Source of the DNA: Porphyrobacter sp. SLTP | GTDB lineage: Bacteria > Pseudomonadota > Alphaproteobacteria > Sphingomonadales > Sphingomonadaceae | Direction of reading: 5' to 3' | DNA length: 64,000 nucleotides | Assembly (NCBI RefSeq): GCF_009905735.1 | Contig: NZ_JAAALE010000003.1 | Coordinates: forward strand, 62,001-126,000 | Shown here: in pieces, positions 1 through 64,000 of the stretch | Layout of the letters: each line of letters opens with the position of its first letter | How positions within the stretch are numbered: position 1 is the first letter of the stretch | Program-made: the position numbers and the translations under genes | Notes under the pieces: generated by a model | What the model saw: the letters and a program-made list of their open reading frames with translations, nothing else | The model's database searches: none | What the model was told of the DNA's origin: nothing

Positions 1-327
1 GCCCTTGTCGGGAAACACCGCCGCCAGCGGATAGCCCGGCGGGACGGTGTGCATTGCGGTCATATAGGTTTCGGTGTGGCAGACGTCTGCGCCATCGAAG
101 CCGAAGATCGTCTGGCCAAGCTGGTGCTGGGTCGCAAGGCACGGGTCGATCACCGCGCGCGCCTGATCCACAAACCCGCGCCAATCGCCCTCGATCGTGC
201 CGAAGCGGAACATCGCGTCCGCGTGAAACAGATGCTCCATCATCCCCCACCGCCGCCGGTCAATCGCATGGGCATAAGCGGCGAGGATGTCGCGGATGGC
301 TTCGCGGTCTTCAAGGGTTCCGGTCAT
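1..327 (-). CDS. SnoaL-like / NTF2-fold protein (partial, C-terminus beyond left edge)
   Basis: Reading the minus strand from the ATG at 327 gives at least 109 residues, beginning MTGTLEDREAIRDILAAYAH and running open to the window edge. An N-terminal helix with Y-x-x-x-D-R-R-x-W, then FHADAMFRFGTIEG, is the pattern of SnoaL-like NTF2-fold proteins. These are small cone-shaped enzymes or binding proteins often found with ring-cleaving or hydroxylating enzymes in catabolic clusters. The start overlaps the stop of the upstream reductase by 4 nt (ATGA at 327-324), so the two are translationally coupled. No substrate can be inferred. The family assignment rests on the N-terminal pattern only, because the C-terminal half is missing. 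Confidence 0.72.
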   Translation of the reverse strand, partial: MTGTLEDREAIRDILAAYAHAIDRRRWGMMEHLFHADAMFRFGTIEGDWRGFVDQARAVIDPCLATQHQLGQTIFGFDGADVCHTETYMTAMHTVPPGYPLAAVFPDKG

Positions 328-1325
328 GCGTCAAGCTCCACGATCACCTTGCCGATATTGCCGCCGGTGAACAGCTTGGCATAGGCGGTAAGGGTGTTTT
401 CCAGCCCCCGCGTCACGTCATAGGGCATGACGAGCTCGCCCACCTCGGTCCACTCGCGCAAGCGGCGGGTGAGGGCGGGGCCTTCATGCATGAAGTCGGG
501 CGAGAAGAACCCCTCGATCCGCAGGCGCCGCATCAGCACCTGATCGAATTCGCGCGGGCTTGTGCGCCCCCCGCCGGTGTAGTCGGCGAGCAAGCCGCAC
601 ACCGCGATGCGGCCATAGTGGTTCATCCGGGTGAGCACCCGATCGAGCAGCGCTCCGCCGACATTGTCGAAATAGATGTCGAACCCGCCAGCCGCATCAA
701 GCTGCCCGCCCACATCCGCAGCCTTGTAATCGACCGCCCCGGCGATCCCCAATTCGTCGGTCAGGTAAGCGCACTTGGCTACGCCCCCGGCAATGCCCCA
801 CGCCTCGCAGCCGAGCAGCTTGGCGACCTGCACCGCGAGTATCCCGGTGGCGCCCGCGGCGGCGGAGACCAGCACCCGCTCGCCCGGCTTGGCCGCGCCG
901 GTCTGTTCCACGCCCCACAGTGCGGTCCAGCCGTTCATGCCGAGCGGGCCGAACCACGCGCGGCGGTCAGTGACGGTCGGATCGAGCACAATCGCGCCCG
1001 ACATCACTGCATCGACCGTGCTGACATCGGCCCACTGCCCGAAGGCGCGCACCAGATCGCCGGGCGCGAAGCCATCGGCGCGGCTTTCCGTCACTTCGCC
1101 CAGCACCAGCCCCGACATCGGGATGCCGAGCGGGAGCGGCGGCTGATACCCGTCCTCGCGGTCGGTCAGCCACATCCGGGTGCCGGCATCCATCGACAGG
1201 TGCGAATTGCGAATGCGGATTTCGCCTGCCCCCAGCGGGGCGAGCGGCGCCTCGTCCAGCTCCAGCGCGGCGGCGAAGTCGGTGCCTTCGGGGCGGCGCG
1301 CGATGCGCCAGAAACGGTTCTGCAT
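324..1325 (-). CDS. MDR-family NADP-dependent oxidoreductase (zinc-independent, CurA/LTB4DH-like)
   Basis: The 333-aa product has the medium-chain dehydrogenase/reductase layout: an N-terminal GroES-like part (residues 1-130) and a nucleotide-binding domain with SAAAGATGILAVQVAKLLG at about 154-172. This A-A-x-G-A-x-G form is typical of the NADP-dependent alkenal/one and curcumin reductase branch. The catalytic zinc cysteine and histidine ligands of classical alcohol dehydrogenases are absent. FDIYFDNVGG and the IEGFF segment are also characteristic of that branch. Members reduce activated C=C bonds of enones using NADPH in the cytoplasm. It lies directly upstream of, and overlaps, the SnoaL-like gene, and sits divergent from the NmrA gene. 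Function in a catabolic pathway is inferred from context. Confidence 0.85.
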   Translation of the reverse strand: MQNRFWRIARRPEGTDFAAALELDEAPLAPLGAGEIRIRNSHLSMDAGTRMWLTDREDGYQPPLPLGIPMSGLVLGEVTESRADGFAPGDLVRAFGQWADVSTVDAVMSGAIVLDPTVTDRRAWFGPLGMNGWTALWGVEQTGAAKPGERVLVSAAAGATGILAVQVAKLLGCEAWGIAGGVAKCAYLTDELGIAGAVDYKAADVGGQLDAAGGFDIYFDNVGGALLDRVLTRMNHYGRIAVCGLLADYTGGGRTSPREFDQVLMRRLRIEGFFSPDFMHEGPALTRRLREWTEVGELVMPYDVTRGLENTLTAYAKLFTGGNIGKVIVELDA

Positions 1326-1470
1326 CCCGGCACATTCCGGGCGCTGCGCCGCTACGGCAACCCCGCCTTTTCGCTAGGGGGGAAAAGGCGCTGGCTATCA
1401 AATTGGCGCGGTGCGTGAGGGCGGGGCGCTTCCTAGTCTGCCCGGCAATCATAATACGGGAGAGACACGA

Positions 1471-2418
1471 ATGGCACTTATCACAGTGATCGGAGCAAGC
1501 GGCCGGCAAGGTCTGGCGCAGGTGCGGCAGGCGCTTGCCGCAGGGTACGATGTGCGCGCCATCTCGCGCCGCCCGGACGCGCTGGAGGGCGCGCCGGTCG
1601 AGGGCGTGGAGCGGGTCGAGGTGCGGCCGATGGATCTCTACGACACCTCAACCTTCGTCGACGCGCTCGAAGGCAGTGACTACATCTTCTACACCCACCC
1701 GCTGCAAGCCCGCGCCGACCGCGCCTATCTGATCGGCGAGGTCGGCAAGGCCGCTGCGCATATCGGCGTGAAGCGCGTGGTGTGGAACACCTCGAGCTGG
1801 ATTCCGGACAAGCCGGGCGATCCCTTCACCTATGGCGAGAACACCAAGGGCATCAACGCGCTGTGGCGTTCGGGCGCGCCGGGGACAGTGTTCGGGTCCG
1901 TGCTGTTCATGGACAACCTGCTGACCAACTGGGCGCGGCCCTTCATCGTCAATGAGGGCCGGTATGTGTACCCGCACAACCCCAACCTCCAGGCGAACTG
2001 GATCAGCCTCGATGACGTCGCCCGCTTCATGCTGGCGAGCCTTGAGCGCCCGGACATGGAAGGCGCGTGGCTGAACATCGGCGGGCCGGAGCGGCTGGTC
2101 GGCAAGCAGGTGACGCAGTGCCTGTCCGAAGCTTTGGGCAAGGAGATCAAGTATGATCCCTGCACCCCTGAAGAATTCGGCCGCTATCTGGTCGAAGCCG
2201 CCGGTGACACCATGGCCCCGGAAATGCGCGACCAATTCGCCAAGGGCATTCAGGCCTTCTACGAATACAACAACGAAGCCCCGACCAAGCCTTTCGCGGT
2301 CGACATGGACCACGTTTACGAGCGCTTCCCGGAACTCGAAGGCAAGCTCGAGCCGCTGGGCGAATGGACCAAGCGTCAGGAATGGGGCGAGAGCAATTAT
2401 CGCCCGGCGTTTGGGTGA
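1471..2418 (+). CDS. NmrA family NAD(P)-binding protein
   Basis: The 315-aa protein starts MALITVIGASGRQG, a Rossmann G-x-x-G-x-x-G dinucleotide-binding loop at residues 8-14, and continues as an atypical short-chain dehydrogenase (SDR) of the NmrA/HSCARG type. The ATG at 1471 is chosen over the upstream in-frame codon at 1411 because GGGAGAGA lies about 6-12 nt before it and the Rossmann strand starts immediately. NmrA-like proteins are either redox sensors or isomerase/reductase enzymes; the usual SDR Y-x-x-x-K is not obvious here. It is divergently arranged from the reductase at 324-1325, with their promoters in 1326-1470. It is followed by a strong hairpin. Specific role unknown. Confidence 0.82.
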   Translation: MALITVIGASGRQGLAQVRQALAAGYDVRAISRRPDALEGAPVEGVERVEVRPMDLYDTSTFVDALEGSDYIFYTHPLQARADRAYLIGEVGKAAAHIGVKRVVWNTSSWIPDKPGDPFTYGENTKGINALWRSGAPGTVFGSVLFMDNLLTNWARPFIVNEGRYVYPHNPNLQANWISLDDVARFMLASLERPDMEGAWLNIGGPERLVGKQVTQCLSEALGKEIKYDPCTPEEFGRYLVEAAGDTMAPEMRDQFAKGIQAFYEYNNEAPTKPFAVDMDHVYERFPELEGKLEPLGEWTKRQEWGESNYRPAFG

Positions 2419-2430
2419 TGCTTTTGAGGC

Positions 2431-2450
2431 GGGGGCGCGGAGGCGCCCCC
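2431..2450 (+). terminator. Hairpin after the NmrA gene
   Basis: A perfect 8-bp GC-only stem, GGGGGCGC (2431-2438) and GCGCCCCC (2443-2450), with a 4-nt loop, begins 12 nt after the stop codon. No long T-run follows, so termination may be weak or factor-assisted. Confidence 0.6.
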
Positions 2451-2533
2451 GTCCTCGCTAGGCGCGCAGCAGCGCTGCGCCCGCTGCGTGTGACCAGCCT
2501 ACCGCCCCGGATTGCTCCAGAAACCGGACAAAG

Positions 2534-2548
2534 GTGACACCGTGTCAC
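2534..2548. promoter_or_regulatory. Perfect palindrome, candidate operator
   Basis: GTGACAC-C-GTGTCAC is a perfect 7+1+7 palindrome. Outside it, GGACAA (2526-2531) and TTGTCC (2558-2563) form a second, wider inverted repeat. Nested dyads of this kind are typical of dimeric or tetrameric repressor sites. There is no annotated gene start directly downstream, apart from the weak small gene at 2823, so its target is unknown. Confidence 0.4.
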
Positions 2549-2700
2549 TTTCCCAACTTGTCCTATTCTTCATGAAATACATAGGCTTGTTCCGAATTTC
2601 TTGAGCGGACAAACAAATTTTCCGCGAGAGAAAACGCATCCCGCCCCGCGCACGTGCGGCCCCGGTGCCGCGCCGATCACAATGCCAAAAGAACCGAGAC

Positions 2701-2801
2701 GGACTGTAGCGGCTGGCGGGCATGTAGGAAAATGTCGTTTATCGCGGCCGCGCTGCCGAAAGCTCCCATTCGGGAAGCGACCCCATTGCTGCCGTCATGT
2801 C
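2701..2801. repeat. Diverged intergenic repeat, copy A
   Basis: The stretch ending TTCGGGAAGCGACCCCATTG (2769-2788) plus CTGCCGTCAT resembles copies B (2985-3105) and C (3533-3646), which share the core C-x-x-T-x-C-G-x-x-x-x-x-CGACCCC. It is the most degraded copy. Confidence 0.4.
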
Positions 2802-2822
2802 CATTGTGTCATCTGTCATTAC

Positions 2823-2984
2823 ATGAAGATGTCTAGCCCGGCCGTATCGTGCCTTCTCATCGGTCTCATTGTCGGCACGCTGCTTTGGTGGTCTGGGTCC
2901 AAGACTTCGGCGATCATAATCTTTGCCGCAGAAGCCTTGGCATGGGCAGGCCTCTATGCGGCGACATCCGCGAAAGATGATTGA
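2823..2984 (+). CDS. Small two-helix membrane protein (hypothetical)
   Basis: A 53-aa frame reads MKMSSPAVSCLLIGLIVGTL, then WWSGSKTS and a second hydrophobic stretch IIIFAAEALAWAGLYAA, ending KDD. Two predicted membrane helices with a short polar turn and a charged tail look like a genuine small inner-membrane protein rather than random sequence. No clear Shine-Dalgarno precedes the ATG, and the gene lies among intergenic repeats, so it may be a remnant or a false frame. No family recognised. Confidence 0.35.
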   Translation: MKMSSPAVSCLLIGLIVGTLLWWSGSKTSAIIIFAAEALAWAGLYAATSAKDD

Positions 2985-3105
2985 CCGCTTTCCACCCACA
3001 AGCGGCCGTGAGCAGGGCTGATGCGCGATCCCGAAAGCGGCACGTCGGCATTGCCCTGCTCGCGAAAAATTCCTGCCCTTCTGCAATCGACCCCATTGCG
3101 GACAT
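2985..3105. repeat. Intergenic repeat, copy B
   Basis: It shares with copy C, in the same order and orientation, the blocks TCCCACCCA-like (2990-2998), TGAGC (3009-3013), GATCCCGAAAGCGG, ATTCCTGCC (3070-3078) and ATCGACCCC (3086-3094). It ends CATTGCGGACAT. It lies just outside the left inverted repeat of the GIY-YIG unit. Confidence 0.5.
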
Positions 3106-3114
3106 ACCTCACCT

Positions 3115-3144
3115 CGTCGCCCCGTGCTTGACACGGGGTTTGGC
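3115..3144. repeat. Left 30-bp inverted repeat of the GIY-YIG unit
   Basis: The arm contains the hairpin CCCCGTG-CTTGA-CACGGGG (3120-3138). The reverse complement of 3491-3520 matches it at 28 of 30 positions. It abuts the 3' end of the GIY-YIG gene, so it could also serve as that gene's terminator. Confidence 0.75.
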
Positions 3145-3455
3145 TACTTCTGCGGCGCGTCTGGTGCGAACCATTGCTCCCACAGATCGACCCAATCGGG
3201 ATTATCCTTCTCGATCAGCGCGAACTTCCATTCGCGCCGCCATTTCTTGACGAGCTTTTCGCGGGCGATGGCGCCCTCGATGGTGTCATGGTGTTCGACA
3301 TAGACAAGCCGCGTCTTTGCGAAATCAGCGACATGGCGCGAACCGGTTCCCTCGCGGTGCCGGTAGACGCGGGCGAGCGCATCTGCGGTCACCCCGACAT
3401 ACATCCCACCGCGATAGCGGTTCGCCAAGATGTAGACCCAGCCGCCCTTCTCCAT
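3144..3455 (-). CDS. GIY-YIG nuclease family protein
   Basis: This 103-aa single-domain protein carries the GIY-YIG signature as WVYILANR (residues 6-13) followed by GMYVGVT, then R-V-Y-x-H-R-E-G and the downstream A-I-A-R-E-K-L-V-K-K-W-R-R helix that supplies the metal-binding glutamate. Its length fits the YhbQ/UPF0213 class, which are small stand-alone nucleases of mostly unknown biological role. The gene is alone, embedded in repeats, and framed by nearly identical 30-bp inverted palindromes (3115-3144 and 3491-3520). The arrangement resembles a compact mobile or REP-associated unit. Mobility is inference; the fold call is firm. Confidence 0.88.
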   Translation of the reverse strand: MEKGGWVYILANRYRGGMYVGVTADALARVYRHREGTGSRHVADFAKTRLVYVEHHDTIEGAIAREKLVKKWRREWKFALIEKDNPDWVDLWEQWFAPDAPQK

Positions 3456-3490
3456 GCGCCCGTTATCGCGGCATTGGTTGAGGAAGAAAA

Positions 3491-3520
3491 GCCAAGCCCC
3501 GTGTCAAGCACGGGGTGACG
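3491..3520. repeat. Right 30-bp inverted repeat of the GIY-YIG unit
   Basis: GCCAAGCCCCGTGTCAAGCA, continuing CGGGGTGACG, is the inverted partner of 3115-3144 with two mismatches. It too folds as a CCCCGTG/CACGGGG hairpin. It lies 35 nt upstream of the GIY-YIG start. Confidence 0.75.
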
Positions 3521-3532
3521 CTTTAGTGGAAG

Positions 3533-3646
3533 GCAGCTTCCCACCCACTTCCGGTCATGAGCGGCACCCCGGCTTGATCCCCAAAGCGGCGTGGCGGTTT
3601 TTGCCTCGATCCTGGAAAGTTCCTGCCGTTCGGGTATCGACCCCTA
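3533..3646. repeat. Intergenic repeat, copy C
   Basis: Direct copy of B with moderate divergence: TTCCCACCCA (3538-3547), ATGAGCGG, GATCCCCAAAGCGG, GTTCCTGCC (3619-3627) and ATCGACCCC (3636-3644). The GIY-YIG unit sits exactly between B and C. Confidence 0.5.
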
Positions 3647-3658
3647 ACCAGCCCTGAC

Positions 3659-3710
3659 CGTCACCCCAGCGTTCAACCTTCGGTTGTGCTTCGCAACCGC
3701 TGGGATGACG
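3659..3710 (-). repeat. REP-like palindrome downstream of the Rieske gene
   Basis: CGTCACCCCAGCG (3659-3671) pairs with CGCTGGGATGACG (3698-3710) with one mismatch, and the 26-nt loop is itself partly paired (AACC..GGTT). It lies 13 nt beyond the stop of the minus-strand Rieske gene, so it probably acts as its transcription end. It resembles the REP palindromes common between sphingomonad genes. Confidence 0.6.
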
Positions 3711-3723
3711 AAGAGTGGCAACC

Positions 3724-4953
3724 CTACTCCGCCGCCTGACGCTGTTCCTGAGCGAAGATCGCCACCAGCTCCTCGTCGCTCGCGCGCGTCAGACGCTCGG
3801 CCCATTGGTGGAAGACCTGTCCGCCTTTCTCGTTGCGGCCGAACAGCACCTCTTTCATCAGCCCTGATTGCAGCGCCTGATGCTGGCGCTTGCCGGTGGC
3901 GTAATCCTCGTCCCGCACCACGATTTCGAGGAAGTTGAACTGGTCGTGCGCCGCCTGCACCTGCTCGGGCGTTTCGGGCTGGTTTTCCATGACGTAGTAC
4001 TGGGTGGTATAGCTTTCACCGACCGTGGCGCCGGGGAACAGCTGGCTGACCAGCGCCCCGCGCTGCCCGCCGCCGTAGAAGCTGGCGATCGAGATGTGCG
4101 GGAAGATCGTCCACACGCCCTGCACCAGCACTTCCTGAGGCAATTCGTCATCGGCCAGCGCTTCGAGATCGAGCGCCTGATCGTCATCCCCCTGCACCTT
4201 GATCGCGAACTTCGATGGGGTCGACAGGCGCTGGTGCGGGCCGAAAGCGAAGTAATTGGCGCGGTTGTAGAAGTCCGCCCCGAAGGTGTCCTTGTGCAGC
4301 ACCGGCAGGTGGTAGAAATCGAGATAGCCGTCATAGGCTGTCTTCCAGTTCGGCCCGGGAATCGTGCGCTGGGCGAACAGCGTCCAGCCGTCGAACTCGA
4401 AGGCCTTGAGCAGATCGTCATACCCGCACAGGTAATCGGGAATGCTGAGCTTGGAATTGGGATCGAGCGTCACCCAGATCAGCCCCGCCGCTTCGTGGAC
4501 CGGGAACTTGGTCAGACAATGCTGGCTCTTGTCGATCTTGCCGAAATCCTGCGAATCCGCCACGCCGATCAGGTCGCCATCGGCCTTGAAGGTCCACCCG
4601 TGATAGCCGCAGGTGAAGCGGCTGGCATTGCCACAGCCGGCCGCCAGCGGGTTGCCGCGGTGGGTGCACATGTTGAGAAAGGCGCCCATGCTGCCGTCCT
4701 TCTGACGGGAGAGCAGCAGCGGCACGCCGCAGATGTCCATCGCCTTGAAATCGCCGGGATTGGGCAGCTCGCACGACGGCGCGACCATCAGCGGCAGGCG
4801 GCGGAAGATCTGCTTCTTTTCCAGCTCGAACAGATCAGGGTCGGTATAGGCGCTGGCGGGAATGCGGACGATATCGTCGGCATATTCCATCGTATCGGCC
4901 GCGCCGTGGGCGACCAGACTGCGGGTCATTTCGACCAGCGTTTCGCGTGACAT
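3724..4953 (-). CDS. Rieske aromatic-ring-hydroxylating oxygenase, alpha subunit
   Basis: The 409-aa protein has the two-domain plan of the large subunit of Rieske non-haem iron oxygenases. The N-terminal [2Fe-2S] site is CTHRG (C96, H98) and CGYHGW (C115, H118). The C-terminal mononuclear iron site is D-F-Y-H-L-P-V-L-H, with bridging D212 and ligands H215 and H220; the third, acidic ligand should lie in the VVRDED segment near 345-350. Such enzymes use O2 and electrons from a reductase/ferredoxin to hydroxylate aromatic or other hydrophobic substrates. No beta subunit, ferredoxin or reductase is encoded nearby, so electron partners must come from elsewhere. GGGAGA precedes the ATG. Substrate unknown. 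Confidence 0.9.
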   Translation of the reverse strand: MSRETLVEMTRSLVAHGAADTMEYADDIVRIPASAYTDPDLFELEKKQIFRRLPLMVAPSCELPNPGDFKAMDICGVPLLLSRQKDGSMGAFLNMCTHRGNPLAAGCGNASRFTCGYHGWTFKADGDLIGVADSQDFGKIDKSQHCLTKFPVHEAAGLIWVTLDPNSKLSIPDYLCGYDDLLKAFEFDGWTLFAQRTIPGPNWKTAYDGYLDFYHLPVLHKDTFGADFYNRANYFAFGPHQRLSTPSKFAIKVQGDDDQALDLEALADDELPQEVLVQGVWTIFPHISIASFYGGGQRGALVSQLFPGATVGESYTTQYYVMENQPETPEQVQAAHDQFNFLEIVVRDEDYATGKRQHQALQSGLMKEVLFGRNEKGGQVFHQWAERLTRASDEELVAIFAQEQRQAAE

Positions 4954-5103
4954 GCTTGTTCTCCCGGACTGTTGCGGGAAGCATCCGCCTTACAGCCTGC
5001 CGGGGCAATGCTCACTTTTGGCAGAGCCGGCGGGGCGGGGCGGCGTAAAAGCAAAGGGGCGGGCCATCGCTGGCCTGCCCCCCGCATTCCCCTGCTGGAA
5101 CGA

Positions 5104-7551
5104 TCAGAACTTGAAGCTGATTTCCGCAAAGATCTGACGGCCGCGGTTCTGGGTGAGGAAGATGTCGTCACCGGTGGGCGACAGGAACGGACGCCCGCCG
5201 CTGGTGATGACGAAGACCTTGTCGGTCAGGTTCTGACCAACCAGCGAAAGCTTCCAGTTGCCATCCGGATGACCGATCGAGACGTTGGCATCAAACAGCC
5301 AGAAGCTCGGCTGCCGGAAATCGTTGAGCGACGTTTCGTCCGTGATGTAGCCATCATTGTAGGCCGCGTTGCCCGACAGGAACAACTCAAGGCTGTTGCT
5401 GAGCGGGATGGCCCAATCGGCCGCGACGTTGCCCGACCATTCGGGGGCCTGGCTGCCACGACGACCCTTGAGGTTGATCGTGCCGCCCTGGCCGCCCGGC
5501 TGGAGGAAGTCGTCGGTGTACTTGGCATCGAGGTAGGAGATGTTCGACGAGAAGCTCAGCCCGTCAACCGGGGTGCGCCACTTGGCTTCCATGTCGACGC
5601 CCTTGGTGGTCAGCTCGCCCGCGTTGCTGGTGATGAACTGCACCGTCTGCGCGTTGAAGTTCTGCACTTGCAGATCCTTGAACACGTATTGGTAGGCCGT
5701 CATGTTCAGCGTGATGTCGCGGTTCGACCACTGCGACTTGAAGCCGATTTCGCCGCCGATTGCCTCTTCCGACTTGAAGATCAGCGAGCTGAAGTCGCCG
5801 CTCGCCGCCGCCGCGCTGAGGCTGTTGGACGGCAGTGCGGAGTTGTCGATCCCGCCCGACTTGAAGCCGGTCTTGAACGAGGCGAAGATGTTGAAATCTT
5901 CGTTCGCCTGGTACTTCAGCGTCACTTCGGGCGAGAAGTTGTCATCGGCGAAGTTGATCGGGCCCGAGAAGAAGCCCGGCCGCACGAAGGTCGGCCCGAA
6001 CAGGAAGGTGTGAACGTACGGCACGCTGATGGTCTGGACCTTCTGCTCGTCCGTCCAGCGGATCCCGCCCGACAGTTCCAGCTTTTCCGTGAGGTCGATC
6101 ATCGCGCTGCCGAAGAACGACAGGGCTTCGGTCTTGGTGAGGTGGGTCTTGTCCCAGTCATAGGTGAAGCCGGTCGCCGGGTCAGGCCCGAGGAACGAGA
6201 TGTTCACGCCCTGTTGCGAGGTGTCGAAGGTGATCGTGCGGTCTTCGTAGAACGCGCCGAGCATGAAGTTGAAGGCCCCGTCGAAGTCCGAGGCGAGGCG
6301 CAGTTCCTGGGTGTATTGTTCCAGGTTGTTGATCGGGTCGGACGAACCCGCGCCGCCCGGCAGGCGGGTGCCATTGGGGCCGGGGATGAAGCCGCCATAG
6401 GAATAGCTCTCGAAATCGACCGCCTTCATGTTGAGCAGGCCGGTGACCGAGGTCAGCTGGAGTGTTTCGGACAGGTCGAGTTCGAATTGCAGACGGCCGA
6501 ACCAGATGTCCGTCTCGCCGAACGGCACGCCGTTGCGGCCAGCGGCTTTCGACGGGGTCGGCACGCCGCTGGCGAGCGGCGCAGCGGCGTCGGTGAAGTA
6601 GTAGCGCTGGTCAGTGACGTTGCAGTTATAGCCCGCCGGCAGGTTCACCGCACCGCCGAGCAGGAAGATCGAATCCGCAACGCCGTTCGCACCGCAGGAC
6701 ACTTCGCCCGTACCCAGCGCACCATCGTTCTCGTGCTTGGTGTATTGCACCTTGAGGTTGGCGCGGAACATGTCCGACGGCTGCCAGTCGAGGGTCACGC
6801 GGCCGATGAAGTCGGTCAGGCCGCGCTTCTGGTTGACCGCCGGAGAGCCGGGCTGGGCCAGCTGGAATTCGTCGATATCGTTGAACTGGGCGGCAATGCG
6901 AATGCCCAGCGTGTCAGACAGCGGACCGGAAATGTAGCCGTTGAGCAGGTAGCCCTTCTCTTCGAACTCATAGTTGGCACGCATCCCGACTTCCCAGTCG
7001 GAGGTGGGGTTGGCCGAACGCAGCGAGAGCACGCCCGCCGTCGCCGACTTGCCGAAGAACAGCGACTGCGGCCCGCGCAGCACGTCGATCTGCTCGACAT
7101 CGAAGAAGCCGGCCTGCACCATGCGCATCGTCGACACGACGACGCCGTCATATTCGAAGGCCACGGCGGAATCGAAGGCTGCCGAGATGTTCGACGAGCC
7201 CACGCCGCGAAGCGAGAGCTGGCCGCCCGAACCCGAACCGCCGACCTGCACATTGAGTGTCGGCACGCGGCTGGTCACGTCGGCGACCTGGTCGATATTG
7301 AAGCGCTGAAGCGTTTCGCCGCCAATCGCGGTGACGGTCACGGGGACTTCTTGCAGGGTTTCGTTCTGGCGGCGGGCCTGCACCACGATCACCTGATCGT
7401 TCTCGACAGTATCCGCTTCAGCCGCCGCATCCTGCGCGAAGGCAGTGCTCGGCATTGCGGCAAAACCGCTCAGCGCGGCGCCGCACAGCAGGGCGCGGCG
7501 TAGGCCGTCCACGCGGACGCCAGATGCAATTCGGGCACGAAATGTATTCAT
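5104..7551 (-). CDS. TonB-dependent outer-membrane receptor
   Basis: An 815-aa receptor. The start at 7551 (MNTFRARIAS) is preferred over the longer frame from 7626 because GGGGAGAG lies upstream and a clean signal peptide follows, ending SGFAAMPSTAFAQ at about residue 40. A TonB-box-like DQVIVVQARR (52-61), the plug domain (LQEVPVTVTAI to about 180, with LRGPQSLFFGKSATAG) and the 22-strand barrel follow. The C-terminus IFAEISFKF ends in the aromatic residue expected for barrel insertion. It lies between two Rieske oxygenase genes on the same strand. This suggests it imports their substrate rather than a siderophore; that part is inference. Confidence 0.93.
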   Translation of the reverse strand: MNTFRARIASGVRVDGLRRALLCGAALSGFAAMPSTAFAQDAAAEADTVENDQVIVVQARRQNETLQEVPVTVTAIGGETLQRFNIDQVADVTSRVPTLNVQVGGSGSGGQLSLRGVGSSNISAAFDSAVAFEYDGVVVSTMRMVQAGFFDVEQIDVLRGPQSLFFGKSATAGVLSLRSANPTSDWEVGMRANYEFEEKGYLLNGYISGPLSDTLGIRIAAQFNDIDEFQLAQPGSPAVNQKRGLTDFIGRVTLDWQPSDMFRANLKVQYTKHENDGALGTGEVSCGANGVADSIFLLGGAVNLPAGYNCNVTDQRYYFTDAAAPLASGVPTPSKAAGRNGVPFGETDIWFGRLQFELDLSETLQLTSVTGLLNMKAVDFESYSYGGFIPGPNGTRLPGGAGSSDPINNLEQYTQELRLASDFDGAFNFMLGAFYEDRTITFDTSQQGVNISFLGPDPATGFTYDWDKTHLTKTEALSFFGSAMIDLTEKLELSGGIRWTDEQKVQTISVPYVHTFLFGPTFVRPGFFSGPINFADDNFSPEVTLKYQANEDFNIFASFKTGFKSGGIDNSALPSNSLSAAAASGDFSSLIFKSEEAIGGEIGFKSQWSNRDITLNMTAYQYVFKDLQVQNFNAQTVQFITSNAGELTTKGVDMEAKWRTPVDGLSFSSNISYLDAKYTDDFLQPGGQGGTINLKGRRGSQAPEWSGNVAADWAIPLSNSLELFLSGNAAYNDGYITDETSLNDFRQPSFWLFDANVSIGHPDGNWKLSLVGQNLTDKVFVITSGGRPFLSPTGDDIFLTQNRGRQIFAEISFKF

Positions 7552-7763
7552 GGTCGTCTCTCCCCTTCGGACCGCGGCTATCCCGCGTGCCCAGTACTTC
7601 CCCAACCCGTCAGCGTGTCTCCTCACGCCTTTCGGTATGTCTCGCGGGTCTATGTTACGGCGGCGAGCGCGCCATTCGCAAAAGCGATAGTGAGCCTCTC
7701 AAACTGCGGCAAAAACGTCACACGGGCTCGGCAAAGCGGCCAAAACCGATTGATGCCGTAACG

Positions 7764-9089
7764 TCATTCGGCCGCCGCTGTGGCGTGCGATCCTGCATGT
7801 GCGGTTTCGCGCTCCATCTGGCTGGCACGCGGATCATTGGGCCACACCCATTCGGCGCCGATCACCGGTTCGACCCTCAGATGCGCGGGCACATTCTCCG
7901 GCCCGATCATCCGGTCGAGGCTCTGGTGGAACGAATAGATCCGCGCTTCCTGATAGGACAGCGGCACGGACCGGAAGGCCGAGCCTTGCATCGATTGCTG
8001 GATCGCCTCGCCGAACTGGGTGTCCTCAAGGATGATCGGGCTCATCTGGCGGCCGTTGGGCTGGCTGGCATCAGGGACCGTCCACAGATCGGGCGCGGGC
8101 GCGTCGCCCCAATCCAGCGCCATCGTCACCAGCTCCAAGCGGGTGGTGCCAAGCGAGGTCGGCCAGAACACCAGCGGCGGCACGAAGTAGTTGCTGAGCG
8201 GTGAGACCCAATTGGGGAACAGCGTGTAGCTCTGGGTGCAGGTGCGCCCCAACTCCCCCACGCTTTCGATCTGTCGCCAGCCGGGCGGGCTGTCGATCGC
8301 GCGCACGTGCTCACGGTTCGTGGTGCGCGGCGGCGGGGCGAGCATCCGGGCGTGCCCGTTAGGATAGATGGTGTTGAGGTTGCGGCTGCTGTCCACCAGC
8401 GGCGCGACCGTGTTCGGGTGGATGAAGGGCACATGGTAGACCTCCATGTTGGCCTCCATCGCAACCTTCCAGTTGCACTGGAGATCGAAGGAGTGCCGCG
8501 CGGCGAGCCGGATGCGATCGAAGGCGAACTCCTCCCATTCGCGCGCCAAGGGGCCGAGCCAGTCGAGCAGCGGCATCGCGTCCATGTCGAAATTGACGTA
8601 GATGATCTTGCCGAACAGCTCGCACCTGACGGGCAGCAGCCCGCGGCAGCTCATGTCGAAATCGGCCGGGAAGTCGCGCCGTTCGGGCACGCCCACCAGG
8701 CTCCCGTCGGTCTTGTAGGTCCAGTTGTGATAGCCGCACATGAGGCGCGAGGATTTGCCGCGATCCTCGGTCACCACCGGCGCGCCGCGGTGGCGGCAGG
8801 TGTTGTGGAACGCGCGCACTGTGCCGTCCATGCCGTGCACGATCACGATCGGATCGCCGGCATTGTGCCAGCGCATATAGCACCCCGGCTCGGGTATCTC
8901 GTCCAGATGCCCGGCAAACAGCCAGCTCTTGCGGAACACGTGTTGCTGTTCGAGCGCGAAGTATTCGGGCGAGGTGTAGCGCCCGGCGGGCATATCGGGC
9001 AGGACCGGGAAGCCTTCAGGCGGCGCGGTGCGCTGGCCTTCCCATTCCATCAGCGCCTTCAGCCGCGCGATTTCTTCCGGCTCCATCAT
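7764..9089 (-). CDS. Second Rieske oxygenase, alpha subunit
   Basis: The 441-aa product has a Rieske site CRHRG (C98, H100) and CGYHNW (C118, H121), followed by the catalytic iron site E-V-Y-H-V-P-F-I-H with H219 and H224. The residue linking the two sites between subunits is normally Asp (D-x-x-H); here it is Glu (E216). The start is placed at the ATG pair 9089/9086, because GAGGAGAGG lies just upstream and the protein begins MMEPEEIARL; the open frame to 9281 overlaps the divergent promoter. It is only distantly like the 409-aa oxygenase at 3724-4953, so the two probably act on different intermediates. Electron-transfer partners are not in the window. Confidence 0.9.
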   Translation of the reverse strand: MMEPEEIARLKALMEWEGQRTAPPEGFPVLPDMPAGRYTSPEYFALEQQHVFRKSWLFAGHLDEIPEPGCYMRWHNAGDPIVIVHGMDGTVRAFHNTCRHRGAPVVTEDRGKSSRLMCGYHNWTYKTDGSLVGVPERRDFPADFDMSCRGLLPVRCELFGKIIYVNFDMDAMPLLDWLGPLAREWEEFAFDRIRLAARHSFDLQCNWKVAMEANMEVYHVPFIHPNTVAPLVDSSRNLNTIYPNGHARMLAPPPRTTNREHVRAIDSPPGWRQIESVGELGRTCTQSYTLFPNWVSPLSNYFVPPLVFWPTSLGTTRLELVTMALDWGDAPAPDLWTVPDASQPNGRQMSPIILEDTQFGEAIQQSMQGSAFRSVPLSYQEARIYSFHQSLDRMIGPENVPAHLRVEPVIGAEWVWPNDPRASQMERETAHAGSHATAAAE

Positions 9090-9219
9090 TTCCGCCTCTC
9101 CTCGGCTGCGCAGGTACCACCGCTGCTTGCCGCCAGCGTCCTCGCGCTTTCGACAGTGGCACGGACCTGCCCGCCCGATAGGCTGGCGACATATCAAAAA
9201 AGCTTTTGGGAGAGAGCAT
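9090..9219. promoter_or_regulatory. Divergent promoter region, Rieske 2 / SDR
   Basis: These 130 bp separate two divergent starts with good Shine-Dalgarno sites on both sides (GAGGAGAGG leftward, GGGAGAGAG rightward). Any regulator of the cluster would be expected to bind here. I could not define a clear operator. Confidence 0.5.
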
Positions 9220-9999
9220 ATGGCGGGACGGGTAGCGGGCAAGGTAGCGCTCGTGACAGGCGGGGCGATGGGTCTGGGCAAGGCCGATTGCGAGGCACTG
9301 GCGCGCGAAGGCGCAAAGGTGATCGTTACGGACCGCGATGCCGAACTCGCCCATCAGGTGGCAGCGGCGATCGGCGGCGACGCGATGGCGCTGGATGTCA
9401 CCAACGAAGAGCAATGGATCGACGTGATGCGCGCCGTGAAGGAGCGTCACGGCGGGCTGGATATTCTCGTCAACAACGCGGGCAATGTGATCTTCGAGAG
9501 CATCGAGGATTGCAGCCTGGCGCACTTCAAGCTGCATCTCGACATCCATGTGGTCGGCACCTTTCTCGGCTGCAAATATGCCGTGCCGCTGATGAAGCAT
9601 CGCCACCAAGTGGTTGGCGGGGGCGGCTCGTCGATCATCAACATGGCATCGACCGCGGCGCTGATGGGCTATGGCAATATCCCGGCCTATGCCGCGTCCA
9701 AGGCGGGGATCGCGGGCATGACCCGCAGCCTTGCGGTCGATTTCCAGGACAAAGGCTACGGCATCCGCGTCAATGCGCTGGCACCGGGGGGGATTGAAAC
9801 CCCGATGGTGATGGGCATTTCGGGGCGCGGCGGCGAAAAGCCGATGGATATTCCCGAAGGCCCGCTGGCGATGGATGCGCTCGGCCATCCCAAGGATGTC
9901 GCGGGTTGCGTGCTGTTCCTTGCTTCGGACGAAGCGCGCTTTCTCAATGGCCTGACGATCCCGGTGGACAATGGCCTCTACGCCCGTCCCCACCACTGA
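9220..9999 (+). CDS. SDR family oxidoreductase (classical)
   Basis: 259 aa with the classical short-chain dehydrogenase signature: TGGAMGLG cofactor loop at 13-20, NNAG at 85-88, and the catalytic Ser144, Tyr157 and Lys161 (YAASK). D38 (VTDRD) after the second strand suggests preference for NAD over NADP. Such enzymes interconvert alcohols and ketones. The ATG at 9220 follows GGGAGAGAG by a few bases. It starts the rightward transcript and overlaps the MFS transporter by 29 nt, indicating co-expression. It likely oxidises an alcohol or dihydrodiol produced by the neighbouring Rieske oxygenases; this is inferred from position. Confidence 0.9.
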   Translation: MAGRVAGKVALVTGGAMGLGKADCEALAREGAKVIVTDRDAELAHQVAAAIGGDAMALDVTNEEQWIDVMRAVKERHGGLDILVNNAGNVIFESIEDCSLAHFKLHLDIHVVGTFLGCKYAVPLMKHRHQVVGGGGSSIINMASTAALMGYGNIPAYAASKAGIAGMTRSLAVDFQDKGYGIRVNALAPGGIETPMVMGISGRGGEKPMDIPEGPLAMDALGHPKDVAGCVLFLASDEARFLNGLTIPVDNGLYARPHH

Positions 10000-11305
10000 C
10001 GCTTCAGGCGGCTATCGCTGGCCAAAGCCCGGCGATCAGCCGGGCGGTTATCGCTGGTACGTGCTCGCGCTGTTGACGCTGACAAGTGCGTTCAGCGTTG
10101 CGGACCGGCTGGTGTTCGGCATTCTGGTCGAGGACATCAAGGCTGAGTTCGCGCTGTCGGATTTCGAGCTTGGCCTGCTGGGCGGCGCGGCGTTTTCGCT
10201 GGTCTATGTGCTCGCAGGCTTCCCGGCGGCGCGGCTGGCGGACCGATCGACCCGCAAGAACATCGTCGCGAGCGCGATCAGCTTCTGGAGCCTGATGACC
10301 GCCGCCTGCGGGATGGCCACGGGGTTCTGGACCTTGTTCGCCGCGCGCACCGGGGTCGGGGTGGGGGAGGGCTGTTCCGGGCCATCCTCGCAAAGCCTCG
10401 TCGCCGATTTCTTTGCGCGCCATGAACTCGCCAAGGCGATGGGCTATCTGACTTTGGGGTCGACCGTTGGCACGGCGTCGGGTCTGGTGTTTGGCGGGCA
10501 GTTGGCGGAGATTTTCAACTGGCGCTGGGCCTTCATCCTGATGGGCCTGCCAGGACTGCTGCTCGGCCTCGTGATCTTCCTCACTGTGCGCGAGCCCAAG
10601 CGCGGGCGCTATGCGCCGGCGGGCACCGATATGGCGCAGCTGCCGCTGGGCCGCACGATCATGAGCCTCATCACCAATCGGGTGTTCATGGGCCTGGCGC
10701 TCGGCTGGGCGGTGCAGATCATGATCGGCTATGCGCTCGCCTTCTGGATGGCGGCGGTGATGCTGCGGCAGTTCCCGATTTCGACCGGGGATGTCGGGCT
10801 CTATCTCGGGCTGACCTTCTTCCTCGGCGGGATACCGGGGCCGCTCATCGGCGGATACCTCACCCATTGGCTGACCTTGCGTGACGAACGCTGGCGCGCG
10901 TGGCTGCCGGGTTTGGTGAGCCTGGGCTGCGTGGCACCGCTGGCGCTGAGCCTGACCTCGACCGGGTTCACCGCGTTTCTCGGCTGGTTCGGGGTCGCTT
11001 ACGCGATTTACGTGGCAAGCCAGGCGGGGATCATGTCGGGCATTCAGGCGGCGGTTGAGCCTGCCAGCCGGGGCTTTGCCGTGGCGATCGCGCTGTTCTT
11101 CAACAATCTGGTCGGGCAGGCGTTGGGGCTCGCCGTAATCGGTGCGGTGAGCGACGCAATGGGCCCCGCTTACGGCGATAGTTCGCTGGCCGTGGCGGTG
11201 TTCGGCGTGTGCCTTGTGTCGGGCCTGCTGTCGCTGGCGATCTTCGTGTGGACCGCGGCGCAGATGGGGCCGACCGGCTATCTGGAGAAGATGCGCGGGG
11301 GCTGA
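9971..11305 (+). CDS. MFS transporter
   Basis: 444 aa with about twelve hydrophobic segments in two six-helix halves. The first half carries the major-facilitator motif A-like G-x-x-A-D-R-x-x-R-K as AARLADRSTRKN (85-96), and GVGVGEGCSGPSSQS follows in helix 4. This form is typical of the spinster-like branch often found with aromatic or sterol catabolism in sphingomonads. It would sit in the inner membrane and move a small organic solute with protons. Its start lies within the end of the SDR gene (29-nt overlap). It converges directly on the next SDR with no spacer: its stop ends at 11305 and the neighbour's stop starts at 11306. Confidence 0.9.
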   Translation: MASTPVPTTDASGGYRWPKPGDQPGGYRWYVLALLTLTSAFSVADRLVFGILVEDIKAEFALSDFELGLLGGAAFSLVYVLAGFPAARLADRSTRKNIVASAISFWSLMTAACGMATGFWTLFAARTGVGVGEGCSGPSSQSLVADFFARHELAKAMGYLTLGSTVGTASGLVFGGQLAEIFNWRWAFILMGLPGLLLGLVIFLTVREPKRGRYAPAGTDMAQLPLGRTIMSLITNRVFMGLALGWAVQIMIGYALAFWMAAVMLRQFPISTGDVGLYLGLTFFLGGIPGPLIGGYLTHWLTLRDERWRAWLPGLVSLGCVAPLALSLTSTGFTAFLGWFGVAYAIYVASQAGIMSGIQAAVEPASRGFAVAIALFFNNLVGQALGLAVIGAVSDAMGPAYGDSSLAVAVFGVCLVSGLLSLAIFVWTAAQMGPTGYLEKMRGG

Positions 11306-12085
11306 TCAGAACCCCGGATGGATCGCCATCATCGCGCCATCCACCAGCATCTCTGCTCCGGTCATGAACGGGCATTCGTCACTGGCGAGGAAAGCAATCG
11401 CTGCCGCCGTTTCCGATGGATCGGCGAGGCGGTTCAGTGGTGAGGTTTTCGCTACGGCTGCGATCAGGCCGGGGGTCTGGACTTCCGCCGCTTCAAGAAT
11501 TCCGGTCATTGTCGCGCCGGGGATCACGGTGTTGCAGCGAATGTTGAGGCCGCGCTGGGCGCACCACGTGGCCACGGACTTCGACAGCACCCGCACCGCG
11601 CCCTTGCTGGCCGAATAGCCGACATCGGTGGGCAGCGGCGCCATCGCGGTGGTCGAGGCGATGTTGACGATCGCGCCTTTCGATCCGCCGGGATTGTCAC
11701 GCATCGCCGCAATCGCCGCGCGGCACCCTGCCATCGTGCCGGAGAGGTTGACGGCGAGCACCCGGTCCCACGCGGCGAACATCGCCTCGTCATCGAGATC
11801 GCCGATGCCTGCGCCCGAGACCATCCCGGCATTGTTGACGAGGATGTCGAGCCGCCCGAAGGCCGCCACCGCACGCGCCACGATCTGCGGCCACAGCGCG
11901 CGGTCGGACACGTCCTGCACGGCGAACTCTGCGCCCACTTCGCCGCACAGGGCTTCGCCAGCGGCGGCATCAAGATCCGTGCCGAGCACCGCGGCCCCGT
12001 CGGCCCGCAAGCGCCGCACAGCCGCCGCGCCTATGCCGCTGGCGCAGCCGGTGACGATGGCGACCTTGCCGCTAAGGTCAGGCAT
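11306..12085 (-). CDS. SDR family oxidoreductase (classical)
   Basis: 259 aa with TGCASGIG (12-19), TDLDA after the second strand (NAD-type acidic residue), NNAG (84-87) and catalytic S144, Y157 and K161. It is a second classical SDR, clearly distinct in sequence from the one at 9220-9999 although the catalytic residues fall at identical positions. Its ATG shares one base with the stop of the glutathione-transferase-like gene (TAATG at 12087-12083), so the two are translated as a pair. Probably an alcohol or ketone dehydrogenase of the same catabolic region. Confidence 0.9.
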   Translation of the reverse strand: MPDLSGKVAIVTGCASGIGAAAVRRLRADGAAVLGTDLDAAAGEALCGEVGAEFAVQDVSDRALWPQIVARAVAAFGRLDILVNNAGMVSGAGIGDLDDEAMFAAWDRVLAVNLSGTMAGCRAAIAAMRDNPGGSKGAIVNIASTTAMAPLPTDVGYSASKGAVRVLSKSVATWCAQRGLNIRCNTVIPGATMTGILEAAEVQTPGLIAAVAKTSPLNRLADPSETAAAIAFLASDECPFMTGAEMLVDGAMMAIHPGF

Positions 12086-12732
12086 TACTCGGCCATCGTC
12101 CAGATCACGGCGCAGGGGCGCTGGTTGTGGGTTTCAACGAAGCGGGCAAGATTGTCTGTCCCCTCAGGCAGCTTCCAGCCCACCGTGAATCCGAAATTGG
12201 CAAAGGCGAACATGATGAGGTCGGCAAAGGTGAAGCGGCCCAGCGCGATGTGGTTGCTCGTGCCCAGATAGGCATCGAACATCCGCCACTTCTCGTCGGC
12301 CAGTGCGAACAGCTCCGCGCCCGCCTCGGGCGAGACGACGGTCATGCGCGGTTCGAACATCGGGCGGCCCGTGGTGGCGCGGAAGCCCATCGTCATCGGC
12401 ACGACGACCTCCTGATCGAACAGCCGCGCCCACTTGCGCACTGTCGCGCGCTCCACCGGGGTTTCGCCGAACAGGTTGGGTGCGGGGTGCAGTTCCTCGA
12501 CATATTCGCAGATCGGCCAGCTTTCGGTGAGGCAGGTGCCGTCATCCAGCTCCAGCGTTGGCGTGGTGCCTTGCGGGTTCTTGCCCATGTAGCCCGCATC
12601 CTGCCGGTTCTGGCCGGTGATGATGTCGTAATGGACGCGGGTGAAATCGCGCCCTTCTTCCAGACCCTTTTCGATCATGAACATCCGCACGAGGCGCGGA
12701 TTGGGGCCGAGGCTGGAATGGAGCGTGGTCAT
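12085..12732 (-). CDS. Glutathione S-transferase family protein
   Basis: 215 aa. The N-terminal thioredoxin-like domain reads LHSSLGPNPRLVRMFMIEKG and contains the cis-Pro turn GTTPTLELDDGTCLTES, with the E-S pair that binds the glutathione gamma-glutamyl group. An all-helical C-terminal domain with FTFADLIMFAF follows (the family's N-capping S/T-x-x-D). The start at 12732 is chosen because GGGAGAGAA precedes it; the longer frame to 12813 has no such signal. The family conjugates glutathione to electrophiles or performs glutathione-dependent ether cleavage or isomerisation in aromatic degradation. It is coupled to the downstream SDR. Confidence 0.88.
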   Translation of the reverse strand: MTTLHSSLGPNPRLVRMFMIEKGLEEGRDFTRVHYDIITGQNRQDAGYMGKNPQGTTPTLELDDGTCLTESWPICEYVEELHPAPNLFGETPVERATVRKWARLFDQEVVVPMTMGFRATTGRPMFEPRMTVVSPEAGAELFALADEKWRMFDAYLGTSNHIALGRFTFADLIMFAFANFGFTVGWKLPEGTDNLARFVETHNQRPCAVIWTMAE

Positions 12733-12841
12733 GGATGTTCTCTCCCGGAGTGATTTTGCCACAGTTCTAGGGGCGCGAAGCCCGCCCGTCGCCCTCATAA
12801 ATGCGCTAGGCAAGCGCGCTGTATTGCGCCACTAAGGCACC

Positions 12842-13360
12842 ATGGATCACACGCTCGCAATTCCGCCTGCCGGTCACCCGCTCGACGACGAGGGGGAGCT
12901 GACCAAGCTGCATCCCGGTTACGCCCGTGCGCTGCGGCTGCGCACCACATTGACCGCGATCCCGTTCCTGCTCGGGGCGCTCGTGGCTGAAGCGGCGATC
13001 CGCGATCTCGCGCTGATCCCGCAGGGTATCATCGCCGGGACGGTGCTGGTGATCGCGCTCGCCCTCATCATCCGCGTGCCGACGACACGATACAACGCCC
13101 GCGGATATCAGATCAGTGCTGACCGGCTGCGGGTGGTGCGCGGATTGCTGTTCCGGTCGGACACGGTGGTGCCGTTCGGGCGGGTGCAGCATATCGATGT
13201 GCATCAAGGGCCGCTCGACCGGTTCTTCGGCATCGCCACGCTGACGCTCCACACCGCGGGCAATCACAATGCCAGCGTGTCGCTCCCCGGCCTCGGCGAG
13301 GAGCTGGCGCGCGAGATGCGGGAGGAGATCCGCGCCCATATCCGCCGCGAGACGGTATGA
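12842..13360 (+). CDS. PH-domain membrane protein, YdbS-like
   Basis: 172 aa: a short cytoplasmic lead, two adjacent transmembrane helices (about 38-52 and 60-78) and one bacterial PH (DUF304) domain starting at TTRYNARGYQIS and including RGLLFRSDTVVPFGRVQHID. This is the YdbS architecture. YdbS/YdbT pairs are inner-membrane proteins of poorly defined function in several bacteria. The gene overlaps the larger partner by 4 nt (ATGA), as expected for a two-gene operon. It is divergent from the glutathione-transferase gene; no strong Shine-Dalgarno precedes the ATG. Confidence 0.85.
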   Translation: MDHTLAIPPAGHPLDDEGELTKLHPGYARALRLRTTLTAIPFLLGALVAEAAIRDLALIPQGIIAGTVLVIALALIIRVPTTRYNARGYQISADRLRVVRGLLFRSDTVVPFGRVQHIDVHQGPLDRFFGIATLTLHTAGNHNASVSLPGLGEELAREMREEIRAHIRRETV

Positions 13361-14916
13361 GCGAGCCGCAGCGCACGGCGCCGATCAGCGTCATCCTCGG
13401 CGCAATCGGCAGCCTTCGCAGCGCGATTTTCCCGGCCATCGCGATTGCCTTTTCAGGGATCGGCGGCGACGGGCGGTTTCTGATCGCGCTCGGCGTCGGT
13501 CTGGCGTCGGTCGTGATCGGCACCGCCTTCAGCTATGCCCATTGGCGGCGGCTGACCTACACCATTGGGGAGACCGACATCCGGGTCGAAAGCGGCCTGT
13601 TCAGCCGTTCGGCCCGTTCTGTGCCCTATGAGCGCATTCAGGATGTCAGCCTCGAAGCCAAGCCGCTGCCGCGCCTGTTCGGGCTGGTGGCGGTCAAGTT
13701 CGAGACCGGGGCAGGCGGGGCCGATGACCTCGCGCTGCAATACCTCACCGATGCCCAAGGCGAAGCCCTGCGCCAGCTGGTGCGTGAGCGCCGCGATGAT
13801 GAGGCAGCGGTCAGCATCGCCGATCCGGAGGCGCCGCTTCGCAGCGAGCCTGAGACTGGCGAAGTGCTCTATGCGCTGACGCCCGGGCGCCTGCTCACCT
13901 TTGGTCTGTTCGAATTCTCGCTCGCGGTGTTCGCGGTGCTGGGCGGCGCGCTGCAATATGTCGACAATGTCTCCAGTATTGACGTGTGGAATGTCGATCT
14001 GTGGCGCGGCTGGCTGAGCGAGCAGGGCAGCACGGTGGCGAGCCTTGGCCTGATTGTGCAGGCAGCGGCGGTGGTTGCGGGGCTGCTGGGGCTGGTCGTG
14101 ATCGGCATGGCGACCGGCGTGGTGCGCACCGTGCTGCGCGATTGGGGCTTTACCCTGACCCGTTCGGCGCGCGGGTTCCGGCGGCAACGCGGGCTGCTCA
14201 CCCGCACCGATGTGGTGATGCCCGCCCACCGGGTGCAGGGGCTGGTGATTGGCACCGGTCTCGTGCGGTACCGGTTCGGCTGGCACGGATTGAGCTTCGT
14301 CAGTCTCGCGCAGGATGCGGAAGGCGAGAGCCACATCGTCGCGCCCTTCGCCAAGATGGAGGAGATCGCGCCCATCGTCAGCGCGGCGGGCTTCCGCCTG
14401 CCAGACGAGACGACACAGTGGCACCGCGCCAGCAAGCGCCAGCGCACCGATACCGTGGTGTTCGGTTCGGCGGTGTTCGTACTGGCGGCGATCCCGGTCG
14501 CGATTTTCGCGCCCTTTGGCCTGTTCCTCGTGCCGCTCGGAGCAGCGGTGCTGGCGGCGGGCGCAAACCTTTATGCCTGGGAGTTCCGCCGCCACGCGAT
14601 CGACGCGTCGCAGGTCTATGCCAGCCACGGGTTCTTTTCGCCGACCCGCCAGATCGCGACCCGGCTCAAGCTCCATTCGGTCGAGATCGCACAGGGGCCG
14701 CTTGCCCGTCTACGCGGCTATGCGACGGTGCATCTCGGGCTGGCGGGAGGGACGTTCGCGATGCAGGGCGTGCCGCTCGCCGAAGCGCGGGCCTTGCGGG
14801 CGAGCGTGCTGGAAACCATTGCCGCAACCGATTTCTCGCGGCTGGATCAGGCCCCTCAGGATCAGGCCTTGAGCGAGCCCCAGTCGGCGTTTTCCGAGAA
14901 CTTCTTGGCGACGTAG
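13357..14916 (+). CDS. PH-domain membrane protein, YdbT-like
   Basis: 519 aa with three repeats of a bacterial PH (DUF304) domain, separated by pairs of membrane helices. The repeats are recognisable by R-x-x-x-x-V-P-x-x-R-I-Q-D (ARSVPYERIQDV near 86-98), RTDVVMPAHRVQGLVIG (about 284-300) and the last copy with RQIATRLKLHSVEIAQG near 430-446. It is translationally coupled to the YdbS-like gene. The 3' end overlaps by 55 nt the convergent GNAT gene on the other strand, so the C-terminal tail may be shorter in relatives. Confidence 0.85.
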   Translation: MSEPQRTAPISVILGAIGSLRSAIFPAIAIAFSGIGGDGRFLIALGVGLASVVIGTAFSYAHWRRLTYTIGETDIRVESGLFSRSARSVPYERIQDVSLEAKPLPRLFGLVAVKFETGAGGADDLALQYLTDAQGEALRQLVRERRDDEAAVSIADPEAPLRSEPETGEVLYALTPGRLLTFGLFEFSLAVFAVLGGALQYVDNVSSIDVWNVDLWRGWLSEQGSTVASLGLIVQAAAVVAGLLGLVVIGMATGVVRTVLRDWGFTLTRSARGFRRQRGLLTRTDVVMPAHRVQGLVIGTGLVRYRFGWHGLSFVSLAQDAEGESHIVAPFAKMEEIAPIVSAAGFRLPDETTQWHRASKRQRTDTVVFGSAVFVLAAIPVAIFAPFGLFLVPLGAAVLAAGANLYAWEFRRHAIDASQVYASHGFFSPTRQIATRLKLHSVEIAQGPLARLRGYATVHLGLAGGTFAMQGVPLAEARALRASVLETIAATDFSRLDQAPQDQALSEPQSAFSENFLAT

Positions 14917-15179
14917 GAACAATCGGGGCGGATCAGGAAGCCCTGACGCTGCGCATCATCGACCAGTCGGTCTACCAGCGCGCCCGCCACGCCGCGTCCG
15001 CCGATGGCGCGCGGCACGATGGTGTGGGCCGCGACGCGAATCTCGACGCCGTCACGCTCCCCGCCGGGTTCCCATTCGAGATAGCCTTCTTCCGAAGCGC
15101 CTTCGACCACCGCGACATAGCGTCCGCCCTGACCCGCCACGTGGTGGGTGATTGTCAGCTTTGTCGGTTCCTCGCTCAC
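14862..15179 (-). CDS. GNAT-like N-acetyltransferase (YjdJ/COG2388 type)
   Basis: A 105-aa minimal acetyltransferase. The arrangement YVAVVEGASEEGYLEWEP, then IVPRAIGGRGVAGALVDRLVDDAQRQG, matches the shortened GNAT fold: the R-G-x-G-V/I-A loop binds the acetyl-CoA pyrophosphate and the next helix is A-L-V-D-R-L. The terminal S-Y-V-A-K-K-F matches this small subfamily. The substrate is not known for the family. It overlaps convergently with the YdbT-like gene by 55 nt and is divergent from the threonine aldolase gene. Confidence 0.85.
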   Translation of the reverse strand: MSEEPTKLTITHHVAGQGGRYVAVVEGASEEGYLEWEPGGERDGVEIRVAAHTIVPRAIGGRGVAGALVDRLVDDAQRQGFLIRPDCSYVAKKFSENADWGSLKA

Positions 15180-15231
15180 TCACGTTACTCCTGCTTGTAA
15201 TGGCTGCGCTGGCGGTTAGAGGCGTTGGCCG

Positions 15232-16266
15232 ATGACCCCAGCCCAAACCTTCGCATTCAAACCCTTCCTGTCCGACAACGCCGCGCCCGTCCACCCCCGG
15301 CTGTGGGAGGCGATGCGCAAGGCCGATGAACCGGACAACCCGTACGACGGGGACGCGCTGTCGGCCGAACTGGACGCGCGGTTCACCGCGCTGTTCGGGC
15401 GCGAATGTGCAGCGCTGTGGGTGGCAACCGGTACGGCGGCGAATTGTCTGGCGCTCGCTACGATGTGCGCGCCCCACGGCGGGGTGGTATGCCACCGCGA
15501 GGCGCATATCGAGGTTGATGAAGGCGGCGCGCCGGGGTTCTTCCTCCACGGCGCGAAGCTGATGCACGCCGATGGCGAAGGCGCAAAGCTGACGCCTGAG
15601 GACATCGCGGCGGTGATCGACCCGATCCGCAATGATGTGCATCAGGTGCAGCCCCACGCGATCGCGATCACCCAGGCGAGCGAATATGGTCGCGCCTATT
15701 CGTCAGCAGAGCTGGCGGCGCTGGGAGCCTTCGCCAAGGAGCGGCGGCTCGGCCTGCACATGGACGGGGCGCGGTTTGCCAATGCGGCGGCGTTTCTGGG
15801 CGGCTCGCCCAAAGCGGCTGCGCGGGCAGCGAGCGGCCCGGTCGATAGTCTCGCCTTTGGTTTCATCAAGAACGGTGGGATGGGGGCCGAAGCCGTGGTG
15901 CTGTTCGATCCCGAGGCGGCGATGCAAGTGCGCTACCGCCGCAAGCGCGCCGGCCACCTGCAATGCAAGGGCCGCTATCTCGCGGCGCAGATTCTCGCGA
16001 TGCTGGACGATGGCTTGTGGCTCGCCAATGCCGCCCACGCCAATGCGGCGGCGCAGGAAGTGGCGGCGGGCTGCGGCGACCGGCTGCTTCACCCGGTCGA
16101 GGCCAACGAGCTGTTCGTGCAGCTTTCCGAGGCCGAGCGCGCGGCGTTGCGGGCGCAGGACTTTGCCTTCTACGATTGGGGTGCAAACTCCGCCCGCTTC
16201 GTCACCGCCTGGAACACCCGGCCCGAGGACGCGCAGGCGCTGGGCAAGGCCATCGCCGCGCTATGA
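15232..16266 (+). CDS. Low-specificity threonine aldolase / beta-eliminating lyase family
   Basis: 344 aa of the fold-type I PLP aldolase family. Visible sites are ATGTAANCLAL (65-75) for phosphate binding, HMDGARF (176-182), whose D178 pairs with the PLP ring nitrogen, and Lys213 in FGFIKNGGMGAE, expected to form the Schiff base. These enzymes cleave L-threonine or allo-threonine to glycine and acetaldehyde. The start has no strong Shine-Dalgarno. Its stop overlaps the start of the transporter gene by 4 nt, suggesting the aldolase and exporter serve a shared amino-acid function, though the pairing may be only an operon convenience. Confidence 0.88.
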   Translation: MTPAQTFAFKPFLSDNAAPVHPRLWEAMRKADEPDNPYDGDALSAELDARFTALFGRECAALWVATGTAANCLALATMCAPHGGVVCHREAHIEVDEGGAPGFFLHGAKLMHADGEGAKLTPEDIAAVIDPIRNDVHQVQPHAIAITQASEYGRAYSSAELAALGAFAKERRLGLHMDGARFANAAAFLGGSPKAAARAASGPVDSLAFGFIKNGGMGAEAVVLFDPEAAMQVRYRRKRAGHLQCKGRYLAAQILAMLDDGLWLANAAHANAAAQEVAAGCGDRLLHPVEANELFVQLSEAERAALRAQDFAFYDWGANSARFVTAWNTRPEDAQALGKAIAAL

Positions 16267-17177
16267 GCGGGGTGTCCGCGCCGTCGATGCTCAGCCCCAA
16301 GGTGCTGATCCCCTTCATGCTGACCGGCACGATCTGGGGGTCGACCTGGTTCGTCATCACCGGACAGATTTCCGACGTTCCGGCCGCGTGGGGCGTGTTC
16401 TACCGCTTCATGCTGGCCACTCCGGCGCTGTTCGTGCTGGCCGTGGTGATGGGCAATAGGTTGAAGCTGAACCGGCCCGAGCATCTCTTGGCGCTCGGCG
16501 TCGGCATCGCGCAGTTCAGTGGCAACTTCCTGTTCGTCTACCATGCCGAAAGCCACATCACCTCCGGCATCGTCGCAGTGATGTTTGCGCTGCTGATGGT
16601 GCCGAACGCGGTCTTCGCCAAAATCTTCATCGGCGAGACAGTGCAGGGCGGCTTTATCGGCGGGAGCCTTGTGGCGATTGCGGGCGTGGCGATGCTGCTG
16701 GTGCATGAATGGAATGCGGCGCCGCTCGGCGGGAACGTGGGGCTCGGCATCGTGCTGGCAATTGGCGGGATGCTGGCGGCCTCGATCGCCAATGTAGTGC
16801 AGGCCAACCCCACCGGGCGCGGCGTGCCGATGGTGAGCTTTCTCGCCTGGGCGATGGTCTATGGCACTGCGTTCGATCTGGTCTACGCGCTGGTGACGGT
16901 CGGCCCGCCGCAGGTGCCGAGCGCATGGCAGTTCTGGGCGGGCACGGCGTACCTCGCGATCATCGGTTCGGTGGTGACCTTCCCGCTGCATTACAATCTG
17001 GTGCGCGAGATCGGCGCTGGGCGCACGGCCTATAACGGGATCGTGACGGTGTGCGTGGCGATGGGGCTGTCGACCTTGTTCGAGGGCTTCAAGTGGGACG
17101 CGCTGTCAGCAGGCGGCATGGCGCTGGCGCTGGTGGGCATGGGGCTGGCGCTCAGGTCAAAGCAGAAGAAGAAGTAA
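16263..17177 (+). CDS. EamA/DMT-family transporter
   Basis: 304 aa with ten hydrophobic segments in two EamA repeats (first repeat from TGTIWGSTWFVITGQI, second from about residue 155). The start ATG at 16263 lies inside the aldolase stop (ATGA), and the longer open frame upstream is antisense-like shadow of the aldolase. Drug/metabolite transporters of this kind export amino acids or other small metabolites across the inner membrane. The lysine-rich tail (RSKQKKK) is cytoplasmic-side positive charge. Its end is followed within 5 nt by a long inverted repeat. Confidence 0.87.
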   Translation: MSGVSAPSMLSPKVLIPFMLTGTIWGSTWFVITGQISDVPAAWGVFYRFMLATPALFVLAVVMGNRLKLNRPEHLLALGVGIAQFSGNFLFVYHAESHITSGIVAVMFALLMVPNAVFAKIFIGETVQGGFIGGSLVAIAGVAMLLVHEWNAAPLGGNVGLGIVLAIGGMLAASIANVVQANPTGRGVPMVSFLAWAMVYGTAFDLVYALVTVGPPQVPSAWQFWAGTAYLAIIGSVVTFPLHYNLVREIGAGRTAYNGIVTVCVAMGLSTLFEGFKWDALSAGGMALALVGMGLALRSKQKKK

Positions 17178-17181
17178 GCTT

Positions 17182-17283
17182 CGTCATTGCGAGGAGCCGC
17201 AGGCGACGAAGCAATCCATGGCCAGCCCTCGCGCCATGACGGAAGATCAGTCCATGGATTGCTTCGCTCCGCTCGCAATGACG
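17182..17283. repeat. Long inverted repeat (CGTCATTGCGAG family)
   Basis: The left arm 17182-17220, starting CGTCATTGCGAGGAGC and ending AAGCAATCCATG, is mirrored by the right arm 17251-17283, starting TCCATGGATTGCTTCG and ending CTCGCAATGACG. The separating loop is about 30 nt. It lies between two convergent genes, where such elements often mark transcript ends. Confidence 0.8.
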
Positions 17284-17285
17284 AG

Positions 17286-18080
17286 TCAGAGGAGCGCCGC
17301 CAAGCCCTCGACATAGGTCGGATAGCGCGGCATCCACCCGAGCACCCGCTTGGCCTTGCCATTGGCGACCCGGCGGTTCTCCATATAAAACCCGCGCGCC
17401 ATCTCGGAGAGGTTGGCGTCCTCCAGCGTTTCGAGCGGCGGCAGAGGCAGCCCGAGCAGGCGGCAAGCGTGTTCGGTGACCTCGTTGCCGCTGCACGGCC
17501 AATCATCGCCGAGATTGTAGGCCTCTGCGGGCGAAGCCTGTGTCAGGGCGGCAACCACGCCGCTGACGATGTCGTCAACATGGACACGGCTGAACACCTG
17601 CCCCGGCAGGTCGATCCGCCGCGCCTGACCTTCCCGCACCCGGTCGAGCGCGCTCCTGCCCGGTCCGTAGATCCCCGGCAGGCGGAACACCCGCGCGCCC
17701 ATGGTGAGCCACGCGAGATCAGCCTCGGCGCGGGCATTGCGGCGGCCTTCTCCCGATTGCGCGATGGTGGGCGTCGCCTCGTCGACCCACGCTCCTGCCC
17801 GGTCGCCATAGACGCCGGTGGAGGAGAGGTAGAACAGCTCCCGCCCCTTCAGCGCCGCGCCATAGGCATCCAGCACAGGATCGCTGCCGCTCGCCCGATC
17901 CGGCGGGACGGAGGAGAGGATGTGGGTCGCCGCGCCCAGCGCCGTCAGCACGGCCGCCCGGTCGGCAAAGGCGAGATCGCCCGCGCTGCCGGTGGCGGTT
18001 ACGTGCCAGCCGCGCGTCCGCATCGCTTCGGCAATGCGTCCCGCCGTGTAGCCGAGGCCGAAGATCAAGAGATGAGTCAT
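17286..18080 (-). CDS. NAD-dependent epimerase/dehydratase family protein (YeeZ-like SDR)
   Basis: 264 aa beginning MTHLLIFGLGYTAGRIA, an extended-SDR dinucleotide loop (G-L-G-Y-T-A-G). The active-site tyrosine region is SSTGVYGD, typical of YeeZ-type atypical SDRs that lack the standard Y-x-x-x-K lysine. It continues RLPGIYGPGRSALDRV and VHVDDIV, the usual epimerase motifs. The subfamily's substrate is unknown. GGGG precedes the ATG weakly. It converges on the EamA gene across the inverted repeat and is divergent from pepN. Confidence 0.83.
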   Translation of the reverse strand: MTHLLIFGLGYTAGRIAEAMRTRGWHVTATGSAGDLAFADRAAVLTALGAATHILSSVPPDRASGSDPVLDAYGAALKGRELFYLSSTGVYGDRAGAWVDEATPTIAQSGEGRRNARAEADLAWLTMGARVFRLPGIYGPGRSALDRVREGQARRIDLPGQVFSRVHVDDIVSGVVAALTQASPAEAYNLGDDWPCSGNEVTEHACRLLGLPLPPLETLEDANLSEMARGFYMENRRVANGKAKRVLGWMPRYPTYVEGLAALL

Positions 18081-18195
18081 TCCCCTTTAGTGCCGTTCGT
18101 CTCGAGCGGTTGCAACGCACAACCGCAGGTTGAACTCGAGAGACCCGGCGAATGTGTCTCGACTACGCTCGACACGAGCGGGTAGAGAGCGGGGC

Positions 18196-20859
18196 ATGGA
18201 CATCGCAACCACTCCCATCACCCCCGACGGCAACCCCGAACTCGCCGACGCTGCCCCCACCCCGCACGAGCCGCCGGTCATCCGGCGCGAGGATTACCAG
18301 CCGTTTGCGTGGCTGGTGCCGAACACGCAGCTCGACTTCCGCCTGGGGCTGGAGGCGACCACCGTGACAGCGACCTTGCAGGTCGAACGCAACCCCGCTG
18401 CCGCAGCAAGCCGCGAGCTTTGTCTCAACGGCGATAGCCTGACCGCACAAAGCGTCACGGTCGACGGCGGCCCGGCTGACTGGCGGATGCACGGCCCCGA
18501 TCTGATCGTGACCCTGCCGGGCGACGCGCACAGCGTCACCATCGTCACTGCGATCAACCCCAGCGCCAACACCCAGCTGATGGGCCTCTATGCGTCGAAC
18601 GGGATGCTCTGCACCCAATGCGAATCGGAAGGCTTCCGGCGCATCACCTTCTTCCCCGACCGCCCGGACGTGCTTTCGACCTATGCGGTGCGGATGGAGG
18701 GGGACAAGACGCTCTTCCCGATCCTGCTGTGTAACGGCAACCGCACCGATGCGGGCGAGAATTCCGACGGCACCCATTGGGCCGAGTGGCACGATCCCTG
18801 GCCGAAGCCGTCCTACCTCTTCGCTTTGGTGGCTGGCGATCTGGTGGCGAACTCCAAGCCCTTCGTCACGGTCTCGGGCCGCCAGGTCGAGTGCAATGTC
18901 TGGGTGCGTGCGGAAGACCTTGGCCGCACCGACCACGCGCTGGAATCGCTCCACCGGTCGATGACATGGGACGAAGACGTGTTCGGCCGCGAATATGACC
19001 TTGATCTCTACAACATCGTCGCCGTCTCCGATTTCAACATGGGGGCGATGGAGAACAAGGGGCTCAACGTCTTCAACACGAAATACGTGCTGGCCGATCC
19101 CGACACCGCCACCGATGGCGACTTCGACGCGGTCGAGGGCGTGATCGCGCATGAATACTTCCACAACTGGTCGGGCAACCGCGTGACCTGCCGCGACTGG
19201 TTCCAGCTCTCGTTGAAAGAGGGCTTCACGGTGCTACGCGATCAGCTGTTCTCGCAGGATATGCGGGGCGAGGCTGTCAAGCGGATCGAGGATGTGCGCA
19301 TCCTGCGCGCGGCACAATTCCCCGAGGATGCCGGGCCGCTTGCCCACCCGATCCGGCCTGACTCCTATCGCGAGATCAGCAACTTCTACACCGCGACCGT
19401 CTACAACAAGGGCGCCGAAGTCATCCGCATGATGCGCGCGATGGTGGGAGTGGAGCGGTTCCGTGCGGGCACCGATCTCTATTTCGACCGCCATGATGGC
19501 GAGGCGGCGACTTGCGAAGATTTCATCAAGGCGATCGAGGACGGGGCGGGGATCGACCTTACGCAGTTCCGGCGTTGGTACAGCCAGGCAGGTACCCCAC
19601 GCGTTGCGGTGTCGCAGGCGGTTGAGGGTGACACGCTCAAGCTGACCCTCAAGCAGACCGTCCCCGTCACGCCGGGCCAGCCCGACAAGCTGCCGATGCC
19701 GATCCCGCTGCGGGTTGCTGTGCATTCGCGCGGGCAGGGGGTACTGGGCGAAGAACAGCTGATCGTGCTGACCGATGAGGAGCAAAGTTTCTCCCTCCCG
19801 CTGACCGGCCCCGATCCGGTGGTCTCGATCAACCGCGGCTTCACTGCCCCGGTGGTGATCGAGCGGGCCTTGCAGCGCGAAGACCTCGTGTTCCTCGCCG
19901 CGCATGACGATGATCCCTTTGCGCGCTCGGAAGCCTTGCAGGAACTCGCCGTCGGGCATCTTGTCGGCACGGCGAGCGGGTCGCTGGCAGCGGGCGAACG
20001 GGCGGCGGGCGAAGCGGCGATCATCGGTGCGTTCCGGTCGAGCCTTGCTGACAATGCGCTCGACGATGCCATGCGCGGCGAATTGATGGTGCTCCCGTCC
20101 GAAACCTATCTGTTCGAGGTCATGGCGACCGGCGACCGCAAGGCCGATCCCGGCGCGATCCACACGGCGCGTGAAGGGCTGAAGGCCGCAATCGGCACGG
20201 CGCTGGCGGACGAATTGCATGCGCTTCATGCGCGGGCCTCGGCGGTGACGCTGGACGATCCGGCAGGACGCGGCGCGCGCAAGGTCAAGACCATCGCGCT
20301 TGGCCTGATCGCCGCTGCCGACCCGGCGCGGGCTGCGCATCTGGCGGCGACGCAATATGACGCAGCGGACAACATGACCGACCGGCAGGGCGCCTTGATG
20401 GTGCTCTGCGGGCTCGACGGTCCGGAGCGTGAAGCCAAGCTGGCGGATTTCTACGCCCGCTACCGCGACAATGCGCTGGTGGTGGACAAGTGGTTCACCT
20501 TGCAGGCGCTCTCGCTCCACCCCAATGTGATCGCACACGTCCGCACACTTGCCGAGCATCCCGATTTCACCATCAAGAACCCCAACCGCGTGCGGTCCCT
20601 GCACATGGCCTTTGCGGGCAACCCCAAGGGCTTCCACAAGGCCGATGGGGAGGGATACCGCATGGTCGCCGATGTGATCCTCGCGCTTGATCCGATCAAC
20701 CCGCAGACGGCGGCGCGCTTCGTGCCTGCGCTGGGCCGCTGGCGGCGGATCGAGCCGGGCCGGGCGGCGCTGATGAAGGGTGAGCTGGAGCGCATCATGG
20801 CGGCGGGCAATCTGTCGCGCGATACTTTCGAGCAGGTCAGCCGCAGTCTGGAAGACTGA
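18196..20859 (+). CDS. pepN: Aminopeptidase N (M1 metallopeptidase)
   Basis: 887 aa, the usual length of bacterial PepN. The substrate N-terminus anchor is GAMEN (283-287). The zinc site is HEYFH (H319, E320, H323) with the third ligand E342 in SLKEGF, followed by the all-helical C-terminal domain. The enzyme removes N-terminal residues from peptides in the cytoplasm. The start at 18196 is chosen because the region upstream to 18130 is not typical N-terminal sequence and GAGAGCGGGG precedes this ATG. Its stop is immediately followed by the GTG start of pgeF (1-nt gap), so the two are one transcript. Confidence 0.95.
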   Translation: MDIATTPITPDGNPELADAAPTPHEPPVIRREDYQPFAWLVPNTQLDFRLGLEATTVTATLQVERNPAAAASRELCLNGDSLTAQSVTVDGGPADWRMHGPDLIVTLPGDAHSVTIVTAINPSANTQLMGLYASNGMLCTQCESEGFRRITFFPDRPDVLSTYAVRMEGDKTLFPILLCNGNRTDAGENSDGTHWAEWHDPWPKPSYLFALVAGDLVANSKPFVTVSGRQVECNVWVRAEDLGRTDHALESLHRSMTWDEDVFGREYDLDLYNIVAVSDFNMGAMENKGLNVFNTKYVLADPDTATDGDFDAVEGVIAHEYFHNWSGNRVTCRDWFQLSLKEGFTVLRDQLFSQDMRGEAVKRIEDVRILRAAQFPEDAGPLAHPIRPDSYREISNFYTATVYNKGAEVIRMMRAMVGVERFRAGTDLYFDRHDGEAATCEDFIKAIEDGAGIDLTQFRRWYSQAGTPRVAVSQAVEGDTLKLTLKQTVPVTPGQPDKLPMPIPLRVAVHSRGQGVLGEEQLIVLTDEEQSFSLPLTGPDPVVSINRGFTAPVVIERALQREDLVFLAAHDDDPFARSEALQELAVGHLVGTASGSLAAGERAAGEAAIIGAFRSSLADNALDDAMRGELMVLPSETYLFEVMATGDRKADPGAIHTAREGLKAAIGTALADELHALHARASAVTLDDPAGRGARKVKTIALGLIAAADPARAAHLAATQYDAADNMTDRQGALMVLCGLDGPEREAKLADFYARYRDNALVVDKWFTLQALSLHPNVIAHVRTLAEHPDFTIKNPNRVRSLHMAFAGNPKGFHKADGEGYRMVADVILALDPINPQTAARFVPALGRWRRIEPGRAALMKGELERIMAAGNLSRDTFEQVSRSLED

Positions 20860-20860
20860 C

Positions 20861-21613
20861 GTGGCAGGCTTCCAGATCGAACGCTCCGCGCTGCTCGAAG
20901 GCGTGCCGCATGGCTTCTTCGGCAGCGCAGGCGGGGCGCATCAGTTCGGCTTTGGCGGTCCGGGCGATCCGGCGGAGGTGCAAGCACTGCGCGCTGCCGC
21001 TGCCGACGCGATCCGTGCGAGCGGACGTCTTGCCGCGCCGCATCAGGTGCATTCGCCCGATGTGGTGGTGGTGGACGAAAGCTGGGACGATTCCGCCGCG
21101 GGCCGCCCGGTCGCCGATGCGGTGGTGACGGCCACACCGGGCATCGTGCTCGGGATCGTCACCGCCGACTGCGGCCCGATCCTGTTTGCCGACGCGCAAG
21201 CGGGCGTGATCGGTGCGGCCCATGCCGGCTGGCGCGGCGCGGTGGACGGGGTGCTCGAAAACACCATTGCCGCGATGGAAGCGCTCGGCGCGCAGCGGGA
21301 GCGTATCGCCGCCGTGCTCGGACCGACCATCGCGCAGTCGAGCTACGAGGTCGATGCGCCGTTCCGCGCGCATTTCGCCGCCGATGCCGAGCCGTTCTTC
21401 TCGGCCGCGCCGGAGCGTGATGGCACACCCCGGTGGCATTTCGATTTGCCCGGCTTCATTGTGGCGCAGTTAGAAGCGTCAGGCCTTAGCAAAATTGCGG
21501 ATTTGGGGCGGGATACATTCTCCCATGTCGCGCGTTACCACTCCCACAGGCGCTCTAGCCAAGCGGGTGAGGCCAATTATGGTCGGCAGATCAGTATGAT
21601 CGCGCTGCCCTGA
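20861..21613 (+). CDS. pgeF: Peptidoglycan editing factor PgeF (YfiH, laccase-domain fold)
   Basis: 250 aa with the multicopper-oxidase-like YfiH signature: HQVHSPDVVVVD (60-71), TADCGPILFAD, HAGWRGAVDGVL and GPTIAQSSYEV. The metal-binding Cys and His residues of the family are kept. PgeF hydrolyses mis-incorporated L-Ser from peptidoglycan precursor stem peptides, and purine-nucleosidase-like activity is reported for other members. The start is GTG at 20861, one base after the pepN stop; no ATG lies near, and the protein opens MAGFQIERSALL. Co-expression with PepN is clear from the spacing. Confidence 0.9.
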   Translation: MAGFQIERSALLEGVPHGFFGSAGGAHQFGFGGPGDPAEVQALRAAAADAIRASGRLAAPHQVHSPDVVVVDESWDDSAAGRPVADAVVTATPGIVLGIVTADCGPILFADAQAGVIGAAHAGWRGAVDGVLENTIAAMEALGAQRERIAAVLGPTIAQSSYEVDAPFRAHFAADAEPFFSAAPERDGTPRWHFDLPGFIVAQLEASGLSKIADLGRDTFSHVARYHSHRRSSQAGEANYGRQISMIALP

Positions 21614-21706
21614 CACAGGCTTGCACGCAGGCGAACGCGGCTTGTTTAAAACACGGTTGGATTCTCGCAGGATTGCCGTTAATTGCCCCGCGCAAGTTTC
21701 GGGTGA

Positions 21707-21726
21707 GGTGCGCTCAAAGGCGCACC
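21707..21726. promoter_or_regulatory. Hairpin in the petA leader region
   Basis: GGTGCGC (21707-21713) and GCGCACC (21720-21726) form a perfect 7-bp stem with a 6-nt loop inside the 229-bp gap between pgeF and petA. No T-run follows. It could end pepN-pgeF transcription or sit in the petA leader. Confidence 0.35.
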
Positions 21727-21842
21727 GGGTCCGAAGCAGGGATCAATCGACGGAATTGAATCGGGGCGCGAGCCCCGGCAGTGGAACACAACGCCGCGCG
21801 GGCCATTACTCCGTCGCGGCAGAACGAGCAGGGTAAGACGAA

Positions 21843-22406
21843 ATGGCTATTAACACGGCCGGTACCAGCGCACTCAGCACCGATGAAGGCGTGCGCCGTC
21901 GCGACTGGATCCACATTGCCGCACTGAGCACGGCGGGCGTCGGCGGCGCATCGCTGCTGTTTCCGCTGATCAGCCAGATGGCACCGTCGGAAGACGTGCT
22001 CGCCGCGAGCAGCACCGATGTCGACGTCGGCGCGATCCAGCCGGGTCAGAGCATCAAGACCACGTTCCGCAAGCAGCCGCTGTTCGTGAAGCGTCTCACG
22101 CCGGAAGAAATCGCCGCCGCCAAGAAGGACGATGCGGCCGACATGCGTGACCCCGCGACACTCGCCTCGCGCACCAAGGAAGGTCACGAAGACATTCTGA
22201 TCACCATGGGCGTCTGCACCCACCTCGGCTGCGTGCCGCTGGGCGCGGCCGAGGGCGAGAACAAGGGTGAATTCGGCGGGTACTTCTGCCCCTGCCACGG
22301 TTCGCACTACGACGTGGCCGGCCGCATCCGCAAAGGCCCCGCGCCGCTCAACCTGAAGGTGCCGGAATATAGTTTTTCGTCAGACACCGTCGTCCGCGTC
22401 GGGTGA
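21843..22406 (+). CDS. petA: Ubiquinol-cytochrome c reductase iron-sulfur (Rieske) subunit
   Basis: 187 aa. A twin-Arg-like stretch VRRRDWIHIAAL (18-29) leads into the single membrane helix, as in other bc1 Rieske subunits, which reach the periplasm through the Tat route. The [2Fe-2S] motifs are CTHLGC (C125, H127, C130) and CPCHGSHYD (C149, C151, H152); C130 and C151 form the structural disulfide. It carries electrons from ubiquinol to cytochrome c1. First gene of petABC; gaps to petB and petC are 67 and 53 nt. Confidence 0.97.
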   Translation: MAINTAGTSALSTDEGVRRRDWIHIAALSTAGVGGASLLFPLISQMAPSEDVLAASSTDVDVGAIQPGQSIKTTFRKQPLFVKRLTPEEIAAAKKDDAADMRDPATLASRTKEGHEDILITMGVCTHLGCVPLGAAEGENKGEFGGYFCPCHGSHYDVAGRIRKGPAPLNLKVPEYSFSSDTVVRVG

Positions 22407-22422
22407 GCCTTCGTATCTGAAC

Positions 22423-22437
22423 GATAATGATAATCGT
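22423..22437. promoter_or_regulatory. GATAAT repeat resembling a Fur-type half-box, between petA and petB
   Basis: GATAATGATAATCGT contains two tandem GATAAT hexamers followed by an imperfect third unit. This is the unit structure of the classical Fur box. It lies inside the pet operon, between petA and petB, rather than at the operon promoter. Function is conjecture. Confidence 0.3.
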
Positions 22438-22473
22438 CTGTTTCTTTAACTCAGATCAAGCCGAGAGAACGCC

Positions 22474-23835
22474 ATGAGTTTCGCCTGGGCCAAGCAGTAT
22501 GAACCGCAGTCCGCTTTCACCAAGTGGCTGGACGAGAAGTTGCCGTTTCCGCGGCTCGTCTATAACGCGGTAGGTGCCGGTTATCCGGTGCCGCGCAACC
22601 TCAACTACATGTGGAATTTCGGCGTCCTCGCCGGCTTCTGTCTGATGTTGCAGATCGTCACCGGCGTCGTGCTGGCGATGCATTATGCCGCCAACCAGGC
22701 GGTTGCGTTCGGCACGGTCGAGCACATCATGCGCAACGTCAACTATGGTTGGATGCTGCGTTACGCCCACGCCAACGGCGCGAGCTTCTTCTTCATCGTG
22801 ATCTACCTGCACATCTTCCGCGGGTTCTTCTATTCGTCCTACAAGGCCCCGCGCGAGATGATCTGGCTGCTGGGCGTGGTGATCTTCCTGCTGATGATGG
22901 CGACCGCCTTCATGGGCTACGTGCTGCCGTGGGGCCAGATGAGCTTCTGGGGCGCGCAGGTCATCACCGGCCTGTTCACCGCGATCCCGCTGGTGGGTGA
23001 GCCGTTGCAGGTATGGCTGCTGGGCGGCTTCGCGCCGGACAACGCCGCGCTGAACCGCTTCTTCTCGCTGCACTTCCTGCTGCCCTTCGTGATTGCCGGT
23101 GTTGTGATCCTGCACATCTGGGCGCTGCACATTCCCGGCTCGTCGAACCCGACCGGTGTGGAAGTGAAGCAGGAATCGGACACCGTGCCGTTCCACCCCT
23201 ACTACACGGCGAAGGACGGCTTCGGGCTCGGCGTGTTCATGATCCTTTTCACCACGATGGTGTTCTTCCTGCCCAACGCGCTGGGTCACCCGGATAACTA
23301 CATCGAAGCGAACCCGCTCTCGACCCCGGCGCTGATCGTTCCGGAATGGTATTTCTATCCGTTCTACGCGATCCTGCGTGCCTTCACCGGTGACCTCACC
23401 ATTCCGTTCACCGGTATCGTGCTGATCCCCGCCAAGCTGTTGGGCGTGATCGCGATGTTCGGTTCGATCCTGGTGTGGTTCATCCTGCCCTGGCTGGACA
23501 AGAGCCCGGTGCGTTCGGGTCACTATCGTCCGCTGTTCCGCAAGTTCTTCTGGTTCGGCCTGATCCCGACCATGGCGGCGCTGTTCTACCTGGGCGGTGC
23601 CCACGCGGAAGAGCCGTACATCATGCTCAGCCAGATCTTCACGGCTTACTACTTCATGCACTTCCTGGTGATCTTGCCGATCATCAGCCAGATCGAAGTG
23701 CCCAAGCCGCTGCCCTTCTCGATCACCGAAGCGGTGCTCGGCAAGGATAAGGCCGTGGAAGCTCCGCGCGCCGGAACGGTTGACGGCACCGACGCTGGCA
23801 CCGCCACTGATGGTTCGCTGCAACCGGCCGAGTAA
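22474..23835 (+). CDS. petB: Ubiquinol-cytochrome c reductase cytochrome b
   Basis: 453 aa with eight membrane helices. The start [20 protein letters not shown] follows GAGAGAACGCC. The quinol-oxidation site motif PEWY is present ([13 protein letters not shown], about residues 290-302), and the four haem-ligand histidines lie in helices 2 and 4 (MHYAAN, YLHIFRG, HFLLPF, LHIWALH). It is the core membrane subunit of the bc1 complex, oxidising ubiquinol at Qo and reducing quinone at Qi. A C-terminal Ala/Thr/Asp-rich tail of about 30 residues follows the last helix and is not part of the conserved core. Confidence 0.97.
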
Positions 23836-23888
23836 TCGGCCGGGGCAGTCCCAAGCTATCTGAACCGACAACGAGAAAGAGTTCAGTC

Positions 23889-24746
23889 ATGTCTATTCGT
23901 CTCGGCGGCATCATTGCAGGCCTGGCCATCACCCTAGTTCTGGTGCTCTGGTCACTTGCACCCGGTGTCTACAATTTCGCCTTCGGCCCGGCGCCGGAAA
24001 AGCAGCCGTCCTATGCCTTCTACGAGCATGGTGAAGGCCCGGCGGGCGGCTTCTCGTTCGACGGCGCGTTCGGCAAGTGGGACTATGCCCAGCTGCAACG
24101 CGGCTATCAGGTCTACAAGGAGGTCTGCTCGGCCTGCCACAGCCTGAAGTTCGTCGCGTTCCGCAATCTCCAGGATCTCGGCTACACCGAGGCTGAAGTT
24201 GACGCCGAAGCCGCGAGCTGGACCGTTCCGGGCATCGATCCCGCCACCGGCGAGACGACCACCCGTCCGGGCGAGCCGACCGATTACTTCCCGATGCCGT
24301 TCCCCAACGCCATCGCCGCGGCGGCTGCCAACAACAACGCGATCCCGCCTGATCTTTCGCTGATCACCAAGGCGCGTCATGACGGTTCGAACTACGTCTA
24401 TTCGCTGCTGACCGGCTATGGCGAGGCCGATCCGGCCAAGGCCGCCAAGGTTGGCTTCGAAACCCCTGATGGCCTCTATTTCAACAAGCACTTCCCGAAC
24501 GTGAACATTGCCATGGCCCCGCCGCTTGCGGTGGATGGTCAGGTGACCTTCGCTGACGGCACGGCCTCGACCATCCCGCAGATGGCCACGGACGTGGCGG
24601 CCTTCCTCACCTGGACCGCTGAACCCTCGCTGGTGGAGCGCAAGCAGACCGGTTGGTTCGTGATCGGCTTCCTGCTGTTCGCCACCGTGCTGGCCTTCCT
24701 CAGCTACAAGCAGATCTGGGCCGGGCTGAAGCCGAAGAAGGGCTAA
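23889..24746 (+). CDS. petC: Ubiquinol-cytochrome c reductase cytochrome c1
   Basis: 285 aa. An N-terminal export/anchor segment (MSIRLGGIIAGLAITLVLVL) is followed by the haem c site CSACH (C80, C83, H84). The distal Met ligand is in NIAMAPPL, and a C-terminal anchor helix TGWFVIGFLLFATVLAFLSY is followed by a KPKK tail, orienting the haem domain to the periplasm. It passes electrons from the Rieske protein to a soluble cytochrome c. Last gene of petABC; a strong hairpin follows. Confidence 0.97.
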   Translation: MSIRLGGIIAGLAITLVLVLWSLAPGVYNFAFGPAPEKQPSYAFYEHGEGPAGGFSFDGAFGKWDYAQLQRGYQVYKEVCSACHSLKFVAFRNLQDLGYTEAEVDAEAASWTVPGIDPATGETTTRPGEPTDYFPMPFPNAIAAAAANNNAIPPDLSLITKARHDGSNYVYSLLTGYGEADPAKAAKVGFETPDGLYFNKHFPNVNIAMAPPLAVDGQVTFADGTASTIPQMATDVAAFLTWTAEPSLVERKQTGWFVIGFLLFATVLAFLSYKQIWAGLKPKKG

Positions 24747-24769
24747 GCCTACCCCCCTCGAAACGCAGT

Positions 24770-24804
24770 AGCGCCCCGTCATCCCTTGCGGATGGCGGGG
24801 CGCT
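24770..24804 (+). terminator. petABC terminator
   Basis: AGCGCCCCGTCATCC (24770-24784) and GGATGGCGGGGCGCT (24790-24804) form a 15-bp stem with one mismatch and a 5-nt loop, 23 nt after the petC stop. Only a short T-rich tail (CTGCTTTG) follows. Confidence 0.75.
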
Positions 24805-24837
24805 CTGCTTTGAGGGGCGCGAAAGGGGCCCGCCGAC

Positions 24838-25389
24838 ATGACTGCACCGCATCTCTCTCCCGCAGAGCTCAAGGCGCTGGTGCGAACCGTGCCGGACTTC
24901 CCGCATCCGGGCATCCAGTTCCGCGACATCACCACGCTGATCGGCCACCATCAGGGCATGGCGGCAAGCGTGCATCACCTCGCCGAACTCGCCGATGCTG
25001 CGGGGGCGCACAAGATCGCTGGCATGGAAGCGCGCGGCTTCATCTTCGGGGCGGCGGTTGCGGTGCAGCTCGGGATCGGCTTCGTGCCGGTGCGCAAGCC
25101 GGGCAAGCTCCCGATCCATACCATCGGCATCGACTACGCGCTCGAATACGGCACAGACCGGCTCGAGATGGACCCCGGCGCTATCGAGCCGGGGCAGAAG
25201 GTGGTGATGGTTGACGACCTCATCGCCACCGGCGGCACAGCGCTCGCCTCGGCCGAGCTGCTGCGCATGGCGGGGGCGGTTGTCGAGCAGGCCCTGTTCG
25301 TGATCGACCTGCCCGACCTCGGCGGCGCGGAGCGGCTGCGCAGCGCGGGGATCGCGGTCAACGCCTTGATGGCGTTCGAAGGCGATTGA
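24838..25389 (+). CDS. apt: Adenine phosphoribosyltransferase
   Basis: 183 aa. The type-I PRTase loop VVMVDDLIATGGTALA (PRPP binding) is present at about 122-137, with the family's GMEARGFIFGAA (60-71) and RKPGKLP (86-92), both diagnostic of Apt. It converts adenine and PRPP to AMP for purine salvage in the cytoplasm. It follows the petABC terminator, with about 33 nt from hairpin to start, so it likely has its own promoter or partial read-through. Confidence 0.96.
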   Translation: MTAPHLSPAELKALVRTVPDFPHPGIQFRDITTLIGHHQGMAASVHHLAELADAAGAHKIAGMEARGFIFGAAVAVQLGIGFVPVRKPGKLPIHTIGIDYALEYGTDRLEMDPGAIEPGQKVVMVDDLIATGGTALASAELLRMAGAVVEQALFVIDLPDLGGAERLRSAGIAVNALMAFEGD

Positions 25390-25531
25390 CCTTCGCTCCC
25401 TCGGCAGGCGCGGCAGCGCGGGCCGGTTTGGGTTGTGCTGGGGCAAAGCCCTCGTCTATGCCTGATGGGGACGAGCATGATCGTCCCGCCGCAACGCCCA
25501 ATTGTTTGAGTAAGGACCACCGGGGCCGCCA

Positions 25532-28369
25532 ATGGCTATTGCCTTGACGCTTTTGACGCTGGTGGCGCTTCCGTTTGTGGCCGCGCTGGCGATTGCGCTG
25601 CTGCATGACGCCGGGCGTGCGTTGCATTCCGGCATTGCGGCAGGGGCGAGCGGGGGTGGCCTGGCGCTGCTGGCGATGCTTTCCGCGCCGGTGCTTGGTG
25701 GCGAGGTGCCGTCGGCCAGCTGGGCATGGGTGCCTGCGTTGGGCCTCGATCTGACGCTGATGGTCGATCCGCTGGGGTTGATGTTCGCCGGATTGATCCT
25801 CGGCATCGGCTTGCTGGTGGTGATCTTCGGCCATTTCTACCTCTATGCGGGTGAGGCCACCGGGCGCTTCTTTGCCAGCCTGATGCTGTTTCAGGGCGCG
25901 ATGCTGGGCATCGTGATCGCGGGCAATGTGCTGTTGCTCCTTGTGTTCTGGGAGATGACCAGCCTCGCCTCTTTCCTGCTGATCGGGTTCTGGCAGCACA
26001 AGGCGGAGGCGCGGCAAGGCGCACGCATGGCGCTGGCGGTCACAGGCGGCGGGGGCCTCGCGCTGATCGGCGGGATGGTGTTGCTGGGGCTGGTTGCGGG
26101 AAGCTTCGACCTCGCGACTATCTTAGAGCGCGGCGACATCGTTCGCGCATCGCCACTCTACCCCGTGCTGCTGGGGCTGATCCTGCTCGGGTGCTTCACC
26201 AAGTCGGCGCAGTTTCCGTTCCACTTCTGGCTCCCCCACGCGATGGCCGCGCCGACGCCGGTGAGCGCCTATCTGCATTCGGCGACGATGGTGAAGGCGG
26301 GTGTCTTCCTGCTTGCGCGGCTGTGGCCGGTGCTGGCGGGGACCGGGCTTTACACCGGCATCGTCACGAGCGTGGGCCTGACCACGATGATCTTCGGCGC
26401 GGTGGTGGCGCTGTTCCGGCACGATCTGAAGAGCATCCTTGCCTATTCCACCATCTCGCAGCTCGGAATGCTGGTGATGCTGCTCGGGTTTTCGCTCGAG
26501 GCTGCGGCGCTGGCGGCGGTGCTGCACATCCTCAACCACGCGGCGTTCAAGGCGGCCCTGTTCATGAGCGCCGGGATCGTCGAGCATGAGACCGGCACCC
26601 GCGACATCCGCAGGCTCGGCGGGCTGGCAAAGGCGATGCCGATCACCGCGATGATCGCCACGCTCGCCGCCGCCTCGATGGCCGGCCTGCCGCCGCTGGG
26701 CGGGTTCATCTCCAAGGAGCTGATGCTCTACGAAACGCCCAAGCTCGCGCTGCTGGGCTTGCCGTGGCTGCTGCCGCTGCTGGCGACGTTGGGCGCGACC
26801 TTTTCGGTCGGCTATTCGCTGCGGCTGGCTGCGCATCTGTTCTTCGGCCAACCGCGCGAGGCAGAGCCCTTTGCCCGCGCGCATGATCCGGGTGCTGGCA
26901 TGTGGATCGCACCGGCGCTGCTCACCACGCTGGCGGTGCTGCTCGGCCTGATCCCGATGCTTCTCGCAGGCCCGCTGGTGGGCGCGGTGACCGCAGCCGT
27001 CACCGGAGCGCCAGCGCCCAAATTCGACCTTGCTCTGTGGCACGGAGTGAACCTCGCGCTGATCCTCAGCCTGATCGCGGTCGCGGGCGGCGCGCTGCTG
27101 CTGTGGCAGCACAAGCCCCTGCTTGCCGCATGGGAGCGTGCCAGCCTGCCCGATGCCAAGCGCATGTTCGAAGGCAGCTTCGCCTTCGCCGACAAATGGG
27201 TGCGCAAGGCGATTGTCGCCACCCACACGCCCTCGCTGCAACGGATGCTGCTGGCGAGCTTCAGCGTGATCGTGCTGCTGGTCATCGATGGTGCGCAGGC
27301 GGGCGGCGGAGTGTTGACCGGTGGCCGCGCGCTCCTGCCCGCCACGCCGGTCGCGGTCGTCGCATGGGTGCTGCTGATCGCGGCGACTGCGGCTGTGGTA
27401 AACGATTCCCGCAACCGGTTGCGCGTGCTGATTTATGTCAGCGTCATTGGCCTCGTGGTCAGTCTCACCTTTGTGCAATTCTCCGCGCCCGATCTCGCGC
27501 TCACCCAGATTTCGGTCGAGGTGGTGACGATCCTGCTGCTACTGCTGGCGCTCAATCTCCTCCCCAAAAGTCCGCCGCTGCTCTCGACCGCCTCGCGCAA
27601 ATGGCGTGACGGCGCGCTGGCGATCACCGGCGGAGTCTTGGTCGGCGGGATTGCCTGGGCCATGCTGACCCGCGATCCGGGGCCGAGCATTGCCGCCTAT
27701 CACCTCGCCAATGCCAAATCGGGCGGGGGCGGGACCAATGTGGTCAACGTCATCCTCGTCGATTTCCGCGCCTTTGATACGCTGGGGGAAATCATCGTGC
27801 TCGGCATCGCCGGGCTCGGCATCTTCGCGCTGCTGGAAAGCACCGCCACCGGCGCGGCGGGCGCGCGGCTGCGGGCGTGGCGGGAGGATATGCCCCATTC
27901 GCCCGAGCGCCATCCGATGATGCTGGTGGTCGCCAGCCGCATCGTCCTGCCGTTGACGCTGACTGTGGCGATCTATCTGTTCCTGCGCGGGCATAACCAG
28001 CCGGGCGGCGGGTTCATTGCTGCACTGGTGGCCGCGATCGCCTTCCTCGTCCAATACCTCGCCGCCGGGTTCGACTGGTCCGAGGCGCGCAAGCGGTTCG
28101 GAGAGCATCAGCTGATCGCATGGGGCGTGCTGGTGGCGATGGCGACAGGGCTCGGCTCGTTCCTGTTCGGGGCGAAGTTCATGACTTCGACCTTCGGCTA
28201 TTTCACCCTGCCGCTGATCGGCACATTCGAGCTCGCCAGCGCGATGCTGTTTGATATCGGCGTGTTCCTCACCGTGTTTGGTGCCGTCATGCTGGCGCTC
28301 GCGCAATTGAGCCACATCGCCCAGCGTGCGGCCCGCGCCGCCCGCAAAGGCGGGGAGGGCGGAGCATGA
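25532..28369 (+). CDS. mrpA: Monovalent cation/H+ antiporter subunit A, with fused subunit B domain
   Basis: 945 aa: a complex-I ND5-like proton-translocating part (about 1-600, including LVFWEMTSLASFLLIGFW and the lysine-bearing helices KSAQFPFHFWLPHAM and KSILAYSTISQLG). It continues into the C-terminal MrpB/MnhB-like domain starting near residue 795 (ASRIVLPLTLTVAIYLFLRG and GGGFIAALVAAIAFLVQYLA). No separate mrpB follows, so A and B are one protein, the arrangement called group-2 Mrp (PhaAB) in Alphaproteobacteria. First gene of a six-gene operon encoding a multi-subunit Na+(K+)/H+ antiporter for pH and sodium homeostasis. AAGGA lies upstream of the ATG. Confidence 0.95.
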   Translation: MAIALTLLTLVALPFVAALAIALLHDAGRALHSGIAAGASGGGLALLAMLSAPVLGGEVPSASWAWVPALGLDLTLMVDPLGLMFAGLILGIGLLVVIFGHFYLYAGEATGRFFASLMLFQGAMLGIVIAGNVLLLLVFWEMTSLASFLLIGFWQHKAEARQGARMALAVTGGGGLALIGGMVLLGLVAGSFDLATILERGDIVRASPLYPVLLGLILLGCFTKSAQFPFHFWLPHAMAAPTPVSAYLHSATMVKAGVFLLARLWPVLAGTGLYTGIVTSVGLTTMIFGAVVALFRHDLKSILAYSTISQLGMLVMLLGFSLEAAALAAVLHILNHAAFKAALFMSAGIVEHETGTRDIRRLGGLAKAMPITAMIATLAAASMAGLPPLGGFISKELMLYETPKLALLGLPWLLPLLATLGATFSVGYSLRLAAHLFFGQPREAEPFARAHDPGAGMWIAPALLTTLAVLLGLIPMLLAGPLVGAVTAAVTGAPAPKFDLALWHGVNLALILSLIAVAGGALLLWQHKPLLAAWERASLPDAKRMFEGSFAFADKWVRKAIVATHTPSLQRMLLASFSVIVLLVIDGAQAGGGVLTGGRALLPATPVAVVAWVLLIAATAAVVNDSRNRLRVLIYVSVIGLVVSLTFVQFSAPDLALTQISVEVVTILLLLLALNLLPKSPPLLSTASRKWRDGALAITGGVLVGGIAWAMLTRDPGPSIAAYHLANAKSGGGGTNVVNVILVDFRAFDTLGEIIVLGIAGLGIFALLESTATGAAGARLRAWREDMPHSPERHPMMLVVASRIVLPLTLTVAIYLFLRGHNQPGGGFIAALVAAIAFLVQYLAAGFDWSEARKRFGEHQLIAWGVLVAMATGLGSFLFGAKFMTSTFGYFTLPLIGTFELASAMLFDIGVFLTVFGAVMLALAQLSHIAQRAARAARKGGEGGA

Positions 28370-28761
28370 GCTACGAATTCCTCGTCGCAAGCGCGATTGG
28401 CGTGCTGGTGGCCGGTGGCATCTACCTGGCCCTGCGGGCTCGGACTTTTCAGGTGGTGCTGGGCCTCACGCTGATCTCCTACGCGGTCAACCTGTTCCTG
28501 TTCGCCTCAGGGCGGCTGGTGGTGGGACGCCCGCCGATCTGGGACAAGGCGGTGAGCGATTACACCGACCCCCTGCCGCAGGCGCTGGTGCTGACGGCGA
28601 TCGTCATCACCTTTGGCATGACCGCCTTCGTCGTGATCCTGAGCCTGCGCAGCTTCCTTGAGACCGGCAGCGATCATGTCGATGGCGACAAGGTGCCGTG
28701 TGACGCGCAGGACGGCATGGCTGGCAGCATCGCCGAAGACGGGGAGGACACGCGCCCGTGA
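28366..28761 (+). CDS. mrpC: Monovalent cation/H+ antiporter subunit C
   Basis: 131 aa with three membrane helices, homologous to NuoK: YEFLVASAIGVLVAGGIYLA, then GLTLISYAVNLFLFASGRL. The tail after residue 100 is soluble and polar. Overlaps mrpA by ATGA at 28366, and its stop overlaps mrpD the same way, so translation is coupled. Mrp subunits A, C and D form the ion-translocating core of the complex. Confidence 0.94.
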   Translation: MSYEFLVASAIGVLVAGGIYLALRARTFQVVLGLTLISYAVNLFLFASGRLVVGRPPIWDKAVSDYTDPLPQALVLTAIVITFGMTAFVVILSLRSFLETGSDHVDGDKVPCDAQDGMAGSIAEDGEDTRP

Positions 28762-30278
28762 CGCTCGCCGATCATCTCCCGATCCTGCCGGTCATCATCC
28801 CGGCGCTGGCCGCGCCCATCGTGCTGCTGGTGATGCGACGGCGGCCAGTGCTGGGCGTTGTCGTCTCGGTGGCCTCGTGCCTGACAATGCTGGCCACCGC
28901 GCTTGCGATGATGGTGCAAGTGAGCGACGGCACGATCCTCGCCTATGCCGTGGGCGAGTGGGCCGCGCCCTTCGGGATCGTGCTGGTGGCAGACCGGCTG
29001 GCGGCGATGATGCTGGTGCTGACTGCGAGCCTTGCGCTGATCGCGCTGTTGCACGCGTTGGTGACCCGCGCTGACCGCAAGGGTTGGCACTTTCTCGCCC
29101 TGTTCCAGTTCCAGCTGATGGGCCTCAACGGCGCGTTCCTGACAGGCGATCTGTTCAACCTGTTCGTGTTCTTCGAGGTGCTGCTGATCGCCTCCTACGG
29201 CCTGATGCTCCACGGCCAGGGGTCGGCGCGGCTTAAGGCCGGCGTGCAATATGTGGTGGTGAACCTGGTCGGTTCGTCGCTGTTCCTGATCGCGCTGGGG
29301 ATGCTCTATGCGCTGACCGGCACGCTCAATATGGCCGACATGGGCCTGCGCGTGGCCGCGGTGCCGCCGGAGGATCAGGGCCTGCTGCGGATCGCCGCGC
29401 TGCTGCTGGTAAGCGTGTTCGCGCTGAAGGCGGCGGTGGCGCCGCTGCACCTGTGGTTGCCGCGCACCTATGCGGTTTCGACTCCGGCGGTGGCGGCGCT
29501 GTTTGCGATCATGACCAAGGTCGGCGTCTATTCGCTGATCCGGGTGGTGCCGCAGGTCTTCGGCGAGGGCGCGGGCGCGGCAGCGTGGGTGCCGGCACCC
29601 TATCTGCTGCCCGCCGCGATCGTGAGCGCCGTGATCGGCTTTGCGGGCGTGTTCGTGGCACGCAGCCTGTCCGAGCAGGCCGCCTATGCCGTGATCGGAT
29701 CGACCGGCACGCTGCTGATCGCGGTCGCCGGATGGAGCGCCGGGAGCCTTGGCGCGGGCCTCTATTACCTCGCCCATTCGACGCTTGCGGCGGCGGCGCT
29801 GTTTCTGGTGGCGGATGTGGTCGCGCGGCGGCGGGGGGCCTTTGGGGACAATGCCAGCCCCGGCCCGGTCTTCGCGCAGCGCGGCGGGGTGGCGCTGTTG
29901 TTCATGGCCGCAGCGATTGCGGCGACTGGTCTGCCGCCCCTGTCCGGCTTCATCGGCAAGCTGCTGATCCTCAAGTCCGTCGCCGCTCTCCCGGACTGGG
30001 GCTGGGCCTGGGGTGTGATCCTCGGGACGACCTTCATTGGCGTGGTCGGGTTCGCGCGGGTGGGGAGCGCGGTGTTCTGGAAGACGGCTGGCGAGGGTAC
30101 GGCACCCGCTGGCCCTGCCACTCGTGCCGACCTCGGTGCGCCGGCCATCGCATTGGGGCTGCTTGTTGCGCTGGCGGCGGGAGCGGGTTGGGCAAGCGTC
30201 TATGCCGATGCCGCCGCCGCGCAGGTGCTCGATCCCGCGCAAAGCGCGCGTGCTGTGCTGACGGAGGCGGGACAATGA
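28758..30278 (+). CDS. mrpD: Monovalent cation/H+ antiporter subunit D
   Basis: 506 aa, ND2/ND4/ND5-like, about 14 membrane helices. It has FFEVLLIASYGLMLHGQG (conserved Glu on helix 5), KAAVAPLHLWLPRTYAVSTP with the conserved Lys, and a second Lys in the HSTLAAAALFLVADVV region. Standard 500-residue length. Forms a proton/cation path with MrpA in the inner membrane. ATGA overlaps on both sides. Confidence 0.95.
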   Translation: MTLADHLPILPVIIPALAAPIVLLVMRRRPVLGVVVSVASCLTMLATALAMMVQVSDGTILAYAVGEWAAPFGIVLVADRLAAMMLVLTASLALIALLHALVTRADRKGWHFLALFQFQLMGLNGAFLTGDLFNLFVFFEVLLIASYGLMLHGQGSARLKAGVQYVVVNLVGSSLFLIALGMLYALTGTLNMADMGLRVAAVPPEDQGLLRIAALLLVSVFALKAAVAPLHLWLPRTYAVSTPAVAALFAIMTKVGVYSLIRVVPQVFGEGAGAAAWVPAPYLLPAAIVSAVIGFAGVFVARSLSEQAAYAVIGSTGTLLIAVAGWSAGSLGAGLYYLAHSTLAAAALFLVADVVARRRGAFGDNASPGPVFAQRGGVALLFMAAAIAATGLPPLSGFIGKLLILKSVAALPDWGWAWGVILGTTFIGVVGFARVGSAVFWKTAGEGTAPAGPATRADLGAPAIALGLLVALAAGAGWASVYADAAAAQVLDPAQSARAVLTEAGQ

Positions 30279-30763
30279 TGAACCGCCTCTTGCCGCATCC
30301 CGGTCTCAGCCTGTTGCTGGTGGTGATGTGGGTGGTGATGGTGAGCGATCTCACCTTCGGTACGCTGTTCCTCGGCATCGTGTTCGGCATTCTGGTGCCG
30401 ATCTTCACCGCGCCGTGGTGGCCTGAGCGGCCGCCGGTGCGGTTTGTGCCTGCGCTCGGCTATCTCGGGATCGTGCTGTGGGACATCGTGGTCGCCAATT
30501 TCCACGTGGCCGCGATCATCCTGTTCAAGCCCAATCGCAACCTCAAGCCCGCATGGCTGACCATCCCGCTCGATCTGACCTCGCCCGAAGCGATCACGGT
30601 GTTTGCGGGCACGATCAGCCTGACGCCGGGCACGGTTTCGAGCGATATCTCGGCTTGCGGCCAATATCTGCTGGTCCATGCCCTCCACGCGCCCGATCCG
30701 GCGGGTGAGATCGCCAAGGTCAAGGCGCGGTATGAGGCGCGGCTGAAGGAGATTTTCCGATGA
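30275..30763 (+). CDS. mrpE: Monovalent cation/H+ antiporter subunit E
   Basis: 162 aa: two or three N-terminal helices, then a small alpha/beta cytoplasmic domain. Diagnostic MrpE text is LDLTSPEAITVFAGTISLTP and GTVSSDISACGQYLLVHALH. The start at 30275 (MMNRLL) lies within the mrpD stop, so the longer upstream open frame is a shadow of mrpD. Stop overlaps mrpF. Confidence 0.94.
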   Translation: MMNRLLPHPGLSLLLVVMWVVMVSDLTFGTLFLGIVFGILVPIFTAPWWPERPPVRFVPALGYLGIVLWDIVVANFHVAAIILFKPNRNLKPAWLTIPLDLTSPEAITVFAGTISLTPGTVSSDISACGQYLLVHALHAPDPAGEIAKVKARYEARLKEIFR

Positions 30764-31041
30764 TCGGCCCCCTGCTTCCGTGGGCGCTCGCCTTCGGTTT
30801 TGCTGCGCTGGGTGCGGCGCTGGCGCTGAACCTGTGGCGGCTGTTCAAGGGGCCGGGGGTGGCCGACCGCATCCTCGCGCTTGATACGATGGTGATCAAT
30901 GTGATCGGGATCATCGTGCTCACCGGCATCGCTTCGGGCAGCGGCACGTCCTTTGAAGCCGCGTTGCTGCTGGCGATGGTCGGGTTTGTCGGCACGGTGT
31001 CCTATGCCAAGTTCCTGCTGCGCGGGGACATCATCGAATGA
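30760..31041 (+). CDS. mrpF: Monovalent cation/H+ antiporter subunit F
   Basis: 93 aa with three helices. VADRILALDTMVINVIGI is the signature region of MrpF, followed by AALLLAMVGFVGTVSYAKFL and the terminal RGDIIE. Length fits the family. Coupled by 4-nt overlaps to mrpE and mrpG. Confidence 0.95.
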   Translation: MIGPLLPWALAFGFAALGAALALNLWRLFKGPGVADRILALDTMVINVIGIIVLTGIASGSGTSFEAALLLAMVGFVGTVSYAKFLLRGDIIE

Positions 31042-31463
31042 GCGGTGCCGCACCCGCCTCTGCCGATCTGATTGTCAGCGCGCTGGTGGTGCTGGGCGGC
31101 GCATTTGCGCTGATCGGTAGTTGGGGTCTGGTGCGCCTGCCTTCGCTGATGGAGCGGCTCCATGGCCCGACCAAGGCGACGACCCTGGGGCTGGGGGCGA
31201 TGCTGGTCGGATCGGTGGTGTGGTTCCAACTGGCCGAGGGGGTGTGGACCACGCATGAGCTGCTGGTCTCGGTGTTCCTGTTCGTCACAGCGCCGATCAG
31301 CGCCAATATGATCGCCAAGGTTCACCTTCACCGGCTGCGGCAGGGCGAGGTAAGCAAGGGTGCTGGCCCTGCTGGCACCCCCGAACCGCCACCGGGCGCA
31401 GCCGACTGGGCAACCCATGAAGCGCCACACCAAGGCACGCCGGGCGACTTCGTGGGCGACTAG
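31038..31463 (+). CDS. mrpG: Monovalent cation/H+ antiporter subunit G
   Basis: 141 aa. Three helices with the MrpG signature GLVRLPSLMERLHGPTKATT (residues 29-48), then LFVTAPISANMIAKVHLHR. A Pro/Gly-rich tail beyond 110 is not conserved. Last gene of the antiporter operon; the next gene is 212 nt away and on its own signals. Confidence 0.94.
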   Translation: MSGAAPASADLIVSALVVLGGAFALIGSWGLVRLPSLMERLHGPTKATTLGLGAMLVGSVVWFQLAEGVWTTHELLVSVFLFVTAPISANMIAKVHLHRLRQGEVSKGAGPAGTPEPPPGAADWATHEAPHQGTPGDFVGD

Positions 31464-31675
31464 CCGACAGGCATCTTCCCATCAGCGATGAGCCGAGCTT
31501 TCGCGCTCGCAACTGCGGACCCGCCCGCCAAGCCTGTGTTCATCCGCGATAATGTTACTGGCGAGGACAGCTTTGTCGCCTGCGAACAGCACGGCGGCTT
31601 TCCGGGATTGCGGTTGGCGAGCGGCCTTTGGCTGCGCCGCGCTTTTCCCTTGCAACGACAGAAGGACACGCCCCC

Positions 31676-33481
31676 ATGGTTGGAACAACGACGCCCGATC
31701 TCGAACTCTGGCCGATCGGCAATTGCCAGGTCAGCGCGCTGGTCGACCGTGAAGGCGCGGTTGTGTGGGCTTGTGTCCCGCGGGTCGATGGCGATCCGGT
31801 GTTCTGCTCACTGCTCAACGGAGACAACCGCGAGACCGGCATCTGGCGGTTCGAACTGGTCGGGCAGGTCAGCGCCACCCAGGAATATATCCGCAACACG
31901 CCAATCCTCGTCACCCGGCTTGAGGCGGACGATGGCAGCGCAGTCGAAGTGCTCGATTTCTGCCCGCGCTATGAGGGCAAGGGCCGGATGTACCGACCTG
32001 TGGCGATCAGCCGGATCGTGCGCCCGGTGGCGGGTAGTCCGCGCATCCGCGTGGTGCTCCGCCCGATGCGTGACTATGGCGCGGCGCTGGCCGAGACCAC
32101 CCACGGTTCCAACCACATCCGCTATCTCATCGGCCCGCAAGCCCTGCGCCTCAGCACCGACGCGCCAGTCGGCTATATCCTTGAACAGCGGGTCTTCCGC
32201 CTCGAACAGGACATGCACTTCTTCCTCGGCCCGGACGAACCGTTCGACGGCAATCTGCGCGAGGAGACCCGCCGGATGGAGCAGGCCACCCGCAACTACT
32301 GGCAGCGCTGGGTGCGCGGGCTGGCCACGCCGTTCCAATGGCAACAGGAGGTGATCCGCTGCGCCATTACCCTCAAGCTGTGCCAGCACGAGGAAACCGG
32401 CGCGATCGTTGCGGCGCTGACCACCTCGATCCCCGAAGCACCCCATTCGGAGCGCAATTGGGACTACCGCTACTGCTGGATCCGCGATTCCTACTACACC
32501 GTGCAGGCCTTGAACCGGCTGGGCGCGCTTGATGTGCTGGAGAAGTATCTCGGCTATTTGCGCAATATCGTTGACGGGGCCAAGGGCGGGCAGATCCAGC
32601 CGCTTTATTCGGTGATGGGTGTGGCTGAACTGGGCGAAGCCACCGCCCCCGCGCTTCCGGGCTATCGCGGCATGGGGCCGGTCAGGGTCGGCAACGCGGC
32701 CTACAAGCAGGTGCAGCATGACTGCTACGGCCAGATCGTTCTGCCGACGGTGCAGGCCTTCATCGACCAGCGCCTCCTGCGCATCGCCGACGGCCGGGAT
32801 TTCGAGAGCCTCGAACAGGTCGGCGAGATGGCGTGGGCGATGCATGATCAGCCCGACGCGGGCCTATGGGAATTCCGCACCCGGCAGGAGGTCCACACCT
32901 ATTCGGCCGTGATGAGCTGGGCCGCGTGTGACCGGCTGGCGATGACGGCAGACTGGCTCGGCAAGGCGGATCGCGCGAACCTCTGGCGGGAACGTGCCGA
33001 CGCGATCCGGGCGCGCATCGAGCAGGATGCGTGGGTCGAGAATGGCGCGGAAGGGGGCCACTACGGCGCGAGCTTTGAAAGCGACTATCTTGACGCGAGC
33101 CTGCTCCAGATGGTCGAACTGCGCTTTCTCGCCCCAGACAATCCGCGCTTTCTGTCCACCTTCGCAGCGGTCGAACGGCAGCTGCGCCGCGGCGATTTCA
33201 TGCTGCGCTACGCCGCCGAAGATGATTTCGGCGCACCCGAAACCGCCTTCAACGTCTGCACCTTCTGGCTGATCGAAGCGCTCCACATGGCCGGCCGAGG
33301 TGACGAGGCCCGCCGCCTGTTCGAAACAATGTTGAGCCATACCACCCACTCAGGGCTACTGAGCGAAGACTTGGACTACAACGATGGCGAATTGTGGGGC
33401 AACTTCCCGCAGACCTACTCGCTGGTCGGTGTGATCAACTGCGCCGGGCTGCTGTCCAAGCCGTGGAGCGACGTGCGGTAA
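31676..33481 (+). CDS. Glycoside hydrolase family 15 protein (glucoamylase/trehalase-like)
   Basis: 601 aa. An N-terminal beta-sandwich (DUF5911-like; IGNCQVSALVDREGAVVWAC, 15-34) precedes an (alpha/alpha)6 catalytic domain. The first catalytic region is ERNWDYRYCWIRDSYYT (259-275); the second, near the C-terminus, is LLSEDLDYNDGELWGNFPQT, supplying the general acid and base acidic residues. Bacterial proteins of this form include trehalases and glucoamylase-type enzymes; the sequence alone does not separate them. No signal peptide, so cytoplasmic. ATG 31676 is favoured because GAAGGA lies 9 nt upstream; an in-frame codon at 31628 is the alternative. Confidence 0.9.
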   Translation: MVGTTTPDLELWPIGNCQVSALVDREGAVVWACVPRVDGDPVFCSLLNGDNRETGIWRFELVGQVSATQEYIRNTPILVTRLEADDGSAVEVLDFCPRYEGKGRMYRPVAISRIVRPVAGSPRIRVVLRPMRDYGAALAETTHGSNHIRYLIGPQALRLSTDAPVGYILEQRVFRLEQDMHFFLGPDEPFDGNLREETRRMEQATRNYWQRWVRGLATPFQWQQEVIRCAITLKLCQHEETGAIVAALTTSIPEAPHSERNWDYRYCWIRDSYYTVQALNRLGALDVLEKYLGYLRNIVDGAKGGQIQPLYSVMGVAELGEATAPALPGYRGMGPVRVGNAAYKQVQHDCYGQIVLPTVQAFIDQRLLRIADGRDFESLEQVGEMAWAMHDQPDAGLWEFRTRQEVHTYSAVMSWAACDRLAMTADWLGKADRANLWRERADAIRARIEQDAWVENGAEGGHYGASFESDYLDASLLQMVELRFLAPDNPRFLSTFAAVERQLRRGDFMLRYAAEDDFGAPETAFNVCTFWLIEALHMAGRGDEARRLFETMLSHTTHSGLLSEDLDYNDGELWGNFPQTYSLVGVINCAGLLSKPWSDVR

Positions 33482-33606
33482 CGGGGCCTGACTGACGTTC
33501 GCGGACTGGGCCCTGAGAAATAGCACCGGGCCTCCGTTCCATTCAATTCGAGACCTGCTAATACTAACATAGTTTAGGTATTTCGGGACGGCTTTAGCGA
33601 CAGGTT

Positions 33607-36294
33607 ATGGATAGTAGCACGCTTACGACTCTTCTCGATACGGTTTCGCAGGGCGTGGTTGTGTTCAGTGCCGATCGCGAGATCGTGTATTGTAATCAGG
33701 CATTTCTCGACATCACCGGAAACGATCGGTCCGAAATGGCGGGCGCCTTGCGTGGCATCATGCAGGGGTCCGATACGGACTGCGCGGCCATTACGGCCAT
33801 CGAGTCAGCAATTGAGGCGCGGCAACCCTTTTCCGGGGAGCTGCGGAACTGCCGCAAGTCGGAAGAGGCCATCTGGTACGACCTCTCCTTCAGGCCTGAA
33901 TGCAACGCCGATGGGTCATTTCGCCATTTCATCGGCGTCGTGCGGGACATCACCCAACAAAAGAGCGCCGAAATCAAGGCGGAACAGCTCGAACTCGATC
34001 ATCAGTTCATGATGGAGAACGTCCTCTCGGGCGTGGTACTGCACAATGCCACTACGGAAATCATCTACGCAAATCCGAGAGCGCTTGAGTTACTTGGGGT
34101 GGATCAGGATTCTGCCTTTGGAGCCGTGAACACGGATCCGCTCTGGTCTTTCATACGAGAAGACCACTCGCTTTTGCCCGTCGATGAGTATCCGGTAAAT
34201 CGCGCCATGGCTGAGCGAAAGCCGATCCGCGGTATGGTGTTCGGCAATAAGCGCGACAGCGACGGGAAGCTCATCTGGCTCATCTGCAACGCGTTTCCCT
34301 TGCTGGATACCCATGGCAATGTCGACAAGGTCCTCACCAGCTTCACCGAGATAACGCAAATCAAGGAAGCTGAGCGAGAGACGAAGATCTACCAGGAGCG
34401 CTTTGAACTGGCGGCGCGGGCGACCCAGGATGTGGTCTTCGAATGGGACATCGAAACCGGCGCATATTGGGCCAACGAATCCTTTGAAACGATCTATGGC
34501 TATCCGGCACCGAGCCATGTCAGTCTCGATAGGCTCAGCGCCATCAGCGCGGTGGAAGCCGATCATGATCTCGTGCGCCGCGTGACGCTCGACGCCATTG
34601 AATCCGGCAAGGAACGCTATGCCCTCGATTACGGGTTTGTACGCCCCGATGGTTCGCAGGGCCGTGCGGCTGTGCGCGGCTCAATCGTGCGCGACGAGAC
34701 CGGCAAGCCGCTCCGGATCATCGGCACCGGTACCGATATCGGCCAGTTGACCGATGCCATGCACGCGCTTGAGGCATCGGAGGAGCGATTCCGGATCATC
34801 GCCGACACCGTCAGCGACGTGTTGTGGGATCGCGATTTCGAAACCAATGTCACTTGGGTCACCCCGGACTGGCCCCACCGGCTTGGTGTCGCCATTGATC
34901 CCGATGTAAGCCAAGAGCGGTTCTTTCTCGACCACGTCGAGCCTGAAGATGCTTTACGGGTGCAGCATTCGTTCCGTGACGCCGTCAAGTCTGATGCAGC
35001 GCAATGGGAGATACAATACGTCCTGATCGGCAGCGATGGGACCAAGATCGATATGGCGGTCAAGGCGGCGATCCTGCGCAATCCAGACGGTAGGGCCCAA
35101 CGCATGCTGGGCAATGCCCGCAACGTGACAATCGAGAAGCGTCAACAGGAAGGCTATTCGCGCGCGCGTGCGCTCGAAGCGGTGGGCCAGCTGACGGGCG
35201 GCGTGGCACACGACTTCAACAACCAGCTCATGATCATTCAGGGCAATGCCGAGTTTCTGGAAATGAGCGGCCTCAATGAAGAGCAGGCCGAGTCCGTTGC
35301 GCTCATCTATCAGGCATGCGGGAGTGCAGCCGACCTCACCCAGCGGCTGCTCTCCTTCTCCCGCCAATCGCATTTGCAGACGGGGCGCGTCGATCTGACC
35401 AGATTGGTGCCGTCGACGGTCGCCCTGCTCAGGGCGGGCATACCGGAGTCCATCACCATCCAGTGCCGGATTCCGTCAGAAATCTGGCAAGCGAAGGCCG
35501 ATGCCAACGCGCTGGAACAGGCGATCGTGAACCTAGCCGTCAATGCCCGGGACGCGATGCCGGCCGGCGGCGACATTGTCATCAGCTGCGAGAATGTAAC
35601 GATCTCGCACGATAGGCAGCCCTTTCAATCGGAACTTGCACCGGGCGATTATGTCGTCGTCGCGGTAAGCGACAATGGTGCAGGCATGCCGCCTGACGTT
35701 CTCGCAAAAGTGTTCGAACCCTTCTTCACAACCAAGGACGTGGGCAAGGGAACCGGACTCGGTCTGAGCACGGTCTACGGCTTTGCCAAGCAATCCGATG
35801 GACACGTGACCATCCACAGCGAGCCCAATCAGGGCACGACGATCAAGCTGTTCCTTCCCCGTTTCCTCGAGCCGGCAGCGGAACAGGAACACAAGACCGA
35901 AACCGAAAAGGCGCGCCCCGGAAACGGACAGCGGATTCTGCTTGTCGAGGACCAAGCTGAACTCAGGGCCCATGTCGAGAAAATGCTCACCAAAATGGGC
36001 TACCTCGTCACCGCTGCGGAGGACGGGAAGCAGGCGCTTTCGTTGCTCGATCGCGGGATGACGTTTGATCTCCTGTTCACCGATGTGATCATGCCCGGCG
36101 GAATAAATGGGCAGCAGCTCGCTGAAGCAGTCAGGAAACGCGATCCTCGTATGAAGGTGCTGTTCACGTCCGGCTATCCCGCCTTTGCCTTCGAACACTT
36201 GCAGCTGGATGAGATTGAGCACGTAAAGCTTCTCAAGAAGCCTTACAGGTCAACGGAACTCACCGCTGTCCTCGCAGAGATATTCGACGCCTGA
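33607..36294 (+). CDS. Multi-PAS hybrid histidine kinase with receiver domain (LOV-like N-terminus, Cys lost)
   Basis: 895 aa, no membrane helix. Order: LOV-like PAS (about 5-117), three more PAS domains (about 135-255, 262-380, 390-510), HisKA-type dimerisation with H535 in GGVAHDFNN, an HATPase domain, and a C-terminal receiver ending near 895 ([18 protein letters not shown]). In the first domain the position of the LOV photo-adduct cysteine is Arg49 ([12 protein letters not shown]); of the two flavin-contact Asn, N81 stays (NCRK) but the other is Tyr91, and the usual Gln is Val112. It should therefore bind flavin poorly or not photocycle by adduct. Closely parallels the 896-aa kinase at 50288. 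Start at ATG 33607 matches that paralogue's length. Confidence 0.93.
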
Positions 36295-36519
36295 GCGCAG
36301 CTTTGGGGTCGGTTGGGGACTTTCCACCCCTCGTAAAAATCGACGCCGAAGCCGTGCGGATCATCGACGCACCGCATCACAGTTATCGCGACAAGCCGTT
36401 TTTCTCGTTTGGCGCGCCGCCTTATGTGGCCCCCGGCACGCATCGCTATCGGACGAGAACAACGGTTCTGACAACGTCTCGCGGTGCGTGATGATCAACA
36501 GACCATAACGGGGCCATAT

Positions 36520-38781
<2,262 letters not shown>

Positions 38782-38795
38782 GGCAAAACGACTGC

Positions 38796-38824
38796 GAGGC
38801 GCCGGGCCTATGGTCCGGCGCCTC
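38796..38824. terminator. Bidirectional terminator between katG and the efflux operon
   Basis: GAGGCGCCGG (38796-38805) and CCGGCGCCTC (38815-38824) form a perfect 10-bp stem with a 9-nt loop. It lies between the convergent stops of katG (38781) and the outer-membrane factor (38828), suited to ending both transcripts. Confidence 0.7.
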
Positions 38825-38827
38825 CTG

Positions 38828-40282
38828 TCAGGGCTGCCCGTCCGTTCGCCGCTCGTCCACCGTCTCGCCTCCCAGGGCGCGGTATAGGGCGACCCGGTTG
38901 CTGGCTTCGATCAGCTGGGTCGCGAGAAGCGTGCGCTGTGCCGCATAGGACGCGCGCTGTGCATCGAGGCTGGCAAGGAAGGAATCGATCCCGCCGCGAT
39001 AGCGCAGGTCGGCAAGACTGAAGTTATCCTCGGCCGCATCGACAAAGGCGCGGTTGGCGCGCAGCTGTTCGGTGATCGTGCCGCGGCGTGCGAGCGCGTC
39101 GGCAACATCGCGGAAGGCGGCCTGTATGGCGCGCTCATAGCCTGCGACCGCCGCTTCGCGCTGCGCCTCGGTCTGAGCCACACCGGCCTGCGCGGCGCCG
39201 CCTGCGAACAGCGAATAGCGCACATTGGCGCCCGCTGAATAATTGAACGCCGCGCCCGTGAACAAGGTGGACAGCGCATTGCTCGCAAAGCCTGCAAGCC
39301 CGGTCAGCGTGATCCGCGGGAACAGCGCCGCGCGCGCCGCGCCAATCTCGGCATTGGCGGCGCGCAGTTCGTATTCCGCCTGCATCACATCGGGTCGGCG
39401 CAGTAGGATCGCGGAATCGAGGCCAGCCGGCAGCGTGCGCACCGCCTCGCCCGCATCGGCGAGCGATTGCGGCAGCAGCGCGTCGTCCACCGGCGCGCCG
39501 ACCAGCAGTTGCAGCGCGTTGATGTCCTGCGCCAGAGCGGTTTTCTGCTGCGCGATATCGGCTTCGGCGGTGGCAAGGATCTGTTCCGCCTGGCGCAGAT
39601 CGGTGCGCGGCGCGATACCGCCGTCGAGCCGCAGCCGGGTCAGCTTCACCTGCTCGCGCGCATTGGCCGCCGTATCCTCGGCAAGCTTCAGCAGGGAGCA
39701 ATCGGCAGCATAGGTCAGCCACGCATCGGCGACATCGCCAATCAGCGTCAGCCGCGTTGCCCGGGCCGCCGCCTCCGTGCCGAAATAGCGATTGAGCGCG
39801 GCATCGGACAGCGACTGCAACCGTCCGAACAGGTCGACCTCGAACGCCGTCGTGCTCACATCGGCGGTGTAGCGCACCCCGGCGGTCGAGCGGCTGGCCG
39901 ACGGATCATTGCCGATGTCGACGTCCTGATTGCGGTTCTGGTTGGCTGTGCCGTTGTCGAACTGGGTGCGGCCCGCGCCTACGCCGACCTGCGGCAATTG
40001 GCCCGCGCGCTGGATGCGGAACTGCGCACGCGCTGTGGCGATGTTGGCGGCGGCCACGCGCAGGTCGCGATTATTGGCGAGCGCCCGTTCTATGACCTGT
40101 GCGAGCCGCGGATCGGCGAAGACCTCGCGGTAGGTCATCACCGGCAGCGCGGCCTCGCTCTGCGCAAAATAGGCATCGCCTACCGGCCACGATGCCGGGA
40201 CGGGCAGGGCGGGCTGCACATATTTGGGCGCCATCGAACAGCCCGAAAGCAACGCCAGCGCGATCAATGCCCCGCTTCTCAT
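38828..40282 (-). CDS. RND efflux outer-membrane lipoprotein, NodT/OprM family
   Basis: 484 aa. The lipoprotein signal IALALLSGCSMAPKY ends in lipobox L-S-G-C (Cys15). Two OEP repeats follow (from about 60 and 280; ANIATARAQFRIQRAGQLPQ and AEIGAARAALFPRITLTGL), which form the trimeric channel-tunnel. Ends with the ALGG region usual in NodT proteins. Start is coupled by ATGA to the transporter gene upstream (40282-40279). Carries drugs from the periplasm out of the cell as the last part of the tripartite pump encoded here. Confidence 0.93.
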   Translation of the reverse strand: MRSGALIALALLSGCSMAPKYVQPALPVPASWPVGDAYFAQSEAALPVMTYREVFADPRLAQVIERALANNRDLRVAAANIATARAQFRIQRAGQLPQVGVGAGRTQFDNGTANQNRNQDVDIGNDPSASRSTAGVRYTADVSTTAFEVDLFGRLQSLSDAALNRYFGTEAAARATRLTLIGDVADAWLTYAADCSLLKLAEDTAANAREQVKLTRLRLDGGIAPRTDLRQAEQILATAEADIAQQKTALAQDINALQLLVGAPVDDALLPQSLADAGEAVRTLPAGLDSAILLRRPDVMQAEYELRAANAEIGAARAALFPRITLTGLAGFASNALSTLFTGAAFNYSAGANVRYSLFAGGAAQAGVAQTEAQREAAVAGYERAIQAAFRDVADALARRGTITEQLRANRAFVDAAEDNFSLADLRYRGGIDSFLASLDAQRASYAAQRTLLATQLIEASNRVALYRALGGETVDERRTDGQP

Positions 40283-43200
40283 GCCGTGCCTCCTTCGGTT
40301 GCAGCAGGCGGCGAGCTTGGGCCGAGATGCAGCTTCTTGAGCGTGTCGCGGGTCGTGCGGCGCACGATTACGAAGAACAGCGGGATGAAGAAGATCGCCA
40401 GCACCGTCGCGGTCAGCATCCCGCCGATTACCGATGTGCCGATCGCGATGCGGCTGTTGGCGCCGGCCCCGCTCGACAGCGCCAGCGGCAACACGCCAAA
40501 GATGAAGGCGAGGCTGGTCATCAGGATCGGACGCAGGCGCAGGCGGGCCGCCTCAAGCGCGGCATCAATCACCCTTGCGCCGCGCTTTTCGGCCTGTTCG
40601 GCAAATTCGATCACAAGGATGGCGTTCTTCGCCGCCAGACCCATCGTGGTCAGGAGCCCGATCTGGAGGAAGACGTCGTTCTCAAGCCCCCGCAGCGTTA
40701 CGGCGAAGACCGCACCGACCAGACCCAGCGGAATCACCAGCATCACCGCCACCGGGATGGTCCAGCTTTCATAGAGCGCGGCAAGGCACAGGAAGACCAC
40801 CAGCAGCGACAGAGCATAGAGCAGGGGTGCCTGACCGGAGGACAGCCGCTCCTGGAACGACAGGCCCGACCATGCGACGCTGACGCCCGGTATGTCCTTG
40901 GCCAGCGCCTCGATCCGGTCCATCGCCGCACCCGAACTTTCGCCCGGCGCGGCCTGACCGTCGAACTGGAAACTGGGATAACCCTGAAAGCGGGACAGCG
41001 TGGTCGGCGTGGTCGACCAGCGGGTGCGGGCAAAAGAGGAAAAGGGCGCCATCTGCCCATTATCGCCGCGTACGAACCACCGGCCGATATCGTCGGGCGT
41101 CGCGCGGTAGGGCGCATCGGCTTGCACGAAGACGCGCTTCACCCGCCCGCGATCAATGAAGTCGTTGACATATTGCCCGCCCCACGCAGCTGACAGGGTG
41201 GCGTTCACATCCGCCTGATTGAGCCCCAAGGCGGCGAGCTTGGGCTGGTCGATATCCACCTGCAAGGTCTGCACATCGGGCAACTCGCCCAGTCGCACAC
41301 CGGCGAGGGCGGGATCCCCCTCCGCCGCCGCGAGCAGCTTGTCACGCGCGGCGATGAATTCCTCGCGGCTCATCCCGCTGGTGTTCTGGAGCTGGAGGCT
41401 GAAGCCGTTGGTCTGGCCAAGGCCGCGGATGGCGGCAGGGACAAGGACATTGACCTGCGCATCGCGGAACCCGGCGAACGCCTTGTTGGCCCGCTCACTG
41501 ATCCCGTCGGCAGAATTCTCCTCGCCTTCGCGCTTCGACCAGTCGACGAAATTGACGAAGCCCTGTCCGGTGTTCTGCCCGGCCGCACCCTGTCCGCCGC
41601 CCGCAACGCTGAACATGACCGCGATGTTCTTGCGCTCATCTTCCAGCATGTATTTCTCGATGGCGAGCTGCACCTCGCGCGTGCGCCCCAGCGTCGCACC
41701 GGCGGGCAAGCGGTACTGAAGGCGCACCGATCCTTGATCCTCGGTCGGCAGGAAGCCGGTCGGCAGGCGCACAAACAGCACGGCCAGCAGAACCAGCACA
41801 ATCGCGTAGATCGCGAGGAACAGCCATTTGCGGTCGACCACCCGGCCCACGGCCACCACATACTTGTCAGTGCCGCGCGCAAAGGTGGTGTTGAACCACG
41901 ACTGGGCCTTTGCCAGAGCTTCAGCCCCGCGAGGCCAAGCGCGTTGCAGACGGCTTGGGTGATCGTCGACGGCATGCTGCTTCTGCCGCAACAGCGTTGC
42001 GGTCAGCGCCGGACTGAGGATCAAGGCGACCAGCGCCGACAGCACCATCGCCGATACGATCGTGATCGAGAACTGGCGATAGATCACGCCCGTCGATCCG
42101 CCGAAGAACGCCATGGGCAGGAACACCGCGGACAGCACGACCGCAATGGCGACCAGCGCCACCTGGATCTCGCCCATCGACTGGATCGTCGCTTCCTTGG
42201 GCGTCATGTCGGGGTTTTCTTCGAGCAGGCGCTCGACATTCTCGACCACCACGATCGCATCGTCGACCAGCAGGCCGATTGCCAGCACCAGCCCGAACAG
42301 CGTCAAGGTGTTGATCGAGAACCCTGCGACATAGAAGATCGCGAAAGTACCCAGCAACACCACCGGCACGGCAATGGTGGGGATCAGGGTCGCGCGCCAG
42401 CTTTGCAGGAACACGAACATGACGAGCACGACCAGCAGGATCGCTTCGATCAGCGTCTGCACCACCTCGTCAATCGACAGGCGGATGAAGGCCGTGGTGT
42501 CATTGGCATAATCGACATTATAGCCCGGCGGAAAGCTCGGCTTGGCATCGGCGACGGCCTGTTTGACAAGATCGGCAGTGGCAAGCGCGTCGGCGCCCGG
42601 CGCAAGCGAGATGGCGAGGCCAGCCCCCGGGTGTCCGTTGATCCGGCTGGATGCCGAATAGTTTTCCGCGCCCAGCTCAACCCGTGCGACATCGCTGAGC
42701 CGCACGATCGCGCCGCTCTGTTCGGACTTGAGGATGATCGCCTTGAATTCGTCCACGGTGCGCAAGCGCGATTGCGAGGTGACCGTGGCATTGAGCTGGT
42801 TGCTGTCCGGTTGCGGCACCCCGCCGACTTCTCCGGCCGCGACTTCGGTGTTCTGGTTGCGGATCGCGGTGACGATGTCGCCCGGCATCAGCCCGACCGC
42901 GGCAAGCCGGTCCGGATCGAGCCAGACCCGCATCGCGTAAGGCGATCCGAACACGTTGGTTTCTCCCACGCCTTCGATCCGCGAAAGTTCGTCCTGAAGG
43001 TTCGAAACCAGAAAATCGGACACATCGATGTTCGTGCTGCGGTCGGTTTCGTCATAGACGCCGACGATCATCAGGAAATCGGGGTTGGATTTGGTGACGC
43101 GCAGCCCCTGTTGCTGCACCTGTTGCGGCAAGCGGGCGAGCGCCTGTTGCACCTGGTTCTGCACCTGAACCTGAGCAATGTCGGGATCGGTTCCCTTCTC

Positions 43201-43482
43201 GAAGGTGGCGCTGATCGTCACCTGTCCGCGCGATGTGGAGCTGGAATTGAAATAGAGCAGCCCGTCGATCCCGGTCAGTTGCTGCTCGATGATCTGGGTG
43301 ACGCTGTTTTCCAGCGTCTCGGCCGAGGCACCGGGGAAGGTCGCGCGGATGTTGACCTGTGGCGGCGCGACGTCGGGATATTGCTCGATCGGCAGCAGGG
43401 TGATCGATCCGATGCCTGCCAGCATCGTAATGATCGCCAGCACCCAGGCAAAGATCGGCCGTTCGATGAAAATGCGCGACAT
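40279..43482 (-). CDS. RND efflux pump inner-membrane transporter, HAE-1 family (AcrB/MexB-like)
   Basis: 1067 aa, the usual length. Two halves of six helices each with large periplasmic loops. MSRIFIERPIFAWVLAIITM opens the protein and YPDVAPPQVNI follows; the proton-relay aspartates are in GLLVDDAIVVVENVERL (about 402-418), with a Lys in the second half (GLAAKNAILVIEFAEQAEKRG). Exports hydrophobic and amphipathic compounds using the proton gradient. Middle gene of adaptor-pump-channel; 9-nt gap after the adaptor and ATGA overlap to the channel. Confidence 0.96.
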   Translation of the reverse strand: MSRIFIERPIFAWVLAIITMLAGIGSITLLPIEQYPDVAPPQVNIRATFPGASAETLENSVTQIIEQQLTGIDGLLYFNSSSTSRGQVTISATFEKGTDPDIAQVQVQNQVQQALARLPQQVQQQGLRVTKSNPDFLMIVGVYDETDRSTNIDVSDFLVSNLQDELSRIEGVGETNVFGSPYAMRVWLDPDRLAAVGLMPGDIVTAIRNQNTEVAAGEVGGVPQPDSNQLNATVTSQSRLRTVDEFKAIILKSEQSGAIVRLSDVARVELGAENYSASSRINGHPGAGLAISLAPGADALATADLVKQAVADAKPSFPPGYNVDYANDTTAFIRLSIDEVVQTLIEAILLVVLVMFVFLQSWRATLIPTIAVPVVLLGTFAIFYVAGFSINTLTLFGLVLAIGLLVDDAIVVVENVERLLEENPDMTPKEATIQSMGEIQVALVAIAVVLSAVFLPMAFFGGSTGVIYRQFSITIVSAMVLSALVALILSPALTATLLRQKQHAVDDHPSRLQRAWPRGAEALAKAQSWFNTTFARGTDKYVVAVGRVVDRKWLFLAIYAIVLVLLAVLFVRLPTGFLPTEDQGSVRLQYRLPAGATLGRTREVQLAIEKYMLEDERKNIAVMFSVAGGGQGAAGQNTGQGFVNFVDWSKREGEENSADGISERANKAFAGFRDAQVNVLVPAAIRGLGQTNGFSLQLQNTSGMSREEFIAARDKLLAAAEGDPALAGVRLGELPDVQTLQVDIDQPKLAALGLNQADVNATLSAAWGGQYVNDFIDRGRVKRVFVQADAPYRATPDDIGRWFVRGDNGQMAPFSSFARTRWSTTPTTLSRFQGYPSFQFDGQAAPGESSGAAMDRIEALAKDIPGVSVAWSGLSFQERLSSGQAPLLYALSLLVVFLCLAALYESWTIPVAVMLVIPLGLVGAVFAVTLRGLENDVFLQIGLLTTMGLAAKNAILVIEFAEQAEKRGARVIDAALEAARLRLRPILMTSLAFIFGVLPLALSSGAGANSRIAIGTSVIGGMLTATVLAIFFIPLFFVIVRRTTRDTLKKLHLGPSSPPAATEGGTA

Positions 43483-43491
43483 GGCCGCGCC

Positions 43492-44559
43492 TCAACCCTT
43501 CGTATCGGGCTTGGGGGCAGCGATCACCTGCGGCTTGCTGGCCGGAACAGGGCGGATCGGCGCGCCCGGCTTGATCTTGGCGACGCCTTGGACGATCACC
43601 TTGTCGCCCGGTTTCAGTCCGCCCGTCACCACCCAGTCAGAGCCAACCGCACGGGTCGCCTCGACCTTGCGTTCGGCGGCCTTGTTGCCGGCATCGACAA
43701 CGAAAACGCTCGCCTCGCCCCGGGCATTGCGGGTCACGGCCGCCTGCGGAACGAGGATCGCGCCGGTATCGATCGCCTGATCGAAGCGCGCCCGCACGAA
43801 CATTCCGGGCAGCAACAATCCGTTCGGATTGGGGAAGCGGGCGCGCAGCGTCACCGTGCCCGTCTCCGGATTGACCATCACTTCGGAGAACTGGACGACC
43901 CCTTGCGGGCCATACTCGGTCCCGTCCTCAAGGATCAGGCGCACCGCCGTGCTGGCCGGCACAGCGCCGCCTTGCACCAGTGACTTGCGCAGCGCGAGAA
44001 GATCGGCGCTTGATTGCTGGATATCGACAAACACCGGATCCACGCCCTGGATCACTACGAGCGGCTCGGCCTGATTGCCGGTGACCAGCGCGCCCACCGT
44101 GAACAGTGAACGGCCGATGCGGCCGGTGATCGGAGCGGGCACGCGGGTGAACTGGAGGTTGATATTGGCCGTCTGCAGCTGCGCGCGCGCCTGCTGCACC
44201 GACGCTGCTGCCTGACGTGCGGCCGCCTGCGCATCAGTATAGTCCTGCATCGCCACTGCCTGCGCTTCGGCCAGCGGCTTCAACCGCTCGGCACGGACGC
44301 GGGTGGCTTCCGCATTGGCGAGAGCACTGTTGAGGTTGGCGTTAGCCTCTGCTGCGCCAGCACGAAACAGACGCGGGTCGATCTCGTAAAGGGTCTGCCC
44401 CGCCTGTACCAAGGCCCCTTCGGTAAAGAACCGGCGGCGGATCAGTCCGCTGACCTGCGGCCGCACCTCGGACATCTCGAACGCCGTGACACGTCCCGCC
44501 AGTTCGACCGGAACCGGCACGGAACTGGCCTTGACCACGACATAGCCGACCTCCGGCAC
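43492..44559 (-). CDS. RND efflux periplasmic adaptor (membrane-fusion protein), N-terminus unsettled
   Basis: 355 aa from the GTG at 44559: biotinyl-lipoyl-like domain (GALVQAGQTLYEIDP, 48-62), alpha-hairpin (about 65-135), beta-barrel and membrane-proximal domains. It lacks an export signal as written. Upstream in the same frame, 44560 to about 44670, the codons read FRFAVAGLAALALAGC SGDAGDG, an excellent lipoprotein signal with lipobox L-A-G-C (Cys codon at 44596-44598). That frame has no ATG, GTG or TTG before its stop at 44728-44730. So the start is non-standard (ATC at 44679 or 44646 is in frame), or a frameshift separates the ATG at 44705 from the signal, or the base sequence has an error. 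First gene of the pump operon. Confidence 0.82.
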   Translation of the reverse strand: MPEVGYVVVKASSVPVPVELAGRVTAFEMSEVRPQVSGLIRRRFFTEGALVQAGQTLYEIDPRLFRAGAAEANANLNSALANAEATRVRAERLKPLAEAQAVAMQDYTDAQAAARQAAASVQQARAQLQTANINLQFTRVPAPITGRIGRSLFTVGALVTGNQAEPLVVIQGVDPVFVDIQQSSADLLALRKSLVQGGAVPASTAVRLILEDGTEYGPQGVVQFSEVMVNPETGTVTLRARFPNPNGLLLPGMFVRARFDQAIDTGAILVPQAAVTRNARGEASVFVVDAGNKAAERKVEATRAVGSDWVVTGGLKPGDKVIVQGVAKIKPGAPIRPVPASKPQVIAAPKPDTKG

Positions 44560-44960
44560 AGGCCGCTCGCGCGCTCCATCGCCCGCATCACCCGAACAAC
44601 CAGCCAGCGCCAGCGCAGCGAGCCCGGCGACAGCGAAACGGAAGATGTGCGGTGGTTTGGTCTGGGCAGGGAGAGAGATAGCAGTCTCGCAGAAATTGGC
44701 CGCATGAGGGCCGTTGGTGGCCCCTAGCTACGGCATTGATCCATGGTAGGCTTTGGGTGCCGCGCGCGACCTGCCTTGTTTTTCCTTCGCGTCACCACGA
44801 AGCTTCCTTGCACCTGAAACGCCCGGTGGCCAGCATGCAAATATGCAAACCTATCGTTTTCTGCGACGAGCCGTTTGCTTTTGACCCCACGATTCCCGGT
44901 GAGCGCCTCTTATCCCGCCACTCTGCCGCTGTGTCCGTCAGAGGCGCATGCATTGAGCCG

Positions 44961-47084
44961 CTATTGATCCAGAAGCTTGCGAATGGTTTCGGCCAATTCT
45001 GTCCGGCGGAAGGGCTTGCTCAAGACGCTCAATGGGTTTTGCAGGCGTCGTTCCCGCATCAGCGGGTCTTCGCTGTAGCCTGATGCCAGTAGCACCTTCA
45101 GTCCCGGTTGTTGTTCCAGGGCAACCTCCACCAACTGCCTGCCGTTCATCTCGCCGGGCATGACGACGTCTGTGAAAAGCAGATCGAAGGGCGGGCTTTC
45201 CGATATGATCTGCAACGCGTCTGCGGCCGATCCTGCGGCCACGATGGTGTAGCTGAGCCGTTCCAGCTGGACGACAAGGCTCTGCCGAACCAGAACATCA
45301 TCCTCGACCACCAGAATGCGCTCCGCCCGGCCCGTTGGGACCTGCTGCGCTTCGGGTGGGGCAAGCTGGATTTCATCATCATCGGTTGCAGGGAAATAGA
45401 GGCTGATCGTGGTGCCATTCATGAGCTCCGAAGCGATCTCGGCGAACCCGTGCGACTGACGCACAAACCCCCACACCATCGAGAGGCCAAGACCTGATCC
45501 CTGGCCCACCTCCTTGGTCGTGAAGAATGGTTCGAACGCACGTTCGATATCCTGTGGCGGCATCCCGCAGCCATCATCCGCGACAGTGATCATGACATAG
45601 CGGTCACCAACGCAGTCTTCATGGCGCCGCGGATCATCCGCACCAATGATGATGTTCGATGCCGTGATGATGATTTCACCGCCATTGGGCATGGCATCGC
45701 GCGCATTGATCACGAGGTTCAGAATGGCATTCTCCAACTGGCCCGGATCAACCTCGACCGACCAGACATCGGGATCAGCTGTCAGCGATATCGTGATGTT
45801 TTCAGGAATGGTCCGGCGGACCAGCGTTTCGATGCCTGCGAACAATCCGCTGAGATGAAGCTTGGTGGGAGACAAGGTCTGAAGCCGCGCGAAGGAGAGC
45901 AATCTGCTCGTGAGCATGGCTCCGCGCTCTGCTGCCTGCATCGTGGTTTCCGCCAGCCAGCGCGAATCCGCGTCCGCAGCATGGATTTGCGCGAGCTCCT
46001 CCGCATTGCCGAGTATGATCGTAAGCAGATTGTTGAAATCATGCGCCAACCCGCCTGTCAGCTGGCCCACAGCTTCCATCTTGTGGGCCTGACGCAACTT
46101 CTTTTCCAGAGCATTGAATTCCGACACATCGGTGGAACTGCCGATAATCCGGGTGGGCTTTCCTTCGGCATCATGCAGGATCATGGCGCGTTCGACCATG
46201 TCGACAACTTCGCCATCGGCGCAAACAAACCGGAACTTGCACAGCCATGTCCCTTGGCCGTTTGCGATGGCTGCCCGCAGGCTTTTGACGACACGCTCGC
46301 GGTCGTCGGGATGGATCCAGTTCTCGCGGGCCTGCGGATCTGTCGCGAATTCGCGCGGGTCATAGCCGTAGCTGTCTAAGAGCTTTTCGTTCCACCACAC
46401 CGTGCCTTCGACAAGGTCAATGTCGCAGACAAGATCATTGGTCGCGAGGCTGAGCAAGCGGAAGCGTTCCTCGCTCACGCGGAGCGCAGCGGCGCTCCGT
46501 TCAGTCTCCTCGGCAAGCGCAGCACGTCTGATCTCCTGATCGCGGTGTTCCGTGAACAAGCCGATGAAAGCCACAAAAGCAAAGTAGCTGATCGTGTAAG
46601 CCAAGACGGTGGCAATGCCGACCGCGTCCGTCAGATCGGCCATCATGAACACGATCATCGGCGCGGGGCCGATGTTTACCAGAAGTCCGATCGGGCGTTT
46701 GTAAAAGCCAAAATTGGTGAAGTGGTGGAACACAACCAACGGGAAGAACCAGGCCATGTAAGGCAGGGTCCGGGAAATCTGATCAGTGGTGGCGTAGGCG
46801 ATGATCGCCCCTGCGTTGAGGTGCACACAGTAATAGATTGTGAGGCATCCCGTGATCACACCTGTCGCCATCGCTGGCCGGATCGACATTGCGACCAACA
46901 GGCTGCCGGTTACGACGGCAGCAATGCCCAGCACCCAGGACTCCGGACCGGATATGTTGCCGAGGCCGACGGCAACAACCGTCCCCAGCATTGCCCCGAC
47001 AAATGCAATGATCAGCGATAATCTGACCGAGTTCTGCGCTTGCCTGCGGCGGTAACTGAAGCGGCTGATATCCGTATCGTTCAT
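44961..47084 (-). CDS. Membrane hybrid histidine kinase with PAS and receiver domain
   Basis: 707 aa: five to six hydrophobic segments (20-175) with no known sensor signature; one PAS domain (about 200-320, [20 protein letters not shown]); HisKA with H348 in GGLAHDFNN; HATPase with [21 protein letters not shown] and GSGLGL; then a receiver domain with the phospho-Asp in [10 protein letters not shown]. Same kinase core as the two multi-PAS kinases in the window but with a membrane sensor. No response regulator is adjacent; the attached receiver would pass phosphate to an unlinked phosphotransfer protein or act locally. Divergent from the HTH-hydrolase gene at 47234. Confidence 0.92.
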
Positions 47085-47233
47085 GCCCGGGCTGCCTTCA
47101 GGGTGATGCCGAATTTACAGAATAACGCATTGGCCTAAAATTTTCGTGCGTCTCAGCGCCTTTTGCCCGCCGGGCCGCTTACTGGTTAGCATGATACTGC
47201 CCGGTTGATTTAACCCATTTAGGGGGATGTCGC

Positions 47234-48961
47234 GTGGCGGTGCGCAAGCCTATCACCCACATCGTTCCACCAGAGGGCGGCAACGCAGTGCATAAGGTCG
47301 ATGTCATCCTTCCGGATCAATTCACGGGCGGCCCCGACGCGATTGGCTCTGACGACGGCTGGTTGCAGGTGCAGTTCGCACGGCTTGAAGCGCAGACCGA
47401 GGGGTTCTGGTTCGAAACCTACGACGACAAGCGCTTCGGGCCGTCGATCGTCATTGTCGGAGACAGCCCGGCAATGCGTCGGATCATTTTCGATCCCGCA
47501 TTGATGACCGATCCAGTGCCGGCAGGTAGCCTCTGCGTGTTGCGGCCAGACTGGAATCTGATCGAGGCACAATTGCACGGCTTCACCCAGGATTTCGGGA
47601 TGTCGCCATCGGTCACCCGGCTGGTCGTGGCCTTGTTCCAGTCGGGCGATGTCCGGGCGGCGGCGGCACGCGCGGGGCTGGCCTATGAAACCGCGCGCGA
47701 ATATCTCGGCGCAGCGCGCCAGATGGTGGGCGCGACGAACCTTCAGAATCTCATCACGCTCATCGGTCTGGGGATCGCCCGAACCGGGAGAAATGCGGAA
47801 GAAAGCGACGCTTTGCTCGCCTACGCGTACGGCTTGTCCGAAAGGCAGACCCAGATCGCGGGCCTGATCGCCAATGGCGCTGCGCGGCAGGCAGTGGCGC
47901 GCACGCTGGGGGTGTCCGAAGCCCTGGTGAAGAAAGAGCTCGCGCATATCTTCGCCGCCGTCGATGTCACCAATGCGGCGGCCCTGGCGCGCACGATGGT
48001 GGAGTTCCGGCTGCTCGCGATCGCGACCAACCTTCATGACGGACACGACCCTTTCCCCGAGGCGGTTCACCACGTTCTCACCCTCACCGCGCGCGATGGC
48101 CGGGTGATCATGGCGAGCGACTATGGCCCGCGCTCGGGCGAGCCGCTCTTGGTGCTGCATTCCAGCATGACCAATCGCCCGGTCAATCGCGCGCTGGTGG
48201 AAGCGCTGCAGAACAATGGCTATCGGCCGATTGCCATCGACCGGCCCGGCTTTGGCGGAACCGATGCAGCGCCGGAGGACTGCCGGGGTGACGACTATTT
48301 CAACCTCGCCGCACGCGACATCGTCGATGTCTGCGAAGCCAAGGGCTGGGCGCACATCAAACTGGTGTCGCGCGGGGCGGCGCAGATCATCGTCGCACTG
48401 CATCGGCTATGCCCCGAATTGATCGCAGCGGCCGTGATCATGAATCCCGATCCCGATGCCATGTCGAGCTCCAAGCGAAGCGGCTTTCTGGCTGCGATGA
48501 AGCGCAACTTTGTGCGGCGGCCATGGGCGGCCGGGATGATGTCGCGCTGGGCTGTGCAATCGCTGACCTTCGCACGGGTGCGCGACAACGTCCTGCGCTC
48601 GGCCGCGGGCTGTCCGGCCGATGAAAAGATCATGGCCGATCCTTTGCACATGCAAGACTATTATCGGGGCGTCACGGCCTTCCGCGAAGGCAAGCTCGAT
48701 GGCTTCGTGCGTGAACAGACGGCTCTGGCGACCGTGGGCATGCCGCAACCGCTGCGCGGGACCCAACGGCTGACGCTGCTGGTGGGCGATCAGGACAGCA
48801 TCCACGATCCGCATGAAACAATGCGATATTGGCGAAAGGTTCTACCCGACGCGCACATCGCAATGGTACCCGGTGCAGGGCGTTTCATGAGCTTCAGTCA
48901 CCCCGAACTGGTCGTCAGGGCGCTCAGCCGCCAGCCAGCCATCCGGCAATCCGCGGTTTAA
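47234..48961 (+). CDS. LuxR-like HTH / alpha-beta-hydrolase fusion, catalytic residues lost
   Basis: 575 aa. Start is GTG 47234 with AGGGGG at 47221-47226, a 7-nt spacer. The first 120 residues are an unassigned domain. Two helix-turn-helix-like segments follow: about 123-165 (SPSVTRLVVALFQSGDVRAA, degenerate) and 201-262 (LSERQTQIAGLIANGAARQA then VARTLGVSEALVKKELAHIF), a LuxR/NarL-type DNA-binding pattern. From about 290 is an alpha/beta-hydrolase fold: LLVLHSSM, IAIDRPGFGGTD, and at the nucleophile elbow KLVSRGAAQ, where the Ser position is Gly381. The Asp position remains (D519/D521) but the usual His in GAGHF is Arg550. It looks like a regulator with a dead hydrolase as ligand-binding domain. 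Ligand unknown. Confidence 0.8.
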   Translation: MAVRKPITHIVPPEGGNAVHKVDVILPDQFTGGPDAIGSDDGWLQVQFARLEAQTEGFWFETYDDKRFGPSIVIVGDSPAMRRIIFDPALMTDPVPAGSLCVLRPDWNLIEAQLHGFTQDFGMSPSVTRLVVALFQSGDVRAAAARAGLAYETAREYLGAARQMVGATNLQNLITLIGLGIARTGRNAEESDALLAYAYGLSERQTQIAGLIANGAARQAVARTLGVSEALVKKELAHIFAAVDVTNAAALARTMVEFRLLAIATNLHDGHDPFPEAVHHVLTLTARDGRVIMASDYGPRSGEPLLVLHSSMTNRPVNRALVEALQNNGYRPIAIDRPGFGGTDAAPEDCRGDDYFNLAARDIVDVCEAKGWAHIKLVSRGAAQIIVALHRLCPELIAAAVIMNPDPDAMSSSKRSGFLAAMKRNFVRRPWAAGMMSRWAVQSLTFARVRDNVLRSAAGCPADEKIMADPLHMQDYYRGVTAFREGKLDGFVREQTALATVGMPQPLRGTQRLTLLVGDQDSIHDPHETMRYWRKVLPDAHIAMVPGAGRFMSFSHPELVVRALSRQPAIRQSAV

Positions 48962-49051
48962 CCGCCCCAATCCCCCCAAACGGATATGCCGCCGCTTTCG
49001 CGCCTGATTAACGTCCGGCGCTATGCGCAGGATTGTCGAATGGGGAATGGA

Positions 49052-50044
49052 ATGAAACGGTATCTAGCAATCGCAGTATTGGCCATCATGGTAGCGGGGC
49101 CTTTGGCGCTGCCAGCCCAAGGTGCGGACCCCAAGCCGGCCATCAAGATCGACAAGCCTGCCGCAATGAATGCGTCGAAGCAGGTGGTGGTCGGCAGCTT
49201 TGTGGTCGCCTTCCTCATTGAACGGCGAGACAGCGCCAAAGCTGGCGGCGGGTTACTGGGCTCGGGTTTCGGGGGCAAATCTTCGGCCCGCAGCACCTTG
49301 GCCGGACTGACTGACGCCGACTTTCAGGCCGCGACCGATGCGGCCTACGCCGATTTCGAACGGCAGATAACGGCGGCGGGCTACACTGTCGCGGATCGCG
49401 CACAGGTGCTGGCCGCAGTCACTGAAGGCGGCGCCAAGGCTCAGGAGAATGGCGCAGAAAAGGACCTCATCCTTGGCCGCGATTCCAAAGCCGAGGCCCG
49501 GCTGTTTGCTCCGTCGGGCTGGGGCGGCCCCCTCATCGCACGCGAATTTCTGGGTCTGATGGGCCCCGGCGGATTCAACGGTGCCCGCAGCGCAATCATG
49601 ATGACGATGAAAGGGCAGGAATTCGCCAAAACCAGCGGTCAGGCGGTGGTCAATGTCTTCTATGTCGTCGATTTCGCCCAGGCCGAAACCTACGGCGGCG
49701 CTTTCCGCAATGTCTCGGCGGTCAACGTCAAAGCGGGGCTAGCGACAGTGCCCGAAGCGAGCAAGCTCGTGGTCTTTGCACCAAAGGGGCAGATCGGCAC
49801 AGCCACCTTGCGGGAACCGATCGCGGTGGGCGGTGCGTTTGGCGAGTTTGCCGACACGCAAAGTGGCGGCGAAAAGGCGCTCAACACCGCGGCCAACGTC
49901 ATCGGCTTTCTGGGCGGTATCGGCACGAACAGCTCGAAAAAGTACACCATGACAGCCGATCCCGCCGCTTGGCGCAGCGGCCTGTCGGAGTTGATGAGCG
50001 CCACCAATGCGCAATTCACCGCCGCCATGAATGGAGCACGTTGA
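49052..50044 (+). CDS. Secreted protein of unknown family
   Basis: 330 aa. Signal peptide MKRYLAIAVLAIMVAGPLAL to PAQGA, cleavage near 28. The start at 49052 is preferred over 49040 because GGGGAATGG is better placed for it. The mature part is Gly/Ala-rich with no transmembrane segments: an early beta-rich stretch (QVVVGSFVVAFLIERRD), a helical stretch around TDADFQAATDAAYADFERQI, then mixed regions (VVNVFYVVDFAQAETYGGAF) and SSKKYTMTADPAAWRSGLSE near the end. I do not recognise a family. It lies 90 nt downstream of the HTH-pseudohydrolase gene on the same strand and may belong to its transcript. A hairpin follows. Confidence 0.7.
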   Translation: MKRYLAIAVLAIMVAGPLALPAQGADPKPAIKIDKPAAMNASKQVVVGSFVVAFLIERRDSAKAGGGLLGSGFGGKSSARSTLAGLTDADFQAATDAAYADFERQITAAGYTVADRAQVLAAVTEGGAKAQENGAEKDLILGRDSKAEARLFAPSGWGGPLIAREFLGLMGPGGFNGARSAIMMTMKGQEFAKTSGQAVVNVFYVVDFAQAETYGGAFRNVSAVNVKAGLATVPEASKLVVFAPKGQIGTATLREPIAVGGAFGEFADTQSGGEKALNTAANVIGFLGGIGTNSSKKYTMTADPAAWRSGLSELMSATNAQFTAAMNGAR

Positions 50045-50067
50045 GGCGGGCGCAGATGGATCGCGCT

Positions 50068-50101
50068 CCTTACCGCCAGTCCCGCGACGCTGGCGGTAAG
50101 G
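50068..50101 (+). terminator. Hairpin after the secreted-protein gene
   Basis: CCTTACCGCCAG (50068-50079) and CTGGCGGTAAGG (50090-50101) make a perfect 12-bp stem with a 10-nt loop, 23 nt past the stop. No T-run follows. Confidence 0.65.
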
Positions 50102-50287
50102 ACAGCCCCGTCAGACCGGGGGCCGTCCATCCCTTCGGATGAGACACCGCGCCGGATCTCCCCACCATAGCCCAATAAACAATTCCCTCGAACGGTGCAC
50201 ATCCGCTAACACTGTCATCTGTGACATGGTTGGCGGCCACGACCTTTGGCTCAGTTGCTCCAACTAAGCGCTAGAGTGGGGACGGGA

Positions 50288-52978
50288 ATGGGTGGGACCT
50301 TCTACACAAACATGCTGGACGCTGTCTCCGACGGGGTCGTGGCGTTCAGCCCGGACCGACAGATTATTTATTGTAATCAGGCGTTTCTTGATATCACCGG
50401 CCTTGATCGCAGCGATCTGGACCATGGACTCTGCGTGGCTATCCAAGGCGCTGACACAGATCGTGAAACAATCGCCAGAATTGATGAGGCGCTTGCCAAC
50501 GGCACGTCGTTTGATGGCGAAATTCTCAATTACCGCAAATCCGGCGAAGCCTTCTGGAACCATTTGTCATTCAAGCCGGAGACCGACGCGACCGGTAGCG
50601 TAACCCATTTTATCGGGATTTCGCGCGATGTGACAGCCAACCGCAGCACGCTGACACGGTTCTCCCAGCTGGAGCGGGATTACGAGTTCATCTTCGAGAA
50701 TGTGCTGGCTGGGATTATCATCCGTGATCCGGACTCCCGTGTCCGCTACATCAACCCCAAGGCGAGGGAAATGCTCGGCCTGACCGGAGATACCACGATT
50801 GACGCGGCTACTGTCGAGCGTGGCTGGCAGTTCCTTCGCCCTGATGGATCGGTGATGCCCCCTGCGGAGTTCCCGTTCTACCGTGCTCTACGCGAACGCG
50901 CGACGGTGCGAGGTGTGTTGATGGGGCACAGGCGGACATTCGACGGCAAGATCGTTTGGGCGCTCTGCGACGCGTTCCTCGCCAATGATGACAAGGGTGA
51001 TGTGGCAGCGGTGCTGGTGAGCTTTACCGATGTCTCTCGCCTTATCGAAAGCGAGCAAACCGCCCACGCATATCGCGAACGCTTCGAGCTTGCCGCGCGC
51101 GCGAGCCAGGATGTGATTTTCGAATGGAACATCGAAACAGGTGCCTTCAGTGCCAACGAAGCGTTCAAGAACGTCTATGGCTATGAACCGCCGGAAATCA
51201 TGGGCCCCGGCAATCTCGACGCCCGCAATACAGTGGAAGCCGATCAGCACGCGGTGCGCGATGTCACGCTGAAGGCCATTGCATCAGGCGAAGAGCGCTT
51301 TTCCGTCGATCACATGATCAATCGCCCTGATGGATCGATCGGCCATATCGTGATCCGGGCCTTCATTGTCCGCAATCCGCAAGGCGAGGCCTTGCGCGTA
51401 ATTGGGACGGCGACCGACATTGGTCAACTTTCCGCCGCGCTTGCTGCACTGGAGGAATCCGAGACCCGGTTCCGGATCATCGCTGACACGGTCAGTGACA
51501 TCCTGTGGGATCACAATTTCGAGACCGGGCGATTGTGGATGACGCCGGATTGGAACATCAAGCTGGGCTTGGAGGCACCGCAGGAGCCTGTCACGACGGA
51601 TGGCTGGGTAGACCTGATCGATCCGGCGGATCTTGAAGCAACGCTCCAATCCTATCGCGAAGCCTTGAAATCGAATGCGACGCAGTGGGAGAGAGAATAC
51701 CAGGTGGTGGGCGCGGATCAGCGCAAGATTGATGTGGCGGTAAAGGCGTGCATCCTGCGTCGTCCCGATGGCAAGGCTTACCGCGTCTTGGGCAGCGTGC
51801 GCGACGTCACCAATCTGAAGCGCCAGCAGGAAGGCTACAGCCGCGCCCGCGCACTTGAAGCTGTCGGGCAGCTGACCGGCGGCATCGCGCATGACTTCAA
51901 CAATCTGCTGATGATCATCCTCGGCAATGCCGAATTGCTAGGCATGAGCAACCTCAGTGATCCGGATGCCGAAAGTGTCGCCTTGATCGGTCATGCGGCG
52001 GAAAACGCCGCTACCTTGACCAAGCGCTTGCTGGCATTTTCCGGACAAAACCGGCTGAAGGCAAGTCGCGTCGATATGGCGGCATTGCTCGATAACATGT
52101 GGCCTCTCCTGCGCGCTGGGCTGCCGGAAAGTATTTCCGTGACCCGGAGCATTGATGAAAACATCTGGGAGCCGAATGTCGATGCCAACAGCCTTGAGCA
52201 GGCGATCATCAATCTTGCCATGAATGCGAAGGACGCCATGCCGAATGGCGGAGAAATCTCGATCCTTTGCGAGAACCATGTGGTGACAGATGACATGGTG
52301 CCCAATGCATCGGGTTTGGCAGCAGGGCGCTATGTGCTCTTGTCCTTCTCAGACACCGGCAGCGGTATGTCGGCGGATGTCTTGAGCAAGGCCGTCGAAC
52401 CCTATTTCACGACCAAGGAGTTCGGCAAAGGTACCGGACTGGGCCTGAGCACGGTCTATGGCTTTATCACCCAGTCGGGCGGCAGTTTAACGATCCATAG
52501 CGAGGAGGGTGTCGGCACCACGGTCAATCTCTATCTGACCGCCGGCACGGGGTGCGATTTGCACGATACCCATGACGCTGCTGAGGCGCGGCACAACCCT
52601 GCGCCCCGGCATCATCGCATTCTGGTAGTGGAAGACCAGCCAGACGTGCGCTCGCATGTCGAAAGATTGCTTTCGCGGCTCGGATACGCGGTTGTTGCGG
52701 CGAGCGATGCCGTTTCGGCGCTTGCGATCCTGAAGGAAGGGCAGACGTTTGATCTGCTCTATACTGATATCATCATGCCTGGCGGAATGAACGGCCAGGA
52801 ACTCAGCAAGGCTGCCAAGCAAATCGCCCCGCGGATGAGAGTGCTTTTCACCTCCGGTTATCCGGCCGCTGCGTTCGAGCACCTGGGTATCGAAGACCAG
52901 AGCAGTATCAATATCCTCCGCAAACCTTACAGGGCCAAGGAGCTTGAGGATGCCATCGCCAAAGCGATCTCTGACTGA
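50288..52978 (+). CDS. Multi-PAS hybrid histidine kinase with LOV-like domain keeping Cys49
   Basis: 896 aa, no membrane helix, same order as the kinase at 33607: LOV-like PAS (5-117), three further PAS domains, HisKA with the H in GGIAHDFNN (about 535), HATPase (GSGMSADVLSKAVEPYFTTK), receiver (LLYTDIIMPGG, RKPYRA). In the first domain the adduct Cys is at 49 (HGLCVAIQGADTDRE), and both flavin-contact Asn are kept (N81 in NYRK, N91 in AFWN). The Asn before Cys is Leu48 and the Gln that signals to the flavin N5 is Ser112 (HFIGISRD). It is therefore a candidate blue-light kinase with an unusual pocket. Start at ATG 50288 gives a length almost equal to its paralogue. Confidence 0.92.
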   Translation: MGGTFYTNMLDAVSDGVVAFSPDRQIIYCNQAFLDITGLDRSDLDHGLCVAIQGADTDRETIARIDEALANGTSFDGEILNYRKSGEAFWNHLSFKPETDATGSVTHFIGISRDVTANRSTLTRFSQLERDYEFIFENVLAGIIIRDPDSRVRYINPKAREMLGLTGDTTIDAATVERGWQFLRPDGSVMPPAEFPFYRALRERATVRGVLMGHRRTFDGKIVWALCDAFLANDDKGDVAAVLVSFTDVSRLIESEQTAHAYRERFELAARASQDVIFEWNIETGAFSANEAFKNVYGYEPPEIMGPGNLDARNTVEADQHAVRDVTLKAIASGEERFSVDHMINRPDGSIGHIVIRAFIVRNPQGEALRVIGTATDIGQLSAALAALEESETRFRIIADTVSDILWDHNFETGRLWMTPDWNIKLGLEAPQEPVTTDGWVDLIDPADLEATLQSYREALKSNATQWEREYQVVGADQRKIDVAVKACILRRPDGKAYRVLGSVRDVTNLKRQQEGYSRARALEAVGQLTGGIAHDFNNLLMIILGNAELLGMSNLSDPDAESVALIGHAAENAATLTKRLLAFSGQNRLKASRVDMAALLDNMWPLLRAGLPESISVTRSIDENIWEPNVDANSLEQAIINLAMNAKDAMPNGGEISILCENHVVTDDMVPNASGLAAGRYVLLSFSDTGSGMSADVLSKAVEPYFTTKEFGKGTGLGLSTVYGFITQSGGSLTIHSEEGVGTTVNLYLTAGTGCDLHDTHDAAEARHNPAPRHHRILVVEDQPDVRSHVERLLSRLGYAVVAASDAVSALAILKEGQTFDLLYTDIIMPGGMNGQELSKAAKQIAPRMRVLFTSGYPAAAFEHLGIEDQSSINILRKPYRAKELEDAIAKAISD

Positions 52979-53190
52979 TTGATTTCGCGGGGTATTGGGC
53001 CGCGCCTCTCAAATCAGGGAGCGCGTATTTGCGCTTTTCCTGTCAGTCGTAAGTCATTTCTGGCAACGAAAATGCGCGGTGTTCCGGGATATTGAGCTCA
53101 AGCAGCAGTCAACTCACGAACGCGACTGCAAGAGCGAAATTACATCCTGAAGTTAATAGAAATTTTGCTTGCTTCAGGTATCTCTCGCCT

Positions 53191-54189
53191 ATGGGAACCG
53201 GAAGAAACATCGACCGGCGTAAAGCGCAGCCCCAAGCCATCCGGCTTGGGCAACCCCTATTCATGCACGTCCCAAAAGCAGTTGCCGAGCCCGTGCTGAC
53301 AGCCTGTGCCCTGATCATCATCATCTTGAGCAACGTCGCTTCTGAAGTTTCCTTTGGCCCATTTTTATTGGTCATTTGCGCCTTTGGCGCTTGGTTCTTG
53401 GGCAACAGATTTGCGCTCTTGCTCAGCTTATTTGTTGCCTCAACTCAGATACTTAACGGTCATGCCCCCGCTCTCGAGGGCAGTCCCCTGATCATGGTAT
53501 TGAAATTTCTGAGTGTGCTGGCGGTCGTCTTGATGCTGGGCGTGGCCCGTGCCGCGCTTGAACTCGAGTGGCGCTACGCGAGAGTTGACCAATTGACCGG
53601 AGCCCTCAATCGGAAGGCATTCTTCGAGGCCATCGAGAGCGGAGGAAGCCGAACAGGCCTGACTGTCTTGGTGTATGCCGATGTCGATGGCCTCAAGCTG
53701 ATCAACGATCAGTTTGGCCATGATGCCGGAGACCGCGCGCTTGGCGGCTTGGCACATCGCATTAAGAGCGCAATCAGGAAGGACGATATCTTCGCCCGAA
53801 TAGGTGGCGATGAATTCGCGATCATTCTGAAAGTGCGGGACGCTCATGCCGCGGAATTGGTGGCAAAGCGGCTGAATGACGCACTCAATCTCGATCCTCT
53901 CAAGGGAGAGGTTGATATACGCTGCAGCTTGGGTGTGCTGGTTTTGCCGCAGGGTTCAAAGTCTATCGACGCCGAACTCAAGCAAGCGGACACGTTGATG
54001 TATCATGCCAAGAAGGCTCAGGTTGGCATGATGATGGCAATTTCGATTGAGGGCGACATGCAAGCGTTCGCACCTCCCGCTTCGAGCACCAGTTCCGATG
54101 GTCAACAGCGAGCCGCTGTGCGTTCGGCCCGGCGCGCCACCGGACTTGCAAGAAGTGATGATACGCCTGAAGGCACTTTAGCGGCTTGA
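53191..54189 (+). CDS. Diguanylate cyclase (GGDEF) with membrane anchor
   Basis: 332 aa from ATG 53191; earlier TTG at 53092 is possible, and no strong Shine-Dalgarno settles it. Three to four membrane helices (about 31-50, 57-90 and 102-122) precede a GGDEF domain with RIGGDEF (G205-F209) intact. The product-inhibition I-site RxxD is present as RKDD (196-199), five residues before the GGDEF motif. It should make cyclic di-GMP from two GTP. Tail after 300 is low complexity. It lies 212 nt after the LOV-like kinase and on the same strand, and 1.2 kb before a PilZ gene, suggesting a local cyclic-di-GMP circuit. Confidence 0.92.
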   Translation: MGTGRNIDRRKAQPQAIRLGQPLFMHVPKAVAEPVLTACALIIIILSNVASEVSFGPFLLVICAFGAWFLGNRFALLLSLFVASTQILNGHAPALEGSPLIMVLKFLSVLAVVLMLGVARAALELEWRYARVDQLTGALNRKAFFEAIESGGSRTGLTVLVYADVDGLKLINDQFGHDAGDRALGGLAHRIKSAIRKDDIFARIGGDEFAIILKVRDAHAAELVAKRLNDALNLDPLKGEVDIRCSLGVLVLPQGSKSIDAELKQADTLMYHAKKAQVGMMMAISIEGDMQAFAPPASSTSSDGQQRAAVRSARRATGLARSDDTPEGTLAA

Positions 54190-54214
54190 GAGTGGCTTTG
54201 AAACGGTTCTGAAC

Positions 54215-54625
54215 TCAGGGCATGGCCACAAGATATGCCCGGGTCGCCGGCGTTTCGGAAGGCTCGCTTTGGCTGCCCATTTCTGCGGAACGCGCCACAC
54301 CCATGCCTGCTGGCGCGAAAGCAAGTGTTCCGCCATTTGTTAGAACGACATATGGCGCGCCGGGCTTTACGCCCTCAGGAGATCTTCCCGCCAACGGCTT
54401 TGGTGTGTCCTTGTCACCAGCCGCCGATGCCGAGCCTACATAAATCGTCTCGGGGATCACGATGGTGAAATCCAGCTGTGCTGACGCTTTCGTGCTGGCT
54501 ATCGGGGTCGTCTCGAACCGCGATCCGGCCTTGGCTGCCTCAGAAAAGACGATGAGCGCGGTGAGCGCTCCGAGCCCGCTTAGAGAGGATTCCGCCCAAC
54601 GCTTCACGCCCTGTCCCTTCACCAT
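54215..54625 (-). CDS. Small secreted protein (hypothetical)
   Basis: 136 aa. An N-terminal export-like segment (SLSGLGALTALIVFSEAAKA, about 14-33) precedes ASAQLDFTIVIPETIYVGS. That A-x-L-D-F-x-I-x-I-P strand resembles N-terminal strands seen in small secreted proteins linked to chaperone-usher pilus loci. A Pro/Gly/Ser-rich middle and a C-terminal tail ending YLVAMP follow. No catalytic motif. It is convergent with the diguanylate cyclase (25-nt gap between stops) and stands 6.3 kb from the usher gene at 60977, so any pilus link is weak. Confidence 0.55.
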   Translation of the reverse strand: MVKGQGVKRWAESSLSGLGALTALIVFSEAAKAGSRFETTPIASTKASAQLDFTIVIPETIYVGSASAAGDKDTPKPLAGRSPEGVKPGAPYVVLTNGGTLAFAPAGMGVARSAEMGSQSEPSETPATRAYLVAMP

Positions 54626-55355
54626 GCCTATGCGATAGACTGGGAAGACTACGTGGTTTTACCTCGGAAAGCGTAGCCTGTGACCCAATGACTGGTACGG
54701 GAAAATGCCGCAACTGCAGGTTAACCAAAGAGCGGGCAGCGACCGGCCCGTAGACGTGCAAGAGCGCCAATTGCTTTTTGACCCGCGTCCGTGGGCAGGA
54801 AAAGTGGGTTGGCAAAACGGCGCGATCCGACGCGCCATCATCTCCACGATCCGCACGTCGGCCGGGTCGTCGTTGAGGATCAGCAACTGGCGCGCAGCGC
54901 TGCAATTCGCGGCCCCTGCTACCCCGGCTTTAGGATGTGATAAGGGCTTCGCCCTGATGCGAGCCTTTGTCTAGACTAGGGAGCTCATCGGCTCGCCAGG
55001 GCGCGCCCCGCCACCAGCAGGGGAATTTGAGCCGAAAGGGCTACCATGCATGATGGAGTGGTGGTCAAGGCGCCAGGCGCAGGTGGAGACCAAGCCATCA
55101 CGCGCCTGGAAACCTTGACCAAATCGTGACTCAGTTTGTTACTACGCCTCGACTTCAGGTATCCCGTAACTTGCCATTTGCCATCATGAGAGATCGCAAC
55201 GGCGAGGCTCCAGCTGTTGAGGCATTACCGTTAATAGTGTCGGCTCGGAAAAAAACGGTGAGGGCGAACCCCGTAAGACTACGGGTTTCCGTAGCGGCAG
55301 TTCACTGCGTCCATGACCGCCGCCGAGACCCGAGCGGCGGCCTTCCTGCTCAGGA
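54626..55355. other. 730-bp gene-poor, structured intergenic stretch
   Basis: No gene of convincing length. It contains a possible response-regulator fragment on the minus strand (54805-54905), strong nested stem-loops (54989-55120), and overlapping CCGTA/TACGG inverted repeats (55270-55294). A 27-codon frame with a weak ribosome site starts at 55046 on the plus strand. Confidence 0.6.
54989..55120. ncRNA. Candidate structured RNA or regulatory leader
   Basis: Stem 1: CGGCTC (54989-54994) with GAGCCG (55029-55034), enclosing CCCC (55006-55009) with GGGG (55020-55023). A CCAT/ATGG hairpin follows near 55044-55056. Stem 2 is nested: GGTCAAGG (55063-55070) with CCTTGACC (55113-55120), enclosing CCAGGCGC (55073-55080) with GCGCCTGG (55102-55109); both helices are perfect 8-mers. 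The order of stems is RNA-like. I do not recognise a known riboswitch, and the strand is undetermined. Confidence 0.35.
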
Positions 55356-55973
55356 TTACGTGGTCATGCCACTGAGGGCCGGTTGCTGCGCCGGACTGGC
55401 GTGTGGCCGCGAATGAACCGGTGGCTGTTGCAGCCTTTCGACGAGACTACGAAACTCACCGGGATGCATTGGCTCTGCAAAACGCACGCCCGCGCACCCC
55501 TGCCGGGCCCAGCGGATTGTAGCCAGTTCAAAACAGCGATCCGCAATCTTGAGTGAGACCAATTGTCCTGCTCGAAACTCGTAAGGGCTGCTGATGCACG
55601 CGCCCCGAATTGAGAGATTGCTGATCGTCACACCCTCCTGACGACCATTCACGAACAGGTGTGCGGAGAACGAGAGAGGCAGACGGACCGATCGCGGCGG
55701 GAAGATTTGGGGACTGCTGTTCACCAAGCTATCCGGTTCCGCACTCACGCCAAAGCGCCCCTCCTTCACCCACTTCACAACCCCGGTCCGCGGCCCCGCC
55801 GAGTCAAAGCAGTATTGGATTTCATCGCCCTCAGCGGCACCCGGATAGGCGTCAAGGCAGACCCCCGAGTCGGACACATTCCGCAAGGTCACATAAAACA
55901 GGCCCGACTGGGTCCGCACATAGGCGCTTTTAAACGTCGACGTCGCGCGAGGTTCGTGCCGCCTGTCCAGCAT
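55356..55973 (-). CDS. Tandem PilZ-domain protein
   Basis: 205 aa from ATG 55973, with GAAAGGAC 7-14 nt upstream; the longer frame adds seven residues. It contains two PilZ domains: first (1-85) with RRHEPR (cyclic di-GMP-binding R-x-x-x-R) and NVSDSGVCLDA (D-x-S-x-x-G), second (about 100-185) with NLSIRGACISS, which keeps N/D-x-S-x-x-G. The RxxxR arginines of the second copy are less clear (PRSVRLPL). PilZ proteins bind cyclic di-GMP and act on motility, exopolysaccharide or other targets. Nearest source of the signal is the diguanylate cyclase 1.2 kb away. Confidence 0.85.
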   Translation of the reverse strand: MLDRRHEPRATSTFKSAYVRTQSGLFYVTLRNVSDSGVCLDAYPGAAEGDEIQYCFDSAGPRTGVVKWVKEGRFGVSAEPDSLVNSSPQIFPPRSVRLPLSFSAHLFVNGRQEGVTISNLSIRGACISSPYEFRAGQLVSLKIADRCFELATIRWARQGCAGVRFAEPMHPGEFRSLVERLQQPPVHSRPHASPAQQPALSGMTT

Positions 55974-56267
55974 CTTTCGTCCTTTCCAATCCAAGCGTTC
56001 CGGGCAACTCCTCTGCCCAGCAAACGTTTATTTACAAAGGAAAACCAGAAAGTTTGCTCCCAACCCAGTAATGCCTTGTCGGAGCCATTGATCAATAATT
56101 TACCACGTAAATGGTCGATCTGGACGAACTTGCTCGTTACGCCTTGGCGCATACGCGCGAGAGGTGTATTCTATAATTTGCGTTATAGCTTTGCCTCGCT
56201 CGATTGCCCACTGCGCAAACGATATTGCGATGGTGGAATTTTCCCGCGAACTTTGAAAGTAAATCTG
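55974..56267. promoter_or_regulatory. AT-rich divergent promoter region, PilZ / response regulator
   Basis: These 294 bp are visibly richer in A+T than their surroundings and separate two divergent genes. A rightward -10-like TATAAT (56172-56177) is preceded by TTGGCG at 56144-56149, with a spacing somewhat too long for a standard sigma70 promoter; TATTCT at 56168 would give an 18-bp spacer. No clear operator found. Confidence 0.4.
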
Positions 56268-56891
56268 ATGCAAAATCAGGCGGGTAGTGGGGCTTTAATC
56301 GCGATCGTCGATGATCAGCGCGATGTCCGGACGACCATCAGCAAGGGGCTGGAACGGCACGGTTACCGTATCCATCCCTTTGCGAGCGGGGCAGACCTTC
56401 TTGAGGCTCTCGAATACTTGGAGCCGGATTGCATTCTGCTCGACTTCCGGATGCCGGTGCTGGACGGCATGGCGACCATGAAGGCGATCCCCCCCCATTG
56501 TCGGCATATTCCCGTGATCTTTTTTACCTCGCATGGCGACGTGGCCCTCGCCGTCGAGGCCATGCAAAATGGTGCGCGCGACTTTATTGAAAAGCCGGGA
56601 ACATTCGCAACCATTATCGCCAAGATTGAAGCCGCGCTGATTTCCAGCAAACCTTTGGTTGAAAAGTCGCATTCGGCTTCCGAGGCGCGCGATTTGATCG
56701 CAAGCCTGACCAAACGCGAGCACGAAGTCATGCGCCTGGCGTGTGACGGCATGCGAAACAAAGAGATCGCAGACACGCTCAACTTGGGTGTGCGGACCGT
56801 CGAATCCTACCGACACCAGGCCATCCAGAAGCTCGGCGAAAGCAAGCTCATCAACATCGCAAAGATTTTTCAGTCCGCGCAGAGCAGCTGA
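56268..56891 (+). CDS. FixJ/NarL-type response regulator
   Basis: 207 aa from ATG 56268. Receiver domain (10-125) with the acidic pair DD in AIVDDQRD (15-16), phospho-acceptor Asp59 in ILLDFRMPVLDG, T in FFTSHGD and Lys in FIEKPG. LuxR-type HTH at about 148-205: LTKREHEVMRLACDGMRNKE then IADTLNLGVRTVESYRHQAI. FixJ-class regulators activate transcription when phosphorylated. It is divergent from the PilZ gene. No kinase lies directly next to it; the window's hybrid kinases are the nearest sources of phosphate. ORF upstream of 56268 is not part of the gene. Confidence 0.93.
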   Translation: MQNQAGSGALIAIVDDQRDVRTTISKGLERHGYRIHPFASGADLLEALEYLEPDCILLDFRMPVLDGMATMKAIPPHCRHIPVIFFTSHGDVALAVEAMQNGARDFIEKPGTFATIIAKIEAALISSKPLVEKSHSASEARDLIASLTKREHEVMRLACDGMRNKEIADTLNLGVRTVESYRHQAIQKLGESKLINIAKIFQSAQSS

Positions 56892-57239
56892 AGCTGATAG
56901 GCGGGATTTCTTCAGGCGAGATGATCATCTTGCCGCCAGCACGCTCAAATCGCGCGGCGTAGTCACGCCCCCGCCGTGTCCCTTACGCGGCGACCCTCGG
57001 CGAAACCCCGCTTGACCAGCACAAAACGCTCTTAGCCGAAATGGCCGCTTTGCAACGCTTCGGAACGCATTTGGGCGATGCCTTGCGGCTGTTACGGGCC
57101 GAGACAGCGCCATGGTGTCTGATGTGACCGCAATTTCCCCAGCTGGAACCAGAGCCGCGCGGTTCTTGGCACGCCCAATTTGCCCACTGGACAAATGGCA
57201 ATCGCCTTCGCACCCTGCCGCCAGCAACCGGAGGCAATC
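56892..57239. other. 348-bp intergenic stretch
   Basis: It separates the response regulator from the DUF885 gene. I see no supported gene, clear terminator or operator. A stretch near 57031-57075 looks faintly like the diverged intergenic repeats at 2.7-3.6 kb but cannot be confirmed by eye. Confidence 0.5.
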
Positions 57240-58889
57240 ATGCGGCACTTCCTGACGTTTCTTTTCCTCGTGGCCTGGGCGTCGGTGGCGAATGCACAAG
57301 CCGCGCCGAGAGGCACCTACGACGAGCTTCTCGCCGTGCATGAGGAACTCCAAGCCTACATGGTGCCCGCCTTCACACCGAGCGTGGTGCTCGATTCAGG
57401 AGCCCGGGTCGGCGTGATTTATGCTGACCCGCTCATGGCGGAAAAGCGCGCTGGTCTGACGCGCTTCGAGGAACGCCTCGCCGGCATGGCGGTCGATAGC
57501 TGGCCGCGTGATCAGCAGGCTGACTTCCTCGCTGTAAAATCGCTGCTGAACGGCTACCGCTTCAATCTGGAGGTGCTGCGGCCGTGGATGCGCGACCCCG
57601 GCTTCTATCTGGATCCCCTGATGCGGGTCGCCTTCACCGATCTGGGAGGAGGTGCGCCGGTGCGCGCGCGGCTATCGGCACAGCTCGCCGCCATTCCACC
57701 GATGCTGGCGGCGGCACGCGCCAACCTGACCGAGGTGGCGGGCGACTATGCTGACCTTGCGGTCTTCAACCTTGAGAACAGCGACGGGGTCAATCATTAC
57801 CACCCCTACCGCGCCGTTCCGCCGCCCGGTATCATTGGCTGGTATGATGACCTCTTGGCGCGCAGCCGGGCCGATGCCCCCGAGCTTGAGCCGCAGGTCA
57901 TGGCGGCGCGGACCGCGATCATGGCGTTTCGCGACTGGCTGCGGGCCGAGCGCGGACGCATGACGGCCCCGGCGGGCGTCGGTGCGGAGCGCTACGACTG
58001 GTACATCCGCCATGTGCGGATGATCCCCCTCTCCTCGGAGGAAATGCTGACGCTCGCCGAACGTGAGCACGAGCGCATGACCGCCGCGCTCGCCATCCTG
58101 CGTCACCGCAATCGCGACCTGCCGCAGCTTGACCTCTCCACAAGCGCGCAAGAGCAGCAGGAGAAGGTTCGCCGAACCGACCAGCTGGTGCGTGAGTTCC
58201 TTGTGCGTGAGGACATCATCACGATCCCTGAATTCGTGGGCGAGCTGGGCAGCAATACGCCCTGGATCGAGCGGCCAACCGGCCCGAATTTCTGGGAGCA
58301 GATCCAGTTTCGCGATCCGATCCCTGACCATCTCCACGCGGTCATTCCCGGTCACCGCTTTGACGCTGTCCTTGGCGAACGCGATAAGCGTCCGATCCGG
58401 GGCCGCTATAGTGACGGCGCGCGGGCCGAGGGCTGGGCAACCTATCTTGAGGAGGCGCTGATGCTGGCAGGGGCCACGCAGCACACGCCGCGCGCTGACG
58501 AGTTCATGGAGCTGTTCGGCATCTTCCGCGCGGCCCGCGTTCCTGCCGACATCGCCATGCAGCACAATCGCTGGAACGTGCGCGAGGCGGTGGACTATAT
58601 GCGCGCAAAGACGCCCTGGCTTGACGAGGACGTGGCGCGCGTCGACGCGGAAATCTACCTGCGCCGCCCGCCGGGCTACGGGATCGCCTATACGATCGGC
58701 AAGCTACAGATGGACGCGCTGCTGGCCGACCGGTCGCAGCAGCTGGGCGAGCGGTTTTCGCTGAGGGAATTCCACGACACCTTTCTGGCCGCTGGAAGGC
58801 TACCCATCGCCCTCATTCGCTACGAAATGACGGGGCTGGATGACGAAGTCGCGCTGTTCTGGAAGACCCCGCCAATCCCGCAAGAATAG
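57240..58889 (+). CDS. DUF885 family secreted protein
   Basis: 549 aa. ATG 57240 follows GGAGG by a few bases and opens a signal peptide (MRHFLTFLFLVAWASVANAQ, cleavage about 20). The body has the DUF885 hallmarks ARAEGWATYLEEALMLAG (about 398-415) and PGYGIAYTIGKLQMDALLAD (about 480-499), with R-Y-S-D before the first. DUF885 proteins are suspected metallo-hydrolases or peptidases because of their conserved Glu and His residues; a secure reaction is not established. Probably exported to the periplasm or beyond. It stands alone, convergent with the FAD-binding gene. Confidence 0.85.
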   Translation: MRHFLTFLFLVAWASVANAQAAPRGTYDELLAVHEELQAYMVPAFTPSVVLDSGARVGVIYADPLMAEKRAGLTRFEERLAGMAVDSWPRDQQADFLAVKSLLNGYRFNLEVLRPWMRDPGFYLDPLMRVAFTDLGGGAPVRARLSAQLAAIPPMLAAARANLTEVAGDYADLAVFNLENSDGVNHYHPYRAVPPPGIIGWYDDLLARSRADAPELEPQVMAARTAIMAFRDWLRAERGRMTAPAGVGAERYDWYIRHVRMIPLSSEEMLTLAEREHERMTAALAILRHRNRDLPQLDLSTSAQEQQEKVRRTDQLVREFLVREDIITIPEFVGELGSNTPWIERPTGPNFWEQIQFRDPIPDHLHAVIPGHRFDAVLGERDKRPIRGRYSDGARAEGWATYLEEALMLAGATQHTPRADEFMELFGIFRAARVPADIAMQHNRWNVREAVDYMRAKTPWLDEDVARVDAEIYLRRPPGYGIAYTIGKLQMDALLADRSQQLGERFSLREFHDTFLAAGRLPIALIRYEMTGLDDEVALFWKTPPIPQE

Positions 58890-58898
58890 GTGTTCGCC

Positions 58899-59048
58899 TC
58901 AGATTCGCCGCAGGACGTTGAAGATCGAAAAGCCGGCGACGTCTTTTCCGTCTTCAGCCGCGGGCCAGCTTAATATCTCGCGCCAGCTGGCCTCGAACAG
59001 CGCGCCGTGCTGAAGCACTGCCCCGTCGAGCGTGACCGCACAGCCCAC
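58899..59048 (-). pseudogene. Possible gene remnant (C-terminal fragment)
   Basis: The minus strand reads an open run of about 49 codons ending FEASWREILSWPAAEDGKDV then AGFSIFNVLRRI and a stop. It looks like a natural protein C-terminus, but a TGA precedes it in frame and the only start is a GTG at 59048. It lies directly downstream of the FAD-binding gene. I do not recognise the family. Confidence 0.3.
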
Positions 59049-59135
59049 GCCCGTGAGCCGCGATCACATTTCGGCGGCAGCCATACCATCCCCGCCACTC
59101 CGGTCTGGCGGCCGCACTCGCTCAACGCTGCAGCC

Positions 59136-60743
59136 TCAAAACGCCGGAAAAAGCATTCTGCGCAAACGAGACGCGAGGGTCGGGGACATTTGCGCCATCT
59201 TCGGCCCGATCTCTGCGGCAGCCGTGATGCCTTGAACAAATGGCTGGTCGTGCAAGAGGTAAGGTATGGCCCCCAATGCGATCCGCCCACGCGCCTCGGC
59301 AGGCAGGGTAAGGCTGTAATCGCTCCCGACCGACGGAATCTCCTCTCCGGCAGCAAGCAGTTGATCCCTTAGCCGAGGAAATGGCAAGTCCTTCGATTCC
59401 AGCGGTTTTTGCCCTCTGGCGTCGATGAATATGTCGAACTCGTGATGGGTGCCGCCGACACTGATCGTCGTGCCGTGATCGGTGACCTCCTTGTCGTAAT
59501 CCGGTCCAAGCTCCAGGAGCGTCAGTACGCCAGCCTTGTGCAACGCCAGGATCCTGCGGACAGACTCGGATGGGATCGCGGCATAATTGTCCATGAAGAC
59601 CCGGCTCAGGCCGGAATCGAAGCGGTCCCTATCCGCATCATCGAGGAAGGGGACGATGTCCTGAAAGACCTCATGCATCCGCAGGATCGCATAGCGCCAA
59701 GGGACCGTGATGCGATTGCGCTTGTTGTGCTCGACTTCGGCGAGATTGAACTGCGCCCAGCGAAGCGCGTCATGCGCAACGCGATCGGCGAAATAGGCGT
59801 CGGCGATATCGTCGGGGCTGCGCTCGCTGAGTGAAACGCGCGCGGCCCACCACGGATCGGCCAGAGCAATTTCTTCCGCAAACAGCGCAAAGCACCGGTC
59901 CAGCAATCCCGCGCTGCCTTTGTCGATTTCCGCCTTGACGGCATCGGGTGTGGCGCGAACGAGCGGCTCGTACGGGATCGGGCAATAGAAGTCGGCTTCA
60001 GGCAAAATGCCGGTACGCGACATCAGCGTGATTGTCAGATCGGCGCTGTCAGGGTGCAACGCGAAGGTGACGCTCTGATCCTCGCTTTCGCCAAAATCCC
60101 CGTGTTGCGACACCACGGCCATGGCCGCGTCAATTGCGCTGAGTGATGTCCCCATGATCCCAATGTCGCATGGGGGAATGCTGTCATTGACCAGACCAGA
60201 CCACGGGCTGGGGTAATAGGCCCGCGTCGCCTCGTCCGCATCGGGCCAGACGTGGCCTGTCGCAATGGCGACGCGATCAAAACATAGCGGCGCCTGATCG
60301 GTCTCGGTCCATAGGGCAACGCTGTCTGTGCGTGCCTCAAGATCGATGACGCGGCAGTTCTCCCTGATGTTGATGGTGATGCCACGCTCTCGGCCCTGCT
60401 CAACAAGCCAAAGGAGCTGATCCCGGAAGTATTGGCCCAGCAAAATCCGAGGGAGAAACTGCCGGTCATGCAGCTTGCCTTTGTCGACGCCGTAGCGGCC
60501 GAGCCAATCTGCGGATTGGGCGCTCAGCCATTCAAGATAGGTGGCGCCGATGGGCGGGATTTCGATGCTCGCGATATTGGCAAGCATCAACCGCGTGTTC
60601 GCGTCATCGTCGTAAGGCATCCCGACACCGGCCTGCTCACCCTGCTCGAACACCGTGATTTCGATCGGATCTCCTTTGGCCACCAAGGCCGCGACGGTGT
60701 AAATCCCCGTAGGCCCAGAGCCAACAACGGCCATGTCGTTCAT
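59136..60743 (-). CDS. FAD/NAD(P)-binding protein (NAD_binding_9 / lysine-ornithine-oxygenase-like)
   Basis: 535 aa. N-terminal dinucleotide loop VVGSGPTGIYT (G8-x-G10-x-x-G13) binds FAD, and an E-Q-G-E-Q-A-G-V-G-M-P-Y segment follows. A second site, GIMGTSLSAIDAAMAV (about 200), suits NAD(P). A GHVWPD motif lies between them. The arrangement matches uncharacterised flavin oxidoreductases of the HI0933/lysine N-oxygenase-like group. The start has weak ribosome signals; an alternative ATG lies three codons on (MAVVGS). It converges on the DUF885 gene. Substrate unknown. Confidence 0.8.
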   Translation of the reverse strand: MNDMAVVGSGPTGIYTVAALVAKGDPIEITVFEQGEQAGVGMPYDDDANTRLMLANIASIEIPPIGATYLEWLSAQSADWLGRYGVDKGKLHDRQFLPRILLGQYFRDQLLWLVEQGRERGITINIRENCRVIDLEARTDSVALWTETDQAPLCFDRVAIATGHVWPDADEATRAYYPSPWSGLVNDSIPPCDIGIMGTSLSAIDAAMAVVSQHGDFGESEDQSVTFALHPDSADLTITLMSRTGILPEADFYCPIPYEPLVRATPDAVKAEIDKGSAGLLDRCFALFAEEIALADPWWAARVSLSERSPDDIADAYFADRVAHDALRWAQFNLAEVEHNKRNRITVPWRYAILRMHEVFQDIVPFLDDADRDRFDSGLSRVFMDNYAAIPSESVRRILALHKAGVLTLLELGPDYDKEVTDHGTTISVGGTHHEFDIFIDARGQKPLESKDLPFPRLRDQLLAAGEEIPSVGSDYSLTLPAEARGRIALGAIPYLLHDQPFVQGITAAAEIGPKMAQMSPTLASRLRRMLFPAF

Positions 60744-60976
60744 AGAAATCGCTCTTTAGACTAGGGAAATGCGCCGTCATCGGTGACCGCATTCCTTACA
60801 TGGACCGAACTGAGCATCTGCCTGCTTTCAGGAATAAGCAAGCAACGCGTTGGTTGATCACGAGCCAGCGAGGAAAAATCCCGCCTCAGCGTTGTTCTCG
60901 GAGCGTGGGTTTCGCAAAGCGAACCTCTGATAGCCGCCGTAAGGCACAAGCATGGTGGGGGTGGCCCGGCAATGTT

Positions 60977-63571
60977 TCAGCTGACAGGTGCGGGCGAGAT
61001 CAGAAGGCTTCGGCGTGCATCGGGATCGGCGCGCGACAGGGTAATCGGGGCTGACGACTGCGTACCTGCTTCGACCTGCCAGCTTCCAAACCCTAACCCA
61101 TCGAACAGGGCGTAACCGTCAAAATCGGTGATCGCGCGCGCGACCTCATCGCCAGCAGAATTGCGCAGCACCACCGGGACGCCCGAGCGCGGGGTCTGCC
61201 GGTCATTGGCGACGAGCAGCACCTGCACCTCGATGCTCCCGGTCGGAGATAGCGCGACGGGCACGTGGCGGATCTCGCCCGGGCGCAGGGCAAGGCGGTC
61301 GCCAACGCGCGCGGGTCGCAAGGTAAAGTCGGTGAGCGAGGACATCTGCGTCTCGATATCGACATCCGGCCCCGGCGCGATCCCGCCGATCAGGACTGTG
61401 CCGTCCGCAGCCGTTTCCTCGCGCCGCAGCGCCGCGCCTACGATGAAGCGACCGCCGGAGACGCCTTCTTCCGCAGCTCCGCGTGCACCGTCACCATCTT
61501 CGTCGACAAACATCTCCGCCATGATCGCGCCGCTGCGAGCAATCCCGGCCGGGGCCGTGCGCCAGCGGTTTGGCCCGCGCCACAGGCCGAGCGTCAACCC
61601 GATGCCAGCGCGCCAACCTTCGCCTTCGCGCCCCGCCGAAGCGCTGAGGCCGAGCGGGCCGAACTGCTGGCTGAAGGTTGCCCCGCCGCCGATTGTGCCG
61701 CTGTCCGCCTGCCAATCGAGATCGAGCGCGAGATTGCCTGCGCCCAGCTTGCGCGCCGCGCTGAGGTTGGCACCGTCGATCCGCCAGCCGTTCCGGTCCG
61801 AGGCGGTGATGCCGCTCCGCAGCCGCCAGTCACCCCGGCGCGCGGTCACGCCGAGCGCGGCCGTGCCTTGCCACGGCGCACTGCCTTCGCGAACCGCGCC
61901 CAGCGCGAGGTTTGCCTGCCAGTCGGCCATCGGCAGCACCATCCGCGCCACAGCGATGTGACGTTCGCCGCCGCGCCGCAGTGCGCCGGTCTGCACCCGC
62001 GCCTGCCAGGGCAGGCTGAGGCGGCCAAGACCGATCCGGCCCTGTCCGCTCACTGTCATCACCTGCGCAAATTCGCGCACCTGCGGCGGCAGGCCGGGGC
62101 CATCGTCGCGGCCATGCTGGGCGAGGTCGAGCACCAGATCCTGCGACCCGATCCGCCGCGCGAGCCGCAGGGCGCCGCCATAGCCGCCCGCCCGGTCACG
62201 CGCGCCGGTCACAGCCCAGAGCCCGCCGCCCAGCGCCCCGTTGAAGCCGAGTGCGACGGCCGGTTGCCCCTGCGTACCCGCGCGCACATCAAGCCGTGCG
62301 GTCACATCCGGCGCCATGCCCCAGTCGAGGCTGGCAAAGGCGGTCGGACCAGCGGGCTCGTCCGCCAGCGTTTCGCCAAGCAGCGGCTTTCCGCCGTCAA
62401 CAAGGCCGAAGCTGTAACCGATCTCGTTCTCGGCGTTCATTTCGGTGCCGACGAGCCGGGTGAAGACCTCTTCGCTCATCTCGCCATTGGGGCCGTAGAG
62501 GCGCACCACCCAGCGGTTCTCACCGATGCGAACGGGGATGTCGCCGAACTGCCATTGCCCGGCGGCGTCAGGTTCGCGGGTGACCGCGACAAGGCGTTCC
62601 TCATGCCACAGCTCGGCCTCCCAGCCTTGCGGGAGCGGGCCGGTGAGGGTGATGGTGTCGACCAGATCCGCCCGCCACGGCGCGCGTGATGAAATGACGA
62701 GCCCGCGTCCCGATAGCGCGTCGGCGATCAACGGCTGGGCAGGCGCGGCAATATCGCCAAGCGCCAAGCTGCGCGCGCCGAGCGGGCCCAGCAGGTCAGG
62801 CGTGTCGCGCGCGTCGGAGAGCGTGAAACCGGGGGTGATGCGGCCGTCGTTGGTGACTGCAACACCGACCCGTCCGGCAAGCCCGAACAGCGCGCCGCTG
62901 GCAAGCAGATTGGCGGAGACCTGCTGGCCTTGAGGAGTCATGGCGATCCCGGCGCCAAGATCGGCGCTCCACAGCTTCACTGCGCCCTCCGGGCGGGCGA
63001 GCAGCGCGTAACGGGGGCGGGAGCTCTCGGGCCGCAGCCGCGCTTGCCGTTCTTCGCGTGCGAGGCGCATCAGCACCGGCAGCGCGGCCGTGGAGGCGAT
63101 CAGCAGTCGCTGGCTGACTGTGTCATGGCTGAGGCTCATCGGGAGGTAAGCCGCCACATCGGTCAGCGGTAGGCACGCGCCGCTCGGGCTGGGAAGCAGC
63201 GCGGCGGCGGGGATTGTGACTGTGCGGCGCGGCTCGGGCAGGGTCAGAATGATATGCTCGCCAGCCGGTTCATGCGCCAGTTCCAGCGCATCGAGCAGCG
63301 GGAGGATCGCGACGCAGGCCCCGCCATCTGCGCCCAGATCATGCAGGGCTATGGCATCGACGATCAGCTTGCCATCGGCGAATAAGGCCGGAAGGGCGAG
63401 CCCGTCAGCGGCCTGACCGGCGCGCTCGGCCGCGGGGTCGCTGCCGAACAGCCGGTCGAACAGGCCAATCTCTTGCGCCCGAACTGGGGCAGCGACTGCG
63501 CCTGCCAGTCCGACTGCGCACAGCAGCTGGAGCGCCAGCCATCGCAGTGGCCAGAGGGGGCGGCGGGACAT
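60977..63571 (-). CDS. Chaperone-usher pilus outer-membrane usher-like protein
   Basis: 864 aa. Signal peptide ends AAPVRAQ (about 33). The N-terminal part (DAIALHDLGADGGACVAILP, with VPLTD-like repeats and VTIPAAALLPSPSGACLPLT) is a soluble domain before the barrel; the middle (180-700) is barrel-like with alternating strands and DIPVRIGENRWVVRLYGP. The C-terminal third has D-x-D-x-D-G (FVDEDGDGARGAAEEGV), then repeated small Ig-like modules (GVPVVLRNSAGDEV, TDFDGYALFDGLGFGSWQV) as in TcfC/CS1-type alpha-fimbrial ushers. It starts 28 nt after the chaperone gene's stop. No pilin lies in the window. The usher identity is by architecture and neighbour; no sequence search was available. Confidence 0.75.
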   Translation of the reverse strand: MSRRPLWPLRWLALQLLCAVGLAGAVAAPVRAQEIGLFDRLFGSDPAAERAGQAADGLALPALFADGKLIVDAIALHDLGADGGACVAILPLLDALELAHEPAGEHIILTLPEPRRTVTIPAAALLPSPSGACLPLTDVAAYLPMSLSHDTVSQRLLIASTAALPVLMRLAREERQARLRPESSRPRYALLARPEGAVKLWSADLGAGIAMTPQGQQVSANLLASGALFGLAGRVGVAVTNDGRITPGFTLSDARDTPDLLGPLGARSLALGDIAAPAQPLIADALSGRGLVISSRAPWRADLVDTITLTGPLPQGWEAELWHEERLVAVTREPDAAGQWQFGDIPVRIGENRWVVRLYGPNGEMSEEVFTRLVGTEMNAENEIGYSFGLVDGGKPLLGETLADEPAGPTAFASLDWGMAPDVTARLDVRAGTQGQPAVALGFNGALGGGLWAVTGARDRAGGYGGALRLARRIGSQDLVLDLAQHGRDDGPGLPPQVREFAQVMTVSGQGRIGLGRLSLPWQARVQTGALRRGGERHIAVARMVLPMADWQANLALGAVREGSAPWQGTAALGVTARRGDWRLRSGITASDRNGWRIDGANLSAARKLGAGNLALDLDWQADSGTIGGGATFSQQFGPLGLSASAGREGEGWRAGIGLTLGLWRGPNRWRTAPAGIARSGAIMAEMFVDEDGDGARGAAEEGVSGGRFIVGAALRREETAADGTVLIGGIAPGPDVDIETQMSSLTDFTLRPARVGDRLALRPGEIRHVPVALSPTGSIEVQVLLVANDRQTPRSGVPVVLRNSAGDEVARAITDFDGYALFDGLGFGSWQVEAGTQSSAPITLSRADPDARRSLLISPAPVS

Positions 63572-63598
63572 GGGTGCTTACCGAGCCAGGTCATGTGC

Positions 63599-64000
63599 TC
63601 AGAGCGCCGCGGTCAGGCTGGCGAGCAGCTTTCCGGCATTGGCCGGATCACCCGCGTCAGTCGAAGTGTAGTCAATCCGCACTGTCTTGCCGGCCAGCTT
63701 GGCGCGCACATCGGCGGGCAGCGGGACGATCACATCGCGGCTGGTGTTGGGGGTGTAGATCGCAACGCCGCGCACCAGCCAGGCGGGGGCTTTTTCGCCC
63801 GCAACGGTCAGGCTGACATCGCCATAGGTCGAGCGGGTGCCCGAACGATTGAGGCGCACCACCAGTTGATCGGGCGCATTATCTGCCATCGCGGCGGCGT
63901 CCATCGTGACACTCGCGTCGAGTGCGCCAACGCGCAGGATCACGGGAATGGTGATCGAGCGGATCGCTACGAGTTCGATCGAAAGGCTGTTGTCGGCGGC
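63599..64000 (-). CDS. Periplasmic pilus chaperone (partial, N-terminus beyond right edge)
   Basis: At least 134 residues continuing past the window edge. Near the start of the visible part is IPVILRVGALDASVTMD, then QLVVRLNRSGTRSTYGDVSL and VRGVAIYTPNTSRDVIVPLP. These are typical of the C-terminal domain of CS1/alpha-type pilus chaperones: the I-P-V-I-x-R edge, L-N-R-x-G-x-R-S-x-Y-G-D and the G-V-A-x-Y-T-P-N segment. It would fold pilins in the periplasm for the downstream usher gene. The first half is missing. Confidence 0.78.
   Translation of the reverse strand, partial: AADNSLSIELVAIRSITIPVILRVGALDASVTMDAAAMADNAPDQLVVRLNRSGTRSTYGDVSLTVAGEKAPAWLVRGVAIYTPNTSRDVIVPLPADVRAKLAGKTVRIDYTSTDAGDPANAGKLLASLTAAL

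Follow-up and report, generated by a model that had tools for sequence, protein, structure and literature searches.

The window, a stretch of 64,000 nucleotides from Porphyrobacter sp. SLTP, contains a gene whose product joins, in the order given by Pfam and AlphaFold2, an N-terminal part, two helix-turn-helix (HTH) units, and an alpha/beta-hydrolase domain. The gene and its parts are located as follows:

47234..48961, plus strand: fused regulator gene (575 aa, GTG start, single continuous open reading frame)
47234..47584, plus strand: N-terminal part, residues 1-117, with strands and helices in the AlphaFold2 model
47585..47782, plus strand: HTH1, LuxR-type, residues 118-183
47813..48028, plus strand: HTH2, LuxR-type (GerE), residues 194-265
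48065..48931, plus strand: alpha/beta-hydrolase domain, residues 278-566
48455..48748, plus strand: helical cap region, residues 408-505, helices in the model and strongly conserved

The open reading frame and its fusion layout had been described in a sequence-only reading of the window, and the continuous frame, the Pfam matches, the AlphaFold2 model, and the conserved homologues all bear out this description. In the HMM search that the same reading had suggested, Abhydrolase_1 (PF00561) matched residues 304-557 with an E-value of 1.8e-12 and 47.9 bits, above the curated cut-off of 25.8, and GerE (PF00196) matched residues 201-253 with an E-value of 8.1e-5 and 22.6 bits, slightly below the cut-off of 23.5. 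HTH1 had no Pfam match, and neither an autoinducer-binding domain nor a receiver (Response_reg) was matched by Pfam anywhere in the window protein at E-values up to 1. The AlphaFold2 model was generated from a 55-row alignment and has a mean pLDDT of 82.5, with values below 50 for the first 41 residues. It comprises a small strand-rich part, four-helix units at residues 125-181 and 203-264, both predicted at mostly high confidence, and a hydrolase core that bears a helical cap. The 50 matches listed in a Foldseek comparison with the PDB named hydrolases, esterases, dehalogenases, and similar enzymes of the alpha/beta-hydrolase fold, which is a fold that we presume for a few of them. Pfam, the modeled core, and these structural matches thus agree on the hydrolase fold that had been claimed.

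Searches of 100 relatives, 114 genomes of the genus, and 396 genomes of the order yielded 56 fused homologues besides that of the window. The underlying 59-row set consists of matches that reach profile position 540, which removed fragments truncated at the ends of loci. Two of the 59 rows are not fused, namely the unfused hydrolase L099 and the hydrolase half L071, leaving the window protein and the 56 others. L004 and L122, whose contigs have an identical length (59235), were taken as one. The alignment used for the model (A4) contains 55 of the 59 rows, without L053, L071, L079, and L099. A set of further members from a wider sample comprises 31 rows, with 1 of 32 open reading frames left out as incomplete. 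In the genus, close orthologues are present in G000, which is the window's own genome, G001, and G443, and more distant members of the same clade are found in G050 and G368. As the three best candidates were scored per genome, the counts from the profile searches in the order, class, and phylum are lower bounds: at least 313 of the 396 order genomes match at an E-value of 1e-10, with many rows limited to either the hydrolase or the HTH part; at least 7 of 385 genomes of a class sample match the clade profile at 1e-20, the window's own included; and at least 72 of 398 genomes of a phylum sample match at 1e-20. A reading of the phylum rows by eye gives at least 38 of the 398 genomes, again including the window's own, in which one match extends across both HTH and hydrolase. 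No fused relative was found in the plasmid searches. Two loci have an unusual arrangement: in L071 (713-2409, G274), the fused homologue is split into two overlapping open reading frames for the regulator and hydrolase parts, and L120 (6422-10120, G590) contains two fused-family genes in tandem.

Some rows of the phylum sample (for example, G748, G504, G1140, and G977) contain open frames of about 390-430 aa that match the N-terminal and HTH parts alone and possibly represent an unfused regulator type. As another candidate for an unfused form, we considered a NarL-type regulator next to a chloroperoxidase-like hydrolase, which is a pair present in four genomes (L034 5421-7169 in G000:C30, L043 in G010, L044 in G042, and L045 in G025). 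This candidate was rejected because the regulator is of the receiver-HTH type and because the accompanying hydrolase has a GHS elbow and the His in the two copies that were aligned.

In a quickly built 92-row tree with several long branches, the window protein belongs to a 20-row clade that forms a single group (SH-aLRT 99). A larger group of 39 rows (SH-aLRT 99) includes this clade together with five fused members that have an intact catalytic triad. A further clade member recognized by profile, L157 (G203), is absent from the tree and from the residue counts given below.

The former active site of the window protein was compared within this clade. Four positions and their occupancy are given here:

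48176..48178, plus strand: Arg315, present in 18 of 18 clade members; Arg also in L101 and L205
48371..48373, plus strand: Arg380 in the shortened nucleophile elbow; Arg in 16 and His in 2 of 18 clade members
48794..48796, plus strand: Asp521, the catalytic acid position, kept; Asp in 16 of 18 clade members
48881..48883, plus strand: Arg550 at the catalytic His position; Arg in 15, Gln in 2, and His in 1 of 18

The Ser-Asp-His triad of the window protein is incomplete: the nucleophilic Ser is absent and the His is replaced by Arg550, as had been read from the sequence and as the alignment confirms, and the acid is present in the form of Asp521, which had likewise been recognized correctly. The loss of the Ser also stands, whereas its proposed substitution by Gly381 is less apt than a deletion. 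Compared with a canonical hydrolase elbow, S379-R380-G381 lacks one residue, and L215 and L219 read S/A-R-D-x where the window clade reads S/A-R-gap-G, which is why the nucleophile is better called deleted than replaced. Probably, then, the Ser was deleted, with Gly381 aligning at or beside its place, as the register is uncertain by one residue. Position 381 itself is variable among the 18 clade members (Gly in 13, Cys in 2, and Arg, Ser, and Thr in 1 each). The neighboring position 379 is Ala in 12, Ser in 5, and Gly in 1 of them, and Ser379 is, by this alignment, no conserved nucleophile. Arg occupies the catalytic His position in 17 of the 20 clade rows and the elbow in 18 of the 20, and the clade members L101 and L205, which come from other families of the class, have Arg at 315, 380, and 550. 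A view of Arg315 as a novelty of the clade had to be rejected, as the triad-bearing L211, L224, and L228 also have Arg there.

Judged by eye, no row of the fused set from the genus and order has a complete Ser-Asp-His triad. The view that no fused member keeps the triad was overturned by the wider sample, in which 5 of the 31 further members (L211, L224, L228, L229, and L106) are intact. In other relatives, the nucleophile place is taken by Cys (L220, in G1180) or Asp (L210, in G489). L210 has the length of a fusion, yet no HTH was detected in it with the two clade HTH profiles. The nucleophilic Ser is absent in all 20 clade rows, and within the clade, as aligned here, triad loss is common to all rows. 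For the family as a whole, neither a single loss of catalysis nor a single fusion is shown: rows without the triad lie both inside and outside the 39-row group, the triad state has to change 6 times on the tree, and the unfused L099 is placed among the intact fused rows. On the basis of this tree, the family as a whole has likely undergone several losses or several fusions.

Turning to the HTH units, HTH1 and HTH2 matched each other in a profile-to-profile comparison with a probability of 97.1 and an E-value of 6.7e-11 over 63 columns, and by this measure, they are homologous. Arg155, a basic residue within the recognition helix of HTH1, aligns with Lys233 of HTH2, and neither residue varies among the 18 clade members. 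The idea that the HTH stretches are only helical linkers, which would have spoken against the fusion as proposed, is ruled out by the match between the two units. All 20 clade rows have two HTHs, as judged with profiles built from 18 of these rows (L101 and L205 were not among them). Two HTHs are also found in L215 and L219, the nearest rows outside the clade, and a single one is found in 5 of 5 fused rows with an intact triad. The other 62 tree rows have one HTH in 60 cases and none in 2 (L071, being half a gene, and L210), and none was detected by the clade HTH profiles in three unfused hydrolases. The duplication of the HTH therefore goes with this lineage.

The selection acting on these parts was estimated from the dN/dS ratios among the window gene and its two orthologues L005 and L004 (about 91% identity; an orthologue from Porphyrobacter sp. 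UBA7686, listed under Erythrobacteraceae, is 91% identical). For the whole gene, the ratio is 0.15-0.19. The N-terminal part is the least constrained (0.35-0.44) and HTH1 the most constrained segment (0.015-0.045), and the values are 0.075-0.112 for HTH2, 0.096-0.150 for the hydrolase domain, and 0.041-0.068 for the cap. By these ratios, HTH1, the cap, and HTH2 are under the strongest purifying selection, and the dead enzyme domain shows no decay. HTH1 had previously been called a degenerate LuxR-type HTH; its identity as an HTH is supported by the profile match and the model, but the word degenerate hardly suits what is the best-conserved part of the protein.

The less constrained N-terminal part may possibly be a shortened PAS-like fold. 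Pfam found no PAS match in the window protein. The corresponding region of the clade member L094 retrieved mostly PAS-type folds in Foldseek, with a best E-value of 0.12. PAS_4 was matched in 3 of 10 members of the other group, with a best E-value of 9.3e-4. A common N-terminal domain of the two groups was rejected, as their profiles (A7 for the other group and A8 for the window clade) remained unmatched at a probability of 1.4.

Upstream of the gene, we noted a short element that recurs in other members of the clade:

47214..47226, plus strand: candidate operator CCCATTTAGGGGG, a near-palindrome starting 20 bases before the GTG

Near-palindromes of this CCCCATTTGGGG type, defined as CCC-(0-2)-ATTT/AAAT-(0-2)-GGG after the motif had been seen in three lineages, occur in 8 of the 24 start regions examined in homologues, compared with 0.15 expected from a 391 kb background. 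The 24 regions comprise 20 from the clade and 4 from outside (two in G590, and one each in G731 and G686); all 8 sites lie in the window clade, and 16 regions have no site. As the window gene and its counterparts in G001 and G443 are orthologues, the 8 of 24 sites correspond to 6 of 22 lineages. The core ranked first among the 4-mer cores tested, and we regard the near-palindrome as a candidate operator. It overlaps the likely ribosome-binding site, and this overlap may explain part of its conservation. At 19 other loci, a site within one mismatch was found in 3, compared with 40 of 1500 random windows. A regulon could not be derived from a pattern scan of G000, which showed no enrichment (13 matches listed, two sites appearing twice, versus 16 in the reversed control). 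Scans of seven relatives gave, relative to the reversed control, 8 versus 3 matches in G163, 15 versus 2 in G253, 43 versus 13 in G693, 11 versus 9 in G216, 5 versus 6 in G001, 10 versus 11 in G368, and 5 versus 12 in G443.

Directly downstream of the regulator lies a second gene:

49052..50044, plus strand: probable exported-protein gene, adjoining the regulator; reading frame open from 48986; no Pfam family

A PDB profile search with the exported protein gave a best E-value of 0.55. The gene lies downstream of the fused regulator in G000 and G001, and it lies divergently beside a fused regulator in G368, where the regulator shows 32% identity across the part that matched, and in G693, which belongs to another family and in which the match covers mainly the N-terminal third. 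In G443, the contig ends before the position in question. Among the 114 genus genomes, 4 have the exported-protein gene, which adjoins the fused regulator in 3 but not in G447, and among the 396 order genomes, 16 have it. Outside G000, G001, and G368, there are 13 copies in the order, 10 of which lie within 901 bases of a gene that we take to be topA-like, and no fused regulator was found beside the 13 within the stretches examined. From its position, the adjacent exported-protein gene is a candidate target of the regulator. No neighbor common to the whole clade was seen. A conserved operon partner was rejected on these grounds; the TonB receptors, SDR, MFS, malic enzyme, and acyl-CoA dehydrogenase genes that lie near single members are too common to be put forward.

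The anatomy, the selection, and the family context, all of which come from sequence and modeling, fit a regulator that consists of one protein and takes its input through a non-catalytic hydrolase fold. We therefore consider it moderately probable that the protein acts as a one-component regulator of transcription, that its hydrolase-fold pocket binds a small molecule without turnover, and that its two HTHs act on the near-palindrome. According to this proposal, a small molecule would occupy the former active-site pocket, its binding would shift the packing of the hydrolase domain against the HTH pair, and DNA binding would change as a consequence. The two HTHs of one chain could then read both halves of the near-palindrome at the gene's own promoter, and the outcome would be autoregulation, with a small number of other genes, for example that of the adjacent exported protein, also under control. 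The two Arg residues at the old catalytic center suggest that the ligand is an anion, for instance a carboxylate, which is the weakest step of the mechanism. A one-protein sensor-regulator for a small ester or lactone had been proposed earlier; the regulator with a non-catalytic input is supported, but the ester or lactone is not, as the frequent Arg residues at the His position and in the elbow fit an anion equally well or better. A more detailed evolutionary series from enzyme to receptor within this family of fused regulators, in which, in one clade, the nucleophile was deleted, Arg was acquired in the elbow and at the His position, the HTH was duplicated, an intramolecular dimer came to sit on the operator, and an anionic signal was recognized, is tentative and, taken as a whole, rather doubtful. 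Counting against the main reading are the lack of a clade-wide neighbor, the 16 of 24 start regions without a site, the missing enrichment of the pattern in G000, the conflicting placement of triad losses and of the unfused L099 in the tree, and the fact that RsbQ, a sensor hydrolase discussed below and otherwise the closest precedent in function, needs its triad.

The dead hydrolase domain might instead be a scaffold that dimerizes or docks a partner, for example, a neighboring kinase, without any small ligand. The frequent and varied loss of the triad in the family would be expected if catalysis no longer matters, and two PAS-kinase-receiver genes are close by. However, the old catalytic center is conserved in a specific manner (Arg380, Asp521, and Arg550), the cap, which in hydrolases covers the pocket, is strongly constrained, and kinases were not seen as constant neighbors, so that we hold this explanation to be unlikely. 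It is quite improbable that the domain is still an enzyme, with another chemistry carried out by Asp521, His524, Ser555, or His556. Relatives with Cys (L220) or Asp (L210) at the nucleophile place would be in line with such a chemistry, as would His556, which is His in 14 of 18 clade members, but position 524 holds His in 8 and position 555 holds Ser in 11 of the 18, and the clade has no conserved Ser at its nucleophile place. No less improbable is a signaling by protein contacts with HTH units that have ceased to bind DNA: although GerE stays just under the Pfam cut-off and HTH1 was missed by Pfam, both units are strongly constrained, retain the invariant basic residue, and are modeled mostly with high confidence. 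That two genes were joined by chance, or that the gene is a decaying pseudogene, can practically be dismissed: the patchy occurrence among the 114 genus genomes could be cited in favor, but the same architecture is found in many genomes of several families and the whole-gene dN/dS is far below 1.

The sequence-only reading knew of no named system with this layout, and in agreement with this, no description of such a LuxR-hydrolase fusion was among the papers listed by searches of an open-access library. Plants provide the best-known cases of a hydrolase fold that has become a receptor, and for them the transition from enzyme to receptor has been discussed: GID1, D14, and KAI2 use the hydrolase fold for ligand perception, but they are not known to have a DNA-binding domain and act via partner proteins. 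Chloroperoxidases, arylesterases, fluoroacetate dehalogenases, and related enzymes have the fold and core sequence motifs in common with the window protein, but the named enzymes possess their catalytic residues and are not known to carry an HTH. With the GerE/LuxR-type HTH family, the window protein has the HTH fold, as modeled, and the basic residue of the recognition helix in common, but it differs in having a tandem pair of HTHs in one chain. The nearest solved HTH relative that we found is EL222, which the clade profile matches over HTH2 with an E-value of 4e-8 and which has a single HTH. Together with the window protein, the main reading would make two one-component regulators with LuxR-type HTHs, but EL222 from Erythrobacter litoralis is described as a combination of a LOV light sensor and an HTH, an architecture without a hydrolase domain (PMC6236058). 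The nearest described system found is RsbQ-RsbP-PAS (Nadezhdin et al., 2011, PMC3183031), in which an alpha/beta hydrolase likewise serves as a sensor part, in cooperation with PAS and output domains. According to this source, RsbQ-PAS consists of two proteins, the hydrolase being encoded separately beside the PAS protein, and the triad of RsbQ is required, whereas the window protein is one chain and its triad is lost. The outputs reported there are phosphatase, kinase, and diguanylate cyclase, and the words LuxR, helix-turn-helix, and DNA-binding are absent from the main text (PMC3183031).

If the more detailed evolutionary series outlined above is true, the protein would be a bacterial counterpart of the hydrolase-fold hormone receptors of plants that acts directly on DNA. 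The HTH-hydrolase family is spread over several families of the phylum, and the window member offers both a candidate operator and a candidate target. The family may thus illustrate how an enzyme becomes a chemical sensor, and because members with an intact triad, with Cys or Asp, and without a nucleophile share one family, this transition is testable.

The wider surroundings of the gene also contain signaling and transport functions. Two PAS-kinase-receiver genes and a GGDEF gene lie around the regulator (window 44961-54189), and three minus-strand genes at window positions 38828-44559 presumably resemble an RND efflux system.
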